Source: Azonexus sp.
GTDB taxonomy: Bacteria > Pseudomonadota > Gammaproteobacteria > Burkholderiales > Rhodocyclaceae
Assembly: GCA_017983755.1 (NCBI GenBank)
Contig: JAGOAU010000010.1
Location: 1 to 64,000, forward strand
Length of the DNA stretch: 64,000 nucleotides
Reading direction: 5' to 3'
Shown: piece by piece, positions 1-64,000 of the stretch
How positions within the stretch are numbered: the stretch's first letter is position 1
Layout: the number at the start of each line of letters is the position of its first letter
The notes under the pieces: model-generated
The model's database searches: none
Seen by the model: only the letters and a program-made list of their open reading frames with translations
Told to the model about the DNA's origin: nothing
Translations under genes and position numbers: made by a program

Positions 1-45
1 GATTGGCTGCCTGAGCGGGCCTTCTCTTTCCGCTCCTCAGCCTCA

Positions 46-87
46 TAAAACAAAAACGCCTCGCAACCATCGCGAGGCGCTTCTTTC
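46..87. terminator. hairpin terminator downstream of the OmpA-like gene
   Basis: An 8-bp perfect stem (CGCCTCGC at 57-64, GCGAGGCG at 72-79) is flanked by an A-run on the left (47-56) and CTTCTTT on the right. The flanks allow termination from either side. It would end minus-strand transcription from the OmpA-like gene and any plus-strand gene lying left of the window. Confidence 0.75.
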
Positions 88-153
88 AGCCAGCTTCAAC
101 AGAACGTTTTTACACAGTCTGCGCAGCCCGCCTTTTCGCCGGAATACCGACGC

Positions 154-645
154 TTACTGGACGCGCACTTCGACGCGCCGCCCTTCTTCCGGGCTGCCGC
201 TGCCGACTGTCGTTTCCGGCTTGCGCAGCTTGACGCGTGCCGGCTCGACACCGGCGGCGACCAGCGCATCGCGCACCGCTTCGGCGCGCGCCTTGGCCAG
301 TGCAGCGTTGTGCGCGGCATCGCCGGATGGATCGTGGAAACCGGAGAGCAGCACGATTGCCTTGGGCTGGAGCTTCAGGACTTCGATCGTCTTGACGACC
401 ACGCCTTCGCTGTCGACCACGGCCAGCGTCGCCGAATCGACCGCGAAGAAGACCTTGACCAGTGCCTCACCGACCGGCGCGATCTCGGGCTCTTCCGCCG
501 CCTGTGCCGCGACCGGCGCGGCCGCCGGCTTTACCGCCGCCTTGCCGGCGCTGGCGCCATAGACCACTGCCACCACGGCCAGCACGATACCGGCCAGGAC
601 GCCGGCGACGACCGCTGTGGACTCTTCTTCTTCACTTGACGCCAT
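154..645 (-). CDS. OmpA-family protein with N-terminal membrane anchor
   Basis: A 163-residue protein. An acidic N-terminus (MASSEEEES) is followed by one membrane segment at about residues 11-33, an Ala/Pro-rich linker, and a C-terminal OmpA-like domain at about 65-160. The domain shows the typical strand-helix pattern, including LSGFHDPSGD, NAALAKARAEAVRDAL and a final RRVEVRV strand. OmpA-like domains usually bind peptidoglycan noncovalently in the periplasm, so an inner-membrane protein tethered to the wall is the likely picture. I chose ATG at 645 because GAGAGG lies five bases upstream. An in-frame GTG at 651 overlaps that Shine-Dalgarno and is less likely. It is a single gene followed by a terminator. 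The specific role is unknown. Confidence 0.8.
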   Translation of the reverse strand: MASSEEEESTAVVAGVLAGIVLAVVAVVYGASAGKAAVKPAAAPVAAQAAEEPEIAPVGEALVKVFFAVDSATLAVVDSEGVVVKTIEVLKLQPKAIVLLSGFHDPSGDAAHNAALAKARAEAVRDALVAAGVEPARVKLRKPETTVGSGSPEEGRRVEVRVQ

Positions 646-701
646 ACTCACCTCTCAAAAAATGGAAAACGGCCAAAATCCGGTCAAAACCATCCGGCAT
701 T

Positions 702-1253
702 CTATGCCAAGTCGGGCGCAAACAAAATCTTCGGCGTCAGCTCGAGATGCTGGCTGTCGCTGCCCAGCCAGACCACGCCGTCCTGAACCGTGCATTGCAG
801 GCGCATCGTGCGCTCCGCCAGTCCCGCCAGCGCCTGTCCTTCCTCCGCCGTCAGCGCCAGAACCCGCAGATTCTTCTGGTTCGCCAGTTTCCCACCGTTC
901 TGCTGCCACCAGATCTCGGCGCCCCGGCCGCCGTAGCTGAGCACGACGACGTGACGCGAGCGGTTGCAGGCGCGGCGGATGGCCTTCTCGTCGGGCAGGC
1001 CGACGTCGATCCAGCGCTCGATGCTGCCGGTGGCGTCGATGTCCCAGAGGTCGGCCTCGTCCTCGGTCGACAAGCCACGCCCGAAAACCAGCGTTTCCGA
1101 CGCATTCAGGATGAAAGCGAGCAGGCGGATCATCATCCGCTCGTCGGTTTCCGAGGGATGGCGCGCCAGCGTCAATGCGTAGTCGCCGAAATGCTGGCGA
1201 TCGAGATCGGCCACCTGCACTTCGGCCTTGAAAACGGTGGATTTCAGCGCCAT
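702..1253 (-). CDS. yaeQ: YaeQ family protein
   Basis: A 183-residue protein that starts MALKSTVFKAEVQVADLDR, as YaeQ proteins do, and has the usual family length of about 180. Conserved blocks include HPSETDERMMIRLLAFILNA (about 41-60), the acidic DLWDIDATGSIERWIDVG stretch (about 77-94) and RHVVVLSYG. YaeQ was first linked to RfaH-related haemolysin expression. Its structure is a compact PD-(D/E)XK-nuclease-like fold, and no catalytic activity is established. Upstream in-frame codons extend the frame to 1355, but family alignment supports ATG at 1253. It is divergently oriented to the rhodanese gene. Confidence 0.85.
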   Translation of the reverse strand: MALKSTVFKAEVQVADLDRQHFGDYALTLARHPSETDERMMIRLLAFILNASETLVFGRGLSTEDEADLWDIDATGSIERWIDVGLPDEKAIRRACNRSRHVVVLSYGGRGAEIWWQQNGGKLANQKNLRVLALTAEEGQALAGLAERTMRLQCTVQDGVVWLGSDSQHLELTPKILFAPDLA

Positions 1254-1313
1254 GAGGGAACTCGCAAAAGGCTGGATTATCCCAGAGAAGGAACGCCAAC
1301 GAAGGCGACCGAC

Positions 1314-1319
1314 TATAAT
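1314..1319 (+). promoter_or_regulatory. -10 element for the rhodanese gene
   Basis: A perfect TATAAT lies 28 bases before the rhodanese ATG. The region 17 bases upstream has no good -35 match, so an activator or an extended promoter is possible. It sits in the divergent gap between yaeQ and the rhodanese gene. Confidence 0.5.
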
Positions 1320-1346
1320 CAGCAAACACTGATTGAGGAGACTGCC

Positions 1347-1790
1347 ATGCGCCAACTGATCGTTTTCTGCTGTATCGCCCTCTCGGCGCTGGCCGCTCGC
1401 GCCGAGGTCATCGACATCGACAACGGCGAACTGGCGCGGCTGATGAAAAGCGGCGTCACCGTGATCGACATCCGCACCCAGCCGGAGTGGGAAGAGACCG
1501 GCATCCTGCCCGGCAGCAAGCTACTCACCTTCTTCGACGAACGCGGCAAGGCCGACCCCGCCGCCTGGCTGGAAAAGGTCAAGCCGCTCGCCCAGCCGGG
1601 CGACCCGGTGGTCGTCATCTGCCGTTCCGGCAACCGGACCAAGCCGGTCAGCCAGTTTCTCTCGCAGCAGGCCGGCTATGCCAAGGTCTATAACGTCAAG
1701 AGCGGCATCAAGGGCTGGCTGGCCGACAAGGGCGCCGTCGTTCCGGCGACGCAGAGCATCGCCGCCTGCCGCGCCGCGAAAACTTGCTGA
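1347..1790 (+). CDS. exported rhodanese-like sulfurtransferase
   Basis: A 147-residue protein with a signal peptide (MRQLIVFCCIALSALAARA, cleavage before EVIDID) and a single rhodanese domain. The active-site loop CRSGNRT carries the catalytic cysteine that forms a persulfide, preceded by the VVVICRSG strand. The VIDIRTQPEWEETGILPGS region is the typical rhodanese start. GAGGAG at 1335-1340, six bases before ATG, fixes the start. The protein should act in the periplasm on thiosulfate or other sulfane sulfur, but the substrate cannot be read from sequence. Its end overlaps the next small gene. Confidence 0.88.
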   Translation: MRQLIVFCCIALSALAARAEVIDIDNGELARLMKSGVTVIDIRTQPEWEETGILPGSKLLTFFDERGKADPAAWLEKVKPLAQPGDPVVVICRSGNRTKPVSQFLSQQAGYAKVYNVKSGIKGWLADKGAVVPATQSIAACRAAKTC

Positions 1791-2011
1791 ACCAGGCCGT
1801 CGACCGCAAGCGCTGCGCCAGTTGCGAACGCTGGCAGGGCGAGCGCCAGCCGGGCGCGACGCCGGACACCGTCATGGTCGCAGCGGAAACCGTGACCGGC
1901 CTCTGCATCGGCGGCGGCTGGGACAATTCCGAGCGCCGCGCCCGCTCCGCCTGCGGCCACTGGAAGCTGTGGTCCGCGCTGGACCCGGCGGCGGCCGGCA
2001 CAGTCCGGTAA
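1784..2011 (+). CDS. small Cys-rich protein, possible zinc ribbon
   Basis: A 75-residue frame that begins at TTG within the last two codons of the rhodanese gene. It shows RKRCASCERWQGER near the N-terminus and GLCIGGGWDN plus ACGHWKLW further on. The spacing of C-x2-C, C and C suggests a four-cysteine metal site. I recognise this only as a type of uncharacterised small protein. The overlap with the rhodanese stop argues for translational coupling. The start codon is uncertain because no ATG is available. A non-coding overlap with chance cysteines is the alternative. Confidence 0.5.
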   Translation: MLNQAVDRKRCASCERWQGERQPGATPDTVMVAAETVTGLCIGGGWDNSERRARSACGHWKLWSALDPAAAGTVR

Positions 2012-2080
2012 AATGCGCCATTCACGGCCTGCCGGCGCCCCAGCCGCAATGATCGCCGCCCCCCTCCCGCGAAAGCCCCA

Positions 2081-3100
2081 ATGCCCGCCCCGCAACTGAC
2101 CGACCTCCTGCAAGCCGCCTTTACCGCCCGCCAGCCGCTTATCGAGCGCCTGCACGGTGAAGACACGAACGCCTACCGCCTGTTCAACGGTTCCGGCGAA
2201 AACCGGCCCGGCCTCAACGTCGACCGCTACGGCGACCTGCTGCTTATCCAGACCTTCCACGAGCCGCTTGATGGCCACGATCGCGTTGCCATCGAGCGTT
2301 TCTACGCCGACGCCCTGCCCGGTCTGGTCGCCATCTACAACGACCGCAGCGGCGCCAATTCGCGGGTGACCAACCCGCTGCCTGCCGAAGTGCTGGCTGA
2401 AGCTCAGAAGCCGCGCGAATTCCATGAAATGGGGGTCCGCTACCTGGTCCAGGCACGCCATGCCGGCCAGGACCCGTGGCTCTTCCTCGACCTGCGCGCC
2501 GGCCGCCGGCGCGTCATGCAGGAAGCCGCCGGCAAGTCGCTGCTCAACCTGTTCGCCTACACCTGCGGCGTCGGCATCGCCGCCGCCAAGGCCGGCGCCG
2601 CCCATGTCGTCAATGTCGATTTCGCCGAATCGAGCCTGGCGGTCGGCAAGGAGAACGCCCGCCTCAACGACCTGCCGATCCGCCTGCGCTTCGTGCACAG
2701 CGACGCTTTCGCCGCCTTGCGCCAGCTCGCCGGTATCGGCCAGCCGGGCATGGTGCGCGGGAGGAAAATGCCGGCTTTCCCCAAGCTCGAACAGCGCGCC
2801 TTCGACCTCGTTTTTCTCGATCCGCCGCGCTATGCCAAAAGCCCGTTCGGCGTCGTCGACATCGTCAACGACTACGCCGCGCTGATGAAGCCGGCGCTGC
2901 TATGCACCGCCGAGGGCGGCACGCTGATCTGCTGCAACAACGCGGCGCAGATCGAGCGCGAGGTGTGGGCCGACCAGCTCCAGCGCTGCGCCAGGAAAGT
3001 CGGCCGGCCGATCCGCGAATTCGAATGGATCGCTCCGGAGGACGACTTCCCCAGCCACGACGGGCAGGCGCCGCTGAAAATCGCCCTGCTGCGGGTGTAA
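2081..3100 (+). CDS. class I SAM-dependent RNA methyltransferase, RlmI/RlmK-like
   Basis: A 339-residue protein related to the 23S rRNA m5C/m2G methyltransferases RlmI and RlmK. The N-terminal part (about 1-130) contains NRPGLNVDRYGDLLLIQ and YNDRS, which precede the catalytic domain in this family. The SAM-binding motif is NLFAYTCGVGIAAAKAGA with the acidic VNVDFAE strand end, and the catalytic motif is DLVFLDPPRYAKSPFG. The C-terminus has LICCNNAAQI. The canonical N-terminal PUA domain seems shortened or missing, so RNA recognition may differ from RlmI. It stands 69 bases after the small Cys-rich gene and just ahead of a GNAT gene. Confidence 0.8.
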   Translation: MPAPQLTDLLQAAFTARQPLIERLHGEDTNAYRLFNGSGENRPGLNVDRYGDLLLIQTFHEPLDGHDRVAIERFYADALPGLVAIYNDRSGANSRVTNPLPAEVLAEAQKPREFHEMGVRYLVQARHAGQDPWLFLDLRAGRRRVMQEAAGKSLLNLFAYTCGVGIAAAKAGAAHVVNVDFAESSLAVGKENARLNDLPIRLRFVHSDAFAALRQLAGIGQPGMVRGRKMPAFPKLEQRAFDLVFLDPPRYAKSPFGVVDIVNDYAALMKPALLCTAEGGTLICCNNAAQIEREVWADQLQRCARKVGRPIREFEWIAPEDDFPSHDGQAPLKIALLRV

Positions 3101-3127
3101 GAGCATGCCGGCGCGAAGCGCGAAGCC

Positions 3128-3700
3128 ATGAAACCGCAACGCTGGCGAGCCGCCGACGGCACCCGGATGACCCTGCGCCCGATGCTGAAGAGCGATGCGC
3201 CGCTGGTCAAGGAATCGCTCGGGAACCTCTCCAGCGAATCGCGGCGCAATCGCTTCTTCAGCGCGATCAGGGAGTTTTCCGACGAAACGGTGCACCGGCT
3301 GACCCATTTCGACACCGCGACCGAATTCGCACTGGTCGTCGTGCGTCCGGAAAAGGGCAAGGAAATTCCGCTCGCCGGCGGCCGCTTCGTTCATGACGAC
3401 GACGGGCGGCGCTGCGAGTTTTCGCTGCTGATCGGCGACCCCTGGCAGGGCCAGGGCATCGGCCACCGCATCCTGCGTGCCCTGATTCGCGAAGCGGCAC
3501 GGCGCGGCCTGAGCCAGATGGAAGGCAGCGTCCTCGCCGACAACCGCCCCATGCTCAAGCTGGCACGTGCCCATGGCTTCATGGTCGACTACAGCCGTGA
3601 GGGCGCGGGGGTGAAAATCGTCAGTCTCGACCTGCCGCGCCCGCAACCCCGCGTCTGGCCGCGCCTGTTCCGCAAGCTGCTGAAATTCGGCGGAAAATAG
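3128..3700 (+). CDS. GNAT-family N-acetyltransferase
   Basis: A 190-residue single-domain GNAT protein. The N-terminal TRMTLRPMLKSDAPLVKESL is the common opening of this fold. The acetyl-CoA pyrophosphate loop is visible in DPWQGQGIGHRILRALIREA (about 104-123), matching the Q/R-x-x-G-x-G/A signature. NRPMLKLARAHGF is the usual C-terminal strand-helix. The substrate is unknown. It begins 27 bases after the methyltransferase gene and is probably cotranscribed with it. The C-terminal tail (PRPQPRVWPRLFRKLLKF) is basic and amphipathic. Confidence 0.82.
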   Translation: MKPQRWRAADGTRMTLRPMLKSDAPLVKESLGNLSSESRRNRFFSAIREFSDETVHRLTHFDTATEFALVVVRPEKGKEIPLAGGRFVHDDDGRRCEFSLLIGDPWQGQGIGHRILRALIREAARRGLSQMEGSVLADNRPMLKLARAHGFMVDYSREGAGVKIVSLDLPRPQPRVWPRLFRKLLKFGGK

Positions 3701-3726
3701 CGCCCTGCCTCGCTCTGGCGGGGGTC

Positions 3727-3759
3727 GTTAAGGAAACATTAATCTGGGCCAAATAGACT
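3727..3759 (+). promoter_or_regulatory. OmpR-family direct-repeat operator and -10 of RND operon 1
   Basis: GTTAAG (3727-3732) and ATTAAT (3738-3743) are spaced 11 bp apart. After ten more bases comes TAGACT (3754-3759), a plausible -10. The half-sites resemble PmrA/QseB-type CTTAAG sites, and the distance to TAGACT is identical to that in the SHP promoter at 12638-12692. It lies 29 bases before the first codon of the efflux operon. The QseB/PmrA-like regulator at 14211-14867 is the natural candidate to bind it. Confidence 0.6.
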
Positions 3760-3787
3760 CGGCGGCTGCATCTTCGCGAGTCGAGCC

Positions 3788-4879
3788 ATGTCCCGAACCA
3801 TCCGCCGTTTCCCATATTTGCCCGTGTTGTTCGTCGCCTTGTTCACCGGTGCCGCGGGCGCGGCGGAACCGCTCGTGTTGCAGGCCGCGCAGATCAGGGC
3901 GCTGGGCATCGAAACGGCGCTCGTCGGCCAGGCCGGTCAGTCCCGCCAGGGCGTTTACCCAGCGCGCGTGCTGGTGCCCAACGAACAGATGCGCGTCGTC
4001 GCCGCGCCGGTCGCTGGGATGCTCGAAATGCTCGCTGTGGCGCCCGGCGCTTCGGTCAAGAAAGGCCAGGTGTTGGCCCGCCTGGCCAGCCCGCAGGCGC
4101 TGGAACTGCAACGCGATGCCCTGCAGGCCGGCAGCCAGTCGGCGCTGCTGCAACAAAGCCTGAAGCGCGACCAGCAGCTTTTTGCCGAAGGCCTGATCGC
4201 CGAATCCCGCCTGCAGGCCACGCGCGCCGCCGCCAGCCAGGCTGCGGCGCAGGCCAGCGAACGCCAGCAGGGTCTGGCGCTGGCCGGCATCGCGCCGGGC
4301 AAATTGGGCGCTTCTTTGGCGTTGACCGCACCGATCGATGGCGTCGTGCTCGAACAGGGCGGGCAACTCGGCCAGCGCGTCGAAGCGGCGACGCTGATCT
4401 ACCGCATCGCCAAACTGACGCCGCTGTGGCTGGAAATCCAGGTGCCGCTGCCGGTCGCCGCGACGCTCAAGGAAGGCATGCCGATCAAACTCGCCGGCCG
4501 CGACATCAGCGGCAAGCTGATCGCCATCGGCCGCGCCGTCGACCCGGCCAGCCAGACCGTGTTGCTGCGCGCTGAAGTCGACAAGGGCGCCGCTGCCCTG
4601 CACGCCGGGCAGGTGCTCGAAGTCGAGATCGCCAGCCCGCCCGGCCAGCAACAGCAACGCCTGCCGGCCGCCGCGCTGGTGCGGCATGACGGCAAGACCT
4701 GGGTCTTCGTGCAGACCGCCGGCGACGACAAGGAAGCTCGCTTCGCCGCGCGGCCGGTGCACATCGTCAGCCAGGGCGGCGACAGCGCGCTGGTCGATGG
4801 CGTGCAGGCCGGCGAGCGCGTCGCCGTGCGCGGCGTTTCCGGGCTTAAGGCCATGCTGACCGGCGTCGGCAGCGAATAA
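3788..4879 (+). CDS. RND efflux periplasmic adaptor (membrane fusion protein)
   Basis: A 363-residue protein with a signal peptide (to about residue 25, GAAGA|AEPLV). It has the layout of CzcB/CusB-type adaptors: a barrel-sandwich half (VVAAPVAGMLEMLAVAPGAS, VKKGQVLARLASPQ), an alpha-helical hairpin rich in Ala/Gln (about 100-165), the second lipoyl half (LTAPIDGVVLEQGGQLGQRV), a beta-barrel and a membrane-proximal domain. It links the inner-membrane pump to the TolC-like channel across the periplasm. It is first in the operon, and its stop overlaps the pump ATG (TAATG). No His-rich or Met-rich metal motif is evident, so the metal is not predicted. Confidence 0.88.
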   Translation: MSRTIRRFPYLPVLFVALFTGAAGAAEPLVLQAAQIRALGIETALVGQAGQSRQGVYPARVLVPNEQMRVVAAPVAGMLEMLAVAPGASVKKGQVLARLASPQALELQRDALQAGSQSALLQQSLKRDQQLFAEGLIAESRLQATRAAASQAAAQASERQQGLALAGIAPGKLGASLALTAPIDGVVLEQGGQLGQRVEAATLIYRIAKLTPLWLEIQVPLPVAATLKEGMPIKLAGRDISGKLIAIGRAVDPASQTVLLRAEVDKGAAALHAGQVLEVEIASPPGQQQQRLPAAALVRHDGKTWVFVQTAGDDKEARFAARPVHIVSQGGDSALVDGVQAGERVAVRGVSGLKAMLTGVGSE

Positions 4880-7800
4880 TGCTGGCCGCACTGATCCGTT
4901 TTTCGCTGACCCAGCGTCTGTTGCTGCTGGTGCTGACTGTCATGCTCATCGGTGCCGGCATTCAGGCTTTCAGCGGCCTCCCGATCGACGCCTTCCCCGA
5001 TGTGTCGACGACGCAGGTCAAGATCATCCTCAAGGCGCCCGGCATGACGCCTGAGGAAGTCGAAACCCGCCTCGCCGTGCCGGTCGAGCAGGAAATGCTC
5101 GGCATCCCGCACCAGCGCCTGCTGCGCTCGGTCTCGAAATACGCGCTGACCGACATCACCATCGATTTCGAGGATGGCACCGACATCTACTGGGCGCGCC
5201 AGCAGGTCGGCGAGCGCCTGGCCACCGCCATGGGCAACCTGCCGCCCGGGGCCAGCGGCGGCATGGCGCCGATCACGACACCGCTCGGCGAGATGTTCAT
5301 GTTCACCATCGAAGGCGACCTGCCGCTGGCCGAGAAACGCGCCCTGCTCGACTGGGTGATCCGCCCGCAGCTGCGCACCATTCCCGGCGTCGCCGACGTC
5401 AACAGCCTGGGCGGCGAGGTGCGCACCTTCGAGGTGGTGCCGCAGCCGCAAAGCCTCGCCGCGCGCAGGCTGGCGCTGAAGGATCTGCAGGCAGTGCTGG
5501 AAGCCAACAACCGCAACGACGGCGCCGGCCGCCTGAACGATGGCGAGGAATCACTGCTGGTGCGCGCCGAAGGGGCGATCCGCACGGTCGACGACGTAAA
5601 AGCCATCGTTTTGCAGGCGAAAGACGGCAAGGTGGTGCGCGTCGGCGATGTGGCCGACGTGCGTTTCGGCGCCCTCACCCGCTACGGCGCGGTGACCCGC
5701 AACGGCCAGGGCGAGGCGGTACAGGGGCTGGTCCTCGGCCTGCGCGGCGCCAATGCGCAGAGCGTGGTGGCCGGCGTCAAGGCACGGCTGGCCGAGATCG
5801 CGCCGACACTGCCGCAAGGCGTCACCATCGAACCCTTCTACGACCGCAGCAACCTGGTCGGGCGCGCCGTCGGCACGGTGGCGAAAGCGCTGCTCGAAGC
5901 CATTGTCCTCGTCGTCCTGCTGCTCCTCGCCTTTCTCGGCAACCTGCGTGCGGCACTGGTCGTCGCGCTGATGCTGCCGCTGTCGGCGCTCGCCACCTTC
6001 ATTTTGATGCGCATGTATGGTCTCTCGGCCAACCTGATGAGTCTCGGCGGCCTCGCCATCGCCATCGGCATGCTGGTCGACGCAGCGGTGGTCGTCGTCG
6101 AAAACGTCGAAAGCCAGCTCGCCGAGGCGCCGGAAAACCTGCCGACGCTGCACCTGATCTTCCGTGCCGCCAGCGAGGTCGCGGCGCCGGTGACCTCGGG
6201 TATCGTCATCATCATGATCGTCTTCCTCCCGCTGCTCACCCTGCAGGGACTGGAAGGCAAGATGTTCGGGCCGGTGGCGCTGACCATCGTCTTCGCACTG
6301 GCCTCGTCGCTGCTGCTGTCGCTGACCGTGGTGCCGGTGCTCGCCTCGTACCTGCTCAAGCGCGGCGCCCACCACGAGCCATGGCTGGTGAAAAAGCTGG
6401 CCGCCGCCTACGACCGCGTGCTGACCTCGGCCCTCGCCCACAGCCGTACCTACACGCTCGGCGCCCTGATCGCGCTGGCTGCCGCTGCCGGCGCCTTCCT
6501 GCTGCTCGGCAAGAGTTTCATGCCGACGATGGACGAAGGCGACCTGATCATGCAACTGGAAAAGCTGCCGTCGATCGGCCTCGACCAGACCATCGCCATC
6601 GACAGCCGCGTGCAGCAAGCCATTCTGGCGAACGTGCCGGAGGTGAAGGCCATCGTCGCCCGCGCCGGCGCCGACGAACTCGGCCTCGACCCGATGGGCC
6701 TCAACCAGACCGACACCTTCATGGTGCTGCAGCCGCGCGACACCTGGCGCAATGCCGACCCCGCCTGGCTGGCCGACCAGATGCGTGTAGTGATGGCCGA
6801 TTTTCCCGGCATCGGTTTCTCGTTCACGCAGCCGATCGACATGCGCGTCTCCGAAATGCTGACCGGCGTGCGCGGCGATCTGGCGATCAAGGTCTACGGC
6901 CCCGACCTCGCCACCCTGAACCATCTCGCCGGCGAGATCGTCGCCACAGTCAAGAAAGTACCCGGCGCCGAAGACACCTTCACGCTCAAGAACGACGGCG
7001 TGCAATACCTGAAGGTTGCGGTCGACCGCCTGGCGGCAGGCAGATTCGGCCTCAATGTCGACGACATCCAGAACGACCTGAAGGCGCTGCTCGAAGGCCG
7101 CAACGTCGGCATCGTCATCGATCAGGGCCGGCGCGTGCCGGTCGTCCTGCGCGGCCCGCAAAGCCTGCTCAATTCGCCGGCCGATTTTGAGGCGCTGCGC
7201 CTGAGCGTGCCGGGCGGCGACAGCGTGCCGCTCGCTTCCGTCGCAAAAATCCAGCGTATCGACGGCCCGGTGAAAGTCGACCGCGAAAACGCCCAGCGCT
7301 ACGTGGTGGTGCAATCGAACGTGCGCGACCGCGATCTGGTCGGCTTCGTCGATGATGCCAAAGCGGCTGTCGCCCGCGACGTCAAGCTGCCGGAAGGCTA
7401 CCGCCTGGCCTGGGGCGGCCAGTTCGAGAACCAGCAGCGGGCGGCCGCACGGCTGATGGTCGTGGTGCCGGTGGCCTTGCTGCTGATCTTCTTCCTGCTT
7501 TTCTCGACCTTCGGCTCGGTGCGCCAGGCGCTGCTGGTCCTCTCCAACATCCCGTTCGCCATGATCGGCGGCGTCTTCGGTCTGCTGCTTGCCGGCGAAT
7601 ACCTGTCGGTGCCAGCCTCGGTCGGCTTCATCGCCCTGCTCGGCATTGCCGTGCTCAACGGCGTGGTGATGGTCACCTATTTCAACCAGTTGCTGGCGCG
7701 CGGCCTGCCGGTCGCGCAAGTCGTCGTCGAAGGCGCCAAACGCCGCCTGCGGCCGGTGCTGATGACCGCCAGCATCGCCGCCTTCGGCCTCGTGCCGATG

Positions 7801-7965
7801 CTGTTCGCCAGCGGCCCCGGCGCCGAGGTGCAACGGCCGCTGGCCATCGTCGTTATTGGCGGATTGCTGACGTCGACCGCGCTGACGCTGGTGCTGCTGC
7901 CCATCCTGTTCCGTCGCTTCGGGGTCAAGACCACCGTCAGTTTCACCGGGAAAAATCATGGCTGA
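4879..7965 (+). CDS. RND heavy-metal efflux pump, CzcA/CusA family
   Basis: A 1028-residue inner-membrane proton antiporter with the expected 12 membrane segments and two large periplasmic loops. It has the family opening GLPIDAFPDVSTTQVKI and a C-terminal VNGVV-like LLGIAVLNGVVMVTYFN segment. In TM4 the sequence is GGLAIAIGMLVDAAVVVVEN. One Asp and one Glu of the proton relay are kept, but the first Asp of the CzcA signature (DFG-x2-VDGAVV) is absent, as in CusA-type pumps. This points away from the Zn/Co/Cd group. A Cu/Ag-like or other substrate is possible but not shown. The pump is coupled to the adaptor upstream and DUF3240 downstream by overlaps. Confidence 0.9.
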   Translation: MLAALIRFSLTQRLLLLVLTVMLIGAGIQAFSGLPIDAFPDVSTTQVKIILKAPGMTPEEVETRLAVPVEQEMLGIPHQRLLRSVSKYALTDITIDFEDGTDIYWARQQVGERLATAMGNLPPGASGGMAPITTPLGEMFMFTIEGDLPLAEKRALLDWVIRPQLRTIPGVADVNSLGGEVRTFEVVPQPQSLAARRLALKDLQAVLEANNRNDGAGRLNDGEESLLVRAEGAIRTVDDVKAIVLQAKDGKVVRVGDVADVRFGALTRYGAVTRNGQGEAVQGLVLGLRGANAQSVVAGVKARLAEIAPTLPQGVTIEPFYDRSNLVGRAVGTVAKALLEAIVLVVLLLLAFLGNLRAALVVALMLPLSALATFILMRMYGLSANLMSLGGLAIAIGMLVDAAVVVVENVESQLAEAPENLPTLHLIFRAASEVAAPVTSGIVIIMIVFLPLLTLQGLEGKMFGPVALTIVFALASSLLLSLTVVPVLASYLLKRGAHHEPWLVKKLAAAYDRVLTSALAHSRTYTLGALIALAAAAGAFLLLGKSFMPTMDEGDLIMQLEKLPSIGLDQTIAIDSRVQQAILANVPEVKAIVARAGADELGLDPMGLNQTDTFMVLQPRDTWRNADPAWLADQMRVVMADFPGIGFSFTQPIDMRVSEMLTGVRGDLAIKVYGPDLATLNHLAGEIVATVKKVPGAEDTFTLKNDGVQYLKVAVDRLAAGRFGLNVDDIQNDLKALLEGRNVGIVIDQGRRVPVVLRGPQSLLNSPADFEALRLSVPGGDSVPLASVAKIQRIDGPVKVDRENAQRYVVVQSNVRDRDLVGFVDDAKAAVARDVKLPEGYRLAWGGQFENQQRAAARLMVVVPVALLLIFFLLFSTFGSVRQALLVLSNIPFAMIGGVFGLLLAGEYLSVPASVGFIALLGIAVLNGVVMVTYFNQLLARGLPVAQVVVEGAKRRLRPVLMTASIAAFGLVPMLFASGPGAEVQRPLAIVVIGGLLTSTALTLVLLPILFRRFGVKTTVSFTGKNHG

Positions 7966-8260
7966 TGTCCTGCTTTCGCTAACCCTGCCCAACGACGTCG
8001 CCCAGGACGTCGAGGACCTGCTGCTGTCGCGGCCCGACCTGGTCCGCGGCTTCACCGCCAGCGTCGCCGAAGGCCACGGCTCGGTCGTGCCGTTGGTCGA
8101 GCCCGGCGAACTGGTCGCCGGGCATTCGCCGCGCACCCAGATCCGCATGGTCGGCCCGGAAGAAAACATGCGCGCCGTGCTGGCCCTGATCAAGGCCGAA
8201 CTGCCGCGCGCCAATGTGTTTTTCTGGCTGGTACCGGTGATCGAGATGGGGCGGCTATGA
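7958..8260 (+). CDS. DUF3240 small protein of metal RND operons
   Basis: A 100-residue soluble protein of the DUF3240 family, which is found next to Czc/Cus-type RND genes. It resembles a PII-like ferredoxin fold: an N-terminal LLSLTLPNDVAQDVEDLLLS strand-helix, a central HSPRTQIRMVGPEENM, and a final FFWLVPVIEMG strand. The role is unproven. A regulatory or metal-handling partner of the pump is plausible. The ATG lies inside the last codons of the pump gene and the stop overlaps the ATG of the outer-membrane gene, so expression should be stoichiometric. Confidence 0.8.
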   Translation: MADVLLSLTLPNDVAQDVEDLLLSRPDLVRGFTASVAEGHGSVVPLVEPGELVAGHSPRTQIRMVGPEENMRAVLALIKAELPRANVFFWLVPVIEMGRL

Positions 8261-9501
8261 AAATTGCCCGTTTTTTGCTGTTGACCGCAACAGCCGCCAG
8301 TTTCGGCGCCAGCGCTGCCGAACCGACGCCCAACCTGCCGCCGACGGAGGTCGTCGCCCGCGTGCTGCGCGCCAATCCCACGGTACAGGCGGCCAGCGGC
8401 CAGGTGCGCGTCGAGGAAGCCAACCGCAGCCGCCTCGAAGCCGGCCCCTACGAATGGAACCTGCGCTTCGGCGCCAACCAGCGCCGGGTCTATCCGTCGG
8501 CTGGCAACGACGAACGCTACAACGAATGGAATGCCCAGCTCGAACGCCCGTTGCGCCTGCCCGGAAAATCCTCGGCGGATGCCGAACTCGGATCGCTCGG
8601 GGTGGCCATCGCCGAAACGGGCCAGGGCGATGCGCTGCATGAAGCCAGCCGCGCGCTGCTCAAGACCTGGTTCGCTTGGCTCAAGGAAAGCGCGGCGGCA
8701 AACCAATGGAACGCGCAGTTCACGCTGCTCGAACGGCAGACCAAGGCCGTCCAGCGCCGCCAGCAACTGGGCGACGCCGCCCGCCTCGAAGCTGTCCAGG
8801 CCGAGGGCGCGCTGGCTCAGGCCGAAGCCCAATTGGCGCAGGCGCGGGCACGCCAGACCACCGCAAGCGAAGACCTGCGCCGCCGCTTTCCCGGCCTGCC
8901 GCTGATCGAGCCGGCCAGCATCGCCGAACCACAGGCCATTGCCGGCAGCGAAAGTGAATGGCTGGAAGCGATTCTCGAACACAACCACGAACTCGGCGTC
9001 GCGCGCGGCGAAACCCAGCGCGCGCAGGTCATCGCCGGGCGCGCCGGAAACGACCGCCTTCCCGATCCGACCGTCGGCGTTCACATCGCGCGCGAACGCG
9101 GCAACGAGGAACACATCCTCGGTGCCTACATCACCATTCCGCTGCCCGGCGGCGCTCGCCAGGCCGTCGCCAGCGCCACGCTGGCCGAGGCCGATGTCGC
9201 CCATCGCCGCGAAGCCGCGGCCACCCAGAAAGTCACCGCCGAGGCCGCCGCCCTTTACCATTCCGCCAACGCCGCGCTGACCAGCTGGAACGCCAGCCGC
9301 AGCGCCGCCGAACGCCTGACGCGCGCCGCCGACATGACGGCGCGCGCCTACCAGCTCGGCGAAGGCAACCTCAACGACCTGCTGACCGCCCGCCGCCTGG
9401 CCAACGAAGCGCAACTCGCCGCCCGCCTGAGCCAGCTCGACGCGCTGGAACTGCGCTATCGCCTGCTGCTCGACGCACACCAGCTCTGGGATTTCGACTA
9501 G
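8257..9501 (+). CDS. TolC/CzcC-like outer-membrane efflux protein
   Basis: A 414-residue outer-membrane factor with signal peptide MKIARFLLLTATAASFGASA. The mature part has two repeated coiled-coil/TolC halves: PTVQAASGQVRVEEANRSRL in the first, and YQLGEGNLNDLLTARRLANE, the typical second-half motif, near the C-terminus. It completes the tripartite efflux complex with the two upstream products. The first codons, including most of the hydrophobic signal core, coincide with a copy of the dispersed GTCGAC-type repeat read on the opposite strand (8258-8290). This is unusual and suggests that the repeat has been co-opted as signal-peptide sequence. Confidence 0.88.
   Translation: MKIARFLLLTATAASFGASAAEPTPNLPPTEVVARVLRANPTVQAASGQVRVEEANRSRLEAGPYEWNLRFGANQRRVYPSAGNDERYNEWNAQLERPLRLPGKSSADAELGSLGVAIAETGQGDALHEASRALLKTWFAWLKESAAANQWNAQFTLLERQTKAVQRRQQLGDAARLEAVQAEGALAQAEAQLAQARARQTTASEDLRRRFPGLPLIEPASIAEPQAIAGSESEWLEAILEHNHELGVARGETQRAQVIAGRAGNDRLPDPTVGVHIARERGNEEHILGAYITIPLPGGARQAVASATLAEADVAHRREAAATQKVTAEAAALYHSANAALTSWNASRSAAERLTRAADMTARAYQLGEGNLNDLLTARRLANEAQLAARLSQLDALELRYRLLLDAHQLWDFD
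8258..8290 (-). repeat. dispersed TTGCGGTC repeat, copy over the start of the TolC-like gene
   Basis: Read on the minus strand from 8290, the sequence starts TTGCGGTCAACAGC and continues AAAAAACGGGCAATTTTC. It differs from the copy at 61327 mainly by GTCAAC for GTCGAC and a few tail bases. It covers codons 1-11 of the TolC-like gene, so its reverse complement encodes KIARFLLLTAT. Confidence 0.65.
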
Positions 9502-9560
9502 ACGCACGCGCCACATGCCGGCTGATGTATGCTGCGTGACGCTCAACATTAGCCCATGGC

Positions 9561-10727
9561 ATGAAAAACCCGGTCCCGGTCATCGTCGTCGCGCAGCTCT
9601 TCGGCACCTCGCTGTGGTTTTCCGCCAACAGCGCCGCCGACGACCTGATCCGCACCTGGGGCATCGCGCCCGCCGACATCGGCACGCTGACCAACGCCGT
9701 ACAGCTGGGCTTCATCCTCGGCACCTTGACTTTCGCCATTTCCGGCCTCGCCGACCGCTATGCGGCGAGCCGCATCTTCGCCGTCTGCGCCATCCTCGGT
9801 GCGCTCGGCAACGCTGCCTTCGCCCTGTTCGCCAGTGGCATGGCGGCCGGCATTCCCCTGCGCTTCGCCGTCGGCTTCTGCCTCGCCGGGGTCTACCCGC
9901 TGGGCATGAAGCTGGTGGTCAGCTGGGTGCCGGAGCGGGCCGGTGCCGCGCTTGCCCAACTGGTCGGCATGCTGACGCTGGGCACCGCCCTGCCGCACGG
10001 CATCCGGCTGGCCGGCGCCGGCTGGTCGTGGCAGGCCACCATCCTCGTTTCATCGGCGCTGGCGCTGGCGGCGGCGGCGATGATCTTCCGCCTCGGCGAC
10101 GGGCCGCACCTGAAACGCCGGCACGACGCGCCGCCGCTTCGCCTGGGGCGAGTGTTCTATGCTTTTTCGGTGCGAGAATTTCGCGCCTCCGCCCTCGGCT
10201 ATTTCGGCCACCAATGGGAGCTTTACGCCTTCTGGACGCTGGTCCCGGCGCTGGTGCTGCTGAGCGGACTGGCGACGCCGGGCAGCACGACACTGTCCGG
10301 GCTGGCCTTCGCCGTCATCGGCATCGGCGCCCTCGGCTGCATCCTCGGCGGCTGGTGGAGCCAGCGCATCGGCAGCGCGCGCGTGGCGGCCACGGCGCTG
10401 GCGCTGTCGGCAATCTGTTGCGCTGTTTTCCCCTTCAGCGGCGACTGGCCGGCCTGGATCAAGATCGCTCTGCTGCTCCTGTGGGGCGCCAGCGTCGTTG
10501 CCGATTCGCCGCATTTCTCGGCGCTGTCGGCGCGCGCCTGCGCCCCGGAGATCGTCGGCAGCGCTCTCGCTTTCCAGAATTCGATCGGCTTCGCCATCAC
10601 CATGCTGTCGATCCAGCTCGGCACCGCCTGGATCGGCGACTGGGGCGCCAGCATCGCCTGGCTGCTGCTGCCCGGGCCGCTGCTCGGCCTGCTCGGCCTT
10701 TACCCCTTGTGGCGACGGCCCGTGTAA
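9561..10727 (+). CDS. MFS transporter
   Basis: A 388-residue membrane protein with about 12 predicted helices arranged 6+6 around a basic loop (DGPHLKRRHDAPPLRLGR, about 175-195). The loop 2-3 region SGLADRYAASRIFAVCAILG is the usual MFS signature A. The N-terminus has the FGTSLWFSANSAADDL pattern common in a bacterial MFS group of unknown substrate. It starts 60 bases after the TolC-like gene, with no terminator seen between, so it may be the last gene of the efflux operon. A hairpin follows the stop. Confidence 0.8.
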   Translation: MKNPVPVIVVAQLFGTSLWFSANSAADDLIRTWGIAPADIGTLTNAVQLGFILGTLTFAISGLADRYAASRIFAVCAILGALGNAAFALFASGMAAGIPLRFAVGFCLAGVYPLGMKLVVSWVPERAGAALAQLVGMLTLGTALPHGIRLAGAGWSWQATILVSSALALAAAAMIFRLGDGPHLKRRHDAPPLRLGRVFYAFSVREFRASALGYFGHQWELYAFWTLVPALVLLSGLATPGSTTLSGLAFAVIGIGALGCILGGWWSQRIGSARVAATALALSAICCAVFPFSGDWPAWIKIALLLLWGASVVADSPHFSALSARACAPEIVGSALAFQNSIGFAITMLSIQLGTAWIGDWGASIAWLLLPGPLLGLLGLYPLWRRPV

Positions 10728-10744
10728 ACGCCAGGTCGGCGTTT
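10726..10744. terminator. hairpin between convergent MFS and yceH genes
   Basis: AAACGCC (10726-10732) and GGCGTTT (10738-10744) form a seven-base perfect stem with a five-base loop. It overlaps the stop codons of both convergent genes, so it can stall transcription from both sides. The T-stretches are short. Confidence 0.55.
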
Positions 10745-11384
10745 AGCCAAGCAACTGCTCGACCATTTCCCGTAACGCCGCAACTTCGGCTTCGAGCAAC
10801 TCGACACGCGACCTGAGTTCGTCGATTTCCTGCCCGGCAGAAGCTGCCGTTCCCCGTCCGCCGGCTTGCGATTCGCTTGCCTGCTGCCCGCTCAACAAGT
10901 GACTCCAGCGGTTCTCGCGCGCCCCCGGCAGGCGCGGCAATTCGACCACCAGCGCACCAGCGGTACGCGCGGCGAGTTCTTCGAGGAATGCTTCGACCGC
11001 AGAGATGTCGGCAAATTTATGCAGGCGTTCGCAGTTCAGGCGCAACTCGCCCGCCGTCTGCGGGCCGCGCAGCATCAGCACCGTGAGCAGCGCCGAGGCC
11101 TGCGTCGGCACGCCGAGGACCCTTTCCAGATGGTGGGCGAATCGGACCACCCGGCCGCCGCTCACTTCGGACACCAGCCCGAGTTCCTTGAGGTTTTCGA
11201 TGGCCAGCAGGATTTCCGGCTCGCCGGCTTCCAGCACCGGGTGGCGGCTGGTCTTCTGGTTGCAGCCCGCCGCCAGGGCATTGAGGGATAGCGGGTAGGT
11301 ATCGGGAACCGTCCGCTGTTTTTCGGCCAGCGTGCCGAGCACGCGCGTTTCGAGGAGCGAGAGCGGAGAAATGGCGTCAGGCAT
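10743..11384 (-). CDS. yceH: YceH family (DUF480/UPF0502) protein
   Basis: A 213-residue protein with the YceH opening ISPLSLLETRVLGTLAEKQ followed by PDTYPLSLNALAAGCNQKTS. It contains two winged-helix domains of DUF480 (about 1-90 and 95-165). A C-terminal coiled coil (IDELRSRVELLEAEVAALRE) ends the protein. The family is widely conserved but its function is unknown, and the winged helices suggest protein or nucleic-acid contacts. A low-complexity linker (ESQAGGRGTAASAGQ) precedes the coil. It is followed on the minus strand by the bidirectional hairpin. Confidence 0.85.
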   Translation of the reverse strand: MPDAISPLSLLETRVLGTLAEKQRTVPDTYPLSLNALAAGCNQKTSRHPVLEAGEPEILLAIENLKELGLVSEVSGGRVVRFAHHLERVLGVPTQASALLTVLMLRGPQTAGELRLNCERLHKFADISAVEAFLEELAARTAGALVVELPRLPGARENRWSHLLSGQQASESQAGGRGTAASAGQEIDELRSRVELLEAEVAALREMVEQLLG

Positions 11385-11423
11385 GGGGTGGTCTTTCCTT
11401 GACGAAACGATGATGAATATCGG

Positions 11424-11741
11424 TCACGGCTCCGCCTGGCGGGCGACATATTCGAGCCGTTCCTCGATGCAGGCGCTGTCGCCCATCGCGAATTCGCGGC
11501 AGATGTCCGGGCGGCGTTCGTAGATGGTGCACCGCATGGTGTTGCGATCGAGCGCCGCGCACCAGCCGTCGTCGAGGCGCCGCATCACCGTCCCGCCCCA
11601 GGCATCCTCGGCGATGAAGCGGGGCGGCACGTCGTCGTCGCCCATCAGCAGCACCTCCAGCCGGCAACAGCAGGCTTCGCAGTTGGCGCAGCTTATTGCC
11701 GGGTCGGCGGCGGGGTCGATTTTCGTATCCATTGCCGGCAT
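11424..11741 (-). CDS. YkgJ-family cysteine cluster protein
   Basis: A protein of about 105 residues with the YkgJ cluster pattern CANCEACCCRLEVLL, a middle cysteine in DGWCAALD, then CTIYERRPDICREF with a final ACIEER. The cysteines are likely ligands of a zinc ion or Fe-S cluster, and the function of the family is not settled. Two ATGs are available (11741 and 11732). Neither has a clear Shine-Dalgarno, so the start is tentative. It ends 39 bases before yceH on the same strand, so yceH is upstream and the two are not necessarily cotranscribed. Confidence 0.8.
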   Translation of the reverse strand: MPAMDTKIDPAADPAISCANCEACCCRLEVLLMGDDDVPPRFIAEDAWGGTVMRRLDDGWCAALDRNTMRCTIYERRPDICREFAMGDSACIEERLEYVARQAEP

Positions 11742-11900
11742 TGTCCCATGCGGCAGGGAATCAAGTGGGGGGAACGGCAGGATAAGTCGACAAGTCTGTT
11801 AGTGTGGGAGCTTCGACCCCCCTCGTCGTTAGAGGCAGGCTCGCACTTTCTGAAACCGGATCACGGTGGCGAACCACCGTCACGAGCAAGCGAATCACCG

Positions 11901-12596
11901 ATGATCGAATCCATTCTCCTCACCGCCGCCCGCGTCTGCACTTTTGAACGGGAACGGGCGCTGACCAATGCCAGCGCCTTTTTCTTCGAGCGCGGCCGGC
12001 GGCTGTTTCTGGTCACCAGCCGGCACGTCATGTTCGACAAGCAGAGCAAGCACTTCCCGGATCGGATCGAAGTCGAACTGCATATCGACCCGGAAAACAT
12101 GGCCAAGTCTACCGGTTTCTCGATTCCGCTTTACCGCAACGGCAAGGCCATCTGGCGCCAGGGCAAGGATGCGGCGGGCGAGATCGACGTGGCGGTGATC
12201 GAAATCGAACGCAAGGCGCTGCCAAAAACTGCGGTTTACCGTGCCTTCTCCCCCAAGCACCTGGCCGACCGGTTCGATCAGGTCGAGGTCGGCACCTCGT
12301 TGCTGATCGTCGGCTTTCCGCTCGGCTTCCATGACACCCTGCACCACATGCCCGTTGTCCGCCAGGCGGCGATCGCCTCTTCGTTCGGTCTGCGCTTTCA
12401 GGGCGAGGGCTATTTCCTCACCGATGCGCGCACGCACCGCGGCACCAGTGGCGCCCCGGTTGTCATGCGCGTTACCGACAAGGACCCGGAACATGGCGAC
12501 CTGCCGTGGATGCTGCTCGGCGTGCATTCGTCGCGCCTCGACGTCGGCACGCGCGATCTGAAACTGGACGAGGCCCTCGGGCTGAATTGCGCCTAG
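11901..12596 (+). CDS. trypsin-like serine protease without signal peptide
   Basis: A 231-residue chymotrypsin-fold protease domain. The catalytic triad is readable: His in LVTSRHVMFD (about residue 42), Asp in GEIDVAVIEIE (about 96) and Ser in HRGTSGAPVV (about 180). There is no signal peptide or transmembrane segment from the ATG at 11901. A longer frame back to 11748 shows no plausible leader either. It may therefore act in the cytoplasm or be a standalone stress-type protease. No PDZ domain is present, unlike DegP/HtrA. Upstream is the divergent YkgJ gene, and downstream is the SHP promoter. The substrate is unknown. Confidence 0.8.
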   Translation: MIESILLTAARVCTFERERALTNASAFFFERGRRLFLVTSRHVMFDKQSKHFPDRIEVELHIDPENMAKSTGFSIPLYRNGKAIWRQGKDAAGEIDVAVIEIERKALPKTAVYRAFSPKHLADRFDQVEVGTSLLIVGFPLGFHDTLHHMPVVRQAAIASSFGLRFQGEGYFLTDARTHRGTSGAPVVMRVTDKDPEHGDLPWMLLGVHSSRLDVGTRDLKLDEALGLNCA

Positions 12597-12637
12597 TACG
12601 CCGATATCCTGATGACGCTCACCGAAGGCTGACCGCC

Positions 12638-12692
12638 CTTAATCCTGCCTTAAGTTTCAGCTAAGAGGCGCTTAAGGCTGGTGCACTAGACT
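12638..12692 (+). promoter_or_regulatory. four-site OmpR-family operator array and promoter of the SHP operon
   Basis: Four hexamers stand at exact 11-bp steps: CTTAAT (12638), CTTAAG (12649), GCTAAG (12660) and CTTAAG (12671). Ten bases after the last comes TAGACT (12687-12692), the likely -10. The pattern is that of two tandem PmrA/QseB-type dimer sites (CTTAAG-N5-CTTAAG) placed to contact RNA polymerase at -35. The regulator encoded in the same operon (14211-14867) belongs to this family, so positive autoregulation is the simplest reading. Confidence 0.75.
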
Positions 12693-12721
12693 CGTTCTCC
12701 ATGATGACAAGGAGAATGACG

Positions 12722-13126
12722 ATGAAAGCCCTCCCCGCCCTCGCCCTGCTGCTCGCCAGCCTGGCCGCCCACGCCGAAACGCCACAGCAGATCGGCCAGA
12801 CCTATACCGCCGAAGCCGCCGCCCAGCAGACTGGCTTCACACCTTCGGCCAAACGCGGCGAGACCTTGTTCCGCCAGCGCTTTGTCCACAACGACAAGAT
12901 GCCGGCGTGCACCAGCTGCCATACCGACAGCCCGCTGAACGCCGGCCAGCATGCGGTGACCGGCAAGGCGATCCGGCCGCTCGCCGTGGCCGCCAATGGC
13001 GAACGGTTCAGCGACCCGGCCAAGGTCGAAAAATGGTTCGGCCGCAACTGCAAGGAAGTCGTCGGCCGCGCCTGCACGCCGGGCGAGAAAGCCGATTTCG
13101 TGGCCTACATGAGCGAGGTGCGCTGA
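12722..13126 (+). CDS. shp: SHP-type (DUF1924) monoheme cytochrome c
   Basis: A 134-residue exported cytochrome with signal peptide MKALPALALLLASLAAHA. CTSCH (63-67) binds the single heme. The C-terminal WFGRNCKEV (about 105-113) followed by Cys118 matches the sphaeroides heme protein family. In that family an Asn serves as labile sixth ligand and two cysteines form a disulfide, so Asn109 and Cys110/118 are the candidates here. SHP binds O2 and NO and receives electrons from the diheme cytochrome encoded next. AAGGAG at 12709-12714 fits ATG 12722. The earlier ATGs at 12701 and 12716 are too far from or too close to it. Confidence 0.85.
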   Translation: MKALPALALLLASLAAHAETPQQIGQTYTAEAAAQQTGFTPSAKRGETLFRQRFVHNDKMPACTSCHTDSPLNAGQHAVTGKAIRPLAVAANGERFSDPAKVEKWFGRNCKEVVGRACTPGEKADFVAYMSEVR

Positions 13127-13127
13127 C

Positions 13128-13589
13128 ATGAAACGCATCGCCCTGACCCTGCTGCTTGGCGTCGCGCTGCCGGCGCTGGCCGACCGCCTGCCATTGCCCG
13201 CCGATACGCCCGCTAGCTACGCGGCGGAGTGCGGCAGCTGCCACCTCGCTTACCCACCCGCCCTGCTTTCCGCCGGGGACTGGCGGCGCGTCATGGCCGG
13301 CCTCGACGACCACTTCGGGACGGATGCTGCGGTCGACGCCCAAAAAAGACAGGAAATCACGGCCTTTCTCGAACGCCGTGCCGGCAATGCCGAAAAACTC
13401 GGACCCGCCGGCGATCCCCCGCGCATCAGCACGACCGCCCGCTTCGTCCGCAAGCACCGCGAAGTGCCAGCCAGGCTCTGGCACGACCCGCGCGTCAAAT
13501 CGGCGGCCAATTGCGAAGCCTGCCATCGCGGCGCCGCAGACGGGAATTACAGCGAACACGACATCGCCATTCGCGAACTGAAGAGGTAA
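13128..13589 (+). CDS. dhc: diheme cytochrome c (DHC), electron donor to SHP
   Basis: A 153-residue exported protein with signal peptide ending LPALA|DR. It has two heme motifs, CGSCH (35-39) and CEACH (129-133). Length and spacing match the DHC family that is encoded next to SHP genes and reduces SHP in the periplasm. The ATG follows the SHP stop by one base, with GAGGTG as Shine-Dalgarno. An internal acidic/basic helix region (about 50-95) lies between the hemes. The order SHP-DHC-cytochrome b is the known cluster order, so the redox chain quinol, cytochrome b, DHC, SHP is a sound inference. Confidence 0.87.
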   Translation: MKRIALTLLLGVALPALADRLPLPADTPASYAAECGSCHLAYPPALLSAGDWRRVMAGLDDHFGTDAAVDAQKRQEITAFLERRAGNAEKLGPAGDPPRISTTARFVRKHREVPARLWHDPRVKSAANCEACHRGAADGNYSEHDIAIRELKR

Positions 13590-13592
13590 ACC

Positions 13593-14198
13593 ATGCAAAA
13601 GATCCTCGTCTGGGACTGGCCGGTACGCCTCGGCCACTGGCTGATGGTCGGCGGTTTTTCGCTCGCCTGGCTGACCGGCGACAGCGAAACCTTCCGCCTG
13701 GTGCATGTAGTCGCCGGCGCCACGGTGCTCGGCGTCGCCAGCTTCCGCCTGGCGTGGGGCTTCATCGGTTCGCGCTACGCCCGCTTCGTCGATTTCGTGC
13801 GCGGGCCGACGGCGGTCAAGGATTACTTGACGAGCGTGCTGCGGCTGCAGCCCGCCCACCATGTCGGCCACAATCCGGCCGGCGGCTGGGCCATCGTGCT
13901 GCTGCTCGGCCTCGGCATCGTGACCGGTCTGGCCGGCTGGGCCATCTACAACGACATCGGCGGCCACTGGCTGGAAGAAGTGCACGAAGCGCTGGCGGCG
14001 ACGATGCTTACCGTCGTCATCGTCCATGTCGCCGGCGTCATTTCCGGCAGCCTGCTGCACGGCGAAAACCTGGTCCGCGCCATGGTGAACGGCCACAAGC
14101 AGGGCGCGCCGGAGGCGGCCATCCGCTCGGCTCGGCCGCTGGCCGCAGCGCTGCTGCTGGCCTGGGTCGCAGTGGCTGGCTGGTGGATTGCCACCTGA
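13593..14198 (+). CDS. cytochrome b561-type membrane protein
   Basis: A 201-residue integral membrane protein with four to five helices. It starts KILVWDWPVRLGHWLMVGGF, the usual opening of the Ni-hydrogenase/thiosulfate-reductase b-type family. Conserved histidines that can ligate two b hemes appear in RLGHWL, RLVHVVAG, EVHEALAAT and VIVHVAGVI. It probably oxidises quinol and passes electrons to the diheme cytochrome encoded just upstream. The gap to DHC is three bases, so the three genes form one transcript. The C-terminal segment (AAALLLAWVAVAGWW) is a last membrane helix. Confidence 0.85.
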   Translation: MQKILVWDWPVRLGHWLMVGGFSLAWLTGDSETFRLVHVVAGATVLGVASFRLAWGFIGSRYARFVDFVRGPTAVKDYLTSVLRLQPAHHVGHNPAGGWAIVLLLGLGIVTGLAGWAIYNDIGGHWLEEVHEALAATMLTVVIVHVAGVISGSLLHGENLVRAMVNGHKQGAPEAAIRSARPLAAALLLAWVAVAGWWIAT

Positions 14199-14210
14199 TA
14201 GAATCCGGCC

Positions 14211-14867
14211 ATGCGCATCCTGCTTGTCGAAGACGATCCCCAGCTCGGCGACGGCCTGACCGTCGGCCTGCGCCAGTCGGGCTTCGCGGTCGACTGGGTC
14301 AGGGACGGCAATGCCGCCGACCACGCGCTGCATGCGGAAAGCTTCGATCTGGTCGTCCTCGACCTCGGCCTCCCGCGTCTCTCCGGCATGGACGTCCTGA
14401 CCCGCGCCCGCAGTCGCGGCCAGACCATGCCGGTGCTCATCCTGACCGCCCGCGACGCCACCGGCGACAAGGTTTCCGGCCTCGATGCCGGCGCCGACGA
14501 CTACCTGGTCAAGCCGATCGACCTCGACGAGCTGACCGCCCGCATCCGCGCCCTGACCCGGCGCAGCGCCGGCCGCGCCGCGCCGCTGCTGGCCCACGGC
14601 GACCTCGCGCTCGACCCCGCCGCACACAGCGTCACGCTCGCCGGCCAAGGGGTCGAACTCTCCAGCCGCGAGTTTTCGCTGTTGCAGATGCTGCTCGAAA
14701 ACGCCGGCCGCGTGCTGACCCGCACCCAGCTCGAACAGTCGCTCTACGGCTGGCGCGACGAGCCGGACAGCAACGCCCTCGAAGTGCATATCCACCACCT
14801 GCGCAAGAAGCTGGGCAGCGAGCTGATCCGAACCCTGCGCGGCGTCGGCTACACGATTCCCAAGTGA
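14211..14867 (+). CDS. OmpR-family response regulator, QseB/PmrA-like
   Basis: A 218-residue regulator with a receiver domain (about 1-115) and a winged-helix DNA-binding domain (about 125-218). The acidic pocket is EDD (8-10), the phospho-Asp lies in VVLDLGLP (about residue 51), and Lys is in DDYLVKPID. The C-terminal HIHHLRKKLG and RTLRGVGYTI are the recognition helix and wing. It resembles QseB, PmrA and TctD. The array of CTTAAG half-sites in front of its own operon and the related pair in front of RND operon 1 are likely targets. It overlaps the kinase gene by GTGA. Confidence 0.9.
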   Translation: MRILLVEDDPQLGDGLTVGLRQSGFAVDWVRDGNAADHALHAESFDLVVLDLGLPRLSGMDVLTRARSRGQTMPVLILTARDATGDKVSGLDAGADDYLVKPIDLDELTARIRALTRRSAGRAAPLLAHGDLALDPAAHSVTLAGQGVELSSREFSLLQMLLENAGRVLTRTQLEQSLYGWRDEPDSNALEVHIHHLRKKLGSELIRTLRGVGYTIPK

Positions 14868-16204
14868 CGACCGCCTGGTTCTCACTGCGCCGCCGCCTGC
14901 TCGGCCTGCTGCTCGGCGGTGTCGCCGCCGCCTGGCTGGCGACCATGGTCTTCAGCTACATCGATGCCCATCACGAGGTCGACGAGCTGTTCGACGCCCA
15001 GCTCGCGCAGGCCGCGCAGACCCTGCTGGCGCTGGCTGGGCATGACGAGGGCGACGACATCGAGGATCTCGGCGATGTCGCCCACAAATACCAGCGCCGT
15101 CTGCGTTTCCAGATCTGGCGCGGCGACGGGAAGCTGCTGATGCGCTCGAAAAATGCCCCGGAAACGGCGTTGACCGCAACCGACGGCTTCTCCGAAACAC
15201 GCGGCGAGGACGGCCACTGGCGCCATTTCAGCCAGTGGAACGAGGAGCGCAGCCTGCAGGTGCAGGTCAGCGAGAACCACCACATCCGCGACGACCTGAT
15301 CGGCCACATCGCCTGGCGCCTGCTCTTTCCCGCCCTCTTCGGCCTGCCGCTGATCGGCCTCTGGGTCTGGCTGGCGACGCGGCACGGTCTGGCCTCGCTG
15401 GACGGCATCGCCCGCCAGATCGCCAGCCGGGCGCCGCAGCAATTGCAGCCGCTCACCCCAGTCACTGCCCCCGAAGAAATCCGCACCATGCTGAAGGCGC
15501 TGAACGGCCTGTTCCAGCGCGTCGAAGCCGCCCTCGAAGCCGAGCGCCAATTCACCGCCGATGCCGCCCACGAACTGCGCACCCCGCTGGCTGCCCTGCA
15601 GGCCCAGTTGCAGGTCGCCCTGCGCGCCCGCGACGACGAGGAACGCGCCCGTTCGCTGGGCCAGCTGCAAAGCGGCCTGACCCGCGCCGCCCATCTCGTC
15701 GACCAGATGCTGCAACTGGCCCGCCTCGACCCGGAATCCGGCCTGCCGAATCCGCAGCCGGTCGATCTGGGAACGCTCGCCGAGTCGGTCTGCGCCGACC
15801 TCGGGCCGCTGATCCTCGACAAGAACCTCGATTTCGCCCTCGACGCCGCCCCCGGCTGCCGCGTGACGGGCCAGGCGGAATGGCTGCGGGTATTGATCCG
15901 CAACCTGGTCGACAATGCCATCCGCTACACCCCGCCCGGCGGCCAGGTGCGGGTTGCCATCGCCGGCAGCGAGGGATGCTGCCGCCTGCGCGTCAGCGAC
16001 AGCGGCCCGGGCATTCCGGCCGGCGAACGGGAATCGGTCCTGCGCCGCTTCCATCGCCTCGATCAGGGCACCCAGCCGGGCAGCGGCCTGGGGCTAGCCA
16101 TCGTCGCCCGCATCGCCGAACTGCACGGCGCCGACCTGGAACTATCGACCGGCGAAGCGCTGCATGGGCTGCAGGCAACGGTCACCTGGAAGGCGCGCAG
16201 CTAG
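14864..16204 (+). CDS. sensor histidine kinase, QseC/PmrB-like
   Basis: A 446-residue kinase starting at GTG within the regulator's stop (GTGA overlap). It has membrane helices at about 10-32 and 147-172, flanking a periplasmic sensor region of about 110 residues. A linker follows, then the dimerisation/phosphotransfer helix with TADAAHELRTPLAALQAQ (His about 236). The ATP-binding domain has NLVDNAIRYTPPGG (N box), SDSGPGIPAGE (G1) and GSGLGLAIV (G2). The sensor region is rich in acidic residues (HDEGDDIEDLGD), which could bind cations as in PmrB, but that is inference. Placement with SHP and cytochrome genes suggests a redox, NO or metal cue. Confidence 0.88.
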   Translation: MTTAWFSLRRRLLGLLLGGVAAAWLATMVFSYIDAHHEVDELFDAQLAQAAQTLLALAGHDEGDDIEDLGDVAHKYQRRLRFQIWRGDGKLLMRSKNAPETALTATDGFSETRGEDGHWRHFSQWNEERSLQVQVSENHHIRDDLIGHIAWRLLFPALFGLPLIGLWVWLATRHGLASLDGIARQIASRAPQQLQPLTPVTAPEEIRTMLKALNGLFQRVEAALEAERQFTADAAHELRTPLAALQAQLQVALRARDDEERARSLGQLQSGLTRAAHLVDQMLQLARLDPESGLPNPQPVDLGTLAESVCADLGPLILDKNLDFALDAAPGCRVTGQAEWLRVLIRNLVDNAIRYTPPGGQVRVAIAGSEGCCRLRVSDSGPGIPAGERESVLRRFHRLDQGTQPGSGLGLAIVARIAELHGADLELSTGEALHGLQATVTWKARS

Positions 16205-16231
16205 CGGCAAACGCGCCATCCGGCCAACCGG

Positions 16232-18493
16232 TTAGCTCGCCGTTTCAGCGGCCAGCGGCACACGGAACTCGAACACCGAGCCCTTGCCCGGGCGCGAACG
16301 ACAGCTGACCTCGCAGCCGAGGGTCTTCGCCAGCCGCTTGACGATGGCAAGCCCGAGTCCCAGTCCCCTCGCCCGGTCGCGCTGGGGATTCCCGACCTGG
16401 AAATATTCGTCGAAGATCGCTTCGATGTGCTCGGGCGCAATGCCGATGCCGGTGTCCCATACCTGGATCAGGGCACAGTCGCCGCGGCTGCGTATGGCAA
16501 CGAGCACGCCGCCGGTCTCGATGTATTTGAAGGCATTGTCGATCAGGTTGCGCAGCAGATTCAGGAGCATTTTCTGGTCGGTGAACAGCACCAGCCCCTG
16601 TTGCGGGAAGAAGAATTTGAAACGCAGCCCCTTGACGCCGGCCAGCGGGGAAAATTCCGTATCGATCCGGTGAAATATTTCCGCGGCCGGAAGCGGCCCC
16701 GGACAAGGCTGGACGGCGCCGGCATCGAAGCGCGAAATCTCGAGCAGTTCCGTGAGTATGCCCGACAGACTTTCGGCGGATCGCGAAAGGTAATCGGCAA
16801 TGCGCCTCTGCTCCGGGCTCAGTTCGGTCTTGCCCAGGGCATCCTGGAACAGGTTGATGGCCAGGATCGGCTGCCGCAAATCGTGACTGGCGGCGGCGAG
16901 AAAGCGCGACTTGGCGCGACTGGCCTTTTCCGACTCGTCGCGCGCCTGCGCCAGTTGCCGCAGCACCTTCTCGCGCTCGGTCAGGTCGCGGCCGATCGCC
17001 AGATAGCGGTCGCCCGGCAGGCGCTGGACGACCAGGTCGAGCGGCACCGTCGAGCCGTCGGAACAGCGCAGCAGCCAGCGCTGTTCGATGACGGCCCCGG
17101 CATCGCAACGCGCCAGTTCCGGCGCGATGCGCGGTGCTTCCTCCAAGGCAACGATGTCGACATTACGCAGGCGCAGCATTTCTTCGCGCGTGTATTTGGC
17201 GAGCCGGCAGGCTTCGGCATTGACGTCGAGCAGATTGCCCTGCAGATCGCTGACGAAAATGGCCTCGCTGGCGTTGTCGAAAATCTGCTGTGCCAGCTGC
17301 ATCCGTTCCTCGGTCTTCTTGCGCTCGGTGACGTCGCGCACGATGGCCCACATCGCTTCCGGCTGCCCGCTCTTGTCGCGCATCAGGAAAGCCCGCAATT
17401 CCACCGGCAACACGCTGCCGTCCTTGCGGATGTATTCCTTGGCATACACCTCGGAATGACCGTCGGGAATGATCTGCTCGGCGACGATCCGCGCCTCCAT
17501 CTCATGCCACCGGGCCGGCGTCAGGTCGAAGAAGGTCATCTGGCGTAGTTCATCGGCGGAATAGCCGGTCATGTCCAGGAACGCCTGGTTGCATTCCCGG
17601 AGATAGCCCGCCATATCGACCATGGCAAAGGCGTCGAGCATGCTCTCGTGCAGGCGGCGGTAGCGCTCTTCGCTCGCCCGCAGGGTTTCCTCGGCGATCT
17701 GCCGTTCGGTGACGTCGGTGCTGACGCCGACCATGGCAACCGGCTTGCCGGATTCGTCACGAACCAGGGTGGTCCGCAGGTCGATGAGCATGGGCGAACC
17801 GTCAGCCCGGTAATTGACGACCTTGCCGGCCCAGGCGCCGAAGCGGCGGGTCGCCTCGGCGATTTCCTCCTGCGTCGCGTCGGCCTCCGGGCCATCGCCA
17901 TAGACCGAAACATGCCGGCCGAGCCGGTTCTCCTTAGGCGAAGCGAGCGCCTCGGTTTCCGCCCGGTTGACGTAGGTCACGGTGCCGGCCAGGTCGGTGA
18001 TCGTCACCTGCTCCTGGATCTGGTCGAGCACGAGCGCCTGCAGATGCAGTTCGCTGTCGAGCTGCTTACGCCGGGTAATCACGTCAAAAACCGCGACGAA
18101 GTGGTCTGGCCCGGGCGAATAGGCCTGGATGGCGAACCAGGCCTGCAGCGATTCGACGAAAGTCTCGAATTTCTCCGGGCCGCCGCCCGCCGCGACCCGA
18201 CCGTAGATTTCGAAAAGCTGCGGGTCGGCGGCCCGGATGCCGGGAATGACTTCGCTGACGCGCTTGCCGCAGACCTGCCCCAGCCCCGTCTGTTGGTGAA
18301 AGGCCGGGTTGGTGTAGAGATAGACGAAGTCCTGCGGCACGCCGTCCTCGAACAGCATTCGACAGTAGGCGACGCCGTTGAGCATGTTTTCCAGAATGCC
18401 CTGGAGCGTGGCGTCGGCTGGAAACGCCCTGGCCTCCGGCGCTGAAGCTGCGCCGGAAGCTACCTTGTCCGTTCCGGAAGATATTTCTCGCAT
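16232..18493 (-). CDS. cytoplasmic multi-PAS sensor histidine kinase
   Basis: A 753-residue kinase with no membrane segment. About four PAS domains run from residue 25 to 510, with PAS/PAC markers such as DVTERQIAEETLRASEERYR and DVTERKKTEERMQLAQQIF. They are followed by a phosphotransfer helix (RFLAAASHDLRQPILAINLF, His about 533) and an ATPase domain with NLIDNAFKYIETGG, VWDTGIGIAPE and RGLGLGLAIV. The HDLRQP form of the H-box is typical of the group with Gln after Arg. No receiver domain is present and no partner regulator is adjacent. It is convergent with the QseC-like kinase and located downstream of ylqF on the same strand, 12 bases from it. Confidence 0.85.
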   Translation of the reverse strand: MREISSGTDKVASGAASAPEARAFPADATLQGILENMLNGVAYCRMLFEDGVPQDFVYLYTNPAFHQQTGLGQVCGKRVSEVIPGIRAADPQLFEIYGRVAAGGGPEKFETFVESLQAWFAIQAYSPGPDHFVAVFDVITRRKQLDSELHLQALVLDQIQEQVTITDLAGTVTYVNRAETEALASPKENRLGRHVSVYGDGPEADATQEEIAEATRRFGAWAGKVVNYRADGSPMLIDLRTTLVRDESGKPVAMVGVSTDVTERQIAEETLRASEERYRRLHESMLDAFAMVDMAGYLRECNQAFLDMTGYSADELRQMTFFDLTPARWHEMEARIVAEQIIPDGHSEVYAKEYIRKDGSVLPVELRAFLMRDKSGQPEAMWAIVRDVTERKKTEERMQLAQQIFDNASEAIFVSDLQGNLLDVNAEACRLAKYTREEMLRLRNVDIVALEEAPRIAPELARCDAGAVIEQRWLLRCSDGSTVPLDLVVQRLPGDRYLAIGRDLTEREKVLRQLAQARDESEKASRAKSRFLAAASHDLRQPILAINLFQDALGKTELSPEQRRIADYLSRSAESLSGILTELLEISRFDAGAVQPCPGPLPAAEIFHRIDTEFSPLAGVKGLRFKFFFPQQGLVLFTDQKMLLNLLRNLIDNAFKYIETGGVLVAIRSRGDCALIQVWDTGIGIAPEHIEAIFDEYFQVGNPQRDRARGLGLGLAIVKRLAKTLGCEVSCRSRPGKGSVFEFRVPLAAETAS

Positions 18494-18499
18494 GAACCC

Positions 18500-18531
18500 G
18501 GTTTTTCAGTCTTTTTCACTGTCGACCGCAA
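18500..18531 (-). repeat. dispersed TTGCGGTCGAC repeat, copy over the ylqF stop
   Basis: On the minus strand from 18531 the sequence runs TTGCGGTCGACAGTGAAAAA and then GACTGAAAAACC. The core is identical to other copies and the A-rich tail is shared. The copy encodes the last residues of the YlqF protein (AVDSEKD) and contains its TGA stop, so the repeat appears to define the C-terminus. Confidence 0.6.
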
Positions 18532-19405
18532 CCGGCTGCTGCAGTGCGCCGGCCCGCGCCGCGCGCAGCACCGGGGTTTCGAGGCTGATGCGCCCGAGGG
18601 CGCCGCTGCGGTAATCGACCAGCAGGATAGCCGCCGCCTTCTCCAGATCGGGTTCGCCGCCTCGGCCCTTGATGATGCAGCCGCGCTTTCTGGCGATGGC
18701 CTCGATGACCGCGACGGCATCGCTGCCTTGGGTGGGAAATCCGTAACGGGCCGTCAGCATGGCCGGGTAATGGTCAAGCAGGAAGCCGGCGAGAAAAGTG
18801 GCGACCTCGATGTCGATATAGGCATTGACGCCGACTGCGTGGCTGGCGGCGAGCATCAGGCCGTCGACCGGATGGGCGATTTTCGGCCACAGCATGCCCG
18901 GGGTGTCGTAGAGGGTGAGACGGGAACTGATGTCGATGCGCTGCTGGCTCTTGGTCACCGCCGGCTGGTCACCGACGGCGGCGACCTTTTTCTTGACCAT
19001 GGCGTTGAGCAAGGTCGATTTGCCGACGTTGGGGATACCCATGATCATCAGGCGCAGCGGCTTGACGGCATCGTTGCGGTGCGGCGCCAGCTGCTGGGCG
19101 AGCGCCGGCACACGCGCCACGTCGCCCGGCTTCTTGCAGCTGATCGCCACCGCCTTGACACCGGGCTGCTGGGCGAAATAGTCGAGCCACGCCTTGGTCG
19201 CGACCGGATCGGCCAGGTCGGCCTTGTTCAAGAGCTTGAGGCAGGGGCGCTGGCGGAAGGCGCGCAGTTCGTGGATCATCGGGTTGCTGCTCGCCTGTGG
19301 CAGGCGGGCATCGAGCACTTCGACGACGACATCGGCCATGGCCAGCGTTTCGGCCGCCTTCTTGCGGGCGGAGGTCATGTGACCGGGGAACCATTGGATG
19401 GACAT
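18506..19405 (-). CDS. ylqF: YlqF/RbgA-type ribosome biogenesis GTPase
   Basis: A 299-residue circularly permuted GTPase. The motifs occur in the order G4 (LLNKADL), G1 (GIPNVGKSTLLNAMV) and G3 (DTPGML), the hallmark of the YlqF/YawG group. The start MSIQWFPGHMTSARK is the conserved N-terminus, which supports ATG 19405 over the upstream frame to 19462. RbgA assists late assembly of the 50S subunit in Bacillus. In betaproteobacteria the role is presumed similar. The last seven residues (AVDSEKD) and the stop are encoded by a copy of the dispersed repeat. Confidence 0.88.
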   Translation of the reverse strand: MSIQWFPGHMTSARKKAAETLAMADVVVEVLDARLPQASSNPMIHELRAFRQRPCLKLLNKADLADPVATKAWLDYFAQQPGVKAVAISCKKPGDVARVPALAQQLAPHRNDAVKPLRLMIMGIPNVGKSTLLNAMVKKKVAAVGDQPAVTKSQQRIDISSRLTLYDTPGMLWPKIAHPVDGLMLAASHAVGVNAYIDIEVATFLAGFLLDHYPAMLTARYGFPTQGSDAVAVIEAIARKRGCIIKGRGGEPDLEKAAAILLVDYRSGALGRISLETPVLRAARAGALQQPVAVDSEKD

Positions 19406-19470
19406 GGGCAGGTACGTCGGCGTGGCGGGAAAGCGGGGATTATCCCAAATCCGGCGGCGCAACGCCGGTC

Positions 19471-19494
19471 TACATTTGCTTACAAATCTTAACA
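19471..19494 (+). promoter_or_regulatory. possible regulator site with ACA at 10-bp steps
   Basis: Upstream of the small exported protein, ACA triplets recur at 19472, 19482 and 19492 within an AT-rich island (TACATTTGCTTACAAATCTT and onward). This is the only AT-rich stretch in the gap between ylqF and the small gene. It may be an operator with helically phased half-sites. No clear -10/-35 pair was found. Confidence 0.3.
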
Positions 19495-19577
19495 GCTTGC
19501 GGGAGGGCCCCCCGCTATCCTTCGTTCATGCAGTCCGGCACATCAACGCCGGCACCTCGAGCCGAAGGAAGACGAAC

Positions 19578-19886
19578 ATGAAAAACCTGACCAAGATCCT
19601 TGCCGCCACCCTGACCGGTGCCATCCTGTCCCTTTCCGCCTCCGCCGCCCTTGCCGACGGGCGTGGCCATGACCGCGGGTGGGACAACCGCTACTATGAC
19701 GGCTATCGCGGCGGCCACCCGCATCACCACCACTATCGCGGCCCGGCCGTCTATGCGCCCTATTACGCGCCCGCACCGGTTTACTACGGGCCGCCGCCGG
19801 TGGTCTATCAACCCAGCTATTACGTGCCGCGTCCGGCGCCGGCGGTGACCATCGGCATTTCGCCCATCGTCATCCCCCTGCGCTGA
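19578..19886 (+). CDS. small exported Tyr/Pro/His-rich protein
   Basis: A 102-residue protein with a signal peptide (cut near [11 protein letters not shown]). The mature part is strongly biased: [12 protein letters not shown], repeated [15 protein letters not shown] and YYVPRPAPA blocks, ending in the hydrophobic [13 protein letters not shown]-like tail. Such proteins are common in betaproteobacterial envelopes but uncharacterised. The His cluster could bind metal, and the Tyr/Pro repeats suggest an extended surface or wall-associated polypeptide. GAAGGAAGA upstream of ATG 19578 is a reasonable Shine-Dalgarno. The gene stands alone, 46 bases ahead of the UPF0178 gene. Confidence 0.75.
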
Positions 19887-19932
19887 CCCAGCCAGGAGGT
19901 ATCATCGGGGGTCAGCCACCACCGGACTCCCC

Positions 19933-20376
19933 ATGCATATCTGGGTCGATGCCGACGCCTGCCCCGGCGTCATCAAGGAAATTCTCTACCGCGTCGCCGA
20001 GCGCACCCGCCTGCCGCTGACGCTGGTCGCCAACCAGTGGCTGAAGACGCCGCCTTACCCGGGCATCCGCTCGGTTCAGGTGGCCAAGGGCTTCGATGTG
20101 GCCGACAACTACATCGTCGAACAGGCACAGGCGGACGATCTGGTCATCACCGCCGACATTCCCCTGGCTGCTGCCGTCATCGACAAGGGCGCACTGGCAC
20201 TCAACCCGCGCGGCGAGCTCTACAGCAGCGAAAACATCCGGCAGACGCTGGACATGCGCAATTTCATGGACGTCCTGCGCAGCAGTGGCGTCGAGACCGG
20301 CGGCCCGCCGGCCTTCAGCCAGGCCGACCGCCAGGCCTTCGCCAACCAGCTCGACCGTCTGCTGGCCAGGCGTTGA
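19933..20376 (+). CDS. UPF0178 (YaiI/YqxD, DUF188) protein
   Basis: A 147-residue protein opening [20 protein letters not shown], the diagnostic start of the YaiI/YqxD family. It continues with the conserved [27 protein letters not shown] region and the [19 protein letters not shown] segment. The fold is PIN/NYN-like, with acidic residues (DAD, D in TADIP) in the right place for a metal-dependent nuclease site. Activity has not been established in the family. The length is typical. It is a lone gene between the Tyr-rich protein and the patatin-like gene. Confidence 0.87.
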
Positions 20377-20520
20377 CCATTTGCCAGGGGAAGATTCATT
20401 GCGCCAAGCCTTGCGCATGGATATTCTGAGTACATAGCCTTCGGGTGTCACGTTGCCGTGCCGGAGGCTCGCACACCATTTCCACCGACTTCGTTTCAAT
20501 TCATCTGCAAGAGGTGATCC

Positions 20521-22989
20521 ATGAAACCTGTCCTTCCCTGGCTGGCGCTGGCATCACTGCTCCTTGGCGCCGAAGGTCCGGTCAGCGCCGACGAAAGCCA
20601 TGGCAAAAAGTGCCTGCCACTCATGGACGATGCGCGCAACGGCCCGTTCAGCCTGGCGGCCGCCCTGGCCGGTGGGGGCACCAAGGCGGCATCCTTCGGC
20701 ATGGGCGTCCTCGCGGCATTGTCCAGCCAAAACATGGAAGCCAGCGGACTGGCAGAGCGGGGAAGCAAGCTGGCCATCGCTCAGACGGACATGATTTCCA
20801 CGGTATCCGGCGGCAGTTATGCGGGATATTTCCTCTATTCACGGCTTATCGATGCGAATAGCGGCGAGGAAGCATCCAGCAAGACGGCAAAGCCCAACAC
20901 AACCTGGAAACCTGACACGCTCAGGAACTACTTTGCTGACTGCATTCCGGACAATCTCCGGGAACATTTCGCGAATCAGAACGAAATCAAGGCAGCTGAA
21001 GCCGCGCGGCGGGGAACGACCACGGAAAACCTGTTCTGCCCGCCCTACGTCAACGCCATTCGCGACACTGGGACGGAAAAGCTGGCAAACGCAAACACTT
21101 ACTGGAACGCGACCCGCCCCGAGACCCTGCACCAGCAGTTTCTCCGCTGCCATCAGGATGTCCTTGCCTGGCAATTCTGCAATTTCGGCGTTACCGACGA
21201 CGGCCAGGGGGATACGGCCCCTAACCTGGCTTCGGGCGCCGTTCTGGTACTGGCTACGGGCATCTCGCTGCCATTTTCCTGGACCGCCAATTTCATCTTC
21301 GACTGGCCGGTCAACCTCTCGCCATCGCGCGTCGCCTACCGTGACGGGATCGGCATGGCCTTCGGTTTGCGCCCCCTCGACGCCCGAGCCCTGCAGGGAA
21401 CGACCGAATGGGCCAGCAACGTGCATGCCGTCGCCGGCGCAAAATTCGTCGATGACCGCCTGGTGCCCGATGCCAGGAATCTGGATTTCGCCAAGCTGCG
21501 CGAACTGACCCCCGGCAAGCCCACGGATCCGCCACTCTGGGTGATCAATGCGACCGCAGCTCCCAGCCGCCACCTGCTCGGCTGGATCGGCCAGAACGAC
21601 GTAAACCTCGACGCACACATCTTTCACATGTCGGGCCGCGAGCAATGCGCGGAATCTGTCGGCCCGATACCGATCGATCATCGCACCTTGTGGGACACCG
21701 ACGAACCCGTCGAAAACCTCTCACCCTTATTAAACGCGGTGAATGCCTCAGCCGCATTCTTCGACGCCAACGAACAGACCCTGGGACAACCCGCACGTTT
21801 TCTTGCCGGAGTCGGCCTGCAGGCAAGCAACCTCAACTGGGGCATCGACCTGATCAATCTGGACGGAAATCACCAGCCCCGGGCGAGCAAGGTGCGCGAA
21901 AGGGCTCATGAAATCGCCCCCTTCCCCCTGTATCTTGCAGAATCGGCAAGTGCGCATGCCGCCGGGAGCGCCCCGGTGTTCGTGCGCCTGGTCGATGGCG
22001 GCTCATCGGACAATCTCGGCGCCTACGGCCCGATTGTCGAAGGCGTCCGGGACATCATCATCTCGGACCACTCACAGGACGACAAAGGCTCTATGGGAGA
22101 CCTTTGCTACCTGCACAACGAACTTTACCTGCGGCGCGGCCTGCACCTTCACGTTCCGGGACTGGCGCGCTGGCCTGAAGGTTGCCTGAGCGGAAATATC
22201 CTCCGTCGCTCCCGCGATACCGGGACGGACGCGAAACTTGCCGACAAGCTGCAACTACTGAGAAGACACGAGAAGGCAGCCGGCGACCCGGCATACTTCT
22301 ACCCGATATGGGGCTGGCCCTACCCCTTCCTCGCCGCTTGCGTCAGCCGGAGCGACAACCCGGCCAGTTGCCTTGCCGAACCGCTCAATCGCCTTTGGAT
22401 CGTCAAGCCGGCTTTTGACTACCCGTACTGGCTGAACCAGCAAACCAGCTGTCAAACACCCAGGGCGGAAGGTCCCGGCTGCCCTGTACCACCGGACGGT
22501 CAACCTTCCCGCCGGATCATCGCGAGTTGTGGCGGCAACGACGAACTGCCCTGTGAAAGCTCCGCCGTGCTGCTGCGCAATAACAACTACCTGCGGCACG
22601 TTTCCGACTTCGACACGCCGGAGTTTCCCCAGGGATCGACGGTAAAGATGACGTTCAATTCAAGCGCCAACATCTATGGCGCCTACCGTGAACTGGCCCG
22701 GCACTACACGCGTCAGGCAATCCTTGCCGTCGACCGGGTCCGTGCCGACCCCGGCGGCAAGGCCTACGAGCGCATCCTGTGCTGGCAGGGGACGCATCCG
22801 ATAAGGGGCAGCGCCGATTCAGGCAATCTGAAATTCCTGCCGGCATGGGGCGACATCAAGACAGCGGGCTGGGGCAACAGGGAACGTGCGGAAGCGCGGC
22901 TCGGCATTGGCAAGGAAGATGCCCAGGCCTACATCGCCGAAATTCCCGAATGCGCCCGACTACTGTCCGAAGCGTCGGGCAATCACTGA
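20521..22989 (+). CDS. large exported patatin-like phospholipase
   Basis: An 822-residue protein with signal peptide ending GPVSA|DESHG. The patatin oxyanion loop is GGGTKAASFG (51-60). The nucleophile elbow is STVSGGSYAG (Ser99), a GxSx(A/G) form. The dyad Asp sits in VDGGSSDNLGAYG at about residue 490. The near-400-residue insertion between Ser and Asp, and a further 330 residues after it, make it far longer than typical patatins. Several Cys pairs in the C-terminal part (CRTP, CPVP, CGG-like, PCESS) fit an oxidising periplasm. AAGAGGTG precedes the ATG. Base composition is slightly less GC-rich than its neighbours. Lipid hydrolase activity is inferred, and the substrate is unknown. Confidence 0.75.
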   Translation: MKPVLPWLALASLLLGAEGPVSADESHGKKCLPLMDDARNGPFSLAAALAGGGTKAASFGMGVLAALSSQNMEASGLAERGSKLAIAQTDMISTVSGGSYAGYFLYSRLIDANSGEEASSKTAKPNTTWKPDTLRNYFADCIPDNLREHFANQNEIKAAEAARRGTTTENLFCPPYVNAIRDTGTEKLANANTYWNATRPETLHQQFLRCHQDVLAWQFCNFGVTDDGQGDTAPNLASGAVLVLATGISLPFSWTANFIFDWPVNLSPSRVAYRDGIGMAFGLRPLDARALQGTTEWASNVHAVAGAKFVDDRLVPDARNLDFAKLRELTPGKPTDPPLWVINATAAPSRHLLGWIGQNDVNLDAHIFHMSGREQCAESVGPIPIDHRTLWDTDEPVENLSPLLNAVNASAAFFDANEQTLGQPARFLAGVGLQASNLNWGIDLINLDGNHQPRASKVRERAHEIAPFPLYLAESASAHAAGSAPVFVRLVDGGSSDNLGAYGPIVEGVRDIIISDHSQDDKGSMGDLCYLHNELYLRRGLHLHVPGLARWPEGCLSGNILRRSRDTGTDAKLADKLQLLRRHEKAAGDPAYFYPIWGWPYPFLAACVSRSDNPASCLAEPLNRLWIVKPAFDYPYWLNQQTSCQTPRAEGPGCPVPPDGQPSRRIIASCGGNDELPCESSAVLLRNNNYLRHVSDFDTPEFPQGSTVKMTFNSSANIYGAYRELARHYTRQAILAVDRVRADPGGKAYERILCWQGTHPIRGSADSGNLKFLPAWGDIKTAGWGNRERAEARLGIGKEDAQAYIAEIPECARLLSEASGNH

Positions 22990-22995
22990 CGGTGA

Positions 22996-24582
<1,587 letters not shown>

Positions 24583-24629
24583 AAAGCGGAAAGTCCGTGA
24601 TTATACCGTTGCCGCAATGCAACAAAGAG

Positions 24630-25361
24630 CTAGCCTGGCGGCAACACCTGTCGATATAGCGCGCGGCTGGCATAGGCCAGCCACGGCAGCGTGAGCGGCA
24701 GCAGCGGCAGGAGCACGACGCTGGCGATGGTTGCGGTCGACAGCAAAAAAGCCCATAAAATGGCCGGCGCGAAATTGCCGAACACGACGCGCACGCTGGT
24801 CACCACGGCATCGACCAGCCCGGCCCGCCGCTCGCACAGCAACGGTACGGAAAACGCCGAGATGCAGAACAGCAGCAGCGCGACGACCAGGCCCGAAACT
24901 GCCGCCCATTTGACGAAGCCGATCACGCCGGCGGCCGCCGGGATCAGGTCGCCCAACCAGACCGGCGTCGCGCCCACCATGTAGGCATACAGAATGGCGG
25001 CATCGGTGACGAAAATCATGAACAGCAGGCCACAGACCAAGGCCAGCGCCCAAAGTGCCCGCGCCGCGCCGGTGAAACCGGAAACCACTGCCCCCGCCGT
25101 CACCCGCTCGCCCGCCTCGTACGTCCGGGCAATCCCGAAGAACCCGGCGAGGATCGCCGGCCCGACCAGCATGAAGGCGCCGGCCGCCGCAATCACGAAT
25201 GGCGACCAGCCCTGCGCCAGCAAGCCGCCCATGATCGCCACGCCGCCGATGACGAAAAGCAGCGAATAGGCCATGCTGACGCTGCGCGTGGCATTGGCGA
25301 GATGCCAGCCGTCGGCCAGCGACTGGCGCAGCGTGGCAAGCGTGATGGGCTGGATTTTCAT
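24630..25361 (-). CDS. DUF2189 integral membrane protein
   Basis: A 243-residue protein with six hydrophobic helices. It starts with a short cytoplasmic segment (TLATLRQSLADGWHLANATRS) followed by paired helices, for example LLFVIGGVAIMGGLLAQGW and the conserved GPAILAGFFGIARTYEAGE. This is the DUF2189 pattern. Function is unknown. The last helix-turn region (AILWAFLLSTATIASV) is encoded by a stretch that carries a copy of the dispersed repeat at 24731-24765 in reverse orientation. It is divergently oriented to the diguanylate cyclase, with a long inverted repeat in the gap. Confidence 0.8.
   Translation of the reverse strand: MKIQPITLATLRQSLADGWHLANATRSVSMAYSLLFVIGGVAIMGGLLAQGWSPFVIAAAGAFMLVGPAILAGFFGIARTYEAGERVTAGAVVSGFTGAARALWALALVCGLLFMIFVTDAAILYAYMVGATPVWLGDLIPAAAGVIGFVKWAAVSGLVVALLLFCISAFSVPLLCERRAGLVDAVVTSVRVVFGNFAPAILWAFLLSTATIASVVLLPLLPLTLPWLAYASRALYRQVLPPG
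24731..24765 (+). repeat. dispersed TTGCGGTCGAC repeat, copy inside the DUF2189 gene
   Basis: TTGCGGTCGACAGCAAAAAA is followed by GCCCATAAAATGGCC. The core and A-run match the copies at 8258 and 61327. It lies wholly within the coding sequence of the minus-strand DUF2189 gene, where its complement encodes AILWAFLLSTAT. This is the same frame as in the TolC-like signal peptide (RFLLLTAT). Confidence 0.6.
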
Positions 25362-25445
25362 GGCGTGGCTGCAGGAATCATGGCTGAAAAGGCAAGCCTA
25401 GCGAAAAGCCGGGGCACGAGCGCCGATCCAGATCAAATAATTTCC

Positions 25446-25492
25446 CTACTGAAATTGCTGTTATGCAGCAACCGTGGCAAATTTCATAGTAG
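25446..25492. other. long imperfect inverted repeat in a divergent promoter gap
   Basis: CTACTGAAATT (25446-25456) pairs with AATTTCATAGTAG (25480-25492), which has two extra bases. A nested GCTG/CAGC hairpin (25457-25469) lies inside. It sits between the divergent DUF2189 and diguanylate cyclase genes, 32 bases before the cyclase ATG. It could be an operator or an RNA structure in the cyclase leader. Confidence 0.4.
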
Positions 25493-25523
25493 TGCGGTTG
25501 GCCGCGCAGATATTCTGCGAGCC

Positions 25524-27284
25524 ATGCCAGCCGCCGTTCCCCCTTCCCCCCTCCGTTGCCGCACCCCCGCCCCGCCGGCCATGCACCGGTGGGTCAGCGT
25601 CGCGCTGTTCTGGCTGATGGCAATGCAGGCGGTCCTGGTCCATGCCGCCGGCCTCGAGTCCCTGCCCGCCGAACCGCTCGGCCGCTGGATGGAGGTCATG
25701 ATCGAGAAGGGCCGCCCGCTGACGCTCGACGAAGCGCACGGGCGACTGCGCGGTGGCGCCTTCGTCCGCGGCCACGAAGAGGTGCTCAAGTTCGGCATCG
25801 GTGCACGCCCGGCCTGGTTGCACCTGGCCGTCGACAATGGCAGTCTGCGCCCTGCCGAACGCCGCCTGCAACTGGAAATTTCCTGGCTCGACCGCATCGA
25901 CGTCTATCTCGTCCAAGACGGCGAAATGCTCCTCTACAAGACCGCCGGCGATGGCGATGCCGCGGCGCAGCACCCGCTGCCCGGCCTTGGCTACGTCTTC
26001 GACCTCACCTTGCCGCCCGGGCAGAGCAGCATTTTCCTGAGGGTGGAGACACCGGACCCGCTGCTGTTGCCGGTCCGCCTGCTCGACAATGCCCAGATCG
26101 GTTCCCTGCAGCGGCAGTACGACTACGGCTACGGCCTGCTCTACGGCTTCCTGCTGGCGCTGATCGCCTACAACGCCATGCTCTACATCGGCCTGCGCGA
26201 ACGCAGTTACCTCGACTACACCTTCTACCTCGGCAGCTTCACGCTGGCTCACATCAGCTACACGGGCCACGGCTACATCTGGCTGTGGCCCGGCAATACT
26301 GCCATCCAGCAATACGCCATTCCGCTGATGATGGTGATCTTCGGCTGCCTCGGCCTGCGCTTCGCCGACGGCTTTCTCAACCTCCGCCAGCACTCCCCGG
26401 ACATCCACCGCCTGATCCGCTGGATGTCGCTCTCCGGGCTGTTCATGATCTTCCTGACGATTGCGCTCGAACGACAACAGGATGCAGTGCTGTTCGCCTT
26501 CGCCTTCGTCCTGCTGTTCTCGATCGTCATGGTCTGGCTAGGGCTCATCGCGATCCGTCATGGCCAGGTCGCCGCTCGCTACTTCCTGGCTGCCGCGCTG
26601 ACCGCCATGGTCGGCACCTCGACGACAGCGCTGGCCGTCTGGTTCGGCCTCGCCTATTCGCCGCTCGCCTTCCACGCAGCCGGCTGGGGTGTCGTCGCCG
26701 AAGGCATCCTGCTCGCCCTGGCACTCGCCTACCGGATGCGCCAATACCAGCGTGCCCGCCTGCAAGCCGAGCATCTCGCCCGCACCGATCCGCTGACCGG
26801 GCTGTCCAACCGGCGCGCCTTCCTCGAACACGCCGGCCCGGTCTGGAGCACGGCTCAGCGCAGCAAGCGCCCACTGGCGGCGATGATGGTCGACATCGAT
26901 TTCTTCAAGGCGATCAACGACAACCACGGGCATGCGATGGGCGACCGGGTACTGCAGGCAGTGTCCCAGCTCCTCTCGGAAGTCTGCCGCGGCGGCGACA
27001 TCACGGCGCGCTGGGGTGGCGAGGAATTCGCCATCCTGCTGCCGGAAACCACCGCCGCCCAGGCCGCGCAACTGGCCGAACGCCTGCGCACCAAGATCGC
27101 CGCCCTGCGCCTCGGTTCGCCGCGCAAGCCGATCCGGCTGTCAGCGAGTTTCGGGATCGCCGAACGCGGCGAGCACGAAAGCCTCGACCAGTTGATCCAC
27201 GAGGCGGACGAATGGCTTTATCACGCCAAGGAATCGGGGCGCAACCGCGTCGCCGGGCCGCTGGAACTGCAACCGGCGGGGTAG
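25524..27284 (+). CDS. 7TMR-DISM diguanylate cyclase
   Basis: A 586-residue protein with an N-terminal signal/anchor (RWVSVALFWLMAMQAVLVHA). It has a periplasmic 7TMR-DISMED2-type sensor domain (about 45-185), seven membrane helices (about 205-405), a short helix and a GGDEF domain (about 425-580). The active site reads RWGGEEF, a functional GGEEF variant. RGGD five residues before it is an intact inhibitory I-site, so c-di-GMP synthesis with product inhibition is expected. DIDFFKAINDNHGHAMGD carries the metal/substrate residues. ATG 25581 is an alternative start giving a shorter leader. No Shine-Dalgarno decides between them. Confidence 0.87.
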   Translation: MPAAVPPSPLRCRTPAPPAMHRWVSVALFWLMAMQAVLVHAAGLESLPAEPLGRWMEVMIEKGRPLTLDEAHGRLRGGAFVRGHEEVLKFGIGARPAWLHLAVDNGSLRPAERRLQLEISWLDRIDVYLVQDGEMLLYKTAGDGDAAAQHPLPGLGYVFDLTLPPGQSSIFLRVETPDPLLLPVRLLDNAQIGSLQRQYDYGYGLLYGFLLALIAYNAMLYIGLRERSYLDYTFYLGSFTLAHISYTGHGYIWLWPGNTAIQQYAIPLMMVIFGCLGLRFADGFLNLRQHSPDIHRLIRWMSLSGLFMIFLTIALERQQDAVLFAFAFVLLFSIVMVWLGLIAIRHGQVAARYFLAAALTAMVGTSTTALAVWFGLAYSPLAFHAAGWGVVAEGILLALALAYRMRQYQRARLQAEHLARTDPLTGLSNRRAFLEHAGPVWSTAQRSKRPLAAMMVDIDFFKAINDNHGHAMGDRVLQAVSQLLSEVCRGGDITARWGGEEFAILLPETTAAQAAQLAERLRTKIAALRLGSPRKPIRLSASFGIAERGEHESLDQLIHEADEWLYHAKESGRNRVAGPLELQPAG

Positions 27285-27292
27285 CCGGCAGC

Positions 27293-28141
27293 CTAGACGG
27301 CGACCAGCGTCTGCCTGCCGTACCATTCCTCGCCAGCAGGCAAGGTCACCGGCTGCCGGGCGATGGCCGCCTCGACGCAGAGCATGTGGCGCCAGCCGTC
27401 GGCCGGCATGTCGGCCAGCGCGGCGCACTTGTCCAGCCACGGGTTCCACACCACGACATCTGGAAAGCCCTGGCTCTGGATACCCAGGCTGAGGTTGCCG
27501 GCCTTCAGCAGCTGCGGCCGCCTGACGTCATGATAGACGCGGTCGACCTCGCCCTCGACGACCAGTTCGGTACCGCTTTCGCGAACTATCTTGTCACCGT
27601 TGGCGGCATCACGGTAGTCGTGGCCGTAAAGGCCTTCGAGCGCGACATCCTCGACCTGGATGACCCGCAGATAGGTATGCAGCGCACCGGTGAAGGCGAA
27701 CGGCGCCGCGCCGTTGTTGACAATGCAGAGTTCGAGATCGATGCGGTCGACCTCCAGCATCACTGTAATTTCGGCCTTGAAGGCATGCGGCCACAGGGCG
27801 CGGGTCTCCGCATCGTCGGCGAGTTCCAGCGTCGCCAGCGCGTAATCGTCACCACAGCGCTGCGTGGCGACCGACCACTCGCGGGTGCGCACGAAGCCGT
27901 GCTTGGGCAGGTCGCCGAGCCCGGCGAATTGCGGAAAGCAGACCGGAATGCCGCCGCGGATCGCGACGCTGCCGTCGAAAACGGCACGCTCCGAAAGAAA
28001 CAGGCGTTCACGGCCGTCAGGCGTGATCCATGACAGGATCTGGGCGCCGAGCCGGCTGATGACGGCAGACGAGCCGCGCGGCCCGTGCAGGCGCAAGGCC
28101 TCGATGCCGTGGAATTCAATCGTTTCGATATTCGGTTTCAT
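27293..28141 (-). CDS. D-hexose-6-phosphate mutarotase (YeaD-like)
   Basis: A 282-residue protein of the aldose-1-epimerase superfamily, YeaD branch. Typical blocks are RGSSAVISRLGAQILSWITP, IRGGIPVCFPQFAGLGDLPK and HGFVRTREW (catalytic His region). LHTYLRV follows, and VVWNPWLDKCAALADM is close to the end. The family interconverts alpha and beta glucose-6-phosphate. The start ATG 28141 has GGAAA in front. The gene overlaps the start of the mutarotase upstream neighbour (DUF3301) by 26 bases. Its stop lies nine bases from the stop of the convergent cyclase gene. Confidence 0.87.
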   Translation of the reverse strand: MKPNIETIEFHGIEALRLHGPRGSSAVISRLGAQILSWITPDGRERLFLSERAVFDGSVAIRGGIPVCFPQFAGLGDLPKHGFVRTREWSVATQRCGDDYALATLELADDAETRALWPHAFKAEITVMLEVDRIDLELCIVNNGAAPFAFTGALHTYLRVIQVEDVALEGLYGHDYRDAANGDKIVRESGTELVVEGEVDRVYHDVRRPQLLKAGNLSLGIQSQGFPDVVVWNPWLDKCAALADMPADGWRHMLCVEAAIARQPVTLPAGEEWYGRQTLVAV

Positions 28142-28475
28142 GAGTTTCCGGTGCCCTGGGCACCACGTAAAGTTGCGGGCGGACATGCAGCAGTTCGACC
28201 CGGTGGCCGAGCATGGTCACGCTGCCGGGCCGTCGGTTGTCGCCGTTGTCACTGTATTCGAAGGCGTAGATGCGGCGCAGCTTCAGTTGTCCGTCATCGT
28301 CGCGCGCCGGCCGCAGCGAGCGGATGACGACGGTTTCGTCGAGCAGCTGCAGCCCTTCCTCGGCGCATGCCTGCTGCGCCGCCCGGACGCCGATCTCGCG
28401 CGCCTTGAGGCTGTCGAGCCAGAGCCAGACGCCGGCCCCCAGCAGCCCGAGTACGAGCAATTCGAGTAAATCCAT
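28116..28475 (-). CDS. DUF3301 membrane-anchored protein
   Basis: A 119-residue protein with an N-terminal hydrophobic helix (LLELLVLGLLGAGVWLWL). The conserved soluble segment reads LKAREIGVRAAQQACAEEGLQLLDETVV, followed by LRRIYAFEYSDNGDNRRPGSVTMLGHRVELL. This matches DUF3301, a gammaproteobacterial/betaproteobacterial family of unknown function. It overlaps the mutarotase start, so the pair is translationally coupled. It is divergent from the gene at 28565. Confidence 0.8.
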   Translation of the reverse strand: MDLLELLVLGLLGAGVWLWLDSLKAREIGVRAAQQACAEEGLQLLDETVVIRSLRPARDDDGQLKLRRIYAFEYSDNGDNRRPGSVTMLGHRVELLHVRPQLYVVPRAPETHETEYRND

Positions 28476-28564
28476 CGCCCAAGTATACGTAAACCGTGAA
28501 ACATGCCACGTTGTTTTGTGACGATTTGCGGGATAATCCGCGTACTTTTAAAACGTGTCGAGCC

Positions 28565-30082
28565 ATGAAGTCCGCCCTCAGACTGTTTCGCGACCTGCTC
28601 CCCTTCAGCCAGCCGCCGGCTGACCGGAAGGCCGCCGAAGTACGCGAACTGCTCGACACGGTAGCCGGATTGTCGTCTTACGAGGTGGTTACTGAACTGA
28701 CGGCGCACGTCATTCCGGCCATCGTCGAGCAGCAGAACCTCCACATGCGCTTCAAACTGCTCGAAGACGCACGCCAGGAAGCCGAAAAGGCGTTGCCGGT
28801 GCTCGAGCGGCACATCGATTACTCGCCCCTGCCCCTGCCGCTGGCTGCGACCACCTCCGCCCTCGCCGCCGACAACCTGATGAAGACGCTGGCCGTCGGC
28901 TATTTCGAGATCGCCAGGGCGATTGCCAACGGCAGCCAGCAGAAGGCGCTCAGCCGCATGTTCCAGCGTGCGACACTGCGCGCGATGCTGCTGCTGGCCC
29001 GGCGCCAGCAGCTGGCCTATCGCACCTACGCCAAACCGTCGTCGTCGTCCTGGATCATGCTGCACGAGCTCTACCAGATGGCCCGCACGCTGCGCACCCG
29101 GAACCCGGGCGAAGACATCTCACCGATCGAACACCAGTACCTGAGCGCCCTGCTTTTCGCCTACCTCGAACCCAGCAAGCTGCCGCGCATCGACCTGGCC
29201 GCCGCCATCTTCTGCACGCAGCAGCTGGCCGTGCATGCCAGGGTCGCCGAGGTCACGCCGGAAACGAACAGCAGCCCGGCCAGCGCGTCGTGCTTCTTCG
29301 TCCGGCCGGAAGACGGCACCCCCGGCACCCCGCTGCAGCGCATGCCGCAGGGAACTCCGATATTCGACGGGATAATCATCGACTGCAGCGGCGTCCTCGA
29401 AGCTCTCGACAAATCGGGCAACCGCAGCCCCGACAACCTCGACGAACCCGGCCTCGACATCCCACCGGCCCTGCTGCACACCCTGCAACTGGCGCTCGGC
29501 GGCCGCTCGATGCGGCGCTTCGCGCGCAAGCGCTTCAAGCCGCACGCCGATCTGGTCGGCGGCATCGGACAGGTCATTCCCTTTATCGAGGGCAGCGCCC
29601 GCTCCCGGCGCTCGGCTGACGCCGCCAGCCAGCACGGCCCGAAGAGCTTCGTCCCCAGCGAATGGTCGTTGATCGACCAGAGCCCGGACGGCTTTCTCGT
29701 CCGCTTCATCCAGGGCGAAAACTGGAAAGTCGGCGTCGGCAACATCGTCGCCCTGCAGCCGCGCGAATCGAGCAAGGTGCACGTCTGCATGGTCCGGCGC
29801 ATCGCCACCAACACCCAGGGCCGTCTCGAACTCGGCCTGCAGGCGCTGTCGCCGCAGGTCAGCGTGGTCGACCTGCCCGGCCATGGCGAAATCCGGCGCG
29901 GCATCTACCTCCACCGCCTGCCGGGCTATGGCGATCGCCCGGGCATCATCGCCCGGCCCGGCCATCTCGCCAGCGGTCACAAACTCAAGCTTGCCGCCGC
30001 CGGCGAACCCCAGCTCTGGCAGATCGGCAGGCGCCTCGAAGCCTCCGAAGGGCTGGAGTTCTTCGCCCTCGTTCCACTCTAG
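28565..30082 (+). CDS. uncharacterised protein with PilZ-like C-terminus
   Basis: A 505-residue cytoplasmic protein that I do not recognise. The N-terminal two thirds are mainly helical (AADRKAAEVRELLDTVAGLS; ANGSQQKALSRMFQRATLRA). There is a Ser/Pro-rich middle (about 240-270). The C-terminal region contains a beta-rich part (EWSLIDQSPDGFLVRFIQGE, VGVGNIVALQ, VHVCMVRRIATNTQGRLELG) that resembles a PilZ-type barrel without the full RxxxR/DxSxxG signature. It may bind a ligand or act as a scaffold. It starts at ATG 28565 and ends 14 bases before rlmJ, which suggests cotranscription. Confidence 0.65.
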   Translation: MKSALRLFRDLLPFSQPPADRKAAEVRELLDTVAGLSSYEVVTELTAHVIPAIVEQQNLHMRFKLLEDARQEAEKALPVLERHIDYSPLPLPLAATTSALAADNLMKTLAVGYFEIARAIANGSQQKALSRMFQRATLRAMLLLARRQQLAYRTYAKPSSSSWIMLHELYQMARTLRTRNPGEDISPIEHQYLSALLFAYLEPSKLPRIDLAAAIFCTQQLAVHARVAEVTPETNSSPASASCFFVRPEDGTPGTPLQRMPQGTPIFDGIIIDCSGVLEALDKSGNRSPDNLDEPGLDIPPALLHTLQLALGGRSMRRFARKRFKPHADLVGGIGQVIPFIEGSARSRRSADAASQHGPKSFVPSEWSLIDQSPDGFLVRFIQGENWKVGVGNIVALQPRESSKVHVCMVRRIATNTQGRLELGLQALSPQVSVVDLPGHGEIRRGIYLHRLPGYGDRPGIIARPGHLASGHKLKLAAAGEPQLWQIGRRLEASEGLEFFALVPL

Positions 30083-30096
30083 GCCTTCAGGCGCCC

Positions 30097-30942
30097 ATGC
30101 TCAGCTACCGTCATGCCTTTCACGCCGGCAACCACGCCGACGTGCTGAAACATCTCATCCTGCTGCAGATCGCCGAATACATGGGCGAAAAGCCGGCACC
30201 GTTCTGGATCATCGACACCCACGCCGGCGCCGGACGCTACGCGCTGGAATCGGCGCACGCCAGCAAGCTCGCCGAATACCGCGACGGCATCGGCCGCCTG
30301 TGGGACAGGAAAGGCCTGCCGCCGGCTGCGGTCGACTACCTGGAATTCGTCAAAATGCTCAACCCGGACGGCCAGTTACGCCACTACCCGGGTTCGCCGT
30401 GGCTGGCCAGCCAGTTGCTGCGCGAGGGCGACCGCCTGCGCCTCTACGAACTGCACAGCACCGACGTCAAGCTGCTGCAGGAATGCTTCAAGGGCGCCGG
30501 GCGCCAGGTCACGATCACCGCCGGCGACGGTTTCGCCGGACTGAAGGCCATCCTGCCGCCACCGACCCGACGTGCGCTGGTGCTGATCGACCCTTCCTAC
30601 GAAACGCGGGACGACTATGTCAACGTCGTCAAGGGCCTGCAGGAGGCGCTCAAGCGCTTCGCCACCGGCACTTACGCGCTGTGGTACCCGATGCTGTCCA
30701 AACTCGAATCGCGCAAGCTGCCGGACAGGCTGAAGGGTCTCGGCGCCGCCAGCTGGCTGCATGTCACGCTTGAGGTCAGCGCACCGTCCAAGGACGGGTT
30801 CGGCATGAACGGCAGCGGCATGTTCATCATCAATCCACCGTGGACGCTGGAAAAGAAGCTGCACGAAACCCTGCCGAAACTGACCGAGATCCTGGCCCAG
30901 GATGCCGGGGCGAAATTCACCCTGGAAAGCCAGAGCGCCTGA
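30097..30942 (+). CDS. rlmJ: 23S rRNA (adenine(2030)-N6)-methyltransferase RlmJ
   Basis: A 281-residue methyltransferase. The opening LSYRHAFHAGNHADVLKHLI is the RlmJ signature. IIDTHAGAGRYAL holds the SAM-binding motif, and LIDPSYETRDDY is the N6-adenine catalytic motif (DPSYE, a form of DPPY). WYPMLSK and GMNGSGMFIINPPW complete the family pattern. It modifies A2030 of 23S rRNA. It ends three bases before the stop of the convergent MazG-like gene, so transcripts overlap at the 3' ends. Confidence 0.93.
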   Translation: MLSYRHAFHAGNHADVLKHLILLQIAEYMGEKPAPFWIIDTHAGAGRYALESAHASKLAEYRDGIGRLWDRKGLPPAAVDYLEFVKMLNPDGQLRHYPGSPWLASQLLREGDRLRLYELHSTDVKLLQECFKGAGRQVTITAGDGFAGLKAILPPPTRRALVLIDPSYETRDDYVNVVKGLQEALKRFATGTYALWYPMLSKLESRKLPDRLKGLGAASWLHVTLEVSAPSKDGFGMNGSGMFIINPPWTLEKKLHETLPKLTEILAQDAGAKFTLESQSA

Positions 30943-30945
30943 CGC

Positions 30946-31308
30946 TCAGCCGAGTTCGGTGTATTTGGCCCGCGATCCCCGGGCCTTGTCGACCGGATAC
31001 TTCTCCGCGTTCTTCGCCAGCTTGGCGCGCGTGACTGCCGCCAGATCGATCCCCGCCGTTTCGGCGATCAGCAACAGATAGAGCAGGATGTCGGCGCATT
31101 CGTCGTGCAGCGCCTCGCGGATCAGCGGGTCGGCCGGCAGCGCCTCGACCTCGGCGTCGCTCTTCCATTGCGTCAGTTCCAGCAGTTCGGCGGCTTCCAG
31201 GTTGAGCGAGGTGATCAGGTTGCGCAGCGAATGAAACTGCCGCCAGTCGCGCGCATCGCGAAATTCCAGGACTGCTGCGGTCAACGCCTCAAAATCGCTC
31301 AATTTCAA
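30946..31308 (-). CDS. MazG-like nucleotide pyrophosphohydrolase
   Basis: A 120-residue all-helical protein. The metal-binding E-x-x-E...E-x-x-D pattern is visible in LNLEAAELLELTQWKSD (about 36-52) and LHDECADILLYLLLIAE (about 66-83). This fits the RS21-C6/dCTPase branch, which cleaves (d)NTPs to monophosphates and sanitises the nucleotide pool. The N-terminal EFRDARDWRQFHSLRNLITS is characteristic of the branch. The substrate is probably a modified or cytosine nucleotide, though this is inference. It sits alone between rlmJ and the TctE-like kinase. Confidence 0.83.
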   Translation of the reverse strand: MKLSDFEALTAAVLEFRDARDWRQFHSLRNLITSLNLEAAELLELTQWKSDAEVEALPADPLIREALHDECADILLYLLLIAETAGIDLAAVTRAKLAKNAEKYPVDKARGSRAKYTELG

Positions 31309-31332
31309 ACCCCAGGCAAAGGCAACGGACTC

Positions 31333-32694
31333 CTATGCTAGCGCAAATCGCACCGTCACCCGCGCCCCGCCCAGTTCGGGAGACCGATCGATAGCCGCCT
31401 GGCCGCCATGCTGGCGGGCGATCTCGCGGACGATGGCGAGGCCGAGGCCGCTGCCACGGCTGGCGCTGCCAAGCGCCTGATAGAAGCGCTCGAACACCTT
31501 GTCACGGTCGGCCGCGGGAATGCCGGCGCCGCTGTCCTCGACCACCAGCCACGCCCCGTCGTCACCCGCGCCGCAGCGGACGGTGACGCTGCCGCCGCGC
31601 GGCGTGTGGCGCAGCGCATTGTCGATCAGGTTGGCAAACACCTCCTGCAGCAGCAGCCTGTTGCCGAGCACCGCACACGGGGCGAGATCGAAGCCGAGAT
31701 CGATTCCGTTCCTGATCGCCACCGGCAGCCAGTCCTCGGCCGCGGCCTGGGCCACTTCTTCGAGCGCCACGCGCGGCTGGGTCCGGGCCAGCGAGGGCTG
31801 CGCCCGGGCCAGCATCAGCATCTGCTCGACGAGATGCGACAGGCGATGCGCCGCCGCGAGTATGCCCTGCAATTGCTGCCGCATCAGTGGGTCCGATGCG
31901 GCCAGCGTCGCCTCGACCTGCGCCTGGAGTGCCGCGATAGGTGTCCGCAACTGATGTGCCGCGTCGGAAACAAAGTGGCGCTGGCTGTCGAGCGAATGCC
32001 CGAGCCGGTTCAGCAGTTCGTTGATTTCCCGCACCACCGGCTGGATTTCCTCCGGCACGTCGGTGGTCACCGGCCGCAGGTCGGCCTGCGAACGCCCGGC
32101 CAGTTCCTCGCGCAGGCTGGCCAGCGGTGTCAGACCCGAACGTACGCCGAACCAGACGACGGCCAGACTGACGACAATCAGCAGCAGCTCCGGCAACAGC
32201 ATGCCGAGCAGGATTTCACGGACCAGCGCAGTGCGCTTGACCAGCGTCTCGCCGGCGAGGACGGTGAAGGTCTGGCCACCCCGCTCGGCTTTCAATGCCG
32301 CGACCCGAACCGGCTGGTCATTGAGCCGGCCATCGAAGTAATAGCGCCCCTCGCTCCAGACTTCCTTCGGCAGCCGCGGCGGCGGCATCGGCAAACCTGC
32401 TTCACCGTCGAGCAACTCGCCATTCGGGCCGCGCACTGCAAAAAAGATCTCATCGAACTTGTCGACCAGCAGGACGTCCCGCGCCTGCGCGGTAAGCGGC
32501 AACACAGGCTTGCCGTCATACATTGCCAGTTGCTCGACGATCGCCAGCGCGGTGTCGAACAGCGCCCGGTCGTAGGCTTTCGTCGCGCTGCGCAGCGCCA
32601 CCCAGTAAGCTGTTACGGCGCCGGCCAGCAACAGCACCAGCATCGCCGGCAGCAGCCAGCGCAGCAGCAGAAAACGCAGGCTAGGTTGCCGCAT
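31333..32694 (-). CDS. TctE-like sensor histidine kinase
   Basis: A 453-residue kinase whose ATG 32694 lies within the last codons of the regulator gene (14-base overlap). Membrane helices at about 9-30 and 165-188 flank a periplasmic domain of the TctE N-terminal type, rich in FDEIFFAVRGPNGELL and YYFDGRLNDQPVRVAAL. HAMP-like LTPLASLREELAGRSQADLRP leads to the H-box FVSDAAHQLRTPIAALQAQ. The ATPase has NLIDNALRHTPRGG, EDSGAGIPAAD and GSGLGLAIV. TctE senses tricarboxylates in Salmonella, but beside a Czc-type operon a metal stimulus is more probable. Confidence 0.88.
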   Translation of the reverse strand: MRQPSLRFLLLRWLLPAMLVLLLAGAVTAYWVALRSATKAYDRALFDTALAIVEQLAMYDGKPVLPLTAQARDVLLVDKFDEIFFAVRGPNGELLDGEAGLPMPPPRLPKEVWSEGRYYFDGRLNDQPVRVAALKAERGGQTFTVLAGETLVKRTALVREILLGMLLPELLLIVVSLAVVWFGVRSGLTPLASLREELAGRSQADLRPVTTDVPEEIQPVVREINELLNRLGHSLDSQRHFVSDAAHQLRTPIAALQAQVEATLAASDPLMRQQLQGILAAAHRLSHLVEQMLMLARAQPSLARTQPRVALEEVAQAAAEDWLPVAIRNGIDLGFDLAPCAVLGNRLLLQEVFANLIDNALRHTPRGGSVTVRCGAGDDGAWLVVEDSGAGIPAADRDKVFERFYQALGSASRGSGLGLAIVREIARQHGGQAAIDRSPELGGARVTVRFALA

Positions 32695-33370
32695 CGCCGG
32701 CTTCGGGCGGTTTTTCCAGGTAGTAGCCGAGGCCGCGAACGGTACGGATGACGATGCCGGCCGGCTCCAGCTTGCCGCGCAGGCGGGAAATGAACTTTTC
32801 GACGGCATTGGGCGTGATTTCATCTTCCCAACTGTACAAGGCCTGCATGATCTGGTCCTTGTTGACGATCCGGTTGACGCGCTGGGCAAGAAACTCGAGC
32901 GCCGCCCATTCGCGCGCCGTCAGGTCAAGCGCCTCACCATCCAGCCAGGCGCGCTTGCCGACGGTATCGAGCGTCAGGCGTCCGAGGCGGATGACCGGAT
33001 CGGGGGTTCCCAGGCCGCGCCGGATCAGGGCGCGCACCCGCGCCTCGAGTTCCGCCAGTGCCACCGGCTTCACCAGGTAGTCGTCGGCGCCCAGGTCGAG
33101 CAGGCGAACCCGCTCCTCCAGCCCCTCGCGCGCGGAGAGAACGAGAACGGGAGTTTTCTGGCGGCGTCCACGCAGGCGCTGCAGCACCTCGGCGCCGTCA
33201 AGTCCCGGCAGGCCGAGGTCGAGAATGACGAGATCGAAGGTTCCGCCTTCGATCCAGCGATCCGCCGATTTTCCGTCGGCAGCCATTTCCACCAGGTAGC
33301 CGGAATAGCTCAGCGCCCGCGCCAGGCCATCGGCCAGCAAGGCATCGTCTTCGACAAGCAGTATCCGCAT
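32681..33370 (-). CDS. OmpR-family response regulator, TctD-like
   Basis: A 229-residue regulator: receiver (EDDALLADG, phospho-Asp in VILDLGLPG at about 51, Lys in DDYLVKPVA) plus winged-helix domain ending SRLRGKLEPAGIVIRTVRGLGYY. The true start is ATG 33370 (MRILLVEDD). The frame continues upstream to 33433 but would run through the promoter. It is divergent from RND operon 2. The GGTCAG direct repeats at 33374-33390 in between are the expected binding site for both directions. Confidence 0.9.
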   Translation of the reverse strand: MRILLVEDDALLADGLARALSYSGYLVEMAADGKSADRWIEGGTFDLVILDLGLPGLDGAEVLQRLRGRRQKTPVLVLSAREGLEERVRLLDLGADDYLVKPVALAELEARVRALIRRGLGTPDPVIRLGRLTLDTVGKRAWLDGEALDLTAREWAALEFLAQRVNRIVNKDQIMQALYSWEDEITPNAVEKFISRLRGKLEPAGIVIRTVRGLGYYLEKPPEAGDAAT

Positions 33371-33373
33371 TAC

Positions 33374-33406
33374 GGTCAGCAATTGGTCAGGATTGCCCAA
33401 TACGAT
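33374..33406 (+). promoter_or_regulatory. OmpR-family direct-repeat operator and -10 of RND operon 2
   Basis: GGTCAG occurs twice (33374-33379 and 33385-33390), 11 bp apart. Ten bases later TACGAT (33401-33406) is a fair -10, 27 bases ahead of the first codon of the TolC-like gene. The geometry equals that of the 3727 and 12638 promoters, but the hexamer differs, as expected for a different regulator. The TctD-like gene is divergently adjacent. Confidence 0.65.
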
Positions 33407-33432
33407 ACCACTCCCCGCCATAAATCGAACCA

Positions 33433-34674
33433 ATGCGCCGCCTGCTCACCGCTCTCCTGCTGCTCCCCGTCGCAGTGCTGGCCCAAACGCCGCAACGCCT
33501 GTCGCTGTCTGAGGCAGAGACGCTCTGGCAGGAACACAACCGCGAATTGCAACTGGCCAAGGCCGCCGTATCAGGGGCCGAAGCCGATGTCCTCACCGCC
33601 GACCGGCTGTCGAATCCACAGGTATCGCTGAACCTGACTCAGATCAGCCCGTGGTCTGGCTACGGCTCCGGTCCCTGGAAAGACAAGAAGATGGACAACG
33701 TGCTGCGCCTCGATCAACTGATCGAGCGCGGCGGCAAGCGCGACTTGCGCGTCAAGGGTGCCAGTGCCTTGCTCGGTGCCAGCCGGCACGATCTCGACGA
33801 TACCGGCCGGCTGATGCTGCTGAACCTCCAGCAAACCTATTACGACCTGCGCCTGGCCCAGGACAAACGCCGCCTGGCCGGCGAAACGGCAGCCACTTAC
33901 GACAAGGCGCTGGAAACCGGCCGCCTGCGCCTCAAGGCTGGCGACATCTCGCAGGTCGAGCTGTCGCGGATGCAGATCGACAAGTCGCGCGCCGACAACG
34001 ATGCCCGCCAGACGCAAGCTGAACTGGAACAGGCCCAGGTCGCGCTCGCCTACCTGATCGGCCGCGAGAGCGACGCCGCCTTGCTTGTGGCCGACGACAA
34101 CTGGCCGTCCGTTGGCGACCAGCAACTCAAACGTGGCGACCTTGAACAGCGCCCGGATGTTGCGGCCGCCCGCCTGCGCGTGGCAGCGGCCGAAGCGACA
34201 CGCGACCTCGCCAAGGCCCAAAAAACCCGGGATGTGACGTTCGGCCTCCAGTACGAGCACAACATGCAGAGCGAGCCGACCAACAGCTATGGCTTCGGGG
34301 TCAGCGTGCCGCTCTTCATCTGGCATGAATACGAAGGGGAAATCGGCCGTGCCGAGGCCGACCTCAGTGCTGCGCGTCTGCTCTATGAACGGACCCTGGC
34401 GCAGGCCACTGGCAGCTCGGACCAGGCGTCCAGCGCCCTGCGCTCGGCGGAAGAGCGCCTCCGGCGCCTCGAAACCGGACTGCTCGCCGATGCCGAGCGC
34501 GTCGCACGGGCGGCGGAACTCGCCTACAGCCGGGGCGCCATGAACCTGATGGACCTGCTCGATGCGCGGCGGACCCAGCGCCAGGTCCAGATCGAAGCGG
34601 CCACCGCCCGCGCCGATTATGCCAAGGCGCTGGCCGCCTGGCGCCTGCAGGCCGACTACGGAAAATACAAATGA
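33433..34674 (+). CDS. TolC/CzcC-like outer-membrane efflux protein
   Basis: A 413-residue outer-membrane factor with signal peptide MRRLLTALLLLPVAVLA. The two TolC halves are visible: LWQEHNRELQLAKAAVSGAE and YYDLRLAQDKRRLAGETA in the first, and AAELAYSRGAMNLMDLLDAR in the second. It is the first gene of a CBA-ordered operon, the usual czc/cnr order. It ends in an ATGA overlap with the adaptor gene. It should form the outer channel for the pump encoded at 35795. Confidence 0.88.
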   Translation: MRRLLTALLLLPVAVLAQTPQRLSLSEAETLWQEHNRELQLAKAAVSGAEADVLTADRLSNPQVSLNLTQISPWSGYGSGPWKDKKMDNVLRLDQLIERGGKRDLRVKGASALLGASRHDLDDTGRLMLLNLQQTYYDLRLAQDKRRLAGETAATYDKALETGRLRLKAGDISQVELSRMQIDKSRADNDARQTQAELEQAQVALAYLIGRESDAALLVADDNWPSVGDQQLKRGDLEQRPDVAAARLRVAAAEATRDLAKAQKTRDVTFGLQYEHNMQSEPTNSYGFGVSVPLFIWHEYEGEIGRAEADLSAARLLYERTLAQATGSSDQASSALRSAEERLRRLETGLLADAERVARAAELAYSRGAMNLMDLLDARRTQRQVQIEAATARADYAKALAAWRLQADYGKYK

Positions 34675-35798
34675 AGCGACAACTGACCTGCCTCCTCCTG
34701 GTCCTCGCCCTCGCCGCCTGCGGCAACGAGCCGGAACCGGCCAAGGAAGCCGCGATCAAGGTCGATGGCGACCGCGCCATCCTCAGCGAACCGGACAAGG
34801 CCGACTTCCTCAAGCTGGCTACTGTCGAAAAGGACCAGGGATCGACGCTGCGCCTGCCGGGACGGCTGATCTGGAACGAGGACCATACCGTGCGCATCGT
34901 GCCCCAGGTTGGCGGCCGCGTGCAGAAGATCGCCGTGGAAATCGGCAGCGAGGTCAAGGCCGGACAGCTGCTGGCAATCCTCTCCTCCCCCGACTTCGGG
35001 CAGGCCCAGGCCGATGCCCGCAAGGCACAGGCCGACCAGCAGCTTGCAAAGCAGGCGCTGGAACGGCAGCGCGAACTGCACGCCGCCGGCATCGTTGCCG
35101 ACAAGGACTGGCAGCAGACCCAGGCCGAAGCCGCCCGCGCCCAGGCCGAGGCCGATCGCGCCGGTCGGCGCCTGGCCGGTCTTGGTGGCGCCAGCGATGG
35201 TTCCTACACGTTGCGCACGCCGCTGGCCGGTATCGTCGTCGAACGCAACCTCAACCCGGGGCTGGAATTCCGCCCTGAAGCGGGCGGCGACCCGCTGTTT
35301 GTTGTCACCGACCCGACCAGCCTGTGGCTCCAACTCGACGCTGGCGAAGCCGACCTGGCAGCGCTCAAGGCCGGGGAAAAAATAAGCCTGCAGGTCAAGC
35401 AGTACCCGAACGAACGCTTCGCCGGCGTTATCCGTCATGTCGGCGATTTCGTCGATCCGACCACCCGCACCATCCGCGTGCGCGGCGAAGTGCCCAACGC
35501 CGACCGCCGGCTGAAGGGCGGCATGTTCGCCACGGCGCTGATCGAACTGCCACCAACCTCGGCCCTGCATGTACCCGCCGCCGCGGTATTCCTGGTCGGC
35601 GACCAGCGCTACGTCTTCATCGAGGAAGCGCCCGGCCGCTACCTTCGCCGCGCCGTGCAAGCCGGTTCGGAGCGGGACGGCATGATCGACGTCCTCGCTG
35701 GCGTCAAGGAAGGTGAAAAAGTGATCGTCGAAGGCAACCTGCACCTGATCAAGTTTTTCAAGGCTGCTCCTGCCCAGCTGAAGCAGCCCGCCAAATGA
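34671..35798 (+). CDS. RND efflux adaptor lipoprotein (CzcB-like)
   Basis: A 375-residue membrane-fusion protein. The signal ends in LVLALAAC, a lipobox, so the mature protein is probably a lipoprotein anchored by Cys17. Domains follow in order: barrel-sandwich (PQVGGRVQKIAVEIGSEVKA), helical hairpin (ADARKAQADQQLAKQALERQ), lipoyl half (LRTPLAGIVVERNLNPGLEF), beta-barrel and membrane-proximal domain. Coupling by ATGA overlap on both sides gives equal expression with channel and pump. No His/Met-rich metal loops are evident. Confidence 0.88.
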   Translation: MKRQLTCLLLVLALAACGNEPEPAKEAAIKVDGDRAILSEPDKADFLKLATVEKDQGSTLRLPGRLIWNEDHTVRIVPQVGGRVQKIAVEIGSEVKAGQLLAILSSPDFGQAQADARKAQADQQLAKQALERQRELHAAGIVADKDWQQTQAEAARAQAEADRAGRRLAGLGGASDGSYTLRTPLAGIVVERNLNPGLEFRPEAGGDPLFVVTDPTSLWLQLDAGEADLAALKAGEKISLQVKQYPNERFAGVIRHVGDFVDPTTRTIRVRGEVPNADRRLKGGMFATALIELPPTSALHVPAAAVFLVGDQRYVFIEEAPGRYLRRAVQAGSERDGMIDVLAGVKEGEKVIVEGNLHLIKFFKAAPAQLKQPAK

Positions 35799-38700
35799 TC
35801 AAGCGCATCGTCCATTTCGCGCTGCACGAACCGCTGTTCATTCTCCTCGGGCTGGTGCTGTTCGTCGGCGTCGGCATCTCCGCCTTCCGTTCGCTGCCGA
35901 TCGAGGCCTTTCCGGACGTCACCGACACCCAGGTCACCATCATCAGCCTCTTCCCCGGACGGGCCCCCGAGGAAGTCGAAAAGCAGGTCACCATCCCGCT
36001 GGAAATTGCGCTCGCCGGCGTGCCGAACTCGATCCGAATGTTCTCGCACACGCAGTTCGGGCTATCGTTCATCGTCGTCACCTTCGACGAGAAGCCGAGC
36101 CTGTTCATGGCCCGCCAACTGGTCGAGGAACGCTTGCGCGGCCTCGACCTGCCACCCGGCGTCGAGCCGGAACTGGCGCCGCCGGCCACCGCCACCGGGG
36201 AAATTTTCCGCTACCGGGTCGTGGCGCCAGGGCTCAAGCCCACCGAGATACGGGCCATTCAGGACTGGACCATCGCCCGTCAGCTCAAGCAGGTGCCAGG
36301 AATCGCCGATGTCGTTTCGCTCGGCGGACCGATCCGCCAGTATGAAGTTCGCCCGGATCTCGGCCGACTGCGCGATCACAAGCTGACCATCGGCCAGCTT
36401 TTCGCCGCGCTGCAACGGGCCAACGCCAACGCCGGCGGCGGCTCGGTGGCACAGGGCCGGCAGCAGTTCCTGATCCGCTCGCTCGGGCTCCTGCATTCCT
36501 CGGCCGACATCGGCAGCGTGGTCGTGACCGAAAACAACGGAACACCGATCCTGGTCCGCGATGTCGCGGAGGTCGTCGAATCGCGAGTACCGCCACAGGG
36601 CATGGTCGGTTTCACCGACGCGACCGGCGATCAGGACGACGTCGTGTCAGGTATCGTGCTGCTGCGCAAGGACGAAAACCCGTCGATGGTTCTCGACGCG
36701 CTGAAGGCCAAGGTAGACGTATTGAACAGTTCGGTGCTGCCACCGGGCGTCAGCATCGTTCCCTTTTACGACCGTTCGTGGCTGATCAGCAAGACCCTGA
36801 GAACGGTTTTCATGAACCTGCTCGAAGGCGCCCTGCTGGTCACGCTGGTGCTATACCTTTTCCTCGCCGACCTGCGCGCGGCAGCCATCGTCGCCTCGAT
36901 CATTCCGCTGGCACTGCTCGGCACCTTCATCTGCCTGTCACTGGTCGGCATTCCGGCCAACCTGCTGTCACTGGGCGCGATGGATTTCGGCATCATCGTC
37001 GACGGCGCGGTCATCGTCATCGAAAACATTTTCCGGCGCCTCGGCGAGGCACAAAAAGCCAACGATCACCGGCCGCACACGCGCACCATCCACGATGCGG
37101 TAATCGAAATCGGCCGCCCGACGGTGTTCTCGATCATCATCATCATCGTTGCCCACCTGCCGATCTTCACCATGCAGCGCCATGAAGGAAAGATATTCTC
37201 GCCGATGGCCTATTCGGTGGTCGGCGCGCTGGTCACCTCGCTGATCCTCTCGTTCACGCTGGTCCCCTTCCTCAGCAAGATCGCCTTCCGCAACCATGTG
37301 CCGCATGAGGAAACCAAACTCATGCACTGGTTCGCCAACCTCTACCAGCCGGCGCTCAAATGGGCGCTGGCCAATGCGAAGCGGGTGCTCGGCGGGGCGT
37401 TGGTCGCGCTCGCCATCACCGCCGCCCTGGTCTCGCAACTCGGCACCGAATTTCTTCCGGAACTCAACGAAGGTTCGATCTGGATAAACATCACCCTGCC
37501 GACCTCGGTTTCCGTAGATGAGGCGCAAAGCGACCTGCGCAAGTTGCGCGCCGTGGTCGCCAGCTTCCCCGAAGTCAATGCCGTCGTCTCGAAGGCCGGC
37601 CGCCCCGAGGATGGCACCGACCCCAAGAACATCAACATGACCGAGATGCTGGTCGATCTCAAGCCGGATGCCCAGTGGCGTTCCGGCATGACCAAGGAGA
37701 AACTGGTCCGCGAGATGGAAGACAAGATCAACGACATGCCGGGCATCGAACCGACCTTCAGCCAGCCGGTGCGTGACCAGATCCTCGAATCCATTTCCCA
37801 GATCGACGGCCAGATCGTCATCAAGATTTTCGGCGACGACATGACGAAGCTCCGGGAAACCGGACGCCAGCTGCTCGACCGCATCGGCAGCGTGCCGGGC
37901 GTGGCGCGCGCCTTCATCGACCGCGACGGCGACCTGCCGCAGTACCGGCTGGAAATCGACCGTGCCGCCGCCGCCCGCTACGGCCTCAATGTGGCGGACG
38001 TCCAGGATGTCATCGAAACCGCACTCGCCGGCAAGGCGGCGACCGAACTGTGGGAAGGCGACCGCCATTTCAGCGTGGTCGTCCGTCTGAAGAACGACGA
38101 GCGGTCGCTCGACCGCCTGCGCGAGGTGCTGGTTCCGACCCCTTCCGGCGCTCAGGTGCCGCTCGCCAACCTGGTCGACTTCAAGCTCGGTAGCGGCGCC
38201 ATGAACATCGCCCGCGAATCGGGGCAGCGCGTCGTCGCCATCGGTGTCTTCATCCGTGACCGCGACATGGGCAGCGTCGTTGCCGACATGCAGGCCCACG
38301 CCAGGGATATCGAGCTGCCCAAGGGCTATTCGATCCTCTGGTCGGGCGAATTCGAGAACCAGGAGCGAGCGATGAAGCGCCTGATGCTTGTCGTGCCGCT
38401 GTCGATCCTGCTGATCTTCGTGCTGCTCTTCGATGCCTTCGAGTCGTTCAAGGACGCGCTGATCATCATCTGCAACATTCCCTTCGCGTTGATCGGCGGC
38501 ATTTTCGCGTTGCTGTTGAGCGGCATACCGCTTTCGGTATCGGCGGCCATCGGTTTCATCGCCCTCTTCGGGCAGGCGGTGCTGAACGGGGTGGTGATGG
38601 TCAGCTATTTCAACCAGCTCAAACAGCAGGGCATGGATTCCTACCAGGTCGTCTTCCAGGGCGCCATGTCGCGTTTGCGCACGGTGCTGATGACCGCCCT

Positions 38701-38884
38701 GCTCGCCATGCTCGGCCTGGTGCCGATGGCGCTGTCGCACGGCATCGGCTCGGAAACCCAGCGGCCGCTGGCGCTGGTCGTCATCGGCGGCCTGATTTCG
38801 GCGACGCTGCTGACTCTTTTCGTGCTGCCGACGCTCTATTACTACCTCTCCACCCATCCGCGGCTGGCCAAGGCCCTGCACTGA
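35795..38884 (+). CDS. CzcA-family RND divalent-cation efflux pump
   Basis: A 1029-residue proton-driven pump. TM4 reads LGAMDFGIIVDGAVIVIEN, the full CzcA/CnrA signature with both Asp residues and Glu of the proton relay, as in pumps for Co, Zn, Cd or Ni. Other family blocks are RSLPIEAFPDVTDTQVTII at the start and ALFGQAVLNGVVMVSYFN in the second half. The C-terminus ends in a short tail. It is the last gene of the operon and is followed by a hairpin. The metal cannot be narrowed further by reading alone. Confidence 0.92.
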   Translation: MIKRIVHFALHEPLFILLGLVLFVGVGISAFRSLPIEAFPDVTDTQVTIISLFPGRAPEEVEKQVTIPLEIALAGVPNSIRMFSHTQFGLSFIVVTFDEKPSLFMARQLVEERLRGLDLPPGVEPELAPPATATGEIFRYRVVAPGLKPTEIRAIQDWTIARQLKQVPGIADVVSLGGPIRQYEVRPDLGRLRDHKLTIGQLFAALQRANANAGGGSVAQGRQQFLIRSLGLLHSSADIGSVVVTENNGTPILVRDVAEVVESRVPPQGMVGFTDATGDQDDVVSGIVLLRKDENPSMVLDALKAKVDVLNSSVLPPGVSIVPFYDRSWLISKTLRTVFMNLLEGALLVTLVLYLFLADLRAAAIVASIIPLALLGTFICLSLVGIPANLLSLGAMDFGIIVDGAVIVIENIFRRLGEAQKANDHRPHTRTIHDAVIEIGRPTVFSIIIIIVAHLPIFTMQRHEGKIFSPMAYSVVGALVTSLILSFTLVPFLSKIAFRNHVPHEETKLMHWFANLYQPALKWALANAKRVLGGALVALAITAALVSQLGTEFLPELNEGSIWINITLPTSVSVDEAQSDLRKLRAVVASFPEVNAVVSKAGRPEDGTDPKNINMTEMLVDLKPDAQWRSGMTKEKLVREMEDKINDMPGIEPTFSQPVRDQILESISQIDGQIVIKIFGDDMTKLRETGRQLLDRIGSVPGVARAFIDRDGDLPQYRLEIDRAAAARYGLNVADVQDVIETALAGKAATELWEGDRHFSVVVRLKNDERSLDRLREVLVPTPSGAQVPLANLVDFKLGSGAMNIARESGQRVVAIGVFIRDRDMGSVVADMQAHARDIELPKGYSILWSGEFENQERAMKRLMLVVPLSILLIFVLLFDAFESFKDALIIICNIPFALIGGIFALLLSGIPLSVSAAIGFIALFGQAVLNGVVMVSYFNQLKQQGMDSYQVVFQGAMSRLRTVLMTALLAMLGLVPMALSHGIGSETQRPLALVVIGGLISATLLTLFVLPTLYYYLSTHPRLAKALH

Positions 38885-38908
38885 GCGCTGCCGCCCGGAC
38901 AAAAAAAG

Positions 38909-38929
38909 AACCCGCCACGAAGGCGGGTT
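38909..38929. terminator. hairpin after RND operon 2
   Basis: AACCCGCC (38909-38916) and GGCGGGTT (38922-38929) form an eight-base stem with a five-base loop. The A-run at 38901-38907 gives a good U-tract only for transcripts on the minus strand. For the plus-strand efflux operon the following bases (AAACTATTC) are a weak tail. Confidence 0.6.
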
Positions 38930-38984
38930 AAACTATTCTAGGAGGAGTTGCAGGTTCATTCTGCCCGAATAATCTGACCGCTCC

Positions 38985-39014
38985 CTGACCCGGCGGACGA
39001 TGGCCGGATACAAT
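38985..39014 (+). promoter_or_regulatory. sigma70-type promoter of the dicarboxylate symporter gene
   Basis: CTGACC (38985-38990) and TACAAT (39009-39014) are spaced by 18 bases, 33 bases before ATG 39047. TACAAT is a strong -10, and the -35 is moderate. Confidence 0.5.
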
Positions 39015-39046
39015 CGACCCCCAGTCAAGTTTCTCGAAACAGCCGC

Positions 39047-40285
39047 ATGGCGAAAAAGCTGTCGCTCAACACGCTAATCCTGATCGGCTGCGCTGCCGGC
39101 ATAGCAGGCGGCCTGTTCCTGCAGACGCAGGGGGCGACGCCGGCGGTCGAAAATACCCTGTACGGCGCCCGGCTGGTCGGCAACCTGTTCCTCGACCTGC
39201 TGCGCATGGTACTGGTGCCGCTGGTCTTTTCGTCCATCGTCGTCGGCGTCGCCAACCTGCGGGCGCACGACCAGATGCACCGCGTGTGGACGACGACGCT
39301 GGTCTTCTTCTTTGCCACCATGGGGATCGCCATCGTCATCGGCTTTGGCGCCGCCCACCTGTTCCGGCCGGGCGAGGGACTGCAACTGGAAATGTTCGCC
39401 GACGCCACGCGCGACTTCCAGGCGCGCCAGATGCCGCTGCCGGAATACATCGCCCAGTTCCTGCGCGGCCTGTTCCAGAACCCGTTCAAGGCGCTGGCCC
39501 AGGGAGAAATCCTGGCCATCGTTATCATCGCCCTCTTCCTCGGCATCGCGCTGGTCGTCGGCGGCGAGCGCTATCGCAACCTGCGCACCCTGCTTCAGGA
39601 ACTGCAGGAACTCTGCCTGTTGGTCGTCGGCTGGATCATGCGCCTCGCCCCCCTTGGCCTGGCTGCCCTGCTACTGCAACTTGTCGCCAGCCAACAGGGC
39701 GCGCTGTTGCAGAGCCTCGCGCATTTCATCGTCGTCGTTACCGGCACCACGCTGTTCCACGGTATCGTCGTGCTGCCGCTGATCCTCTGGCTGTTTACTC
39801 GGATCTCACCGCTCCACTTCTTTAAGGGCGCGCGCGAGGCGCTGATCACCGCCTTCGCCACCAGTTCCAGCGCCGCGACGCTGCCGGTGACGCTGCGCTG
39901 CACCGAGCAGCACCTGCACGTGAGGAAGGACATCGCCAATTTCGTCGTGCCGCTCGGCGCTACCGTCAACATGGATGGCACCGCACTTTACGAAGCCGCC
40001 GCCGCACTGTTCGTCGCCCGCCTGGCCGGTATCGAACTCGATCTCGCGCACCAGGCGATCATCTTCTTTGTCGCCATGCTCGGCGCCATCGGCGCCCCCG
40101 GCATCCCCAGCGTCGGCATGCTGAGCATGGTGCTGGTGCTCGAATCGGTCGGCCTGCCGACGGCGGCCATCGCCATCCTGCTGCCTATCGATCGCATCCT
40201 CGACACCACGCGCACCATGGTCAACGTCGAAGGCGACATGGTCGGCGCGCTGATCGTCCAGAAACTGGCCGACCGCCCGGCGTAA
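39047..40285 (+). CDS. dicarboxylate/amino acid:cation symporter (SDF family)
   Basis: A 412-residue transporter of the GltP/DctA (DAACS) family. Diagnostic parts are the serine-rich re-entrant loop ATSSSAATLPVTLRCTEQH (about 267-285), the VPLGATVNMDGTALYEA stretch (about 305-321) in TM7, and the substrate-binding DTTRTMVNVEGD in TM8. About eight helices and two hairpins are expected. The substrate is glutamate, aspartate or C4-dicarboxylates. The conserved Asp/Arg pattern is compatible with either. It is a single gene convergent with the hypothetical gene at 40298. Confidence 0.88.
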   Translation: MAKKLSLNTLILIGCAAGIAGGLFLQTQGATPAVENTLYGARLVGNLFLDLLRMVLVPLVFSSIVVGVANLRAHDQMHRVWTTTLVFFFATMGIAIVIGFGAAHLFRPGEGLQLEMFADATRDFQARQMPLPEYIAQFLRGLFQNPFKALAQGEILAIVIIALFLGIALVVGGERYRNLRTLLQELQELCLLVVGWIMRLAPLGLAALLLQLVASQQGALLQSLAHFIVVVTGTTLFHGIVVLPLILWLFTRISPLHFFKGAREALITAFATSSSAATLPVTLRCTEQHLHVRKDIANFVVPLGATVNMDGTALYEAAAALFVARLAGIELDLAHQAIIFFVAMLGAIGAPGIPSVGMLSMVLVLESVGLPTAAIAILLPIDRILDTTRTMVNVEGDMVGALIVQKLADRPA

Positions 40286-40297
40286 GGCTGGGGCCGG

Positions 40298-40732
40298 CTA
40301 CTTGTCCGGCACCTGAATGTGATTGCGCCGCAGCCACTCGCGGTCCAGTTCCCAGCGCACCTCCTTGATGCCGGGCTGGGCGAGGACGATGTCCCGGACT
40401 TCGTCCTGCACCTTGCCAAGGGCATTCTGCAGCGCGATGAAGGCCGGGTTGTTGGCGTCCTTGACGTTCACGTCCGGGTACATGGCGCCGAGAAAACGGA
40501 AGGCTGGCATGTCGAAGTTGCGCGGCGTGCCGATGACCGCCGTGCTGCCCTCCACCCGCAGGACATGGAAGGGATATGGATAATTCTTCAGCTGCGGGCT
40601 GCCCTGGGTCTGGATGATGGCATTGAGCTCGCGCGTGCGGGGATCCGGGCGGCGGATCGCCCAGTCGAGGGCGACCAGCAGCGCGAGCACCAGCAGCGCC
40701 CACTGCCACGATTTGATTTTGCGGAAATTCAT
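40298..40732 (-). CDS. membrane-anchored hypothetical protein
   Basis: A 144-residue protein with an N-terminal helix (KSWQWALLVLALLVALDWAI) and a soluble part with conserved-looking features: TQGSPQLKNYPYPFHVLRVE, IGTPRNFDMPAFRFLGAMYP and WELDREWLRRNHIQV at the end. I do not recognise a domain. The orientation should place the soluble part in the periplasm. It is divergent from the gamma-carbonic anhydrase gene, with a copy of the dispersed repeat in the gap. Confidence 0.7.
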   Translation of the reverse strand: MNFRKIKSWQWALLVLALLVALDWAIRRPDPRTRELNAIIQTQGSPQLKNYPYPFHVLRVEGSTAVIGTPRNFDMPAFRFLGAMYPDVNVKDANNPAFIALQNALGKVQDEVRDIVLAQPGIKEVRWELDREWLRRNHIQVPDK

Positions 40733-40798
40733 GCTTCCCCCTGAGTATTAGGCCGGACTAATCGGCAAGTCGCCGCTGAGCGTAACATTGCAGGGCTG

Positions 40799-40834
40799 TT
40801 GCGGTCGACGCCGCAAAATGGCCGATTTCCAAAT
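40799..40834 (+). repeat. dispersed TTGCGGTCGAC repeat, copy upstream of the gamma-CA gene
   Basis: TTGCGGTCGACGCCGCAA forms a perfect six-base stem (TTGCGG/CCGCAA) around a TCGACG loop, followed by AATGGCCGATTTCC. This is the most symmetric copy. It ends five bases before the AAGGAG of the gamma-carbonic anhydrase gene, so it would be in its 5' leader. Confidence 0.7.
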
Positions 40835-40850
40835 TTCGCAAGGAGCCCGC

Positions 40851-41372
40851 ATGTCCCTCTTCCGCCTCGGAGAAAAGCAGCCGCAACTCGGCGAGAACGC
40901 CTGGGTCGCCCCCAACGCCACCGTGATCGGCGACATCCGCCTCGGCGCCAACGCCTCGATCTGGTGGAACGCCACGCTGCGCGGCGACAACGACCCGATC
41001 CACATCGGCGAGAACACCAACATCCAGGACGGTTCGGTGCTGCACACTGACGAAGGCATCCCGATGCACATCGGCGCCAACGTCACCGTCGGCCACCTGG
41101 TCATGCTGCACGGCTGCACCGTCGGCGATGGCAGCCTGATCGGCATCGGCTCGGTCATCCTCAACCGCGCGGTGATCGGCAAGGGCTGCATCGTCGGCGC
41201 CAACACCCTGATCCCCGAGGGCAAGGTGTTTCCCGACCGCGTGCTGATCGTCGGCTCGCCGGGCAAGGTCGTGCGCGAACTTTCCGACGACGATGTCGCC
41301 CGCCTGAAAGCCTCGGCCGACCATTACGTCGACAACGCCCGCCGCTATCGGCAGACACTGCAGCCTGTGTAA
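40851..41372 (+). CDS. gamma-class carbonic anhydrase family protein
   Basis: A 173-residue left-handed beta-helix protein built of hexapeptide repeats ([53 protein letters not shown]). Candidate zinc-binding histidines are in [17 protein letters not shown] and MLHGC, matching the H-x(n)-H-x4-H arrangement of the YrdA/CaiE/CamH-type branch. Activity as carbonic anhydrase is not assured in this branch. AAGGAG at 40840-40845 fixes ATG 40851. An upstream ATG at 40788 lies before the repeat and lacks a Shine-Dalgarno. Confidence 0.88.
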
Positions 41373-41378
41373 GCGCGA

Positions 41379-41406
41379 AAAAAGAGGCGGGAGACCAGCT
41401 CCCGCC
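41379..41406 (-). terminator. intrinsic terminator of ccoG
   Basis: On the minus strand, GGCGGGAG and CTCCCGCC form an eight-base stem with a five-base loop, followed by TCTTTTTT (A-run at 41379-41383 on plus). It lies 26 bases after the ccoG stop, and also serves as a hairpin for the convergent gamma-CA gene. Confidence 0.8.
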
Positions 41407-41431
41407 CAAGCGGAGTCTGCCGGGACGGACG

Positions 41432-42844
41432 TCACGGCAGGAGGAAGGAGGCTTTCTCGCGGACCTTGATGTCGGCGTTTTCGGCGGCGGCGATCTCGAA
41501 ATGGATCGGATTGGCGCCCCGCTTGCCGGCATCCGGCGCCACGCGCACGACGGTATTGAAGGCCTGCAGCGAGGCGGCCGGCACCTCGACTTCGCTGGCG
41601 CCGGCGATTTCCGCCCCCGGCAGACCGTCGACCGTAACCGTGTAGCGGTGCGGCTGCTCTTCGGTGTTCATGATCTGCAGGGTATACACATTCTCGATGC
41701 TGCCGTCGTCGGCTTCGCGCGCCAGGGTGGAGCGGTCGCGGATGATGTCCACCTTGAGCGGGATGCGGTGCGCGAGGAACCACGCGGCGAGGCCGGTGAT
41801 GAGGACGAGGATGGCCGTGTACAGCAGGATGCGTGGCCGGACGACGTGGCTGGCGATTTCCTTCGGCGTCAGGTGCCGGGTCATCGCCGTTTCGGTCGAA
41901 TAGCGCACCAGGCCGCGCGGCAGGCCGACCTTGTCCATCACCTGGTCGCAGACGTCGATACAGGCGGCGCAGCCGATGCACTCGTATTGCAGGCCGTTGC
42001 GGATGTCGATGCCGGTTGGGCAGACCTGGACGCAAAGCCCGCAATCGACGCAGTCGCCGAGGCCGGCCGCCTTGGCATCGACGCCCTTGCGGCGCGCCCC
42101 GCGGGTTTCGCCGCGTTCCGGGTCGTAGGTGATGATCAGCGTGTCCGGGTCGAACATCACGCTCTGGAAGCGCGCGTAGGGACACATGTACTTGCACACC
42201 TGCTCGCGCATGAAGCCGGCCATCAGGTAGGTGAAGCCGCCGTAGAAGAAGATCCAGAAGGTTTCCCAGCCACTGAGACTGCCGGTGCGCACCGATTCCA
42301 TCAGTTCGCTGACCGGCGTGAAGTAGCAGACCAGCGTGAAGCCGGTCCACAGCGACAGCAGGCCCCAGAGCAGGTGCTTGCTGCCCTTGATGCGCAGCTT
42401 GCGGGCATCGAGCGGCGCCTTGTCGAGCTTGATCCGCGCATTGCGGTCGCCTTCGATCCAGTTCTCGATCCACATGAACATCTGCGTGTAGACCGTCTGC
42501 GGGCAGGCGTAGCCACAGAACAGGCGGCCGGCGATGGCGGTGACCAGGAACAGCGCGTAGGCGGAAATGATCAGCAGCGCCGCCAGGTAGATGACGTCCT
42601 GCGGCCAGAAGACCAGGCCGAAAATGTAGAACTTGCGCTCGACCAGATGCAGGAGGACGGCCTGGCGATCGTTCCACACCAGCCATGGCGTTACATAGAA
42701 CAGGATCTGCGTGAAGACGACGAGGGCGATGCGCCAGTTGTCGAAGAAGCCGCGCACGCCCTTGGCGTAGATCTTCTTGCGCTTTTCGTAGAACGAGACT
42801 TGATTGGGTTTTTCCGGCAATACGCTGGTTTCTGGCTGGCTCAT
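41432..42844 (-). CDS. ccoG: CcoG (FixG/RdxA) cytochrome c oxidase accessory protein
   Basis: A 470-residue membrane Fe-S protein. N-terminal helices include CGYACPQTVYTQMFMWIE (about 110-127) and CKYMCPYARFQ. Two 4Fe-4S ferredoxin motifs follow: CVDCGLCVQVCPTGID (about 260-275) and CIGCAACIDVCDQV (about 284-297). A C-terminal Ig-like FixG domain (about 345-470) ends the protein. CcoG reduces Cu(II) to Cu(I) for cbb3-oxidase assembly. No ccoNOPQ genes lie next to it in the window. It has no clear Shine-Dalgarno and is divergent from the sigma54 activator. Confidence 0.93.
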   Translation of the reverse strand: MSQPETSVLPEKPNQVSFYEKRKKIYAKGVRGFFDNWRIALVVFTQILFYVTPWLVWNDRQAVLLHLVERKFYIFGLVFWPQDVIYLAALLIISAYALFLVTAIAGRLFCGYACPQTVYTQMFMWIENWIEGDRNARIKLDKAPLDARKLRIKGSKHLLWGLLSLWTGFTLVCYFTPVSELMESVRTGSLSGWETFWIFFYGGFTYLMAGFMREQVCKYMCPYARFQSVMFDPDTLIITYDPERGETRGARRKGVDAKAAGLGDCVDCGLCVQVCPTGIDIRNGLQYECIGCAACIDVCDQVMDKVGLPRGLVRYSTETAMTRHLTPKEIASHVVRPRILLYTAILVLITGLAAWFLAHRIPLKVDIIRDRSTLAREADDGSIENVYTLQIMNTEEQPHRYTVTVDGLPGAEIAGASEVEVPAASLQAFNTVVRVAPDAGKRGANPIHFEIAAAENADIKVREKASFLLP

Positions 42845-43015
42845 TGATGATCTGTTTTCGACTTGTCGATAGGGTCGGAAACCGGGACTACGGTCATCGT
42901 CGCGGGTCTGGCCGCATCAAGCAGGCCTGCGGGGCGAAGCTGGGAAAAAATGCCGCCGGACCACCTCACGATTGACCGGCTGCATCCCCGAATGAAGCCG
43001 GCACTGCACTTCTTC

Positions 43016-43038
43016 CGGAAACGGGTCACCGGTTTCCG
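43016..43038. promoter_or_regulatory. 23-base near-perfect palindrome in the ccoG/activator gap
   Basis: CGGAAACGGGT, one central base, then ACCGGTTTCCG: 11-base arms with a single mismatch. It is 172 bases from the ccoG start and 156 bases from the activator start. No T-run follows on either side, so it looks more like a protein-binding site than a terminator. Confidence 0.5.
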
Positions 43039-43146
43039 ACAAAGCCATTAACAAGATGCGTGCCTGCATCGCGAAAATTATGTTTTTCTTATAAATCAGC
43101 AGCTTGAGCCAATCCATTTGGACTAGCACTTTCGAACGATGACTCC

Positions 43147-43184
43147 TTGTGTCAATATTGGCACACAAAATTGTCAATAATGAC
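43147..43184 (+). promoter_or_regulatory. paired TGTCAATA repeats with inverted symmetry before the sigma54 activator
   Basis: TGTCAATA occurs at 43150-43157 and 43172-43179, 22 bases apart. The first is centred in TTGTGT-CAATATTG-GC-ACACAA (43147-43168), and the second in GTCA-ATAA-TGAC (43173-43184). It ends nine bases before ATG 43194, so bound protein would block or autoregulate transcription. No alignment to a known regulator motif is certain. Confidence 0.5.
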
Positions 43185-43193
43185 TTCCTTGGC

Positions 43194-44513
43194 ATGACTG
43201 CCCACTTTCTGAGCGAACTGATTTCCTTCCTCGACGGCCTGCCCGAACCGCGTATCGTGATGGATGCCGATTACCGCATCGTCGCCGCCAACGCCGCCTA
43301 CATGCGGGAATTCGGCGGCAATGCTGCGGTCGCCGGGCGCACCTGCTACGAGGTTTCACACCACTTCGACGTGCCCTGCGACCAGGCCGGCGAATCCTGC
43401 CCGCTCAAGCAAAGCCTCGAAGCCGGCACCCCGCAGCGCGTCCTGCACCTGCATCAGACGCCGCGCGGCGAAGAACATGTCGATGTGGAGACGACACCAA
43501 TCCGCGACGACCAGGGCCAGATCGTCTATTTCGTGGAAACCATGCGCCTTGTCCGCCAGGCCAGCGGCCGGGCGGCGGCGCAAGGACTGGTAGGGCGGGC
43601 GCCGGCCTTCGTCGGCATGCTGGAAAAGGTGCTGCGTGTCGCACCTTCCGACGCCGCCGTGCTGCTGCTCGGCGAAACCGGCACCGGCAAGGAACTGGTC
43701 GCCCACGCGATTCATGATGCCGGCCGGCGCAACGAAGGACCGTTCGTTGCGGTCGACTGTGCCGGAATGACCGAAACGCTGTTCGAGAGCGAACTGTTCG
43801 GTTATGAAAAAGGTGCCTTCACTGGCGCCAGCCATCGCAAGCAGGGGCTGGTCGAAGCGGCGTCCGGCGGCACGCTGTTCCTCGACGAAATCGGCGAACT
43901 GCCGCTCGTCCTGCAGGTCAAGCTGCTGCGCCTGCTGGAAACCGGCACCTATCGCCGGGTCGGCGGTCTCGACTGGCTGCCCGCCGACTTCCGCCTGATC
44001 ACCGCTACCCACCGCGACCTGCGAGCCATGGTGCAGTCCGAGACCTTCCGCCGCGACCTCTATTTCCGCATCAACACCTTCCCGATCCACACCCCCGCGC
44101 TGCACGAACGGGCCGAAGACATTCCGCTACTGGCCAATTCACTGCTCGAGCGCGTCGACCGCGAGACCGGGCGCAGTTTCACCCCGGCAGCGCTCGCCTG
44201 GCTGGCCGGCCGCCGCTACAGCGGCAATATCCGCGAACTGCGCAACCTGATCGAACGTGCCACCCTGCTCGCAGACGGCGACGTGATCGACGTGCACCAC
44301 CTCGCCGAAATGGCCGACGACATCCCCCCGGCACCTCCCGAAACGACTGCTTCGTTCCACCTGAGCGAGGTGGTCGATCTGGAGACACTGGAAAAACGCT
44401 ACCTGGAATGGGTCCGGACAAACCCGGAAAGCGACCTGCCAACGCTGGCCGGCAAGCTCGGCATCAGCCCGCGGACGCTTTATCGCAAGCTGCAGAATGG
44501 GCGCAAGGTATGA
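43194..44513 (+). CDS. PAS-domain sigma54-dependent transcriptional activator
   Basis: A 439-residue enhancer-binding protein. The N-terminal PAS domain (about 5-115) has the cysteine set [23 protein letters not shown] that can hold a metal or redox centre. The AAA+ domain (about 140-365) has Walker A GETGTGKE, the sigma54-contact loop GAFTGA, Walker [10 protein letters not shown] and the arginine region RRDLYFRI. The C-terminal Fis-type helix-turn-helix is [22 protein letters not shown] 43194 is my choice. A TTG at 43149 is possible but lies inside the operator. Its target genes are unknown, and divergent ccoG is one candidate. Confidence 0.88.
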
Positions 44514-44543
44514 ATTGATGTCGCACAAGGGCTCATCGCATGC

Positions 44544-44795
44544 TCAAGAAGCATCGAGCACGCTACCCGACTGCCCATCCGTTGCCGCACGCTGCTCGGC
44601 CAACAGTTTCAGAAGAAGCTGCTCAATATGGCGCCTGTCAGCACTGATTTGTTCCTTCAGCCCCACCAACCCAAGTTCATACGCAACCTCCGCCGCATGC
44701 GCTTCAACTCTGACCAGCGCCTCAAGGTAGCTTCGTTCCAGTTCAAGGGCGTCTTCCGGCTCCAATTTCCGCTCCCGACGAAACCATTTCACCAT
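44544..44795 (-). CDS. small hypothetical charged helical protein
   Basis: An 83-residue protein starting MVKWFRRERKLEPEDALELE and mostly alpha-helical with many Glu/Arg/Leu residues (YLEALVRVEAHAAEVAYELG, RRHIEQLLLKLLAEQRAA). A coiled-coil or four-helix shape is likely. No family is recognised. A longer frame to 44852 would start inside the terminator downstream of tRNA-Ser, so I prefer 44795. There is no strong Shine-Dalgarno, and coding status is moderately supported. Confidence 0.5.
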   Translation of the reverse strand: MVKWFRRERKLEPEDALELERSYLEALVRVEAHAAEVAYELGLVGLKEQISADRRHIEQLLLKLLAEQRAATDGQSGSVLDAS

Positions 44796-44814
44796 GCGAC
44801 TGGCAGGCAAAATG

Positions 44815-44849
44815 GAAAAAACCCGCCAAGCGATCTGCCGTGCGGGTTT
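44815..44849 (-). terminator. intrinsic terminator downstream of tRNA-Ser
   Basis: On the minus strand AAACCCGC and GCGGGTTT pair (8 bases, loop of 15) and are followed by a run of Ts (A-run 44816-44820 on plus). It begins 11 bases after the tRNA 3' end. Confidence 0.85.
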
Positions 44850-44859
44850 CAATATTAAC

Positions 44860-44950
44860 TGGCGGAGAGGGCGGGATTCGAACCCGCGTTAGGGTATTAC
44901 CCTAAACACGCTTTCCAGGCGTGCGACTTAAACCGCTCATCCACCTCTCC
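44860..44950 (-). tRNA. tRNA-Ser (anticodon GGA)
   Basis: The minus strand carries a 91-nt class II tRNA. The acceptor is GGAGAGG/CCTCTCC with discriminator G and an encoded CCA. The anticodon stem CACGC/GCGTG holds the loop CTGGAAA (anticodon GGA). A long variable arm (TTTAGGGTAATACCCTAA) follows, and the T arm is GCGGGTTCGAATCCCGC. The GGA anticodon reads UCC/UCU serine codons. It lies 35 bases downstream of the last gene of the acetate operon and just ahead of an intrinsic terminator. Confidence 0.96.
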
Positions 44951-44985
44951 GGAAGGCGCGCATTGTAGCAGAGGGGGGCTGTTCG

Positions 44986-45255
44986 TCAAAGGAACTTTCG
45001 CAGCCACGCCAGCCCGATCCAGAGTGCGAATAGAAGCATGAATGCGAGCAGTCCGACCAGGCTATTGGAAGCCCGTTTCGGCAACAGCAACGCAGTCAGT
45101 CGTCGCGGTGGACGCGTCAGCAGGTCGAAAAACCGGTAGATGGCATTCTGTTGCCGCCGTTCGCATGCCAGCAGGTGGAGAAAACCCTGGCCGATCAGGC
45201 ACAGGCCGAGCATTTCGACGATCGCCCGCAACGCGCCAATCATGAAGACAAGCAT
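44986..45255 (-). CDS. small two-helix membrane protein at the end of the acetate operon
   Basis: An 89-residue protein with two hydrophobic helices: MLVFMIGALRAIVEMLGLCL at the start and NSLVGLLAFMLLFALWIGLA near the end. Between them is a basic loop (ACERRQQNAIYRFFDLLTRP). No domain is recognised. The ATG follows the DUF4212 stop by nine bases, so it belongs to the same transcript. A helper of the symporter is plausible but unproven. Confidence 0.6.
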   Translation of the reverse strand: MLVFMIGALRAIVEMLGLCLIGQGFLHLLACERRQQNAIYRFFDLLTRPPRRLTALLLPKRASNSLVGLLAFMLLFALWIGLAWLRKFL

Positions 45256-45264
45256 GGGCGCGCC

Positions 45265-45513
45265 CTATTCGTCATCGATGCCGAATTCCTTCTCCAGTTG
45301 CCGCATCCGTCGGTTGTAATACCAGATGATGGCAAGGTAGATGACGAGCGATCCCTGCGCCGCCATGTAGAAGCCGAGCGGAAACCCGAACAGGCTGAAG
45401 GCATTGAGTTCCTTCGCGTACCAGGCGAGAACGAAGGTGATGAAGACCCAGATGACGAGCAGACCGAGGGTCAGGCGCCGCGTCTTCAGCCAGTAGAGGT
45501 CGCGCGGCATCAA
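45265..45513 (-). CDS. DUF4212 small subunit of sodium:solute symporter
   Basis: An 82-residue membrane protein with two helices (LTLGLLVIWVFITFVLAWYA; GFYMAAQGSLVIYLAIIWYY) and a charged C-terminus (RQLEKEFGIDDE). This matches DUF4212, the small partner encoded directly upstream of VC_2705-type symporters in most genomes. Here the order is inverted: it follows the large subunit, whose stop overlaps its ATG by four bases. It probably associates with the large subunit in acetate or short organic acid uptake. Confidence 0.85.
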   Translation of the reverse strand: MMPRDLYWLKTRRLTLGLLVIWVFITFVLAWYAKELNAFSLFGFPLGFYMAAQGSLVIYLAIIWYYNRRMRQLEKEFGIDDE

Positions 45514-47549
45514 TTCCCCTCCCGGGAACGGGTGCGACGAATGGTATCGAGAAAGGCCCCGACCTCCTTGTCCGGGACCTTGCTAAACAGGCTGACCAGG
45601 ATGATGGTGACGATGCCGGCGGCCACCCCGAAGACGCCGGCCGAGGTGCTTTGCACGTGGAACCAGAGCTCCATGCGCAGGCCGCTGATGCCCAGCCAGG
45701 GAATGCTGTCGAACTCGACGCGGAAGATATAGTAGATCGCGACGGCAAGGCCGACCACCATGCCTGCCAGCGCCCCGGGGCGCGTCGCCCGGCGCCAGAA
45801 GATGCCGAGCACGAGGGCCGGAAAGAAGGCCGAACCGGCAATCGAGAAGGCCCAGGCGACCATCGACAGGATGGTGCCCGGCTTTTGCGCGGCGACCGTG
45901 GCGGCCAGTACCGCGACCACCAGCAGCATGGACTTGGAGATCACTAGGCGGAACTGGGTCGAGGATTGCGGACGGAATATCCGGTAATAGACATCGTGCG
46001 ACAGGGCACTGGTGATCGTCAGCAGCAGGCCGTCGGCGGTGGACAGCGCTGCCGCCAGGCCGCCGGCGGCGACGAGGCCGGAAACGACATAGGGCATGCC
46101 GGCGATCTCGGGCGTGGCAAGCACGATGACGTCAGGGTTGAGCGAAAGTTCGGCCAGTTGCAGGATGCCGTCACGGTTGATGTCCTCGATGCTGACCAGG
46201 CCGATCTTGCTCCACGCCGCAACCCAGCCCGGCAGCTTGGCGATGGGGATGTCGACCAGGTGCGTGAACACCTCGTACTTGACGAACACGGCATAGGCCG
46301 GCGCCGTGATGTAGAGCAGCAGGATGAACAGCAGCGACCAGAATACCGACTCCCGCGCCTCGCGGACGCTGGGTGTCGTGTAATAGCGCATCAGCACATG
46401 CGGCAAGGCAGCGGTACCCACCGTCAGACAGAAGACGAGCGCCAGAAAATTGATGCGCTGCGCCCAGCCGTCCTCGTCGTCGCCGGGGAAGGCTGCCGCA
46501 TGATGGATCGGCGGCGCGGCCCTCTCGGCAGCGGCGAACATCGCCGCTTCCCAGCGCAGCCGGGCCTGATCGGGGTCGTGCGGCAGTTCGCGACGCTGCC
46601 TTTCCAGGGCGACGATGTCCTTCATCTGGGCATCACTGGCCTTGAGTTCATTGATCCTCGCCGTCAGCTGTTCTCGTTCGAGCGACAGCGAATTCGGCAA
46701 CTGCATGATCTTCTGGGCGTATTCGTCGGCGCGCTCGCGGTAAAGACGGCGGGCATCGACCTCGGCCGGGCTGTCGAACAGCCTGTCTTCCATCTGCTGC
46801 ACCTGCTGCAGCACATGGCCGTAAACCACCTGCGGCACCGGGTTGCCGGTGACCGACCAGGACAGGATGGCGACCGGCGTGATGTAAGCGATGATCAGGA
46901 TCACGTACTGTGCGACCTGGGTCCACGTCACCGCGCGCATGCCGCCGAGGAAGGAGCAGACGAGAATGCCGGCGAGGCCGACGAAGACGCCGATCTCGAA
47001 CTGCAGGCTGACAAAGCGGCTGGTAATGACGCCGACGCCGTAGATCTGCGCCACGACATAGACGAACGAGGCGAGGATGGCGGCAGCGACGGCGACCAGC
47101 CGGATCGCGTTGCCGCCATAGCGGGCACTCAGGAAATCGGGAATCGTGTATTCGCCGAAGCGTCGCAGATAGGGTGCGAGCAGCAGCGCGACGAGGACGA
47201 AGCCACCGGTCCAGCCGAGAACGAAGGCCAGCCCCTGGTAACCCGAAAGATAGAGCGTGCCGGCGAGGCCGATGAAGGACGCCGCGCTCATCCAGTCGGC
47301 GCCGGTCGCCATGCCGTTGAAAAAGGCCGGCACGCGGCGGCCGGCGACGTAGAACTCGGAAACGTCCGAGGTCCGGCTCATGATGCCGATCACCGCGTAC
47401 ATCGAGATCGTGAAGATCAGGAAGGAATAGCCGATCCAGCGCGGCGGCATGCCGTGATCTTCAAGCAGCGCGAGCGCCGCCACGAAGAGGACGAACCCCC
47501 CGGTATAGAGCAGGTAGTAACGCTGAAGCCTGGTCAGGGAGCCCGGCAT
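45510..47549 (-). CDS. sodium:solute symporter, VC_2705 subfamily (acetate-type)
   Basis: A 679-residue symporter of the SSS/LeuT-fold family with about 13 helices. Conserved pieces are FYVAGRRVPAFFNGMATGAD, SAASFIGLAGTLYLSGYQGL and TLAAALSTADGLLLTI-like GLAAALSTADGLLLTITSAL. A charged coiled-coil insertion at about 250-345 (RADEYAQKIMQLPNSLSLER, DIVALERQRRELPHD) is characteristic of the VC_2705 branch. The start is ATG 47549 with AAGGTG. A GTG at 47555 is also in frame. Coupled to DUF4212 and to a CrbS-like sensor, it likely imports acetate with Na+ or H+. Confidence 0.88.
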   Translation of the reverse strand: MPGSLTRLQRYYLLYTGGFVLFVAALALLEDHGMPPRWIGYSFLIFTISMYAVIGIMSRTSDVSEFYVAGRRVPAFFNGMATGADWMSAASFIGLAGTLYLSGYQGLAFVLGWTGGFVLVALLLAPYLRRFGEYTIPDFLSARYGGNAIRLVAVAAAILASFVYVVAQIYGVGVITSRFVSLQFEIGVFVGLAGILVCSFLGGMRAVTWTQVAQYVILIIAYITPVAILSWSVTGNPVPQVVYGHVLQQVQQMEDRLFDSPAEVDARRLYRERADEYAQKIMQLPNSLSLEREQLTARINELKASDAQMKDIVALERQRRELPHDPDQARLRWEAAMFAAAERAAPPIHHAAAFPGDDEDGWAQRINFLALVFCLTVGTAALPHVLMRYYTTPSVREARESVFWSLLFILLLYITAPAYAVFVKYEVFTHLVDIPIAKLPGWVAAWSKIGLVSIEDINRDGILQLAELSLNPDVIVLATPEIAGMPYVVSGLVAAGGLAAALSTADGLLLTITSALSHDVYYRIFRPQSSTQFRLVISKSMLLVVAVLAATVAAQKPGTILSMVAWAFSIAGSAFFPALVLGIFWRRATRPGALAGMVVGLAVAIYYIFRVEFDSIPWLGISGLRMELWFHVQSTSAGVFGVAAGIVTIILVSLFSKVPDKEVGAFLDTIRRTRSREGN

Positions 47550-47558
47550 CGCCACCTT

Positions 47559-48230
47559 TTAGTGATTGCGGCGCAGGAAGGTGGCAGCCTGCGATTCCTC
47601 GATCAGCTTGCCGGCAGTGGCGATTTCCTTGCCCGTCGCGCGCACCAGCAGCATCTGGAACAGGCGCGCCAGCATCAGCGTGTTGGCCATCGTGTCGCGG
47701 CGCCCGCTGCTGGCAATGCCGAACATTTCCAGCCAGTCGTCAAGCGGCAGCGTGACCATCGATTTCTCGTTGAACAGCGACGGCAACAGCCAGGCGAGAT
47801 CGACCCACTGCGGCTGGAAATCGACGCCGAGACGTTCCTTGTAGGCGCGCTGCAGGAAGCCGCTGACGAACGGGCTGTGGTAGGTCACCAGTGGCGCCTT
47901 GGCGGCATAGGTCAAAAATGCCGTCAATTGACGGTCGACCGCAGCATCGTCGGCCTCCTCGCCTGAGAGGTCGAGGGCAAAGGCGTCGATCGGCTGGATT
48001 GCCCCGTTCGGCAGGCCGACGGCCGTAATCCCCTGCAATTCGTCCTCCGTCGCGCGTGGTCCCGTGGTGGCGATGTCGACCACCACGTAACGCGTGTGGA
48101 AATGCGGTTCGTCCAAGGCCGGCGCCTTGCTGGCGCGCCAGTCGGCGAGCGCCTGACGCACGTCCTCGGGCAGGTTGGCCGGCGAACGGGCACCGCCCTT
48201 GAAGAGAAAGTTCTTGAGTCCGAATACCAT
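47559..48230 (-). CDS. degenerate DnaQ-like exonuclease domain protein
   Basis: A 223-residue protein whose central fold is DnaQ-like (about 48-195), but all catalytic acids are replaced. The DxE motif is DIATTG (D52, Ala54 where Glu is expected), Exo II is HSPFVSGFL with the Asp of FD changed to Val, and Exo III is RRDTMANTLMLARLF, with His and Asp replaced by Arg178 and Asn183. It is therefore probably not a nuclease but a binding or regulatory module. The 5' end overlaps the DUF294 stop (TGATG). Downstream is the symporter, ten bases away. Confidence 0.75.
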   Translation of the reverse strand: MVFGLKNFLFKGGARSPANLPEDVRQALADWRASKAPALDEPHFHTRYVVVDIATTGPRATEDELQGITAVGLPNGAIQPIDAFALDLSGEEADDAAVDRQLTAFLTYAAKAPLVTYHSPFVSGFLQRAYKERLGVDFQPQWVDLAWLLPSLFNEKSMVTLPLDDWLEMFGIASSGRRDTMANTLMLARLFQMLLVRATGKEIATAGKLIEESQAATFLRRNH

Positions 48231-50185
48231 CAATGCACCTGGTAATCGAGTTTGAGACGGGTCTGGATCTTGCGCGCCTGACGGAAGGATTCCTTGAGGA
48301 TGCGGCGATCGAGTTCGTTCAGGTTGTCCGGATTGATCAGGTTGTCACCCTGGCGGCCGGGCTCGCCTTCGAGGTACTGGTGGCGCAGGCGCAGCAACTG
48401 GATGAAATCGAGGCCTTCGAGCACGGCGTTGATTTCCTCGTCGCGGATCGACAGGCGCTTCGAGGCCAGGCGCAGGCGCTGCACCGAGTTGGTGTTGTGC
48501 ACGCCGGTGGCCAGCGCGTAGATGCGCGCGACGTCGACGAAGATGCGCGAGCCGTATTTCTTGAGGTCGATCTTGCCCGGATGATCGGGTTCGAGATCGG
48601 TCAGGAAGTCGCGGATCTTGCCCAGCGGCGGCTCGACGTCGAGCGCGTTCTGCGCCATGCAGCGCAGGAACATCGGGTTAGACGAGGTCTGCATCAGCAG
48701 GTGGCGGCGCATCGCCTCGGCCAGCTCGGCCTTGCCGAACAGGGTGCGGAAGTCGAAGAAGATGGTGGCGTTGAGCAGCGCTTCCGGCTGCGGCACGCGG
48801 ATCCACTGCGAGAACTGTTCCTTCCATTCATCCAGCGACAGGCACCACTGCGGGTTGCTGGCCATGATGTTGCCCTTGCACAGTGGGAAACCGCAGCGGT
48901 CGAGATCCTTGTTGACCTCGAGGGCGAAGGCGAGGAAGCGCTGGCGCAGGGCATCGACGCCAGCCTCGTCGGCACAGGCGAAGACGATGCCGTTATCCTG
49001 GTCGGTGCTGAAGGTCTGCTCATCGCGCCCTTCGGAACCGAAAGCCAGCCATGCCCACTCGATGCCGTCGAAGTTGTGGTTTTCGAGGTTGAGCTGGATG
49101 ACGCGGCGGGTCAGCGCGTCGTTGAGCGCGGAAATGAACTGCGTCAGCTGCTCGGCGCCGACGCCCTGAGCCAGCATGTTGAACGACAGCTGGCGAACGT
49201 CGGCGGCCGACTGCTGCAGCGCTTCGACATTGGCCGCCGACTCGATGGTCTGGCGGATCTGGCGCAGGCCGACACGCTGCAGGGCGAACAGGTCGCGCTC
49301 GGAAACGACGCCGGTGAGCTTGCCTTCGGCGTCGGTGACCAGCACGTGGCGGATGCCGTTGGTCGCCATCGCCAGCATGGCGTCATAAGCAGTGGCGTGC
49401 TCTTCGAGCATGCAGGGGGTCGGCGACATGGCCTGGCTGATCGGCGCATCGTGCGGCAGGTCGGCCAGCACGACGCGGTCGAGCAGGTCGGAGCGGGTGA
49501 ACACGCCGACCGGCTTGCGGTCTTCGCCGGCAATCACCAATGAGCCGACACCGGCTTTCGACATGCTCTCCAGCGCCGTGCGCAATGGCGTTTCCGGCGC
49601 CACGCTGACCGGCGAGCGCGAACCGATGCCGGCGAGCGGCGAGTTGAGCGTCTGCTGTTCGCTGGCGCGCTGGGCGAATTGCAGTTGCAGCTGCTGGCGC
49701 GACTGGTTGAGCAGGCTGGCGATGTACTGGGTGCAGAACAGGTTGAATTCGCGGCTGGTCGCCATCAGCGTCAGGAAGTCCTCGGCCGGCAACTGGTAGC
49801 AGAAGGTATCCTCGACCGCGGTGTAGGTATTGGTCGATGGCCGGCCGGCGGTCACTGCACCGATCGGAAAGCTCTCGCCGGGGCTGAGGCTGAGGATCGA
49901 ATATTCTGTCACCGTCACTTCGCCGGCCTGGCGGGCCTGCACCTTGCCGCTCTCGATCAGGTAGAAGAAGCGCACGTTGCCGGAATCCGGGCCGACGATC
50001 TCGCTGCCGGCGGCATAGAAGGTCAGCTGCGCCTTTTCTGCGAACAGCTGCAGCGCTTCCGCCGCCATCTTGTCGAACGGCGCGTGCAGCTTGAGGAAAC
50101 TCTGGGTGCTGCCTGCGACGCGGCGGCTGCCCTGCTGCCGCAATTCCATCTCTGCCTGGCCGATGGCCTGTTGTTCGGTGCTCAC
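48230..50185 (-). CDS. cNMP-binding/CBS/DUF294 nucleotidyltransferase-like protein
   Basis: A 651-residue modular signalling protein. A cNMP-binding-like domain (about 30-150; YLIESGKVQARQAGEVTVTE) is followed by two CBS domains (about 185-305; VFTRSDLLDRVVLADLPHD, GVVSERDLFALQRVGL). The DUF294 nucleotidyltransferase core has FGSEGRDEQTFSTDQDNG (about 415-432), the GS-x(n)-DxD signature of GlnD/GlnE-type enzymes. A C-terminal DUF294_C helical domain (about 490-650) completes it. It may modify a partner protein in response to nucleotide ligands. GTG 50185 follows GAGG, while an in-frame TTG at 50206 overlaps the preceding gene's stop region. Confidence 0.83.
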   Translation of the reverse strand: MSTEQQAIGQAEMELRQQGSRRVAGSTQSFLKLHAPFDKMAAEALQLFAEKAQLTFYAAGSEIVGPDSGNVRFFYLIESGKVQARQAGEVTVTEYSILSLSPGESFPIGAVTAGRPSTNTYTAVEDTFCYQLPAEDFLTLMATSREFNLFCTQYIASLLNQSRQQLQLQFAQRASEQQTLNSPLAGIGSRSPVSVAPETPLRTALESMSKAGVGSLVIAGEDRKPVGVFTRSDLLDRVVLADLPHDAPISQAMSPTPCMLEEHATAYDAMLAMATNGIRHVLVTDAEGKLTGVVSERDLFALQRVGLRQIRQTIESAANVEALQQSAADVRQLSFNMLAQGVGAEQLTQFISALNDALTRRVIQLNLENHNFDGIEWAWLAFGSEGRDEQTFSTDQDNGIVFACADEAGVDALRQRFLAFALEVNKDLDRCGFPLCKGNIMASNPQWCLSLDEWKEQFSQWIRVPQPEALLNATIFFDFRTLFGKAELAEAMRRHLLMQTSSNPMFLRCMAQNALDVEPPLGKIRDFLTDLEPDHPGKIDLKKYGSRIFVDVARIYALATGVHNTNSVQRLRLASKRLSIRDEEINAVLEGLDFIQLLRLRHQYLEGEPGRQGDNLINPDNLNELDRRILKESFRQARKIQTRLKLDYQVH

Positions 50186-50202
50186 GACAACCTCATTTTT
50201 CT

Positions 50203-51264
50203 TCAAAGTCCGTAGTTTAACTTGAGACGCTGCTGCAGTCGTCTTGCCTGCTTCAGCGACTCCCTGAGGATCGCCCGGTCGATGTCGTTCAGGCTGGCCA
50301 GCGGCACCCCGTTGCCGCCTTCCGGCCCGGCAGTGATCTGGTGCGCCAGGCGTAGCCGCAAAATGTGCGAAAAAGCGGCGTCGACCGCAACGATCTCGTC
50401 CGCCAGCAAGCCGCTGGCCGGTCCGGCATCGATCAGCCGGGCGCTGGTGTTCACCGCACGGGCACCGCCGGACAAGGCGAAGATACGCGCCGCGTCGACG
50501 AAGATGCGGCTGCCGAATTTCTTCAGGTCAACCTGCTCGCCGGACTCGCCGCTCTCCCCCGCCACCTCGCCGCGGAAATTCAGCGGCACCGTTGCGTGCA
50601 GCGCATTGCTCGCCATCAGGTGCAGGAAGGCCGGCGTCTCGACGGTCAGCGACAGGAGCAGGCTGCGCAGGGTCTCGCCGAGATCGGCGTCGCCATGCAG
50701 CGGGCGCAGGTCGAAGAAGATGGTGGCGTTGAGCAGCGCCCGCGGTTCCGGCCGCCGCACCCATTCGATGAACTGCTGCCGCCATTCGTCGAGCGACAGG
50801 CACCAGGCCGGGTTGCCGGCCATGATGCCGCCGGTGCACAGCGTGAAGCCGCAATCGGCCAGGCGCCGGTTGACGTCCTGGGCGAAGGGCAGGAAGAGCT
50901 GACGCAGGGCGTCCGCCTCCTGGCGGTCGGCGGCGCTGAAAACCAGGCCGTTGTCCTGATCGCTGACGAAGGTCTGCTCGTGCCGCCCTTCCGAACCGAG
51001 CGCCAGCCAGCACCAGGACACCGCCGGCAGGCGATGGCGACGCGCCGTCAGTTCGATGACGCGCAGCGACAGGCGGTCGTTGAAGGCCGAAATCAGGCGC
51101 GTCAGCAGGCGGCCGCTGAGATCGCGGGCAGCCAGCTCGCGCAGGAATTCATCGATCCGGACGGCGAGGCGCGGCGCGTCGTCGAGCGCGGCCAGCGCGT
51201 TCAGGTCGTTTTCGAGTGCCAGCTGCCGGCGGCAGGGCAGAACGCTTTCCAGGGACCAGGGCAC
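50203..51264 (-). CDS. short DUF294 nucleotidyltransferase paralogue
   Basis: A 353-residue protein corresponding to the C-terminal two thirds of the neighbour at 48230-50185, without cNMP or CBS domains. The nucleotidyltransferase core LGSEGRHEQTFVSDQDNG and the matching C-terminal block (VDLKKFGSRIFVDAARIFAL, SLNDIDRAILRESLKQARRL) align closely to the paralogue. GTG at 51264 is one base after the stop of the exonuclease-fusion gene. The pair probably arose by duplication. It may form a heterodimer with the full-length protein, but this is inference. Confidence 0.8.
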   Translation of the reverse strand: MPWSLESVLPCRRQLALENDLNALAALDDAPRLAVRIDEFLRELAARDLSGRLLTRLISAFNDRLSLRVIELTARRHRLPAVSWCWLALGSEGRHEQTFVSDQDNGLVFSAADRQEADALRQLFLPFAQDVNRRLADCGFTLCTGGIMAGNPAWCLSLDEWRQQFIEWVRRPEPRALLNATIFFDLRPLHGDADLGETLRSLLLSLTVETPAFLHLMASNALHATVPLNFRGEVAGESGESGEQVDLKKFGSRIFVDAARIFALSGGARAVNTSARLIDAGPASGLLADEIVAVDAAFSHILRLRLAHQITAGPEGGNGVPLASLNDIDRAILRESLKQARRLQQRLKLNYGL

Positions 51265-51265
51265 G

Positions 51266-53422
51266 TCAGTACTTCACGCGGGCAAAGAAGGTTTTCTCGG
51301 AGGCTTCCAGCGCCTGGCGCACGGTGACAATGCCCTTTTCTTCCAGCAGCGGCACCAGCTTGAGGAACACCTCGGCGGTCGCCAGGGAATCTTCCAGCGC
51401 GTTGTGACGGCTCTCGATATGGATGCCAAGGCGCTCCAGGATGACATCCAGCTTGTGCGACTCCTGGTTGGGATGGACGACCGCCGACAGCAGCAGCGTA
51501 TCGAGCACCGGCTGCGAGAATTTCACCCCGGTGCGTTCCTCTTTGAGCTGCAGGAAACGCATGTCGAACGCCGCGTTGTGGGCGATCAGGACCGTGTCCT
51601 CGCAGAATTCGTGGAAGGCCGGCAGGACGATGTCGATGTTCGGCTGACCGCGCACCATGTCCTCGGTGATGCCATGGATGGGAATCGACTCCGGCTTCAG
51701 CGGACATTCCGGGTCGACCAGCTGGTTGAAGATTTCCTGGCGCAGCAGCCGGTTGTTGACGATGCGCGCGGCCCCGATCTGGATGATTTCATCGCCCTTG
51801 GACGGCTCCAGGCCGGTGGTTTCGGTGTCGAAGACGGTGTAGGTCAGTTCGCTCAGCTTGCGGTCGAGGTCGATCGACTTGTCCTCGAACTTGAACAGGT
51901 CGAAGTCGTAATACTCCGGCCGGTTGCTGCCGCGCGAGCTGTCTTCGTCATGGCCGGCTTCCGGCGTCGCCACCGGCAGCACGAAGCGGAAGAAGGCGCG
52001 GTGCGCCGCCTTTTCGCGCTGATACCAGATCTCGCCGCCGTGGCGGTCGATGACATCGCGCAGGCTGAGCGGCGAGGTCTCTCCGGCGGCATGCATCGAC
52101 TCCATTTCCCAGGTATAGAAAGTCTCGGACGACATCGCCGGGCCGGCCCAGATCAGGTCGAGGTAGGCAAGCTTGCCTTCGGCGGTCAGGCGGAAGCGCA
52201 ATTCGCGCGGCTCGTAGTGATCCTGCAGTTTGGACGCCAGGAAAACCAGTGCGAAGACCAGCGAGAAGCTGTCGGCCTTGATCCACAAGGCATCGTCCAG
52301 TTCCTCGGTCTTGGTCGGCAGCTTGAGCTTGTCCTCGATTCGGCGCTGGGCCGCCGCGATGACGTCGATGCCGAGAATGTCCTCGAGCGGCCAGCGCGTC
52401 TTCATCGAGTGCGAAAACTCGGCCATCGTCTGGTCGACGCTTTGACCGCGCTTGGCGACCTCCTCTTCGATCACCCGCAGGAAACGTTCGCGCAACTCCG
52501 GTTCCATGTCCGGGTAATCGATCAGGTTGGTCACGGCGGCCCGGATGTTGCCCAGCGCCGACCGGCTGCCTTCGGTCATCACGTGCAGCAACTGGTCGCG
52601 GTGGGCTTCCTGCTCGATGCTGCGGGTAATGTTCTCGACCGTCAGCACGTAGCCGGACATCGCCGCCTCGCCCTCGCCCGGCGCTGCCAGGACGGGAACC
52701 ATCTGGATGCGCAGGAGCTGGCCGCCGCGCGTGGTCGTGATGAAGTTGGCCATCGCCGTCTTGCCGGTGGCCACGCGCTGACGAATGACTTCCTGTGCGT
52801 GCTGCACCTGGTTCTTTTCCAGAATCGAAAAAATCGAACGGCCGAGGCCGATCAAGGCGCCGCCGGAAACCGAGGTCGGCCCTTGCGCCAGCGCCTTGAA
52901 CTGCAGGCGGGCGCGGTTGTTGTAGAGCAGGATGCGGCCATCGAGGTTGCAGACGACAACGGCCTGGGCCAGTTCCGACATCAGCGCCGCCAGCCGGTTC
53001 TTTTCTTCTTCGACCGAGGCCTTGGCCATGGCGATCTGCGCATCGACATCGTCCATCAGTGCATCGCGCTGCTGCGCCAGGTCGTTGGCGGCGCGCGCCA
53101 GTTGCTGCACCTCTGGCGGGCCTTCGATGGTGACCCGGAAATTGCGGTTGGCCCCCAGCATCAGGCGCAGGGTCTCGGCCATGCGCAACAGCCCCTCGAC
53201 GTACTGCTTGAACAAACGGTGCAGGACCAGCACGCCGACGACGAAACCGAACAGCGTCATCATGGTGCCGACCGGCAGGCGCGAGACCAGCAGCTCGGTC
53301 AGCATCTGGCGCTCGCCCTCCTTCATGTCGAGCCAGACCAGCAGCGAGGTGACGACGAAGGGGCCGGTCATCAGCAGACCAAGCACGACGACAGCGAGGA
53401 TGAAACGGTGTTTTGCCTTCAT
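51266..53422 (-). CDS. membrane sensor-like degenerate kinase fused to a DnaQ exonuclease
   Basis: A 718-residue fusion. Two N-terminal helices (about 5-30, 48-68) and a HAMP-like helix lead to a PAS domain (about 145-275, VVVCNLDGRILLYNNRARLQF). A kinase-like part follows in which the H-box is replaced by LLHVMTEGSRSALGNIRAAV, with no His-Glu-Leu-Arg, and the ATP motifs are weak. From about 525 it is an intact DEDDh exonuclease: VFDTETTGLEPSKGDEIIQI, LIAHNAAFDMRFLQ and HNALEDSLATAEVFL. ATG 53422 is chosen. An upstream extension would run through a dispersed repeat. It follows the CheY-like gene in the operon. Confidence 0.83.
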   Translation of the reverse strand: MKAKHRFILAVVVLGLLMTGPFVVTSLLVWLDMKEGERQMLTELLVSRLPVGTMMTLFGFVVGVLVLHRLFKQYVEGLLRMAETLRLMLGANRNFRVTIEGPPEVQQLARAANDLAQQRDALMDDVDAQIAMAKASVEEEKNRLAALMSELAQAVVVCNLDGRILLYNNRARLQFKALAQGPTSVSGGALIGLGRSIFSILEKNQVQHAQEVIRQRVATGKTAMANFITTTRGGQLLRIQMVPVLAAPGEGEAAMSGYVLTVENITRSIEQEAHRDQLLHVMTEGSRSALGNIRAAVTNLIDYPDMEPELRERFLRVIEEEVAKRGQSVDQTMAEFSHSMKTRWPLEDILGIDVIAAAQRRIEDKLKLPTKTEELDDALWIKADSFSLVFALVFLASKLQDHYEPRELRFRLTAEGKLAYLDLIWAGPAMSSETFYTWEMESMHAAGETSPLSLRDVIDRHGGEIWYQREKAAHRAFFRFVLPVATPEAGHDEDSSRGSNRPEYYDFDLFKFEDKSIDLDRKLSELTYTVFDTETTGLEPSKGDEIIQIGAARIVNNRLLRQEIFNQLVDPECPLKPESIPIHGITEDMVRGQPNIDIVLPAFHEFCEDTVLIAHNAAFDMRFLQLKEERTGVKFSQPVLDTLLLSAVVHPNQESHKLDVILERLGIHIESRHNALEDSLATAEVFLKLVPLLEEKGIVTVRQALEASEKTFFARVKY

Positions 53423-53438
53423 GGCGGGCATCCGTAAT

Positions 53439-53470
53439 GGATTTCGGGCAATTGCGGCCGTCGACCGCAA
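53439..53470 (-). repeat. dispersed TTGCGGTCGAC repeat, copy before the kinase-exonuclease gene
   Basis: On the minus strand from 53470 the sequence is TTGCGGTCGACGGCCGCAA, a six-base stem (TTGCGG/CCGCAA) with a seven-base loop, then TTGCCCGAAATCC. It fills most of the 61-base gap between the CheY-like gene and the kinase-exonuclease gene, so it lies in their shared mRNA. Confidence 0.65.
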
Positions 53471-53483
53471 CAGGGTGGCGATA

Positions 53484-53852
53484 TCAGCGAGCCAGCATTT
53501 CCTTGACCTTGGCTACCAGATCCTTGGTCGAAAACGGCTTCGTGACATACGCATCGGCGCCGAGCGCCAGCCCCTTGGCCACTTCGGTGTCGCGTCCCTT
53601 GGCGGTCAGCATGACGATCTGCAGGCCGCTGCGTCCCGGGTCGGCGCGCAGCGCCTCGCAGACTTCGAAACCCGACTTCTTGGGCATCATCACGTCGAGC
53701 AGCATCAGGTCGGGATTGAAGCTGGCAACCTTGGCCAGCGCCTCCTCGCCGTCGTTGGCGACAGCGACCTCGAAGCCTTCCTTCTTCATCAGGAATTCGA
53801 GTGAAATGACGATGTTCGGCTCATCGTCAACGATCAGGATCTTGTGCGCCAT
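53484..53852 (-). CDS. CheY-like single-domain response regulator
   Basis: A 122-residue receiver domain: HKILIVDDEPNIVISLEFLM at the start (Asp9, Asp10), phospho-Asp in LMLLDVMMPKKSG (about residue 53), Thr in IVMLTAKG and Lys in DAYVTKPFS. There is no output domain. It is the probable partner of the SSS-type kinase encoded just upstream. In CrbSR/MxtR-ErdR systems the regulator is LuxR-type, so the output path here must run through another protein. GGGAGA fixes ATG 53852. The frame reaching 53963 lies inside the kinase gene. Confidence 0.9.
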   Translation of the reverse strand: MAHKILIVDDEPNIVISLEFLMKKEGFEVAVANDGEEALAKVASFNPDLMLLDVMMPKKSGFEVCEALRADPGRSGLQIVMLTAKGRDTEVAKGLALGADAYVTKPFSTKDLVAKVKEMLAR

Positions 53853-53865
53853 CTTTTTGTCTCCC

Positions 53866-56577
<2,712 letters not shown>

Positions 56578-56772
56578 CTATTTCCCCCGCCGCTCGGCGA
56601 CCATTGCCGCCAGTGCGATGAGCAGCGTCCACACGCCGAAAAGATAAAGGTAAGACGCCGGAATTCCGGCGATTTCCCCGGTCGGCAAGCTGAGCAACGG
56701 ATAGGTCAACAAGGGAATACCGAGCAGGCCGAGCGCCGCCAGACGCTGCCGCATCGGATTTGCACGCTTCAT
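56578..56772 (-). CDS. small two-helix membrane protein preceding the SSS kinase
   Basis: A 64-residue protein with helices LAALGLLGIPLLTYPLLSLP and SYLYLFGVWTLLIALAAMVA, and a basic C-terminus AERRGK. Similar small genes accompany SSS-type sensor kinases. The ATG overlaps the leader ORF's stop by ATGA and has GGGAG in front. Its own stop TAG directly abuts the TTG start of the kinase. It may assist folding or sensing of the kinase's transporter domain. No family function is known to me. Confidence 0.75.
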   Translation of the reverse strand: MKRANPMRQRLAALGLLGIPLLTYPLLSLPTGEIAGIPASYLYLFGVWTLLIALAAMVAERRGK

Positions 56773-56876
56773 GCGCTCCCCCCGGAAAAGAAAACGGCCG
56801 ACACGCCAAGCGTGCCAGCCGTTGGTGGCATGCAGTCTGTTGCGACCACACGGGAGGTCACCTTATGGGCGACCAT
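56769..56876 (-). CDS. 35-codon leader ORF with near-perfect Shine-Dalgarno
   Basis: A minus-strand frame of 35 codons (starts MVAHKVTSRVVATD; ends VFFSGGSA). AAGGAGG lies five bases upstream of ATG 56876, closer to the ideal than at any other gene in the window, and the stop overlaps the ATG of the next gene (ATGA). The middle to end of the frame (56793-56823) is also an intrinsic terminator stem followed by T-rich sequence. Translation through the stem would open it, which is the layout of a translation-controlled attenuator. No family is recognised. Absence of rich codon bias for one amino acid argues against classic amino-acid attenuation. Confidence 0.6.
   Translation of the reverse strand: MVAHKVTSRVVATDCMPPTAGTLGVSAVFFSGGSA
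56785..56823 (-). terminator. terminator hairpin inside the leader ORF (attenuator candidate)
   Basis: On the minus strand AACGGCTGGCACGC and GCGTGTCGGCCGTT pair over 14 bases with two G-T wobbles and a three-base loop, followed by TTCTTTTCC. It lies within codons 18-31 of the leader ORF and before the small membrane gene. It could attenuate read-through from acs into the sensor operon. Confidence 0.65.
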
Positions 56877-56901
56877 TGTCTCCTCCTTGCCTTTATTGGT
56901 T

Positions 56902-56930
56902 GGAGGCGGCGTGGCAAGCTCGCCGCCTCC
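56902..56930 (-). other. perfect ten-base hairpin between acs and the leader ORF
   Basis: GGAGGCGGCG and CGCCGCCTCC pair perfectly around a nine-base loop. It is 27 bases after the acs stop and 14 bases ahead of the leader's AAGGAGG. Its CCTCC arm could instead pair with the GGAGG of that Shine-Dalgarno, so it may act as a switch. Confidence 0.5.
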
Positions 56931-56956
56931 TTGGCTGATCAGGAAAACCGGGGGAA

Positions 56957-58918
<1,962 letters not shown>

Positions 58919-59046
58919 ATTCTTCTCCTCTGCGGTACTTCGCAATTATGTTGAAACAACCGATCGGATCTCGGGTAGGCACCCGGGACTGTTTAAAGCC
59001 GCACAAGCTGGAGAAAAACCACTCCCCTCGCCAGCGTTGAGGCGGC

Positions 59047-59079
59047 ATTAGACGTTGATAATCTTACAAAGTCCTTACG
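59047..59079 (-). promoter_or_regulatory. direct-repeat operator and -10 candidate for acs
   Basis: On the minus strand CGTAAG (59079-59074) and TGTAAG (59068-59063) are 11 bp apart. Ten bases later TCTAAT (59052-59047) is a good -10. The arrangement equals that of the three RND/SHP promoters. The 5' leader to acs ATG would be about 120 bases. Confidence 0.5.
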
Positions 59080-59170
59080 AAATCACGCTGCGGCGCAGCA
59101 ATCCAGGGCATCCCGGCTGCCATATGCTCCGTGTTAAACTTTTGCCTCCCCAAAATCAGTCAATCAAAAA

Positions 59171-59707
59171 ATGAATTCCCCAGTCAAATCTCTCGAAACC
59201 GTCATTTTTGCCAGCCGCTGGATTCAGGCACCGCTTTACGTCGGCCTGATCGTCGCCCAGATCATTTATTGCTGGCTGTTCATGGTCGAGCTGAGCCATC
59301 TTGTGCATGGCGCCTTCACCGGCAGCAACTTCAGCGAAGTCGAAGTCATGCTGGTCGTCCTCGGCCTGATCGACGTGGTGATGATCGCCAACCTGCTGAT
59401 CATGGTCATCGTCGGCGGCTACGAAACCTTTGTTTCGCGCCTCGACCTCGAAGACCACCCGGACCAGCCGGAATGGCTCTCGCACGTCAATGCCGGCGTC
59501 CTCAAGATCAAGCTGTCGACTGCCATCATCGGCATCTCGTCGATTCACCTGCTGAAGAGCTTCATCAATGCCGCCAACCTGTCCGGGCACACGCTGCAGT
59601 GGCAGGTCATCATTCACGTCGTATTCCTTTTCTCCGCCCTGGCCATGGCCATCGTCGACAAGACCATGACCCAGACCCTCGCCCTGCAACATCAAAAACA
59701 TCATTGA
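59171..59707 (+). CDS. UPF0114 (YqhA/TIGR00645) membrane protein
   Basis: A 178-residue protein with about four helices. Family blocks are ETVIFASRWIQAPLYVGLIV at the N-terminus and LIDVVMIANLLIMVIVGGYE (about 66-85), followed by FVSRLDLEDHPDQPEWL and LKIKLSTAIIGISSIHLLK. The function is unknown. The gene is divergent from acs and is followed 13 bases later by the fumarase gene, so the pair may be cotranscribed. The start ATG 59171 has no strong Shine-Dalgarno but fits the family N-terminus. Confidence 0.85.
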   Translation: MNSPVKSLETVIFASRWIQAPLYVGLIVAQIIYCWLFMVELSHLVHGAFTGSNFSEVEVMLVVLGLIDVVMIANLLIMVIVGGYETFVSRLDLEDHPDQPEWLSHVNAGVLKIKLSTAIIGISSIHLLKSFINAANLSGHTLQWQVIIHVVFLFSALAMAIVDKTMTQTLALQHQKHH

Positions 59708-59720
59708 TCCGGAGTTGCGC

Positions 59721-61241
59721 ATGACCGCCATCAAACAGGAAGACCTGATCCAGTCCGTCGCCGATGCCTTCCAGTACATCAGCTACTATCACCCGCTGGA
59801 CTACATCACGGCGCTGGGCGAAGCCTACGAGCGCGAGGAAAGCCCCGCCGCCAAGGACGCCATCGCCCAGATCCTCACCAACTCGCGCATGGCCGCCGAA
59901 GGCCACCGTCCGATCTGCCAGGACACCGGCATCGGCATGGTCTTCATCAAGGTCGGCATGCAGGTCACCTGGCCGGATGCGACGATGAGCATCCAGCAGA
60001 TGATCGACGAAGGCGTCCGCCGCGCCTATGCCAACCCGGACAACCCGTTGCGCGCTTCGGTGCTGGCCGACCCGGCCGGCGCGCGCAAGAACACCAAGGA
60101 CAACACCCCGGCCGTCGTCCATTTCGAAATCGTTCCCGGCCACCACGTCGAGGTCATCTGTGCGGCCAAGGGCGGCGGCTCGGAGGCCAAGTCCAAGTTC
60201 GCCATGCTCAACCCATCCGACGACCTGGTCGACTGGGTGTTGCACAAGATTCCGGAAATGGGTGCCGGCTGGTGCCCGCCCGGCATCATCGGCATCGGCA
60301 TCGGCGGCACGCCGGAAAAGGCGATGCTGCTGGCCAAGGAATCGATCATGGCGCCGGTGGACATCCACGAACTGAAGGCCCGCGGCGCCAAGACCCGCGC
60401 CGAGGAACTGCGCCTAGAACTGCATGAAAAGATCAACGCCCTCGGCGTCGGCGCCCAGGGCCTCGGCGGTCTGACCACCGTGCTCGACGTCAAGGTGCTG
60501 GACTACCCCTGCCACGCCGCCAACCTTCCGGTAGCGCTGGTCCCGAACTGTGCGGCGACCCGCCACTGCCACTTCCATCTCGATGGTTCCGGCCCGGCCA
60601 AGATCGAGCCGCCGAAGCTGGAAGACTGGCCGGCCGTGACCTGGACGCCGGACCTCAAGGCCGCGACGCAAGTCAATCTGAACACGTTGACCAAGGAAGA
60701 AGTCGCTGCCTGGAAGCCGGGCCAGAAGCTGCTACTGAACGGCAAGATGCTGACCGGCCGCGACGCGGCCCACAAGCGCATCGCCGACATGCTGGCCAAG
60801 GGCGAGAAGTTGCCGGTCGACTTCACCAACCGCGTCATCTACTACGTCGGTCCGGTCGACCCGGTGCGCGACGAAGTCGTCGGCCCGGCCGGCCCGACCA
60901 CCGCCACCCGCATGGACAAATTCACCCGCATGATGCTGGAGAAGACCGGCCTGATCTCGATGATCGGCAAGTCCGAGCGCGGCCCGGTCGCCATCGAGGC
61001 GATCAAGGACAACAAGTCGGCCTACCTGATGGCCGTCGGCGGCGCCGCCTACCTGGTCGCCAAGGCGATCAAGTCGGCCAAGGTCGTCGGCTTCGCCGAC
61101 CTCGGCATGGAAGCCATCTACGAGTTCGACGTCGAGAACATGCCGGTGACGGTTGCGGTCGACTCCTCGGGCACCTCGGTTCACAACACCGGCCCGAAGG
61201 AATGGCAGGTCAAGATCGGCAAGATCCCGGTCGCCGCCTGA
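59721..61241 (+). CDS. class I fumarate hydratase ([4Fe-4S])
   Basis: A 506-residue two-domain fumarase of the homodimeric FumA/FumB type. The cluster cysteines are in PICQDTGIGM (about 66), GWCPPGIIGIGIGGTP (about 193) and CHAANLPVALVPNCAATRH (about 265-285). The C-terminal domain has NGKMLTGRDAAHKRIADML and VGPAGPTTATRMDKF. It interconverts fumarate and malate in the TCA cycle, oxygen-sensitive because of the cluster. GGAG is six bases before ATG 59721. A pair of hairpins follows the stop. Being near acs, it fits acetate-driven TCA flux. Confidence 0.93.
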   Translation: MTAIKQEDLIQSVADAFQYISYYHPLDYITALGEAYEREESPAAKDAIAQILTNSRMAAEGHRPICQDTGIGMVFIKVGMQVTWPDATMSIQQMIDEGVRRAYANPDNPLRASVLADPAGARKNTKDNTPAVVHFEIVPGHHVEVICAAKGGGSEAKSKFAMLNPSDDLVDWVLHKIPEMGAGWCPPGIIGIGIGGTPEKAMLLAKESIMAPVDIHELKARGAKTRAEELRLELHEKINALGVGAQGLGGLTTVLDVKVLDYPCHAANLPVALVPNCAATRHCHFHLDGSGPAKIEPPKLEDWPAVTWTPDLKAATQVNLNTLTKEEVAAWKPGQKLLLNGKMLTGRDAAHKRIADMLAKGEKLPVDFTNRVIYYVGPVDPVRDEVVGPAGPTTATRMDKFTRMMLEKTGLISMIGKSERGPVAIEAIKDNKSAYLMAVGGAAYLVAKAIKSAKVVGFADLGMEAIYEFDVENMPVTVAVDSSGTSVHNTGPKEWQVKIGKIPVAA

Positions 61242-61255
61242 TTCCAGAAACAGAA

Positions 61256-61305
61256 AACCGGCCCTCGGGCCGGTTCGTGATGCCCCGCCTGCCGGGGGCT
61301 TTTTC
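61256..61305 (+). terminator. tandem hairpins and terminator after fumarase
   Basis: AACCGGCCC/GGGCCGGTT (61256-61275) is followed by GCCCC/GGGGC and TTTTT (61281-61305), a standard intrinsic terminator. The first hairpin may help pausing. Confidence 0.8.
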
Positions 61306-61326
61306 ATGTCTGGAAATTGCCGCCTG

Positions 61327-61358
61327 TTGCGGTCGACCCGCAAAAAACGGCAAAAATC
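61327..61358 (+). repeat. dispersed TTGCGGTCGAC repeat, copy after fumarase
   Basis: TTGCGGTCGACCCGCAAAAA then ACGGCAAAAATC. The palindromic part is TTGCGG-TCGA-CCCGCAA with one extra C. It lies between the fumarase terminator and the stop of the convergent glycine-zipper gene. Confidence 0.7.
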
Positions 61359-61370
61359 ACCAATCGCAGA

Positions 61371-61808
61371 TCAACGAATACGTTCCAGCCTGCCATTCCT
61401 GACGCGAACGCGTTCACCGGCCCATACCGGCGGCTGGGAATCCTGTTCGATATTAGCGTTCGTACCATCATCGAATTGCACATTGACGACCCACACCGTC
61501 GTGGTGCCGCTGGTCATGCGGTTACCCACCATGCCCCCGGCGGCAGCGCCGCCCACCGTGGCGACGGTGCGCCCCCGGCCCTGACCGACCTGATTGCCAA
61601 GCACACCGCCGACGACCGCGCCGCCGACCGTGCCGAGGGTGGACCCGGAAGTCGGCACCGCCTGGGTGCGAACGGATTCAACGGTGCCAACCCGGCCTTC
61701 GAACTGGGCTGCGGAGCTGCCGGTTTGTGCCTGCACGGTTGCGGCCAGCGGTGCAGCAAGGGTTGCGCCGAGCAGCAGCGCGCGAATCAAGGTTTTGGGT
61801 TTCATCAT
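61371..61808 (-). CDS. glycine-zipper 2TM-domain exported protein
   Basis: A 145-residue protein with a signal peptide (cut near ATVQA|QTGSS). A glycine-zipper 2TM region GTVGGAVVGGVLGNQVGQGR (about 59-78) continues as VGGAAAGGMVGNRM, with G-x3-G spacing suited to helix packing in the membrane. A C-terminal VWVVNVQFDDGTNANIEQD domain ends in RVRVRNGRLERI. It resembles SlyB/PcpY-type outer-membrane proteins but has no lipobox cysteine. AGGAG is close to both ATGs at 61808 and 61805. It is convergent with the fumarase terminator and the 61327 repeat. Confidence 0.8.
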   Translation of the reverse strand: MMKPKTLIRALLLGATLAAPLAATVQAQTGSSAAQFEGRVGTVESVRTQAVPTSGSTLGTVGGAVVGGVLGNQVGQGRGRTVATVGGAAAGGMVGNRMTSGTTTVWVVNVQFDDGTNANIEQDSQPPVWAGERVRVRNGRLERIR

Positions 61809-61955
61809 TCACTCCTCAGGATAATGTAGGGCGTTTTCAAATTTCACGCAGTTGGGGCTGCATGACAGTATTCTAGCCCGCCGCGCCGCGCTTTCCGTAA
61901 AATCCCGCCAACAGAATTCCGCCAGCCCGGCAATACCCCTCCTGGTTCCAAGCGC

Positions 61956-62735
61956 ATGTTCCGCAAATTCCGCATCCTGATCCTGCTGCTGATCCTCGCC
62001 ACCGTCGGCCTCGGCGCCTGGCGTGCCAACAGCCGGCTGACGGCCTGGGAACACACCGTCCACGTCGCCATCTACCCGATCGCCGCCGACGATTCCCCGG
62101 CGACGGCCCACTTCGTCGCCGAACTGGATGGCGATGCCTTCGCCGACATCGGCCAATGGCTGCAGGAGCAGAGCGACCGCTACGGCCGCTCGCTCCTGCA
62201 GCCGGTAGCCCTGCACATCGCGCCGCCGCTCGGCGCCCGCCCGCCACTGCCGCCCCCCGGCCGTTCCGGCCCGCTTGACGCGATCCTGTGGAGCCTGCAA
62301 CTACGCTGGTGGGCTGCGCGGCACAACAGCATCGACGGCCCCAGGCCGCAAGTCCGCCTGTTCGTCCTTTTCCACGACCCCGAGCGCAGCAGCGTCCTGC
62401 CGCACTCGACCGGCCTCAGCAAGGGCCAGATCGGCGTCATCCACGCCTTCGCCAGCCGGCCGCAACGCCGGCAGAACGCCGTGGTCATCGCCCACGAACT
62501 GCTGCATACCTTCGGCGCCAGCGACAAGTACGACCTCGCCACGCTGCAGCCGATCTTCCCGGCAGGCTATGCCGAACCGGACAGGAATCCCCGCCTGCCA
62601 CAGGACAAGGCGGAAATCATGGGCGGCCGCACGCCGGTGGACGAGCAGCGCGCCGACATTCCCGCCAGCCTCGCCGACACGGTGATCGGCAATGAAACGG
62701 CACGGGAAATCGGCCTGTTGCGGTCGACGCCGTAA
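61956..62735 (+). CDS. membrane-anchored putative metzincin metalloprotease
   Basis: A 259-residue protein with one N-terminal helix (RILILLLILATVGLGAW). The zinc motif VIAHELLHTFGASDKYD (His180, Glu181, His184, then G187 and D190) is the extended HExxHxxGxxH/D of metzincins, here with Asp as third ligand. EIMGG at 220-224 is a plausible Met-turn. A Pro-rich stretch (PPLGARPPLPPPGRSGP) precedes the catalytic part. It should face the periplasm. The last five codons and the stop are supplied by a dispersed repeat copy. I do not know a named family. Confidence 0.65.
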   Translation: MFRKFRILILLLILATVGLGAWRANSRLTAWEHTVHVAIYPIAADDSPATAHFVAELDGDAFADIGQWLQEQSDRYGRSLLQPVALHIAPPLGARPPLPPPGRSGPLDAILWSLQLRWWAARHNSIDGPRPQVRLFVLFHDPERSSVLPHSTGLSKGQIGVIHAFASRPQRRQNAVVIAHELLHTFGASDKYDLATLQPIFPAGYAEPDRNPRLPQDKAEIMGGRTPVDEQRADIPASLADTVIGNETAREIGLLRSTP

Positions 62736-62754
62736 AACGGCCAGATTTCAAAAA
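62718..62754 (+). repeat. dispersed TTGCGGTCGAC repeat, copy over the metzincin stop
   Basis: TTGCGGTCGACGCCGTAA then AACGGCCAGATTTCAAAAA. The stem TTGCGG/CCGTAA has one mismatch. The copy encodes LRSTP and the TAA stop of the metzincin-like gene, so it fixes the C-terminus. Confidence 0.7.
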
Positions 62755-62776
62755 CAGATTCGCAGATCCGGCACCG

Positions 62777-63424
62777 TCAAGATGCAGAACCGCCGAGTCC
62801 GCTCGCGATTCCCGCCCCGGACCTGCACACGGGCACGCTCAGCACCACGGAAAGCAGCTCCGTCTGCTTCGACGTCATGGTCTTCTGCATGGCAGCCTGC
62901 AGTTGCGTCCGGACGGTCGCAACGCTGACGTTCAAGGCCTCCGCACATTTTTGTGCCGACTCGACCTGACAGCGCGTCAGGCAGGTTCGCGCTTCGGCCG
63001 AGGTCAGGCCGAACAGAACCATCAATTGCTCCGGGCTCGGCAGTTGATGCCAACCTCGCTCCTGCACCATGAGCATGGCGCCGCCGCGGCGGCCGAGAAT
63101 GCTCGGGCAGTCACAGGTCACCCGCAGGGGCAGTATCTGGATCAGCAAGTTGCCGCACGGACTGCCCCAGATTTCGCGCACGCTACCGATCTCCTGAACC
63201 ACCCGCGCCAGGCCGCCACGCAAGCGGTGTTGCCAGCTACCTTCTGCTGCCGCGACGTCGCGTACCACAAGTGAATACAGGCTCAGGAGTTCTCTGGCGC
63301 ATTCGTTCGCATACATGAGCTCGCCGCTCCTGCGGGAAAAGGCAATCCCCGTGCAGACCAGATCCAGCGCTCCTTCGAGCATGGCAATATTCCAAGGATC
63401 TTTTGGCGACCCGACGCTATTCAT
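62777..63424 (-). CDS. PAS-like/LuxR-type transcriptional regulator
   Basis: A 215-residue regulator (237 if started at 63490). The N-terminal part (about 15-145) looks like a PAS-type sensor (LEGALDLVCTGIAFSRRSGE, LMYANECARELLSLYSL). The C-terminal LuxR helix-turn-helix is FGLTSAEARTCLTRCQVESA followed by CAEALNVSVATVRTQLQAAM and the typical KTMTSKQTELLSVVL end. The sensor has a Cys pair (VTCDCPSI). No Shine-Dalgarno decides the start. It is convergent with the metzincin gene and divergent from the small exported gene at 63635. Confidence 0.75.
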   Translation of the reverse strand: MNSVGSPKDPWNIAMLEGALDLVCTGIAFSRRSGELMYANECARELLSLYSLVVRDVAAAEGSWQHRLRGGLARVVQEIGSVREIWGSPCGNLLIQILPLRVTCDCPSILGRRGGAMLMVQERGWHQLPSPEQLMVLFGLTSAEARTCLTRCQVESAQKCAEALNVSVATVRTQLQAAMQKTMTSKQTELLSVVLSVPVCRSGAGIASGLGGSAS

Positions 63425-63634
63425 TTTTGATGGTGGCTTACGCGATTTATAAGAGATTCGAGTTGGTCGCCGGCTCGGAAGTTCATCCATTCTGATGATG
63501 ACAAATGCGGGGTAACCGGAACAGACTCCAAATCAACGATGCGCTCGCTGCAATCTCAACCTGCCCCATGAGCCGGGTTGTTCGAGCAGCATCGTCAACC
63601 AGGCAAATTTTCTACCAATGAAAGGGAGAAAATC

Positions 63635-63901
63635 ATGTCACCCAAAGTCATTGCCGCAGCTATCCTCGCCCTGGGTGTGGCCAGTCAAGGTCTTGCCGCC
63701 ACAGTCAAGGTCACTCACAATCATCAAACCGGCGCAGTTCATAAGGTCAAGTACCATCACACCGGCATCAAATCCAGGCACGTCAGCAAGGACGCCGTTT
63801 CGGTCCAGTATGCGGCGCTCCACGAATCCAGTGCCGTACCCCAAGAAATCAGAATCCAGAGCGCAGAGGAAGTATTCACGCACAATTCCTGCTGCCCCTG
63901 A
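63635..63901 (+). CDS. small exported hypothetical protein
   Basis: An 88-residue protein with signal peptide MSPKVIAAAILALGVASQGLAA. The mature part is His/Lys-rich (VTHNHQTGAVHKVKYHHTGI) and ends in FTHNSCCP with a Cys pair. AGGGAGA four to ten bases before ATG fixes the start. No domain is recognised. The His and Cys content could bind a metal. It is divergent from the LuxR-type regulator, which may control it. Confidence 0.7.
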   Translation: MSPKVIAAAILALGVASQGLAATVKVTHNHQTGAVHKVKYHHTGIKSRHVSKDAVSVQYAALHESSAVPQEIRIQSAEEVFTHNSCCP

Positions 63902-64000
63902 TTTCGCATCGAGTTCAGCAAGATCACCCATGTACCCGGCCGCCGCTGCCAACCGCCCCGGCCCCGGGCTAAAGGTGGCATCTTGTTGCTCTCTACGACC

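Follow-up and report, generated by a model that had tools for sequence, protein, structure and literature searches.

A conserved leader with a likely translation-dependent attenuator between acs and a CbrA/CrbS-like sensor operon in Azonexus and its relatives

Between the acetate--CoA ligase gene acs and a sensor kinase operon of an Azonexus sp. (minus strand of a 64,000-nucleotide stretch of contig JAGOAU010000010.1, hereafter the window) we find an RNA element that is conserved, and well beyond chance. Judging from sequence and its comparison among relatives, we consider it likely that the element is a translation-dependent transcription attenuator of a pyrL-like kind. Our best reading is that ribosome-mediated attenuation would here be joined to start/stop coupling with a probable pseudoknot as the gate, and that this combination is new; we know of no system that unites an attenuator leader, stop/start coupling and a pseudoknot.

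The genes and the leader frame are arranged as follows.

56957..58945, minus strand: acs, acetate--CoA ligase, the upstream gene whose transcript would enter the element (NCBIfam TIGR02188, 966.5 bits against a cut-off of 724.95; also found by Pfam)
56882..56888, minus strand: Shine-Dalgarno sequence AAGGAGG of the leader frame, followed by the five bases AGACA and then ATG
56769..56876, minus strand: leader frame of 35 codons, stop and next start overlapping as ATGA, translation MVAHKVTSRVVATDCMPPTAGTLGVSAVFFSGGSA
56578..56772, minus strand: membrane protein gene, 64 aa, CbrX-like by position and size, with homologues in relatives
53866..56577, minus strand: sensor histidine kinase with an SLC5-STAC half, CbrA/CrbS-like, 903 aa (10ed_A match; HisKA, HATPase_c)
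53484..53852, minus strand: single-domain response regulator (Pfam Response_reg), probable start MAHKILIVDD chosen by eye, the listed reading frame opening upstream at 53963

The gap from the end of acs to the start of the leader frame is 80 nt (minus strand), the TGA of the leader overlaps the ATG of the small membrane gene as ATGA (56772-56769, minus strand), and the TAG stop of the membrane gene directly adjoins the TTG start of the kinase. The 35-codon frame, its AAGGAGG, the five-base spacer and the overlap are thus all present on the minus strand where the initial annotation had put them. The 64-aa membrane protein has no match in Pfam or NCBIfam. Downstream, beside the response regulator and in the same direction, lies a gene for a 734-aa protein (51266-53470, minus strand), whose C-terminal domain is a DnaQ-like exonuclease and whose long N-terminal part matches nothing in Pfam.

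Residues 7-571 of the kinase align to PDB 10ed_A (5.3e-74, or 2.6e-73 for the N-terminal part alone), the SLC5-STAC structure of Pseudomonas CbrXA (PMC13022988), and Pfam finds HisKA and HATPase_c in the protein but no transporter family, even at E 10. The protein has an SLC5-STAC half fused to a kinase, as is the case in the SLC5/STAC sensor kinases CbrA and CrbS. CrbS is described as a hybrid kinase, a term by which we understand a kinase that carries a receiver domain itself. No receiver domain was found in the 903-aa kinase, and a separate one-domain regulator follows instead, so the protein is CbrA/CrbS-like and not a proven CrbS; it does not belong to CrbS in the strict sense. The earlier description of the locus as "CrbS-type" is therefore apt for the fused SLC5-STAC half and does not hold for the receiver domain. 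As regards a link to acs control, known for CrbS with a CrbR-type regulator, what we have here is adjacency to acs alone.

In the 5' to 3' direction the element consists of hairpin H1 with the loop CUUGCC, an A-rich linker, GGCAAGGAGGAGACAAUGG, hairpins H2 and H3, and the terminator T. H1, H2, H3 and the putative pairing at the flank of the Shine-Dalgarno sequence were not part of the initial annotation.

56902..56930, minus strand: hairpin H1, GGAGGCGGCG..CGCCGCCTCC, 26 nt past the acs stop, -20.7 kcal/mol
56913..56918, minus strand: loop CUUGCC of H1, 5' strand of the putative pseudoknot helix, proposed from pairing across relatives
56886..56891, minus strand: GGCAAG, 3' strand of the putative pseudoknot, overlapping the first bases of the Shine-Dalgarno sequence
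56856..56874, minus strand: hairpin H2, GGUCGCC-CAUAA-GGUGACC, beginning at the G of the AUG, -10.4 kcal/mol
56829..56852, minus strand: hairpin H3, inside the leader frame, -10.7 kcal/mol
56793..56823, minus strand: T, intrinsic terminator stem-loop inside the leader frame, 14 bp of which 9 are G-C, loop of 3, -23.9 kcal/mol
56784..56792, minus strand: U-rich tail of T, TTCTTTTCC

For the 46 pairs as a whole, pairing holds in 95.8% of cells and two-sided changes occur in 14 pairs, a number that none of 500 shuffles reached. Control structures slid along the alignment were paired in 30.5-50.2% of cells; the +3 slide also gave 14 two-sided pairs, but with 21 such cells against 49 and with 50.2% paired, and the slid versions are at a disadvantage, since the window sequence served to draw the structure. 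The hairpins differ in this respect: H1 covaries strongly (two-sided changes in 8 of 10 pairs, 87.4% of cells paired, 27 distinct sequences), H2 and the terminator less (2 of 7 pairs and 98.9% for H2, 3 of 14 and 99.5% for T), and H3 barely (1 of 9 pairs, one-sided changes in 6, 94.6% paired). Between the acs stop and the next start the RNA has a folding energy of -98.7 kcal/mol against a shuffle mean of -72.3 kcal/mol (z -5.5, equalled by none of 200 dinucleotide shuffles), and the leader alone folds less distinctively (z -3.2, 2 of 200 shuffles). The exact 19-mer GGCAAGGAGGAGACAATGG is present in 55 of the 66 loci whose start site was found by script. A nested-pair model puts the pairing of the first codon's G at about 90% after H2 is made.

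The putative pseudoknot CUUGCC/GGCAAG is paired in 99.4% of cells with no two-sided change in any of its six pairs within the genus. All six pairs can form in 61 of 65 evaluable loci (G590 was left out because of a contig edge), five in two loci, four in one (G595) and none in G004; by inspection, G595 also reaches six if the register is moved by one base. In genus g86 the loop reads CUGCC and its partner GGCAG, i.e. other letters on both strands, and what covariation there is comes from this genus and from wobbles. We regard this pattern as suggestive of a pseudoknot at the Shine-Dalgarno flank, although it is not proof. The layout would be of the H-type, with 9-10 bp of H1, the loop strand, and then 20-25 nt (the 3' arm of H1 and the A-rich linker) up to the Shine-Dalgarno flank. 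Such a layout, together with the altered letters of g86, invites the idea that a riboswitch-like pseudoknot, responsive to a metabolite or a protein, controls translation of the leader and hence termination. We hold this to be very improbable, as most unpaired bases of H1 and of the linker vary among relatives and there is no match to an Rfam family at its cut-off. In known aptamers, unlike in the H1 and linker described here, the unpaired bases are not mostly variable. We nevertheless speculate, as a doubtful but attractive extension of the attenuator, that the H1-loop pseudoknot might truly be a sensor, set by some small molecule, protein or small RNA that is linked to acetate or energy status; initiation at the leader, and hence termination within it, would then report the metabolic state to the acetate sensor operon. 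If true, a pseudoknot switch would here have a translated terminator for its output.

Within the leader frame T starts at nucleotide 54, and its end lies 20 nt before the next start; the stem, which had been predicted from the sequence as a 14-base fold with a T-rich tail, occupies codons 18-28 and the tail extends to about codon 31. A simple terminator scan of 6 kb gave 4 sites against 4.4 in shuffles, and since this count is no higher than in shuffles, conservation is the better test of T; the stem is indeed conserved, as given above. No antiterminator kept across the alignment was seen by eye. The candidate TGCCA/TGGCA is not kept in relatives, and pairing of the Shine-Dalgarno sequence with CCUCC, considered as a second switch, is lost in several of them (both by eye). 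The scan showed no promoter-like site between T and the start of the membrane gene. A hidden promoter in the H1 loop and linker was dismissed as well: TTGCCA resembles a -35 box, but in several relatives CAAGGG stands at the -10 position (by eye), and the scan is empty there. Synonymous-site entropy in the 3' half of acs gave no consistent dip indicative of a promoter (26 of 46 sequences passed the filters, with 5-15 usable sites per bin and two low bins at 0.17 and 0.37).

The selection acting on the leader frame can be judged from its changes among relatives. By parsimony, codons 2-17 of the leader changed 30, 25 and 29 times at the three codon positions (41 sequences with a first segment of equal length), as compared to 69, 65 and 156 in 40 codons of acs (39 sequences, 2 of which are one codon out of register so that these counts are somewhat inflated) and 236, 123 and 554 in the membrane gene (40 sequences). 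Stem sites of the leader change less than unpaired ones (1.26 vs 2.85). The leader has no codon-position bias and its peptides differ between genera, and we have discarded the idea of a conserved leader peptide; conserved regulatory codons, as in attenuators of the amino-acid type such as trpL, were looked for in the same data and are not apparent. Of the two signs that the initial annotation had proposed to look for in relatives, codon conservation did not materialise; as to stem covariation, the terminator inside the leader has two-sided changes in 3 of 14 pairs.

What is kept is the frame. Among the 74 loci examined, a start site was located in 66 by script and additionally in G581. Sixty-four loci have a start of the next gene, and the stop/start overlap is retained in 53 of these: 51 as NTGA, one as TGATG and one recognised by inspection (G582, with GTGA at the usual place, which was used thus in the distance test). 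In the remaining 11 loci the stop is within 5 nt in 3 and placed otherwise in 8. The gap from stop to start is 0 nt in G600, 1 nt in G028 and 5 nt in G604; the leader stops past the next start in G025, G032, G020, G023 and G011, has only 4 codons in G004 and 15 in G062, and is in frame with the next gene in G206. The 15-codon leader of G062 (L041) stops just before the terminator stem, not through it. In the tree neighbours L205 (G603), L025 (G028) and L206 (G591) the tails from T to the next start measure 75, 74 and 24 nt, with NTGA still present in G603 and missed by one base in G028.

The distance from the leader start to the next start is 2 modulo 3 in 54 of the 64 loci, where permuted tails give 38.0 (none of 20,000 permutations as high), kinship being ignored; if each of the 25 distinct length combinations is counted once, 15 are at 2 modulo 3 against 10.5 (p 0.0245, kinship again ignored). 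On the tree, parsimony gives 8, 4 and 13 steps of modulo-3 change in the three segments and 10 in their sum. Examples of compensated indels are eight genomes that are one base shorter before a 29-base T and have tails of 19, 22 or 25, not 21 or 24, and three genomes whose T has 28 bases and whose first segment is of the usual length, two of which have a tail of 22; in the third, G025, the tail is 21 and the overlap is missed. Both members of g86 have frames, of 39 and 41 codons with different peptides, that end in TGATG. Frame disruption that is not compensated, which the initial annotation had named as evidence against its reading, does occur, in 10 of the 64 loci, which are scattered on the tree save for the neighbours G206 and G011.

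A few genomes serve as natural exceptions. In G581 a deletion has removed T and the start of the membrane gene, so that leader codons 1-17 are joined in frame to what is left of the gene; the kinase can be aligned from end to end (903 residues). In G587 (L213) a remnant of the kinase (residues 849-886) is all that is left of it, there is no match to the membrane gene, and the ATG of the leader reads ACG; acs is kept, and so is, by eye, the start of the response regulator. G602 (L208) retains kinase residues 852-903 alone and acs, and no membrane gene was found. In the latter two the sensor kinase has apparently been lost, and the three cases together fit a leader that serves the downstream genes; note that all three are draft assemblies of many contigs and that the deletion in G581 could be an assembly error. 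A different type of exception is seen in L030 (G010), L031 (G015) and L214 (G021), where the leader start is absent, a T-like stem with a T-run is kept between acs and the membrane gene (by eye), and the kinase frames are open (903, 934 and 909 aa, respectively).

Since there is no codon bias, the case for translation is made by the frame statistics and these few natural cases, from which we conclude that the leader is probably translated. The proposal that a translated leader is coupled to the small membrane gene thus gains support from evolution, namely from the 53 of 64 overlaps, the compensated indels, the fusion in G581 and the ACG in G587. Selection looks to keep the act of translation, i.e. 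the start, the open frame and the stop/start overlap, and not the peptide, the natural deletions acting as internal controls.

The same observations bear on the idea that H1-H3 and T form a stable regulatory RNA, derived from the 3'-UTR of acs and released by termination, in which the frame would be incidental or secondary. Strong nucleotide conservation, the conserved hairpins and the intrinsic terminator would all suit a small RNA, as would the fact that GGCAAGGAGGAGAC is nearly invariant across loci. In the Rfam 15 search of the window region nothing reached a curated score, the best match being the small RNA family Xoo2 (RF02241), with 23.3 bits against a gathering cut-off of 45 (E 0.14 in 2.8 kb, 0.012 in 251 bases). 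At about half the cut-off we reject membership in this family, which the paper describing it reports in X. oryzae only; eight loci searched against Rfam likewise gave 0 matches at the gathering score. An origin as a small RNA leaves the frame kept up to the overlap, the in-frame fusion in G581 and the lost ATG of G587 all unexplained, and it appears to us quite unlikely.

According to the attenuator mechanism, which we favour, transcription leaving acs would run through H1, the leader start site, H2, H3 and T. If no ribosome were loaded, T would form and the RNA would end as acs mRNA with a structured 3' end; a ribosome passing through codons 18-31 would prevent or melt T, so that RNA polymerase could continue, and the ribosome would then stop on the overlap and re-initiate at the CbrX-like gene, a step in which the conservation of frame and overlap is the observed part. 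The pseudoknot, reaching into the Shine-Dalgarno sequence, and H2, reaching into the AUG, would limit ribosome loading, and the sensor operon would thus get a small, gated share of acs transcription. The peptide would be irrelevant and the act of translation would matter. Alternatively, partial relief might simply set the ratio of enzyme to sensor. Because the terminated leader RNA has no stop codon in most loci, its translation would be expected to engage ribosome rescue.

Published data suggest that relief of T so near the start would be weak: in E. coli, translation relieved a terminator 30 bp after the AUG by ~10%, and most of its efficiency was kept (PMC4824070). For this reason a pause or slow RNA polymerase must be assumed; H2 and H3 could serve as pauses, and leaders of the pyrBI type are described as using pausing (PMC4824070). 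The small effect of ribosomes on a terminator early in a frame (PMC4824070) also speaks for a simpler account, in which T is a plain acs terminator with leaky read-through and the sole role of the leader frame is to bring ribosomes to the membrane gene, i.e. coupling without attenuation. Overlap coupling alone accounts for the frame, the CbrX-CbrA coupling is described as translational (PMC8871633), T is kept where the leader start is absent (G010, G015, G021), and L178 of genus g68, which lacks a leader, shows by eye a comparable stem with a T-rich tail immediately ahead of the membrane gene. This L178 and the weak covariation of H3 led us to give more weight to the simpler account and slightly less to the attenuator, against which we also count the stricter permutation that reaches only p 0.02, the 11 of 64 loci without the exact overlap, and the three genomes just named. 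However, a coupling frame need not cross a terminator, and wherever the frame reaches the overlap it has T within it; moreover, H1, the pseudoknot and H2 are left unexplained, and we judge read-through with coupling alone to be unlikely. If the attenuator mechanism holds, it would show how, within a single operon, a terminator gated by translation sets an enzyme apart from its own sensor. The element, compact and conserved, would also be suited to testing coupling over very short leaders, for which little effect is expected from published data.

The attenuator model can be compared to known systems. In pyrL-pyrBI of E. coli the leader frame also spans an intrinsic terminator, and the hairpin is kept from forming when ribosome and RNA polymerase are tightly coupled (PMC5021804); our locus has a frame of translated appearance through an intrinsic terminator, translation being deduced from frame statistics and natural cases, but the genes and the signal are others, the frame here would have a pseudoknot and a start-codon hairpin before it or at its opening, and it ends on a stop that overlaps the next start. 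In bmrB-bmrCD of B. subtilis the logic of a terminator in a frame is the same: a short frame contains the terminator and must be translated if downstream transcription is to be efficient (PMC4191407). Yet there 119 bp separate the end of BmrB from bmrC, and the system employs a predicted antiterminator and ribosomes slowed by drugs (PMC4191407), whereas no kept antiterminator is seen here by eye. In cbrX-cbrA of Pseudomonas a small frame for a two-helix membrane protein overlaps the start of the SLC5-STAC kinase, and its full translation is needed for translation of cbrA (PMC8871633). The likeness lies in the small membrane gene before an SLC5-STAC kinase, which here matches the CbrXA structure 10ED, and in an overlap kept in relatives, as expected of translational coupling; the difference is that there the small gene itself couples to cbrA, whereas here an extra leader and terminator precede the small gene and acs lies upstream. 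Finally, the H-type pseudoknot translational riboswitches (preQ1, SAM/SAH, SAM-V), as they are generally described, resemble the proposed structure in that the loop of a hairpin pairs with a strand further downstream, at the Shine-Dalgarno sequence or close to it, but the present element has no Rfam match, most of its unpaired bases are variable, and a ligand for the pseudoknot is only hypothetical. Among the matches listed for the open-licence literature, papers on CrbS and a survey of attenuators included, we found no description of an attenuator at acs or CrbS loci, in line with the initial annotation, which knew of none at loci of the CrbS type.

As to its distribution, a DNA search of 60 genomes (the source genome included) matched 30, all of one genus. 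A covariance model, R1, built from 28 aligned sequences, matches 69 of 76 genomes of this genus (Azonexus/Dechloromonas) and 50 of the 51 good ones. The leader start site is present in 65 of these 69, being absent in G010, G015 and G021 and replaced by ACG in G587. In four of the 7 genomes without R1 there is no kinase, in G002 and G024 the kinase is at a contig edge, and the membrane gene of G007 is cut off by the end of its contig. In a search of 249 genomes of the family, R1 is, outside the genus, strong in G062 and G071 (two genera) and weak, with matching layout, in G235 and G296 (one genus); in 300 genomes of the order nothing outside the genus scored above 34 bits, the order- and family-wide searches having used stricter filters that lose weak matches. 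Ten loci with weak matches outside the four genera were inspected (L044-L048 and L062-L066), and these look like chance terminators by eye. No second copy was found in the source genome, which is ~74% complete, the second R1 match being the same terminator on the other strand. Of 53 database records with an exact 19-base motif, 47 carry R1 (45 whole, 2 cut), and the titles of these name Azonexus or Dechloromonas in 30 cases and higher taxa only in 17; the other 6 are titled as members of Bacteroidota, Firmicutes and Campylobacterota. Strain records carrying the element belong to Dechloromonas agitata, D. hortensis, D. denitrificans and Azonexus hydrophilus.

Thirty loci of the family have the kinase, and a leader is present in 8 of them; none is seen in 2 loci of g68 or in 15 loci of other genera (both by eye), and 5 loci of g46 have a different element. 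TATAAT precedes the membrane gene in 9 of the 15 leader-less loci of other genera and in none of the other 15 loci, among which are the 8 that bear the leader. In 10 of those 15 leader-less loci acs is just upstream, and 7 of these 10 have a T-run of five or more. The intergenic region between acs and the membrane gene of the g46 loci (L176, L177, L179, L180, L182) contains the different element, with GGAGGAGGGTGG between its arms; L176, L179 and L180 have no Rfam match. Its arms seem to covary (GAAGAAC/GTTCTTC and others, by eye), and between them and the membrane gene lies a GC-rich hairpin that has a T-run.
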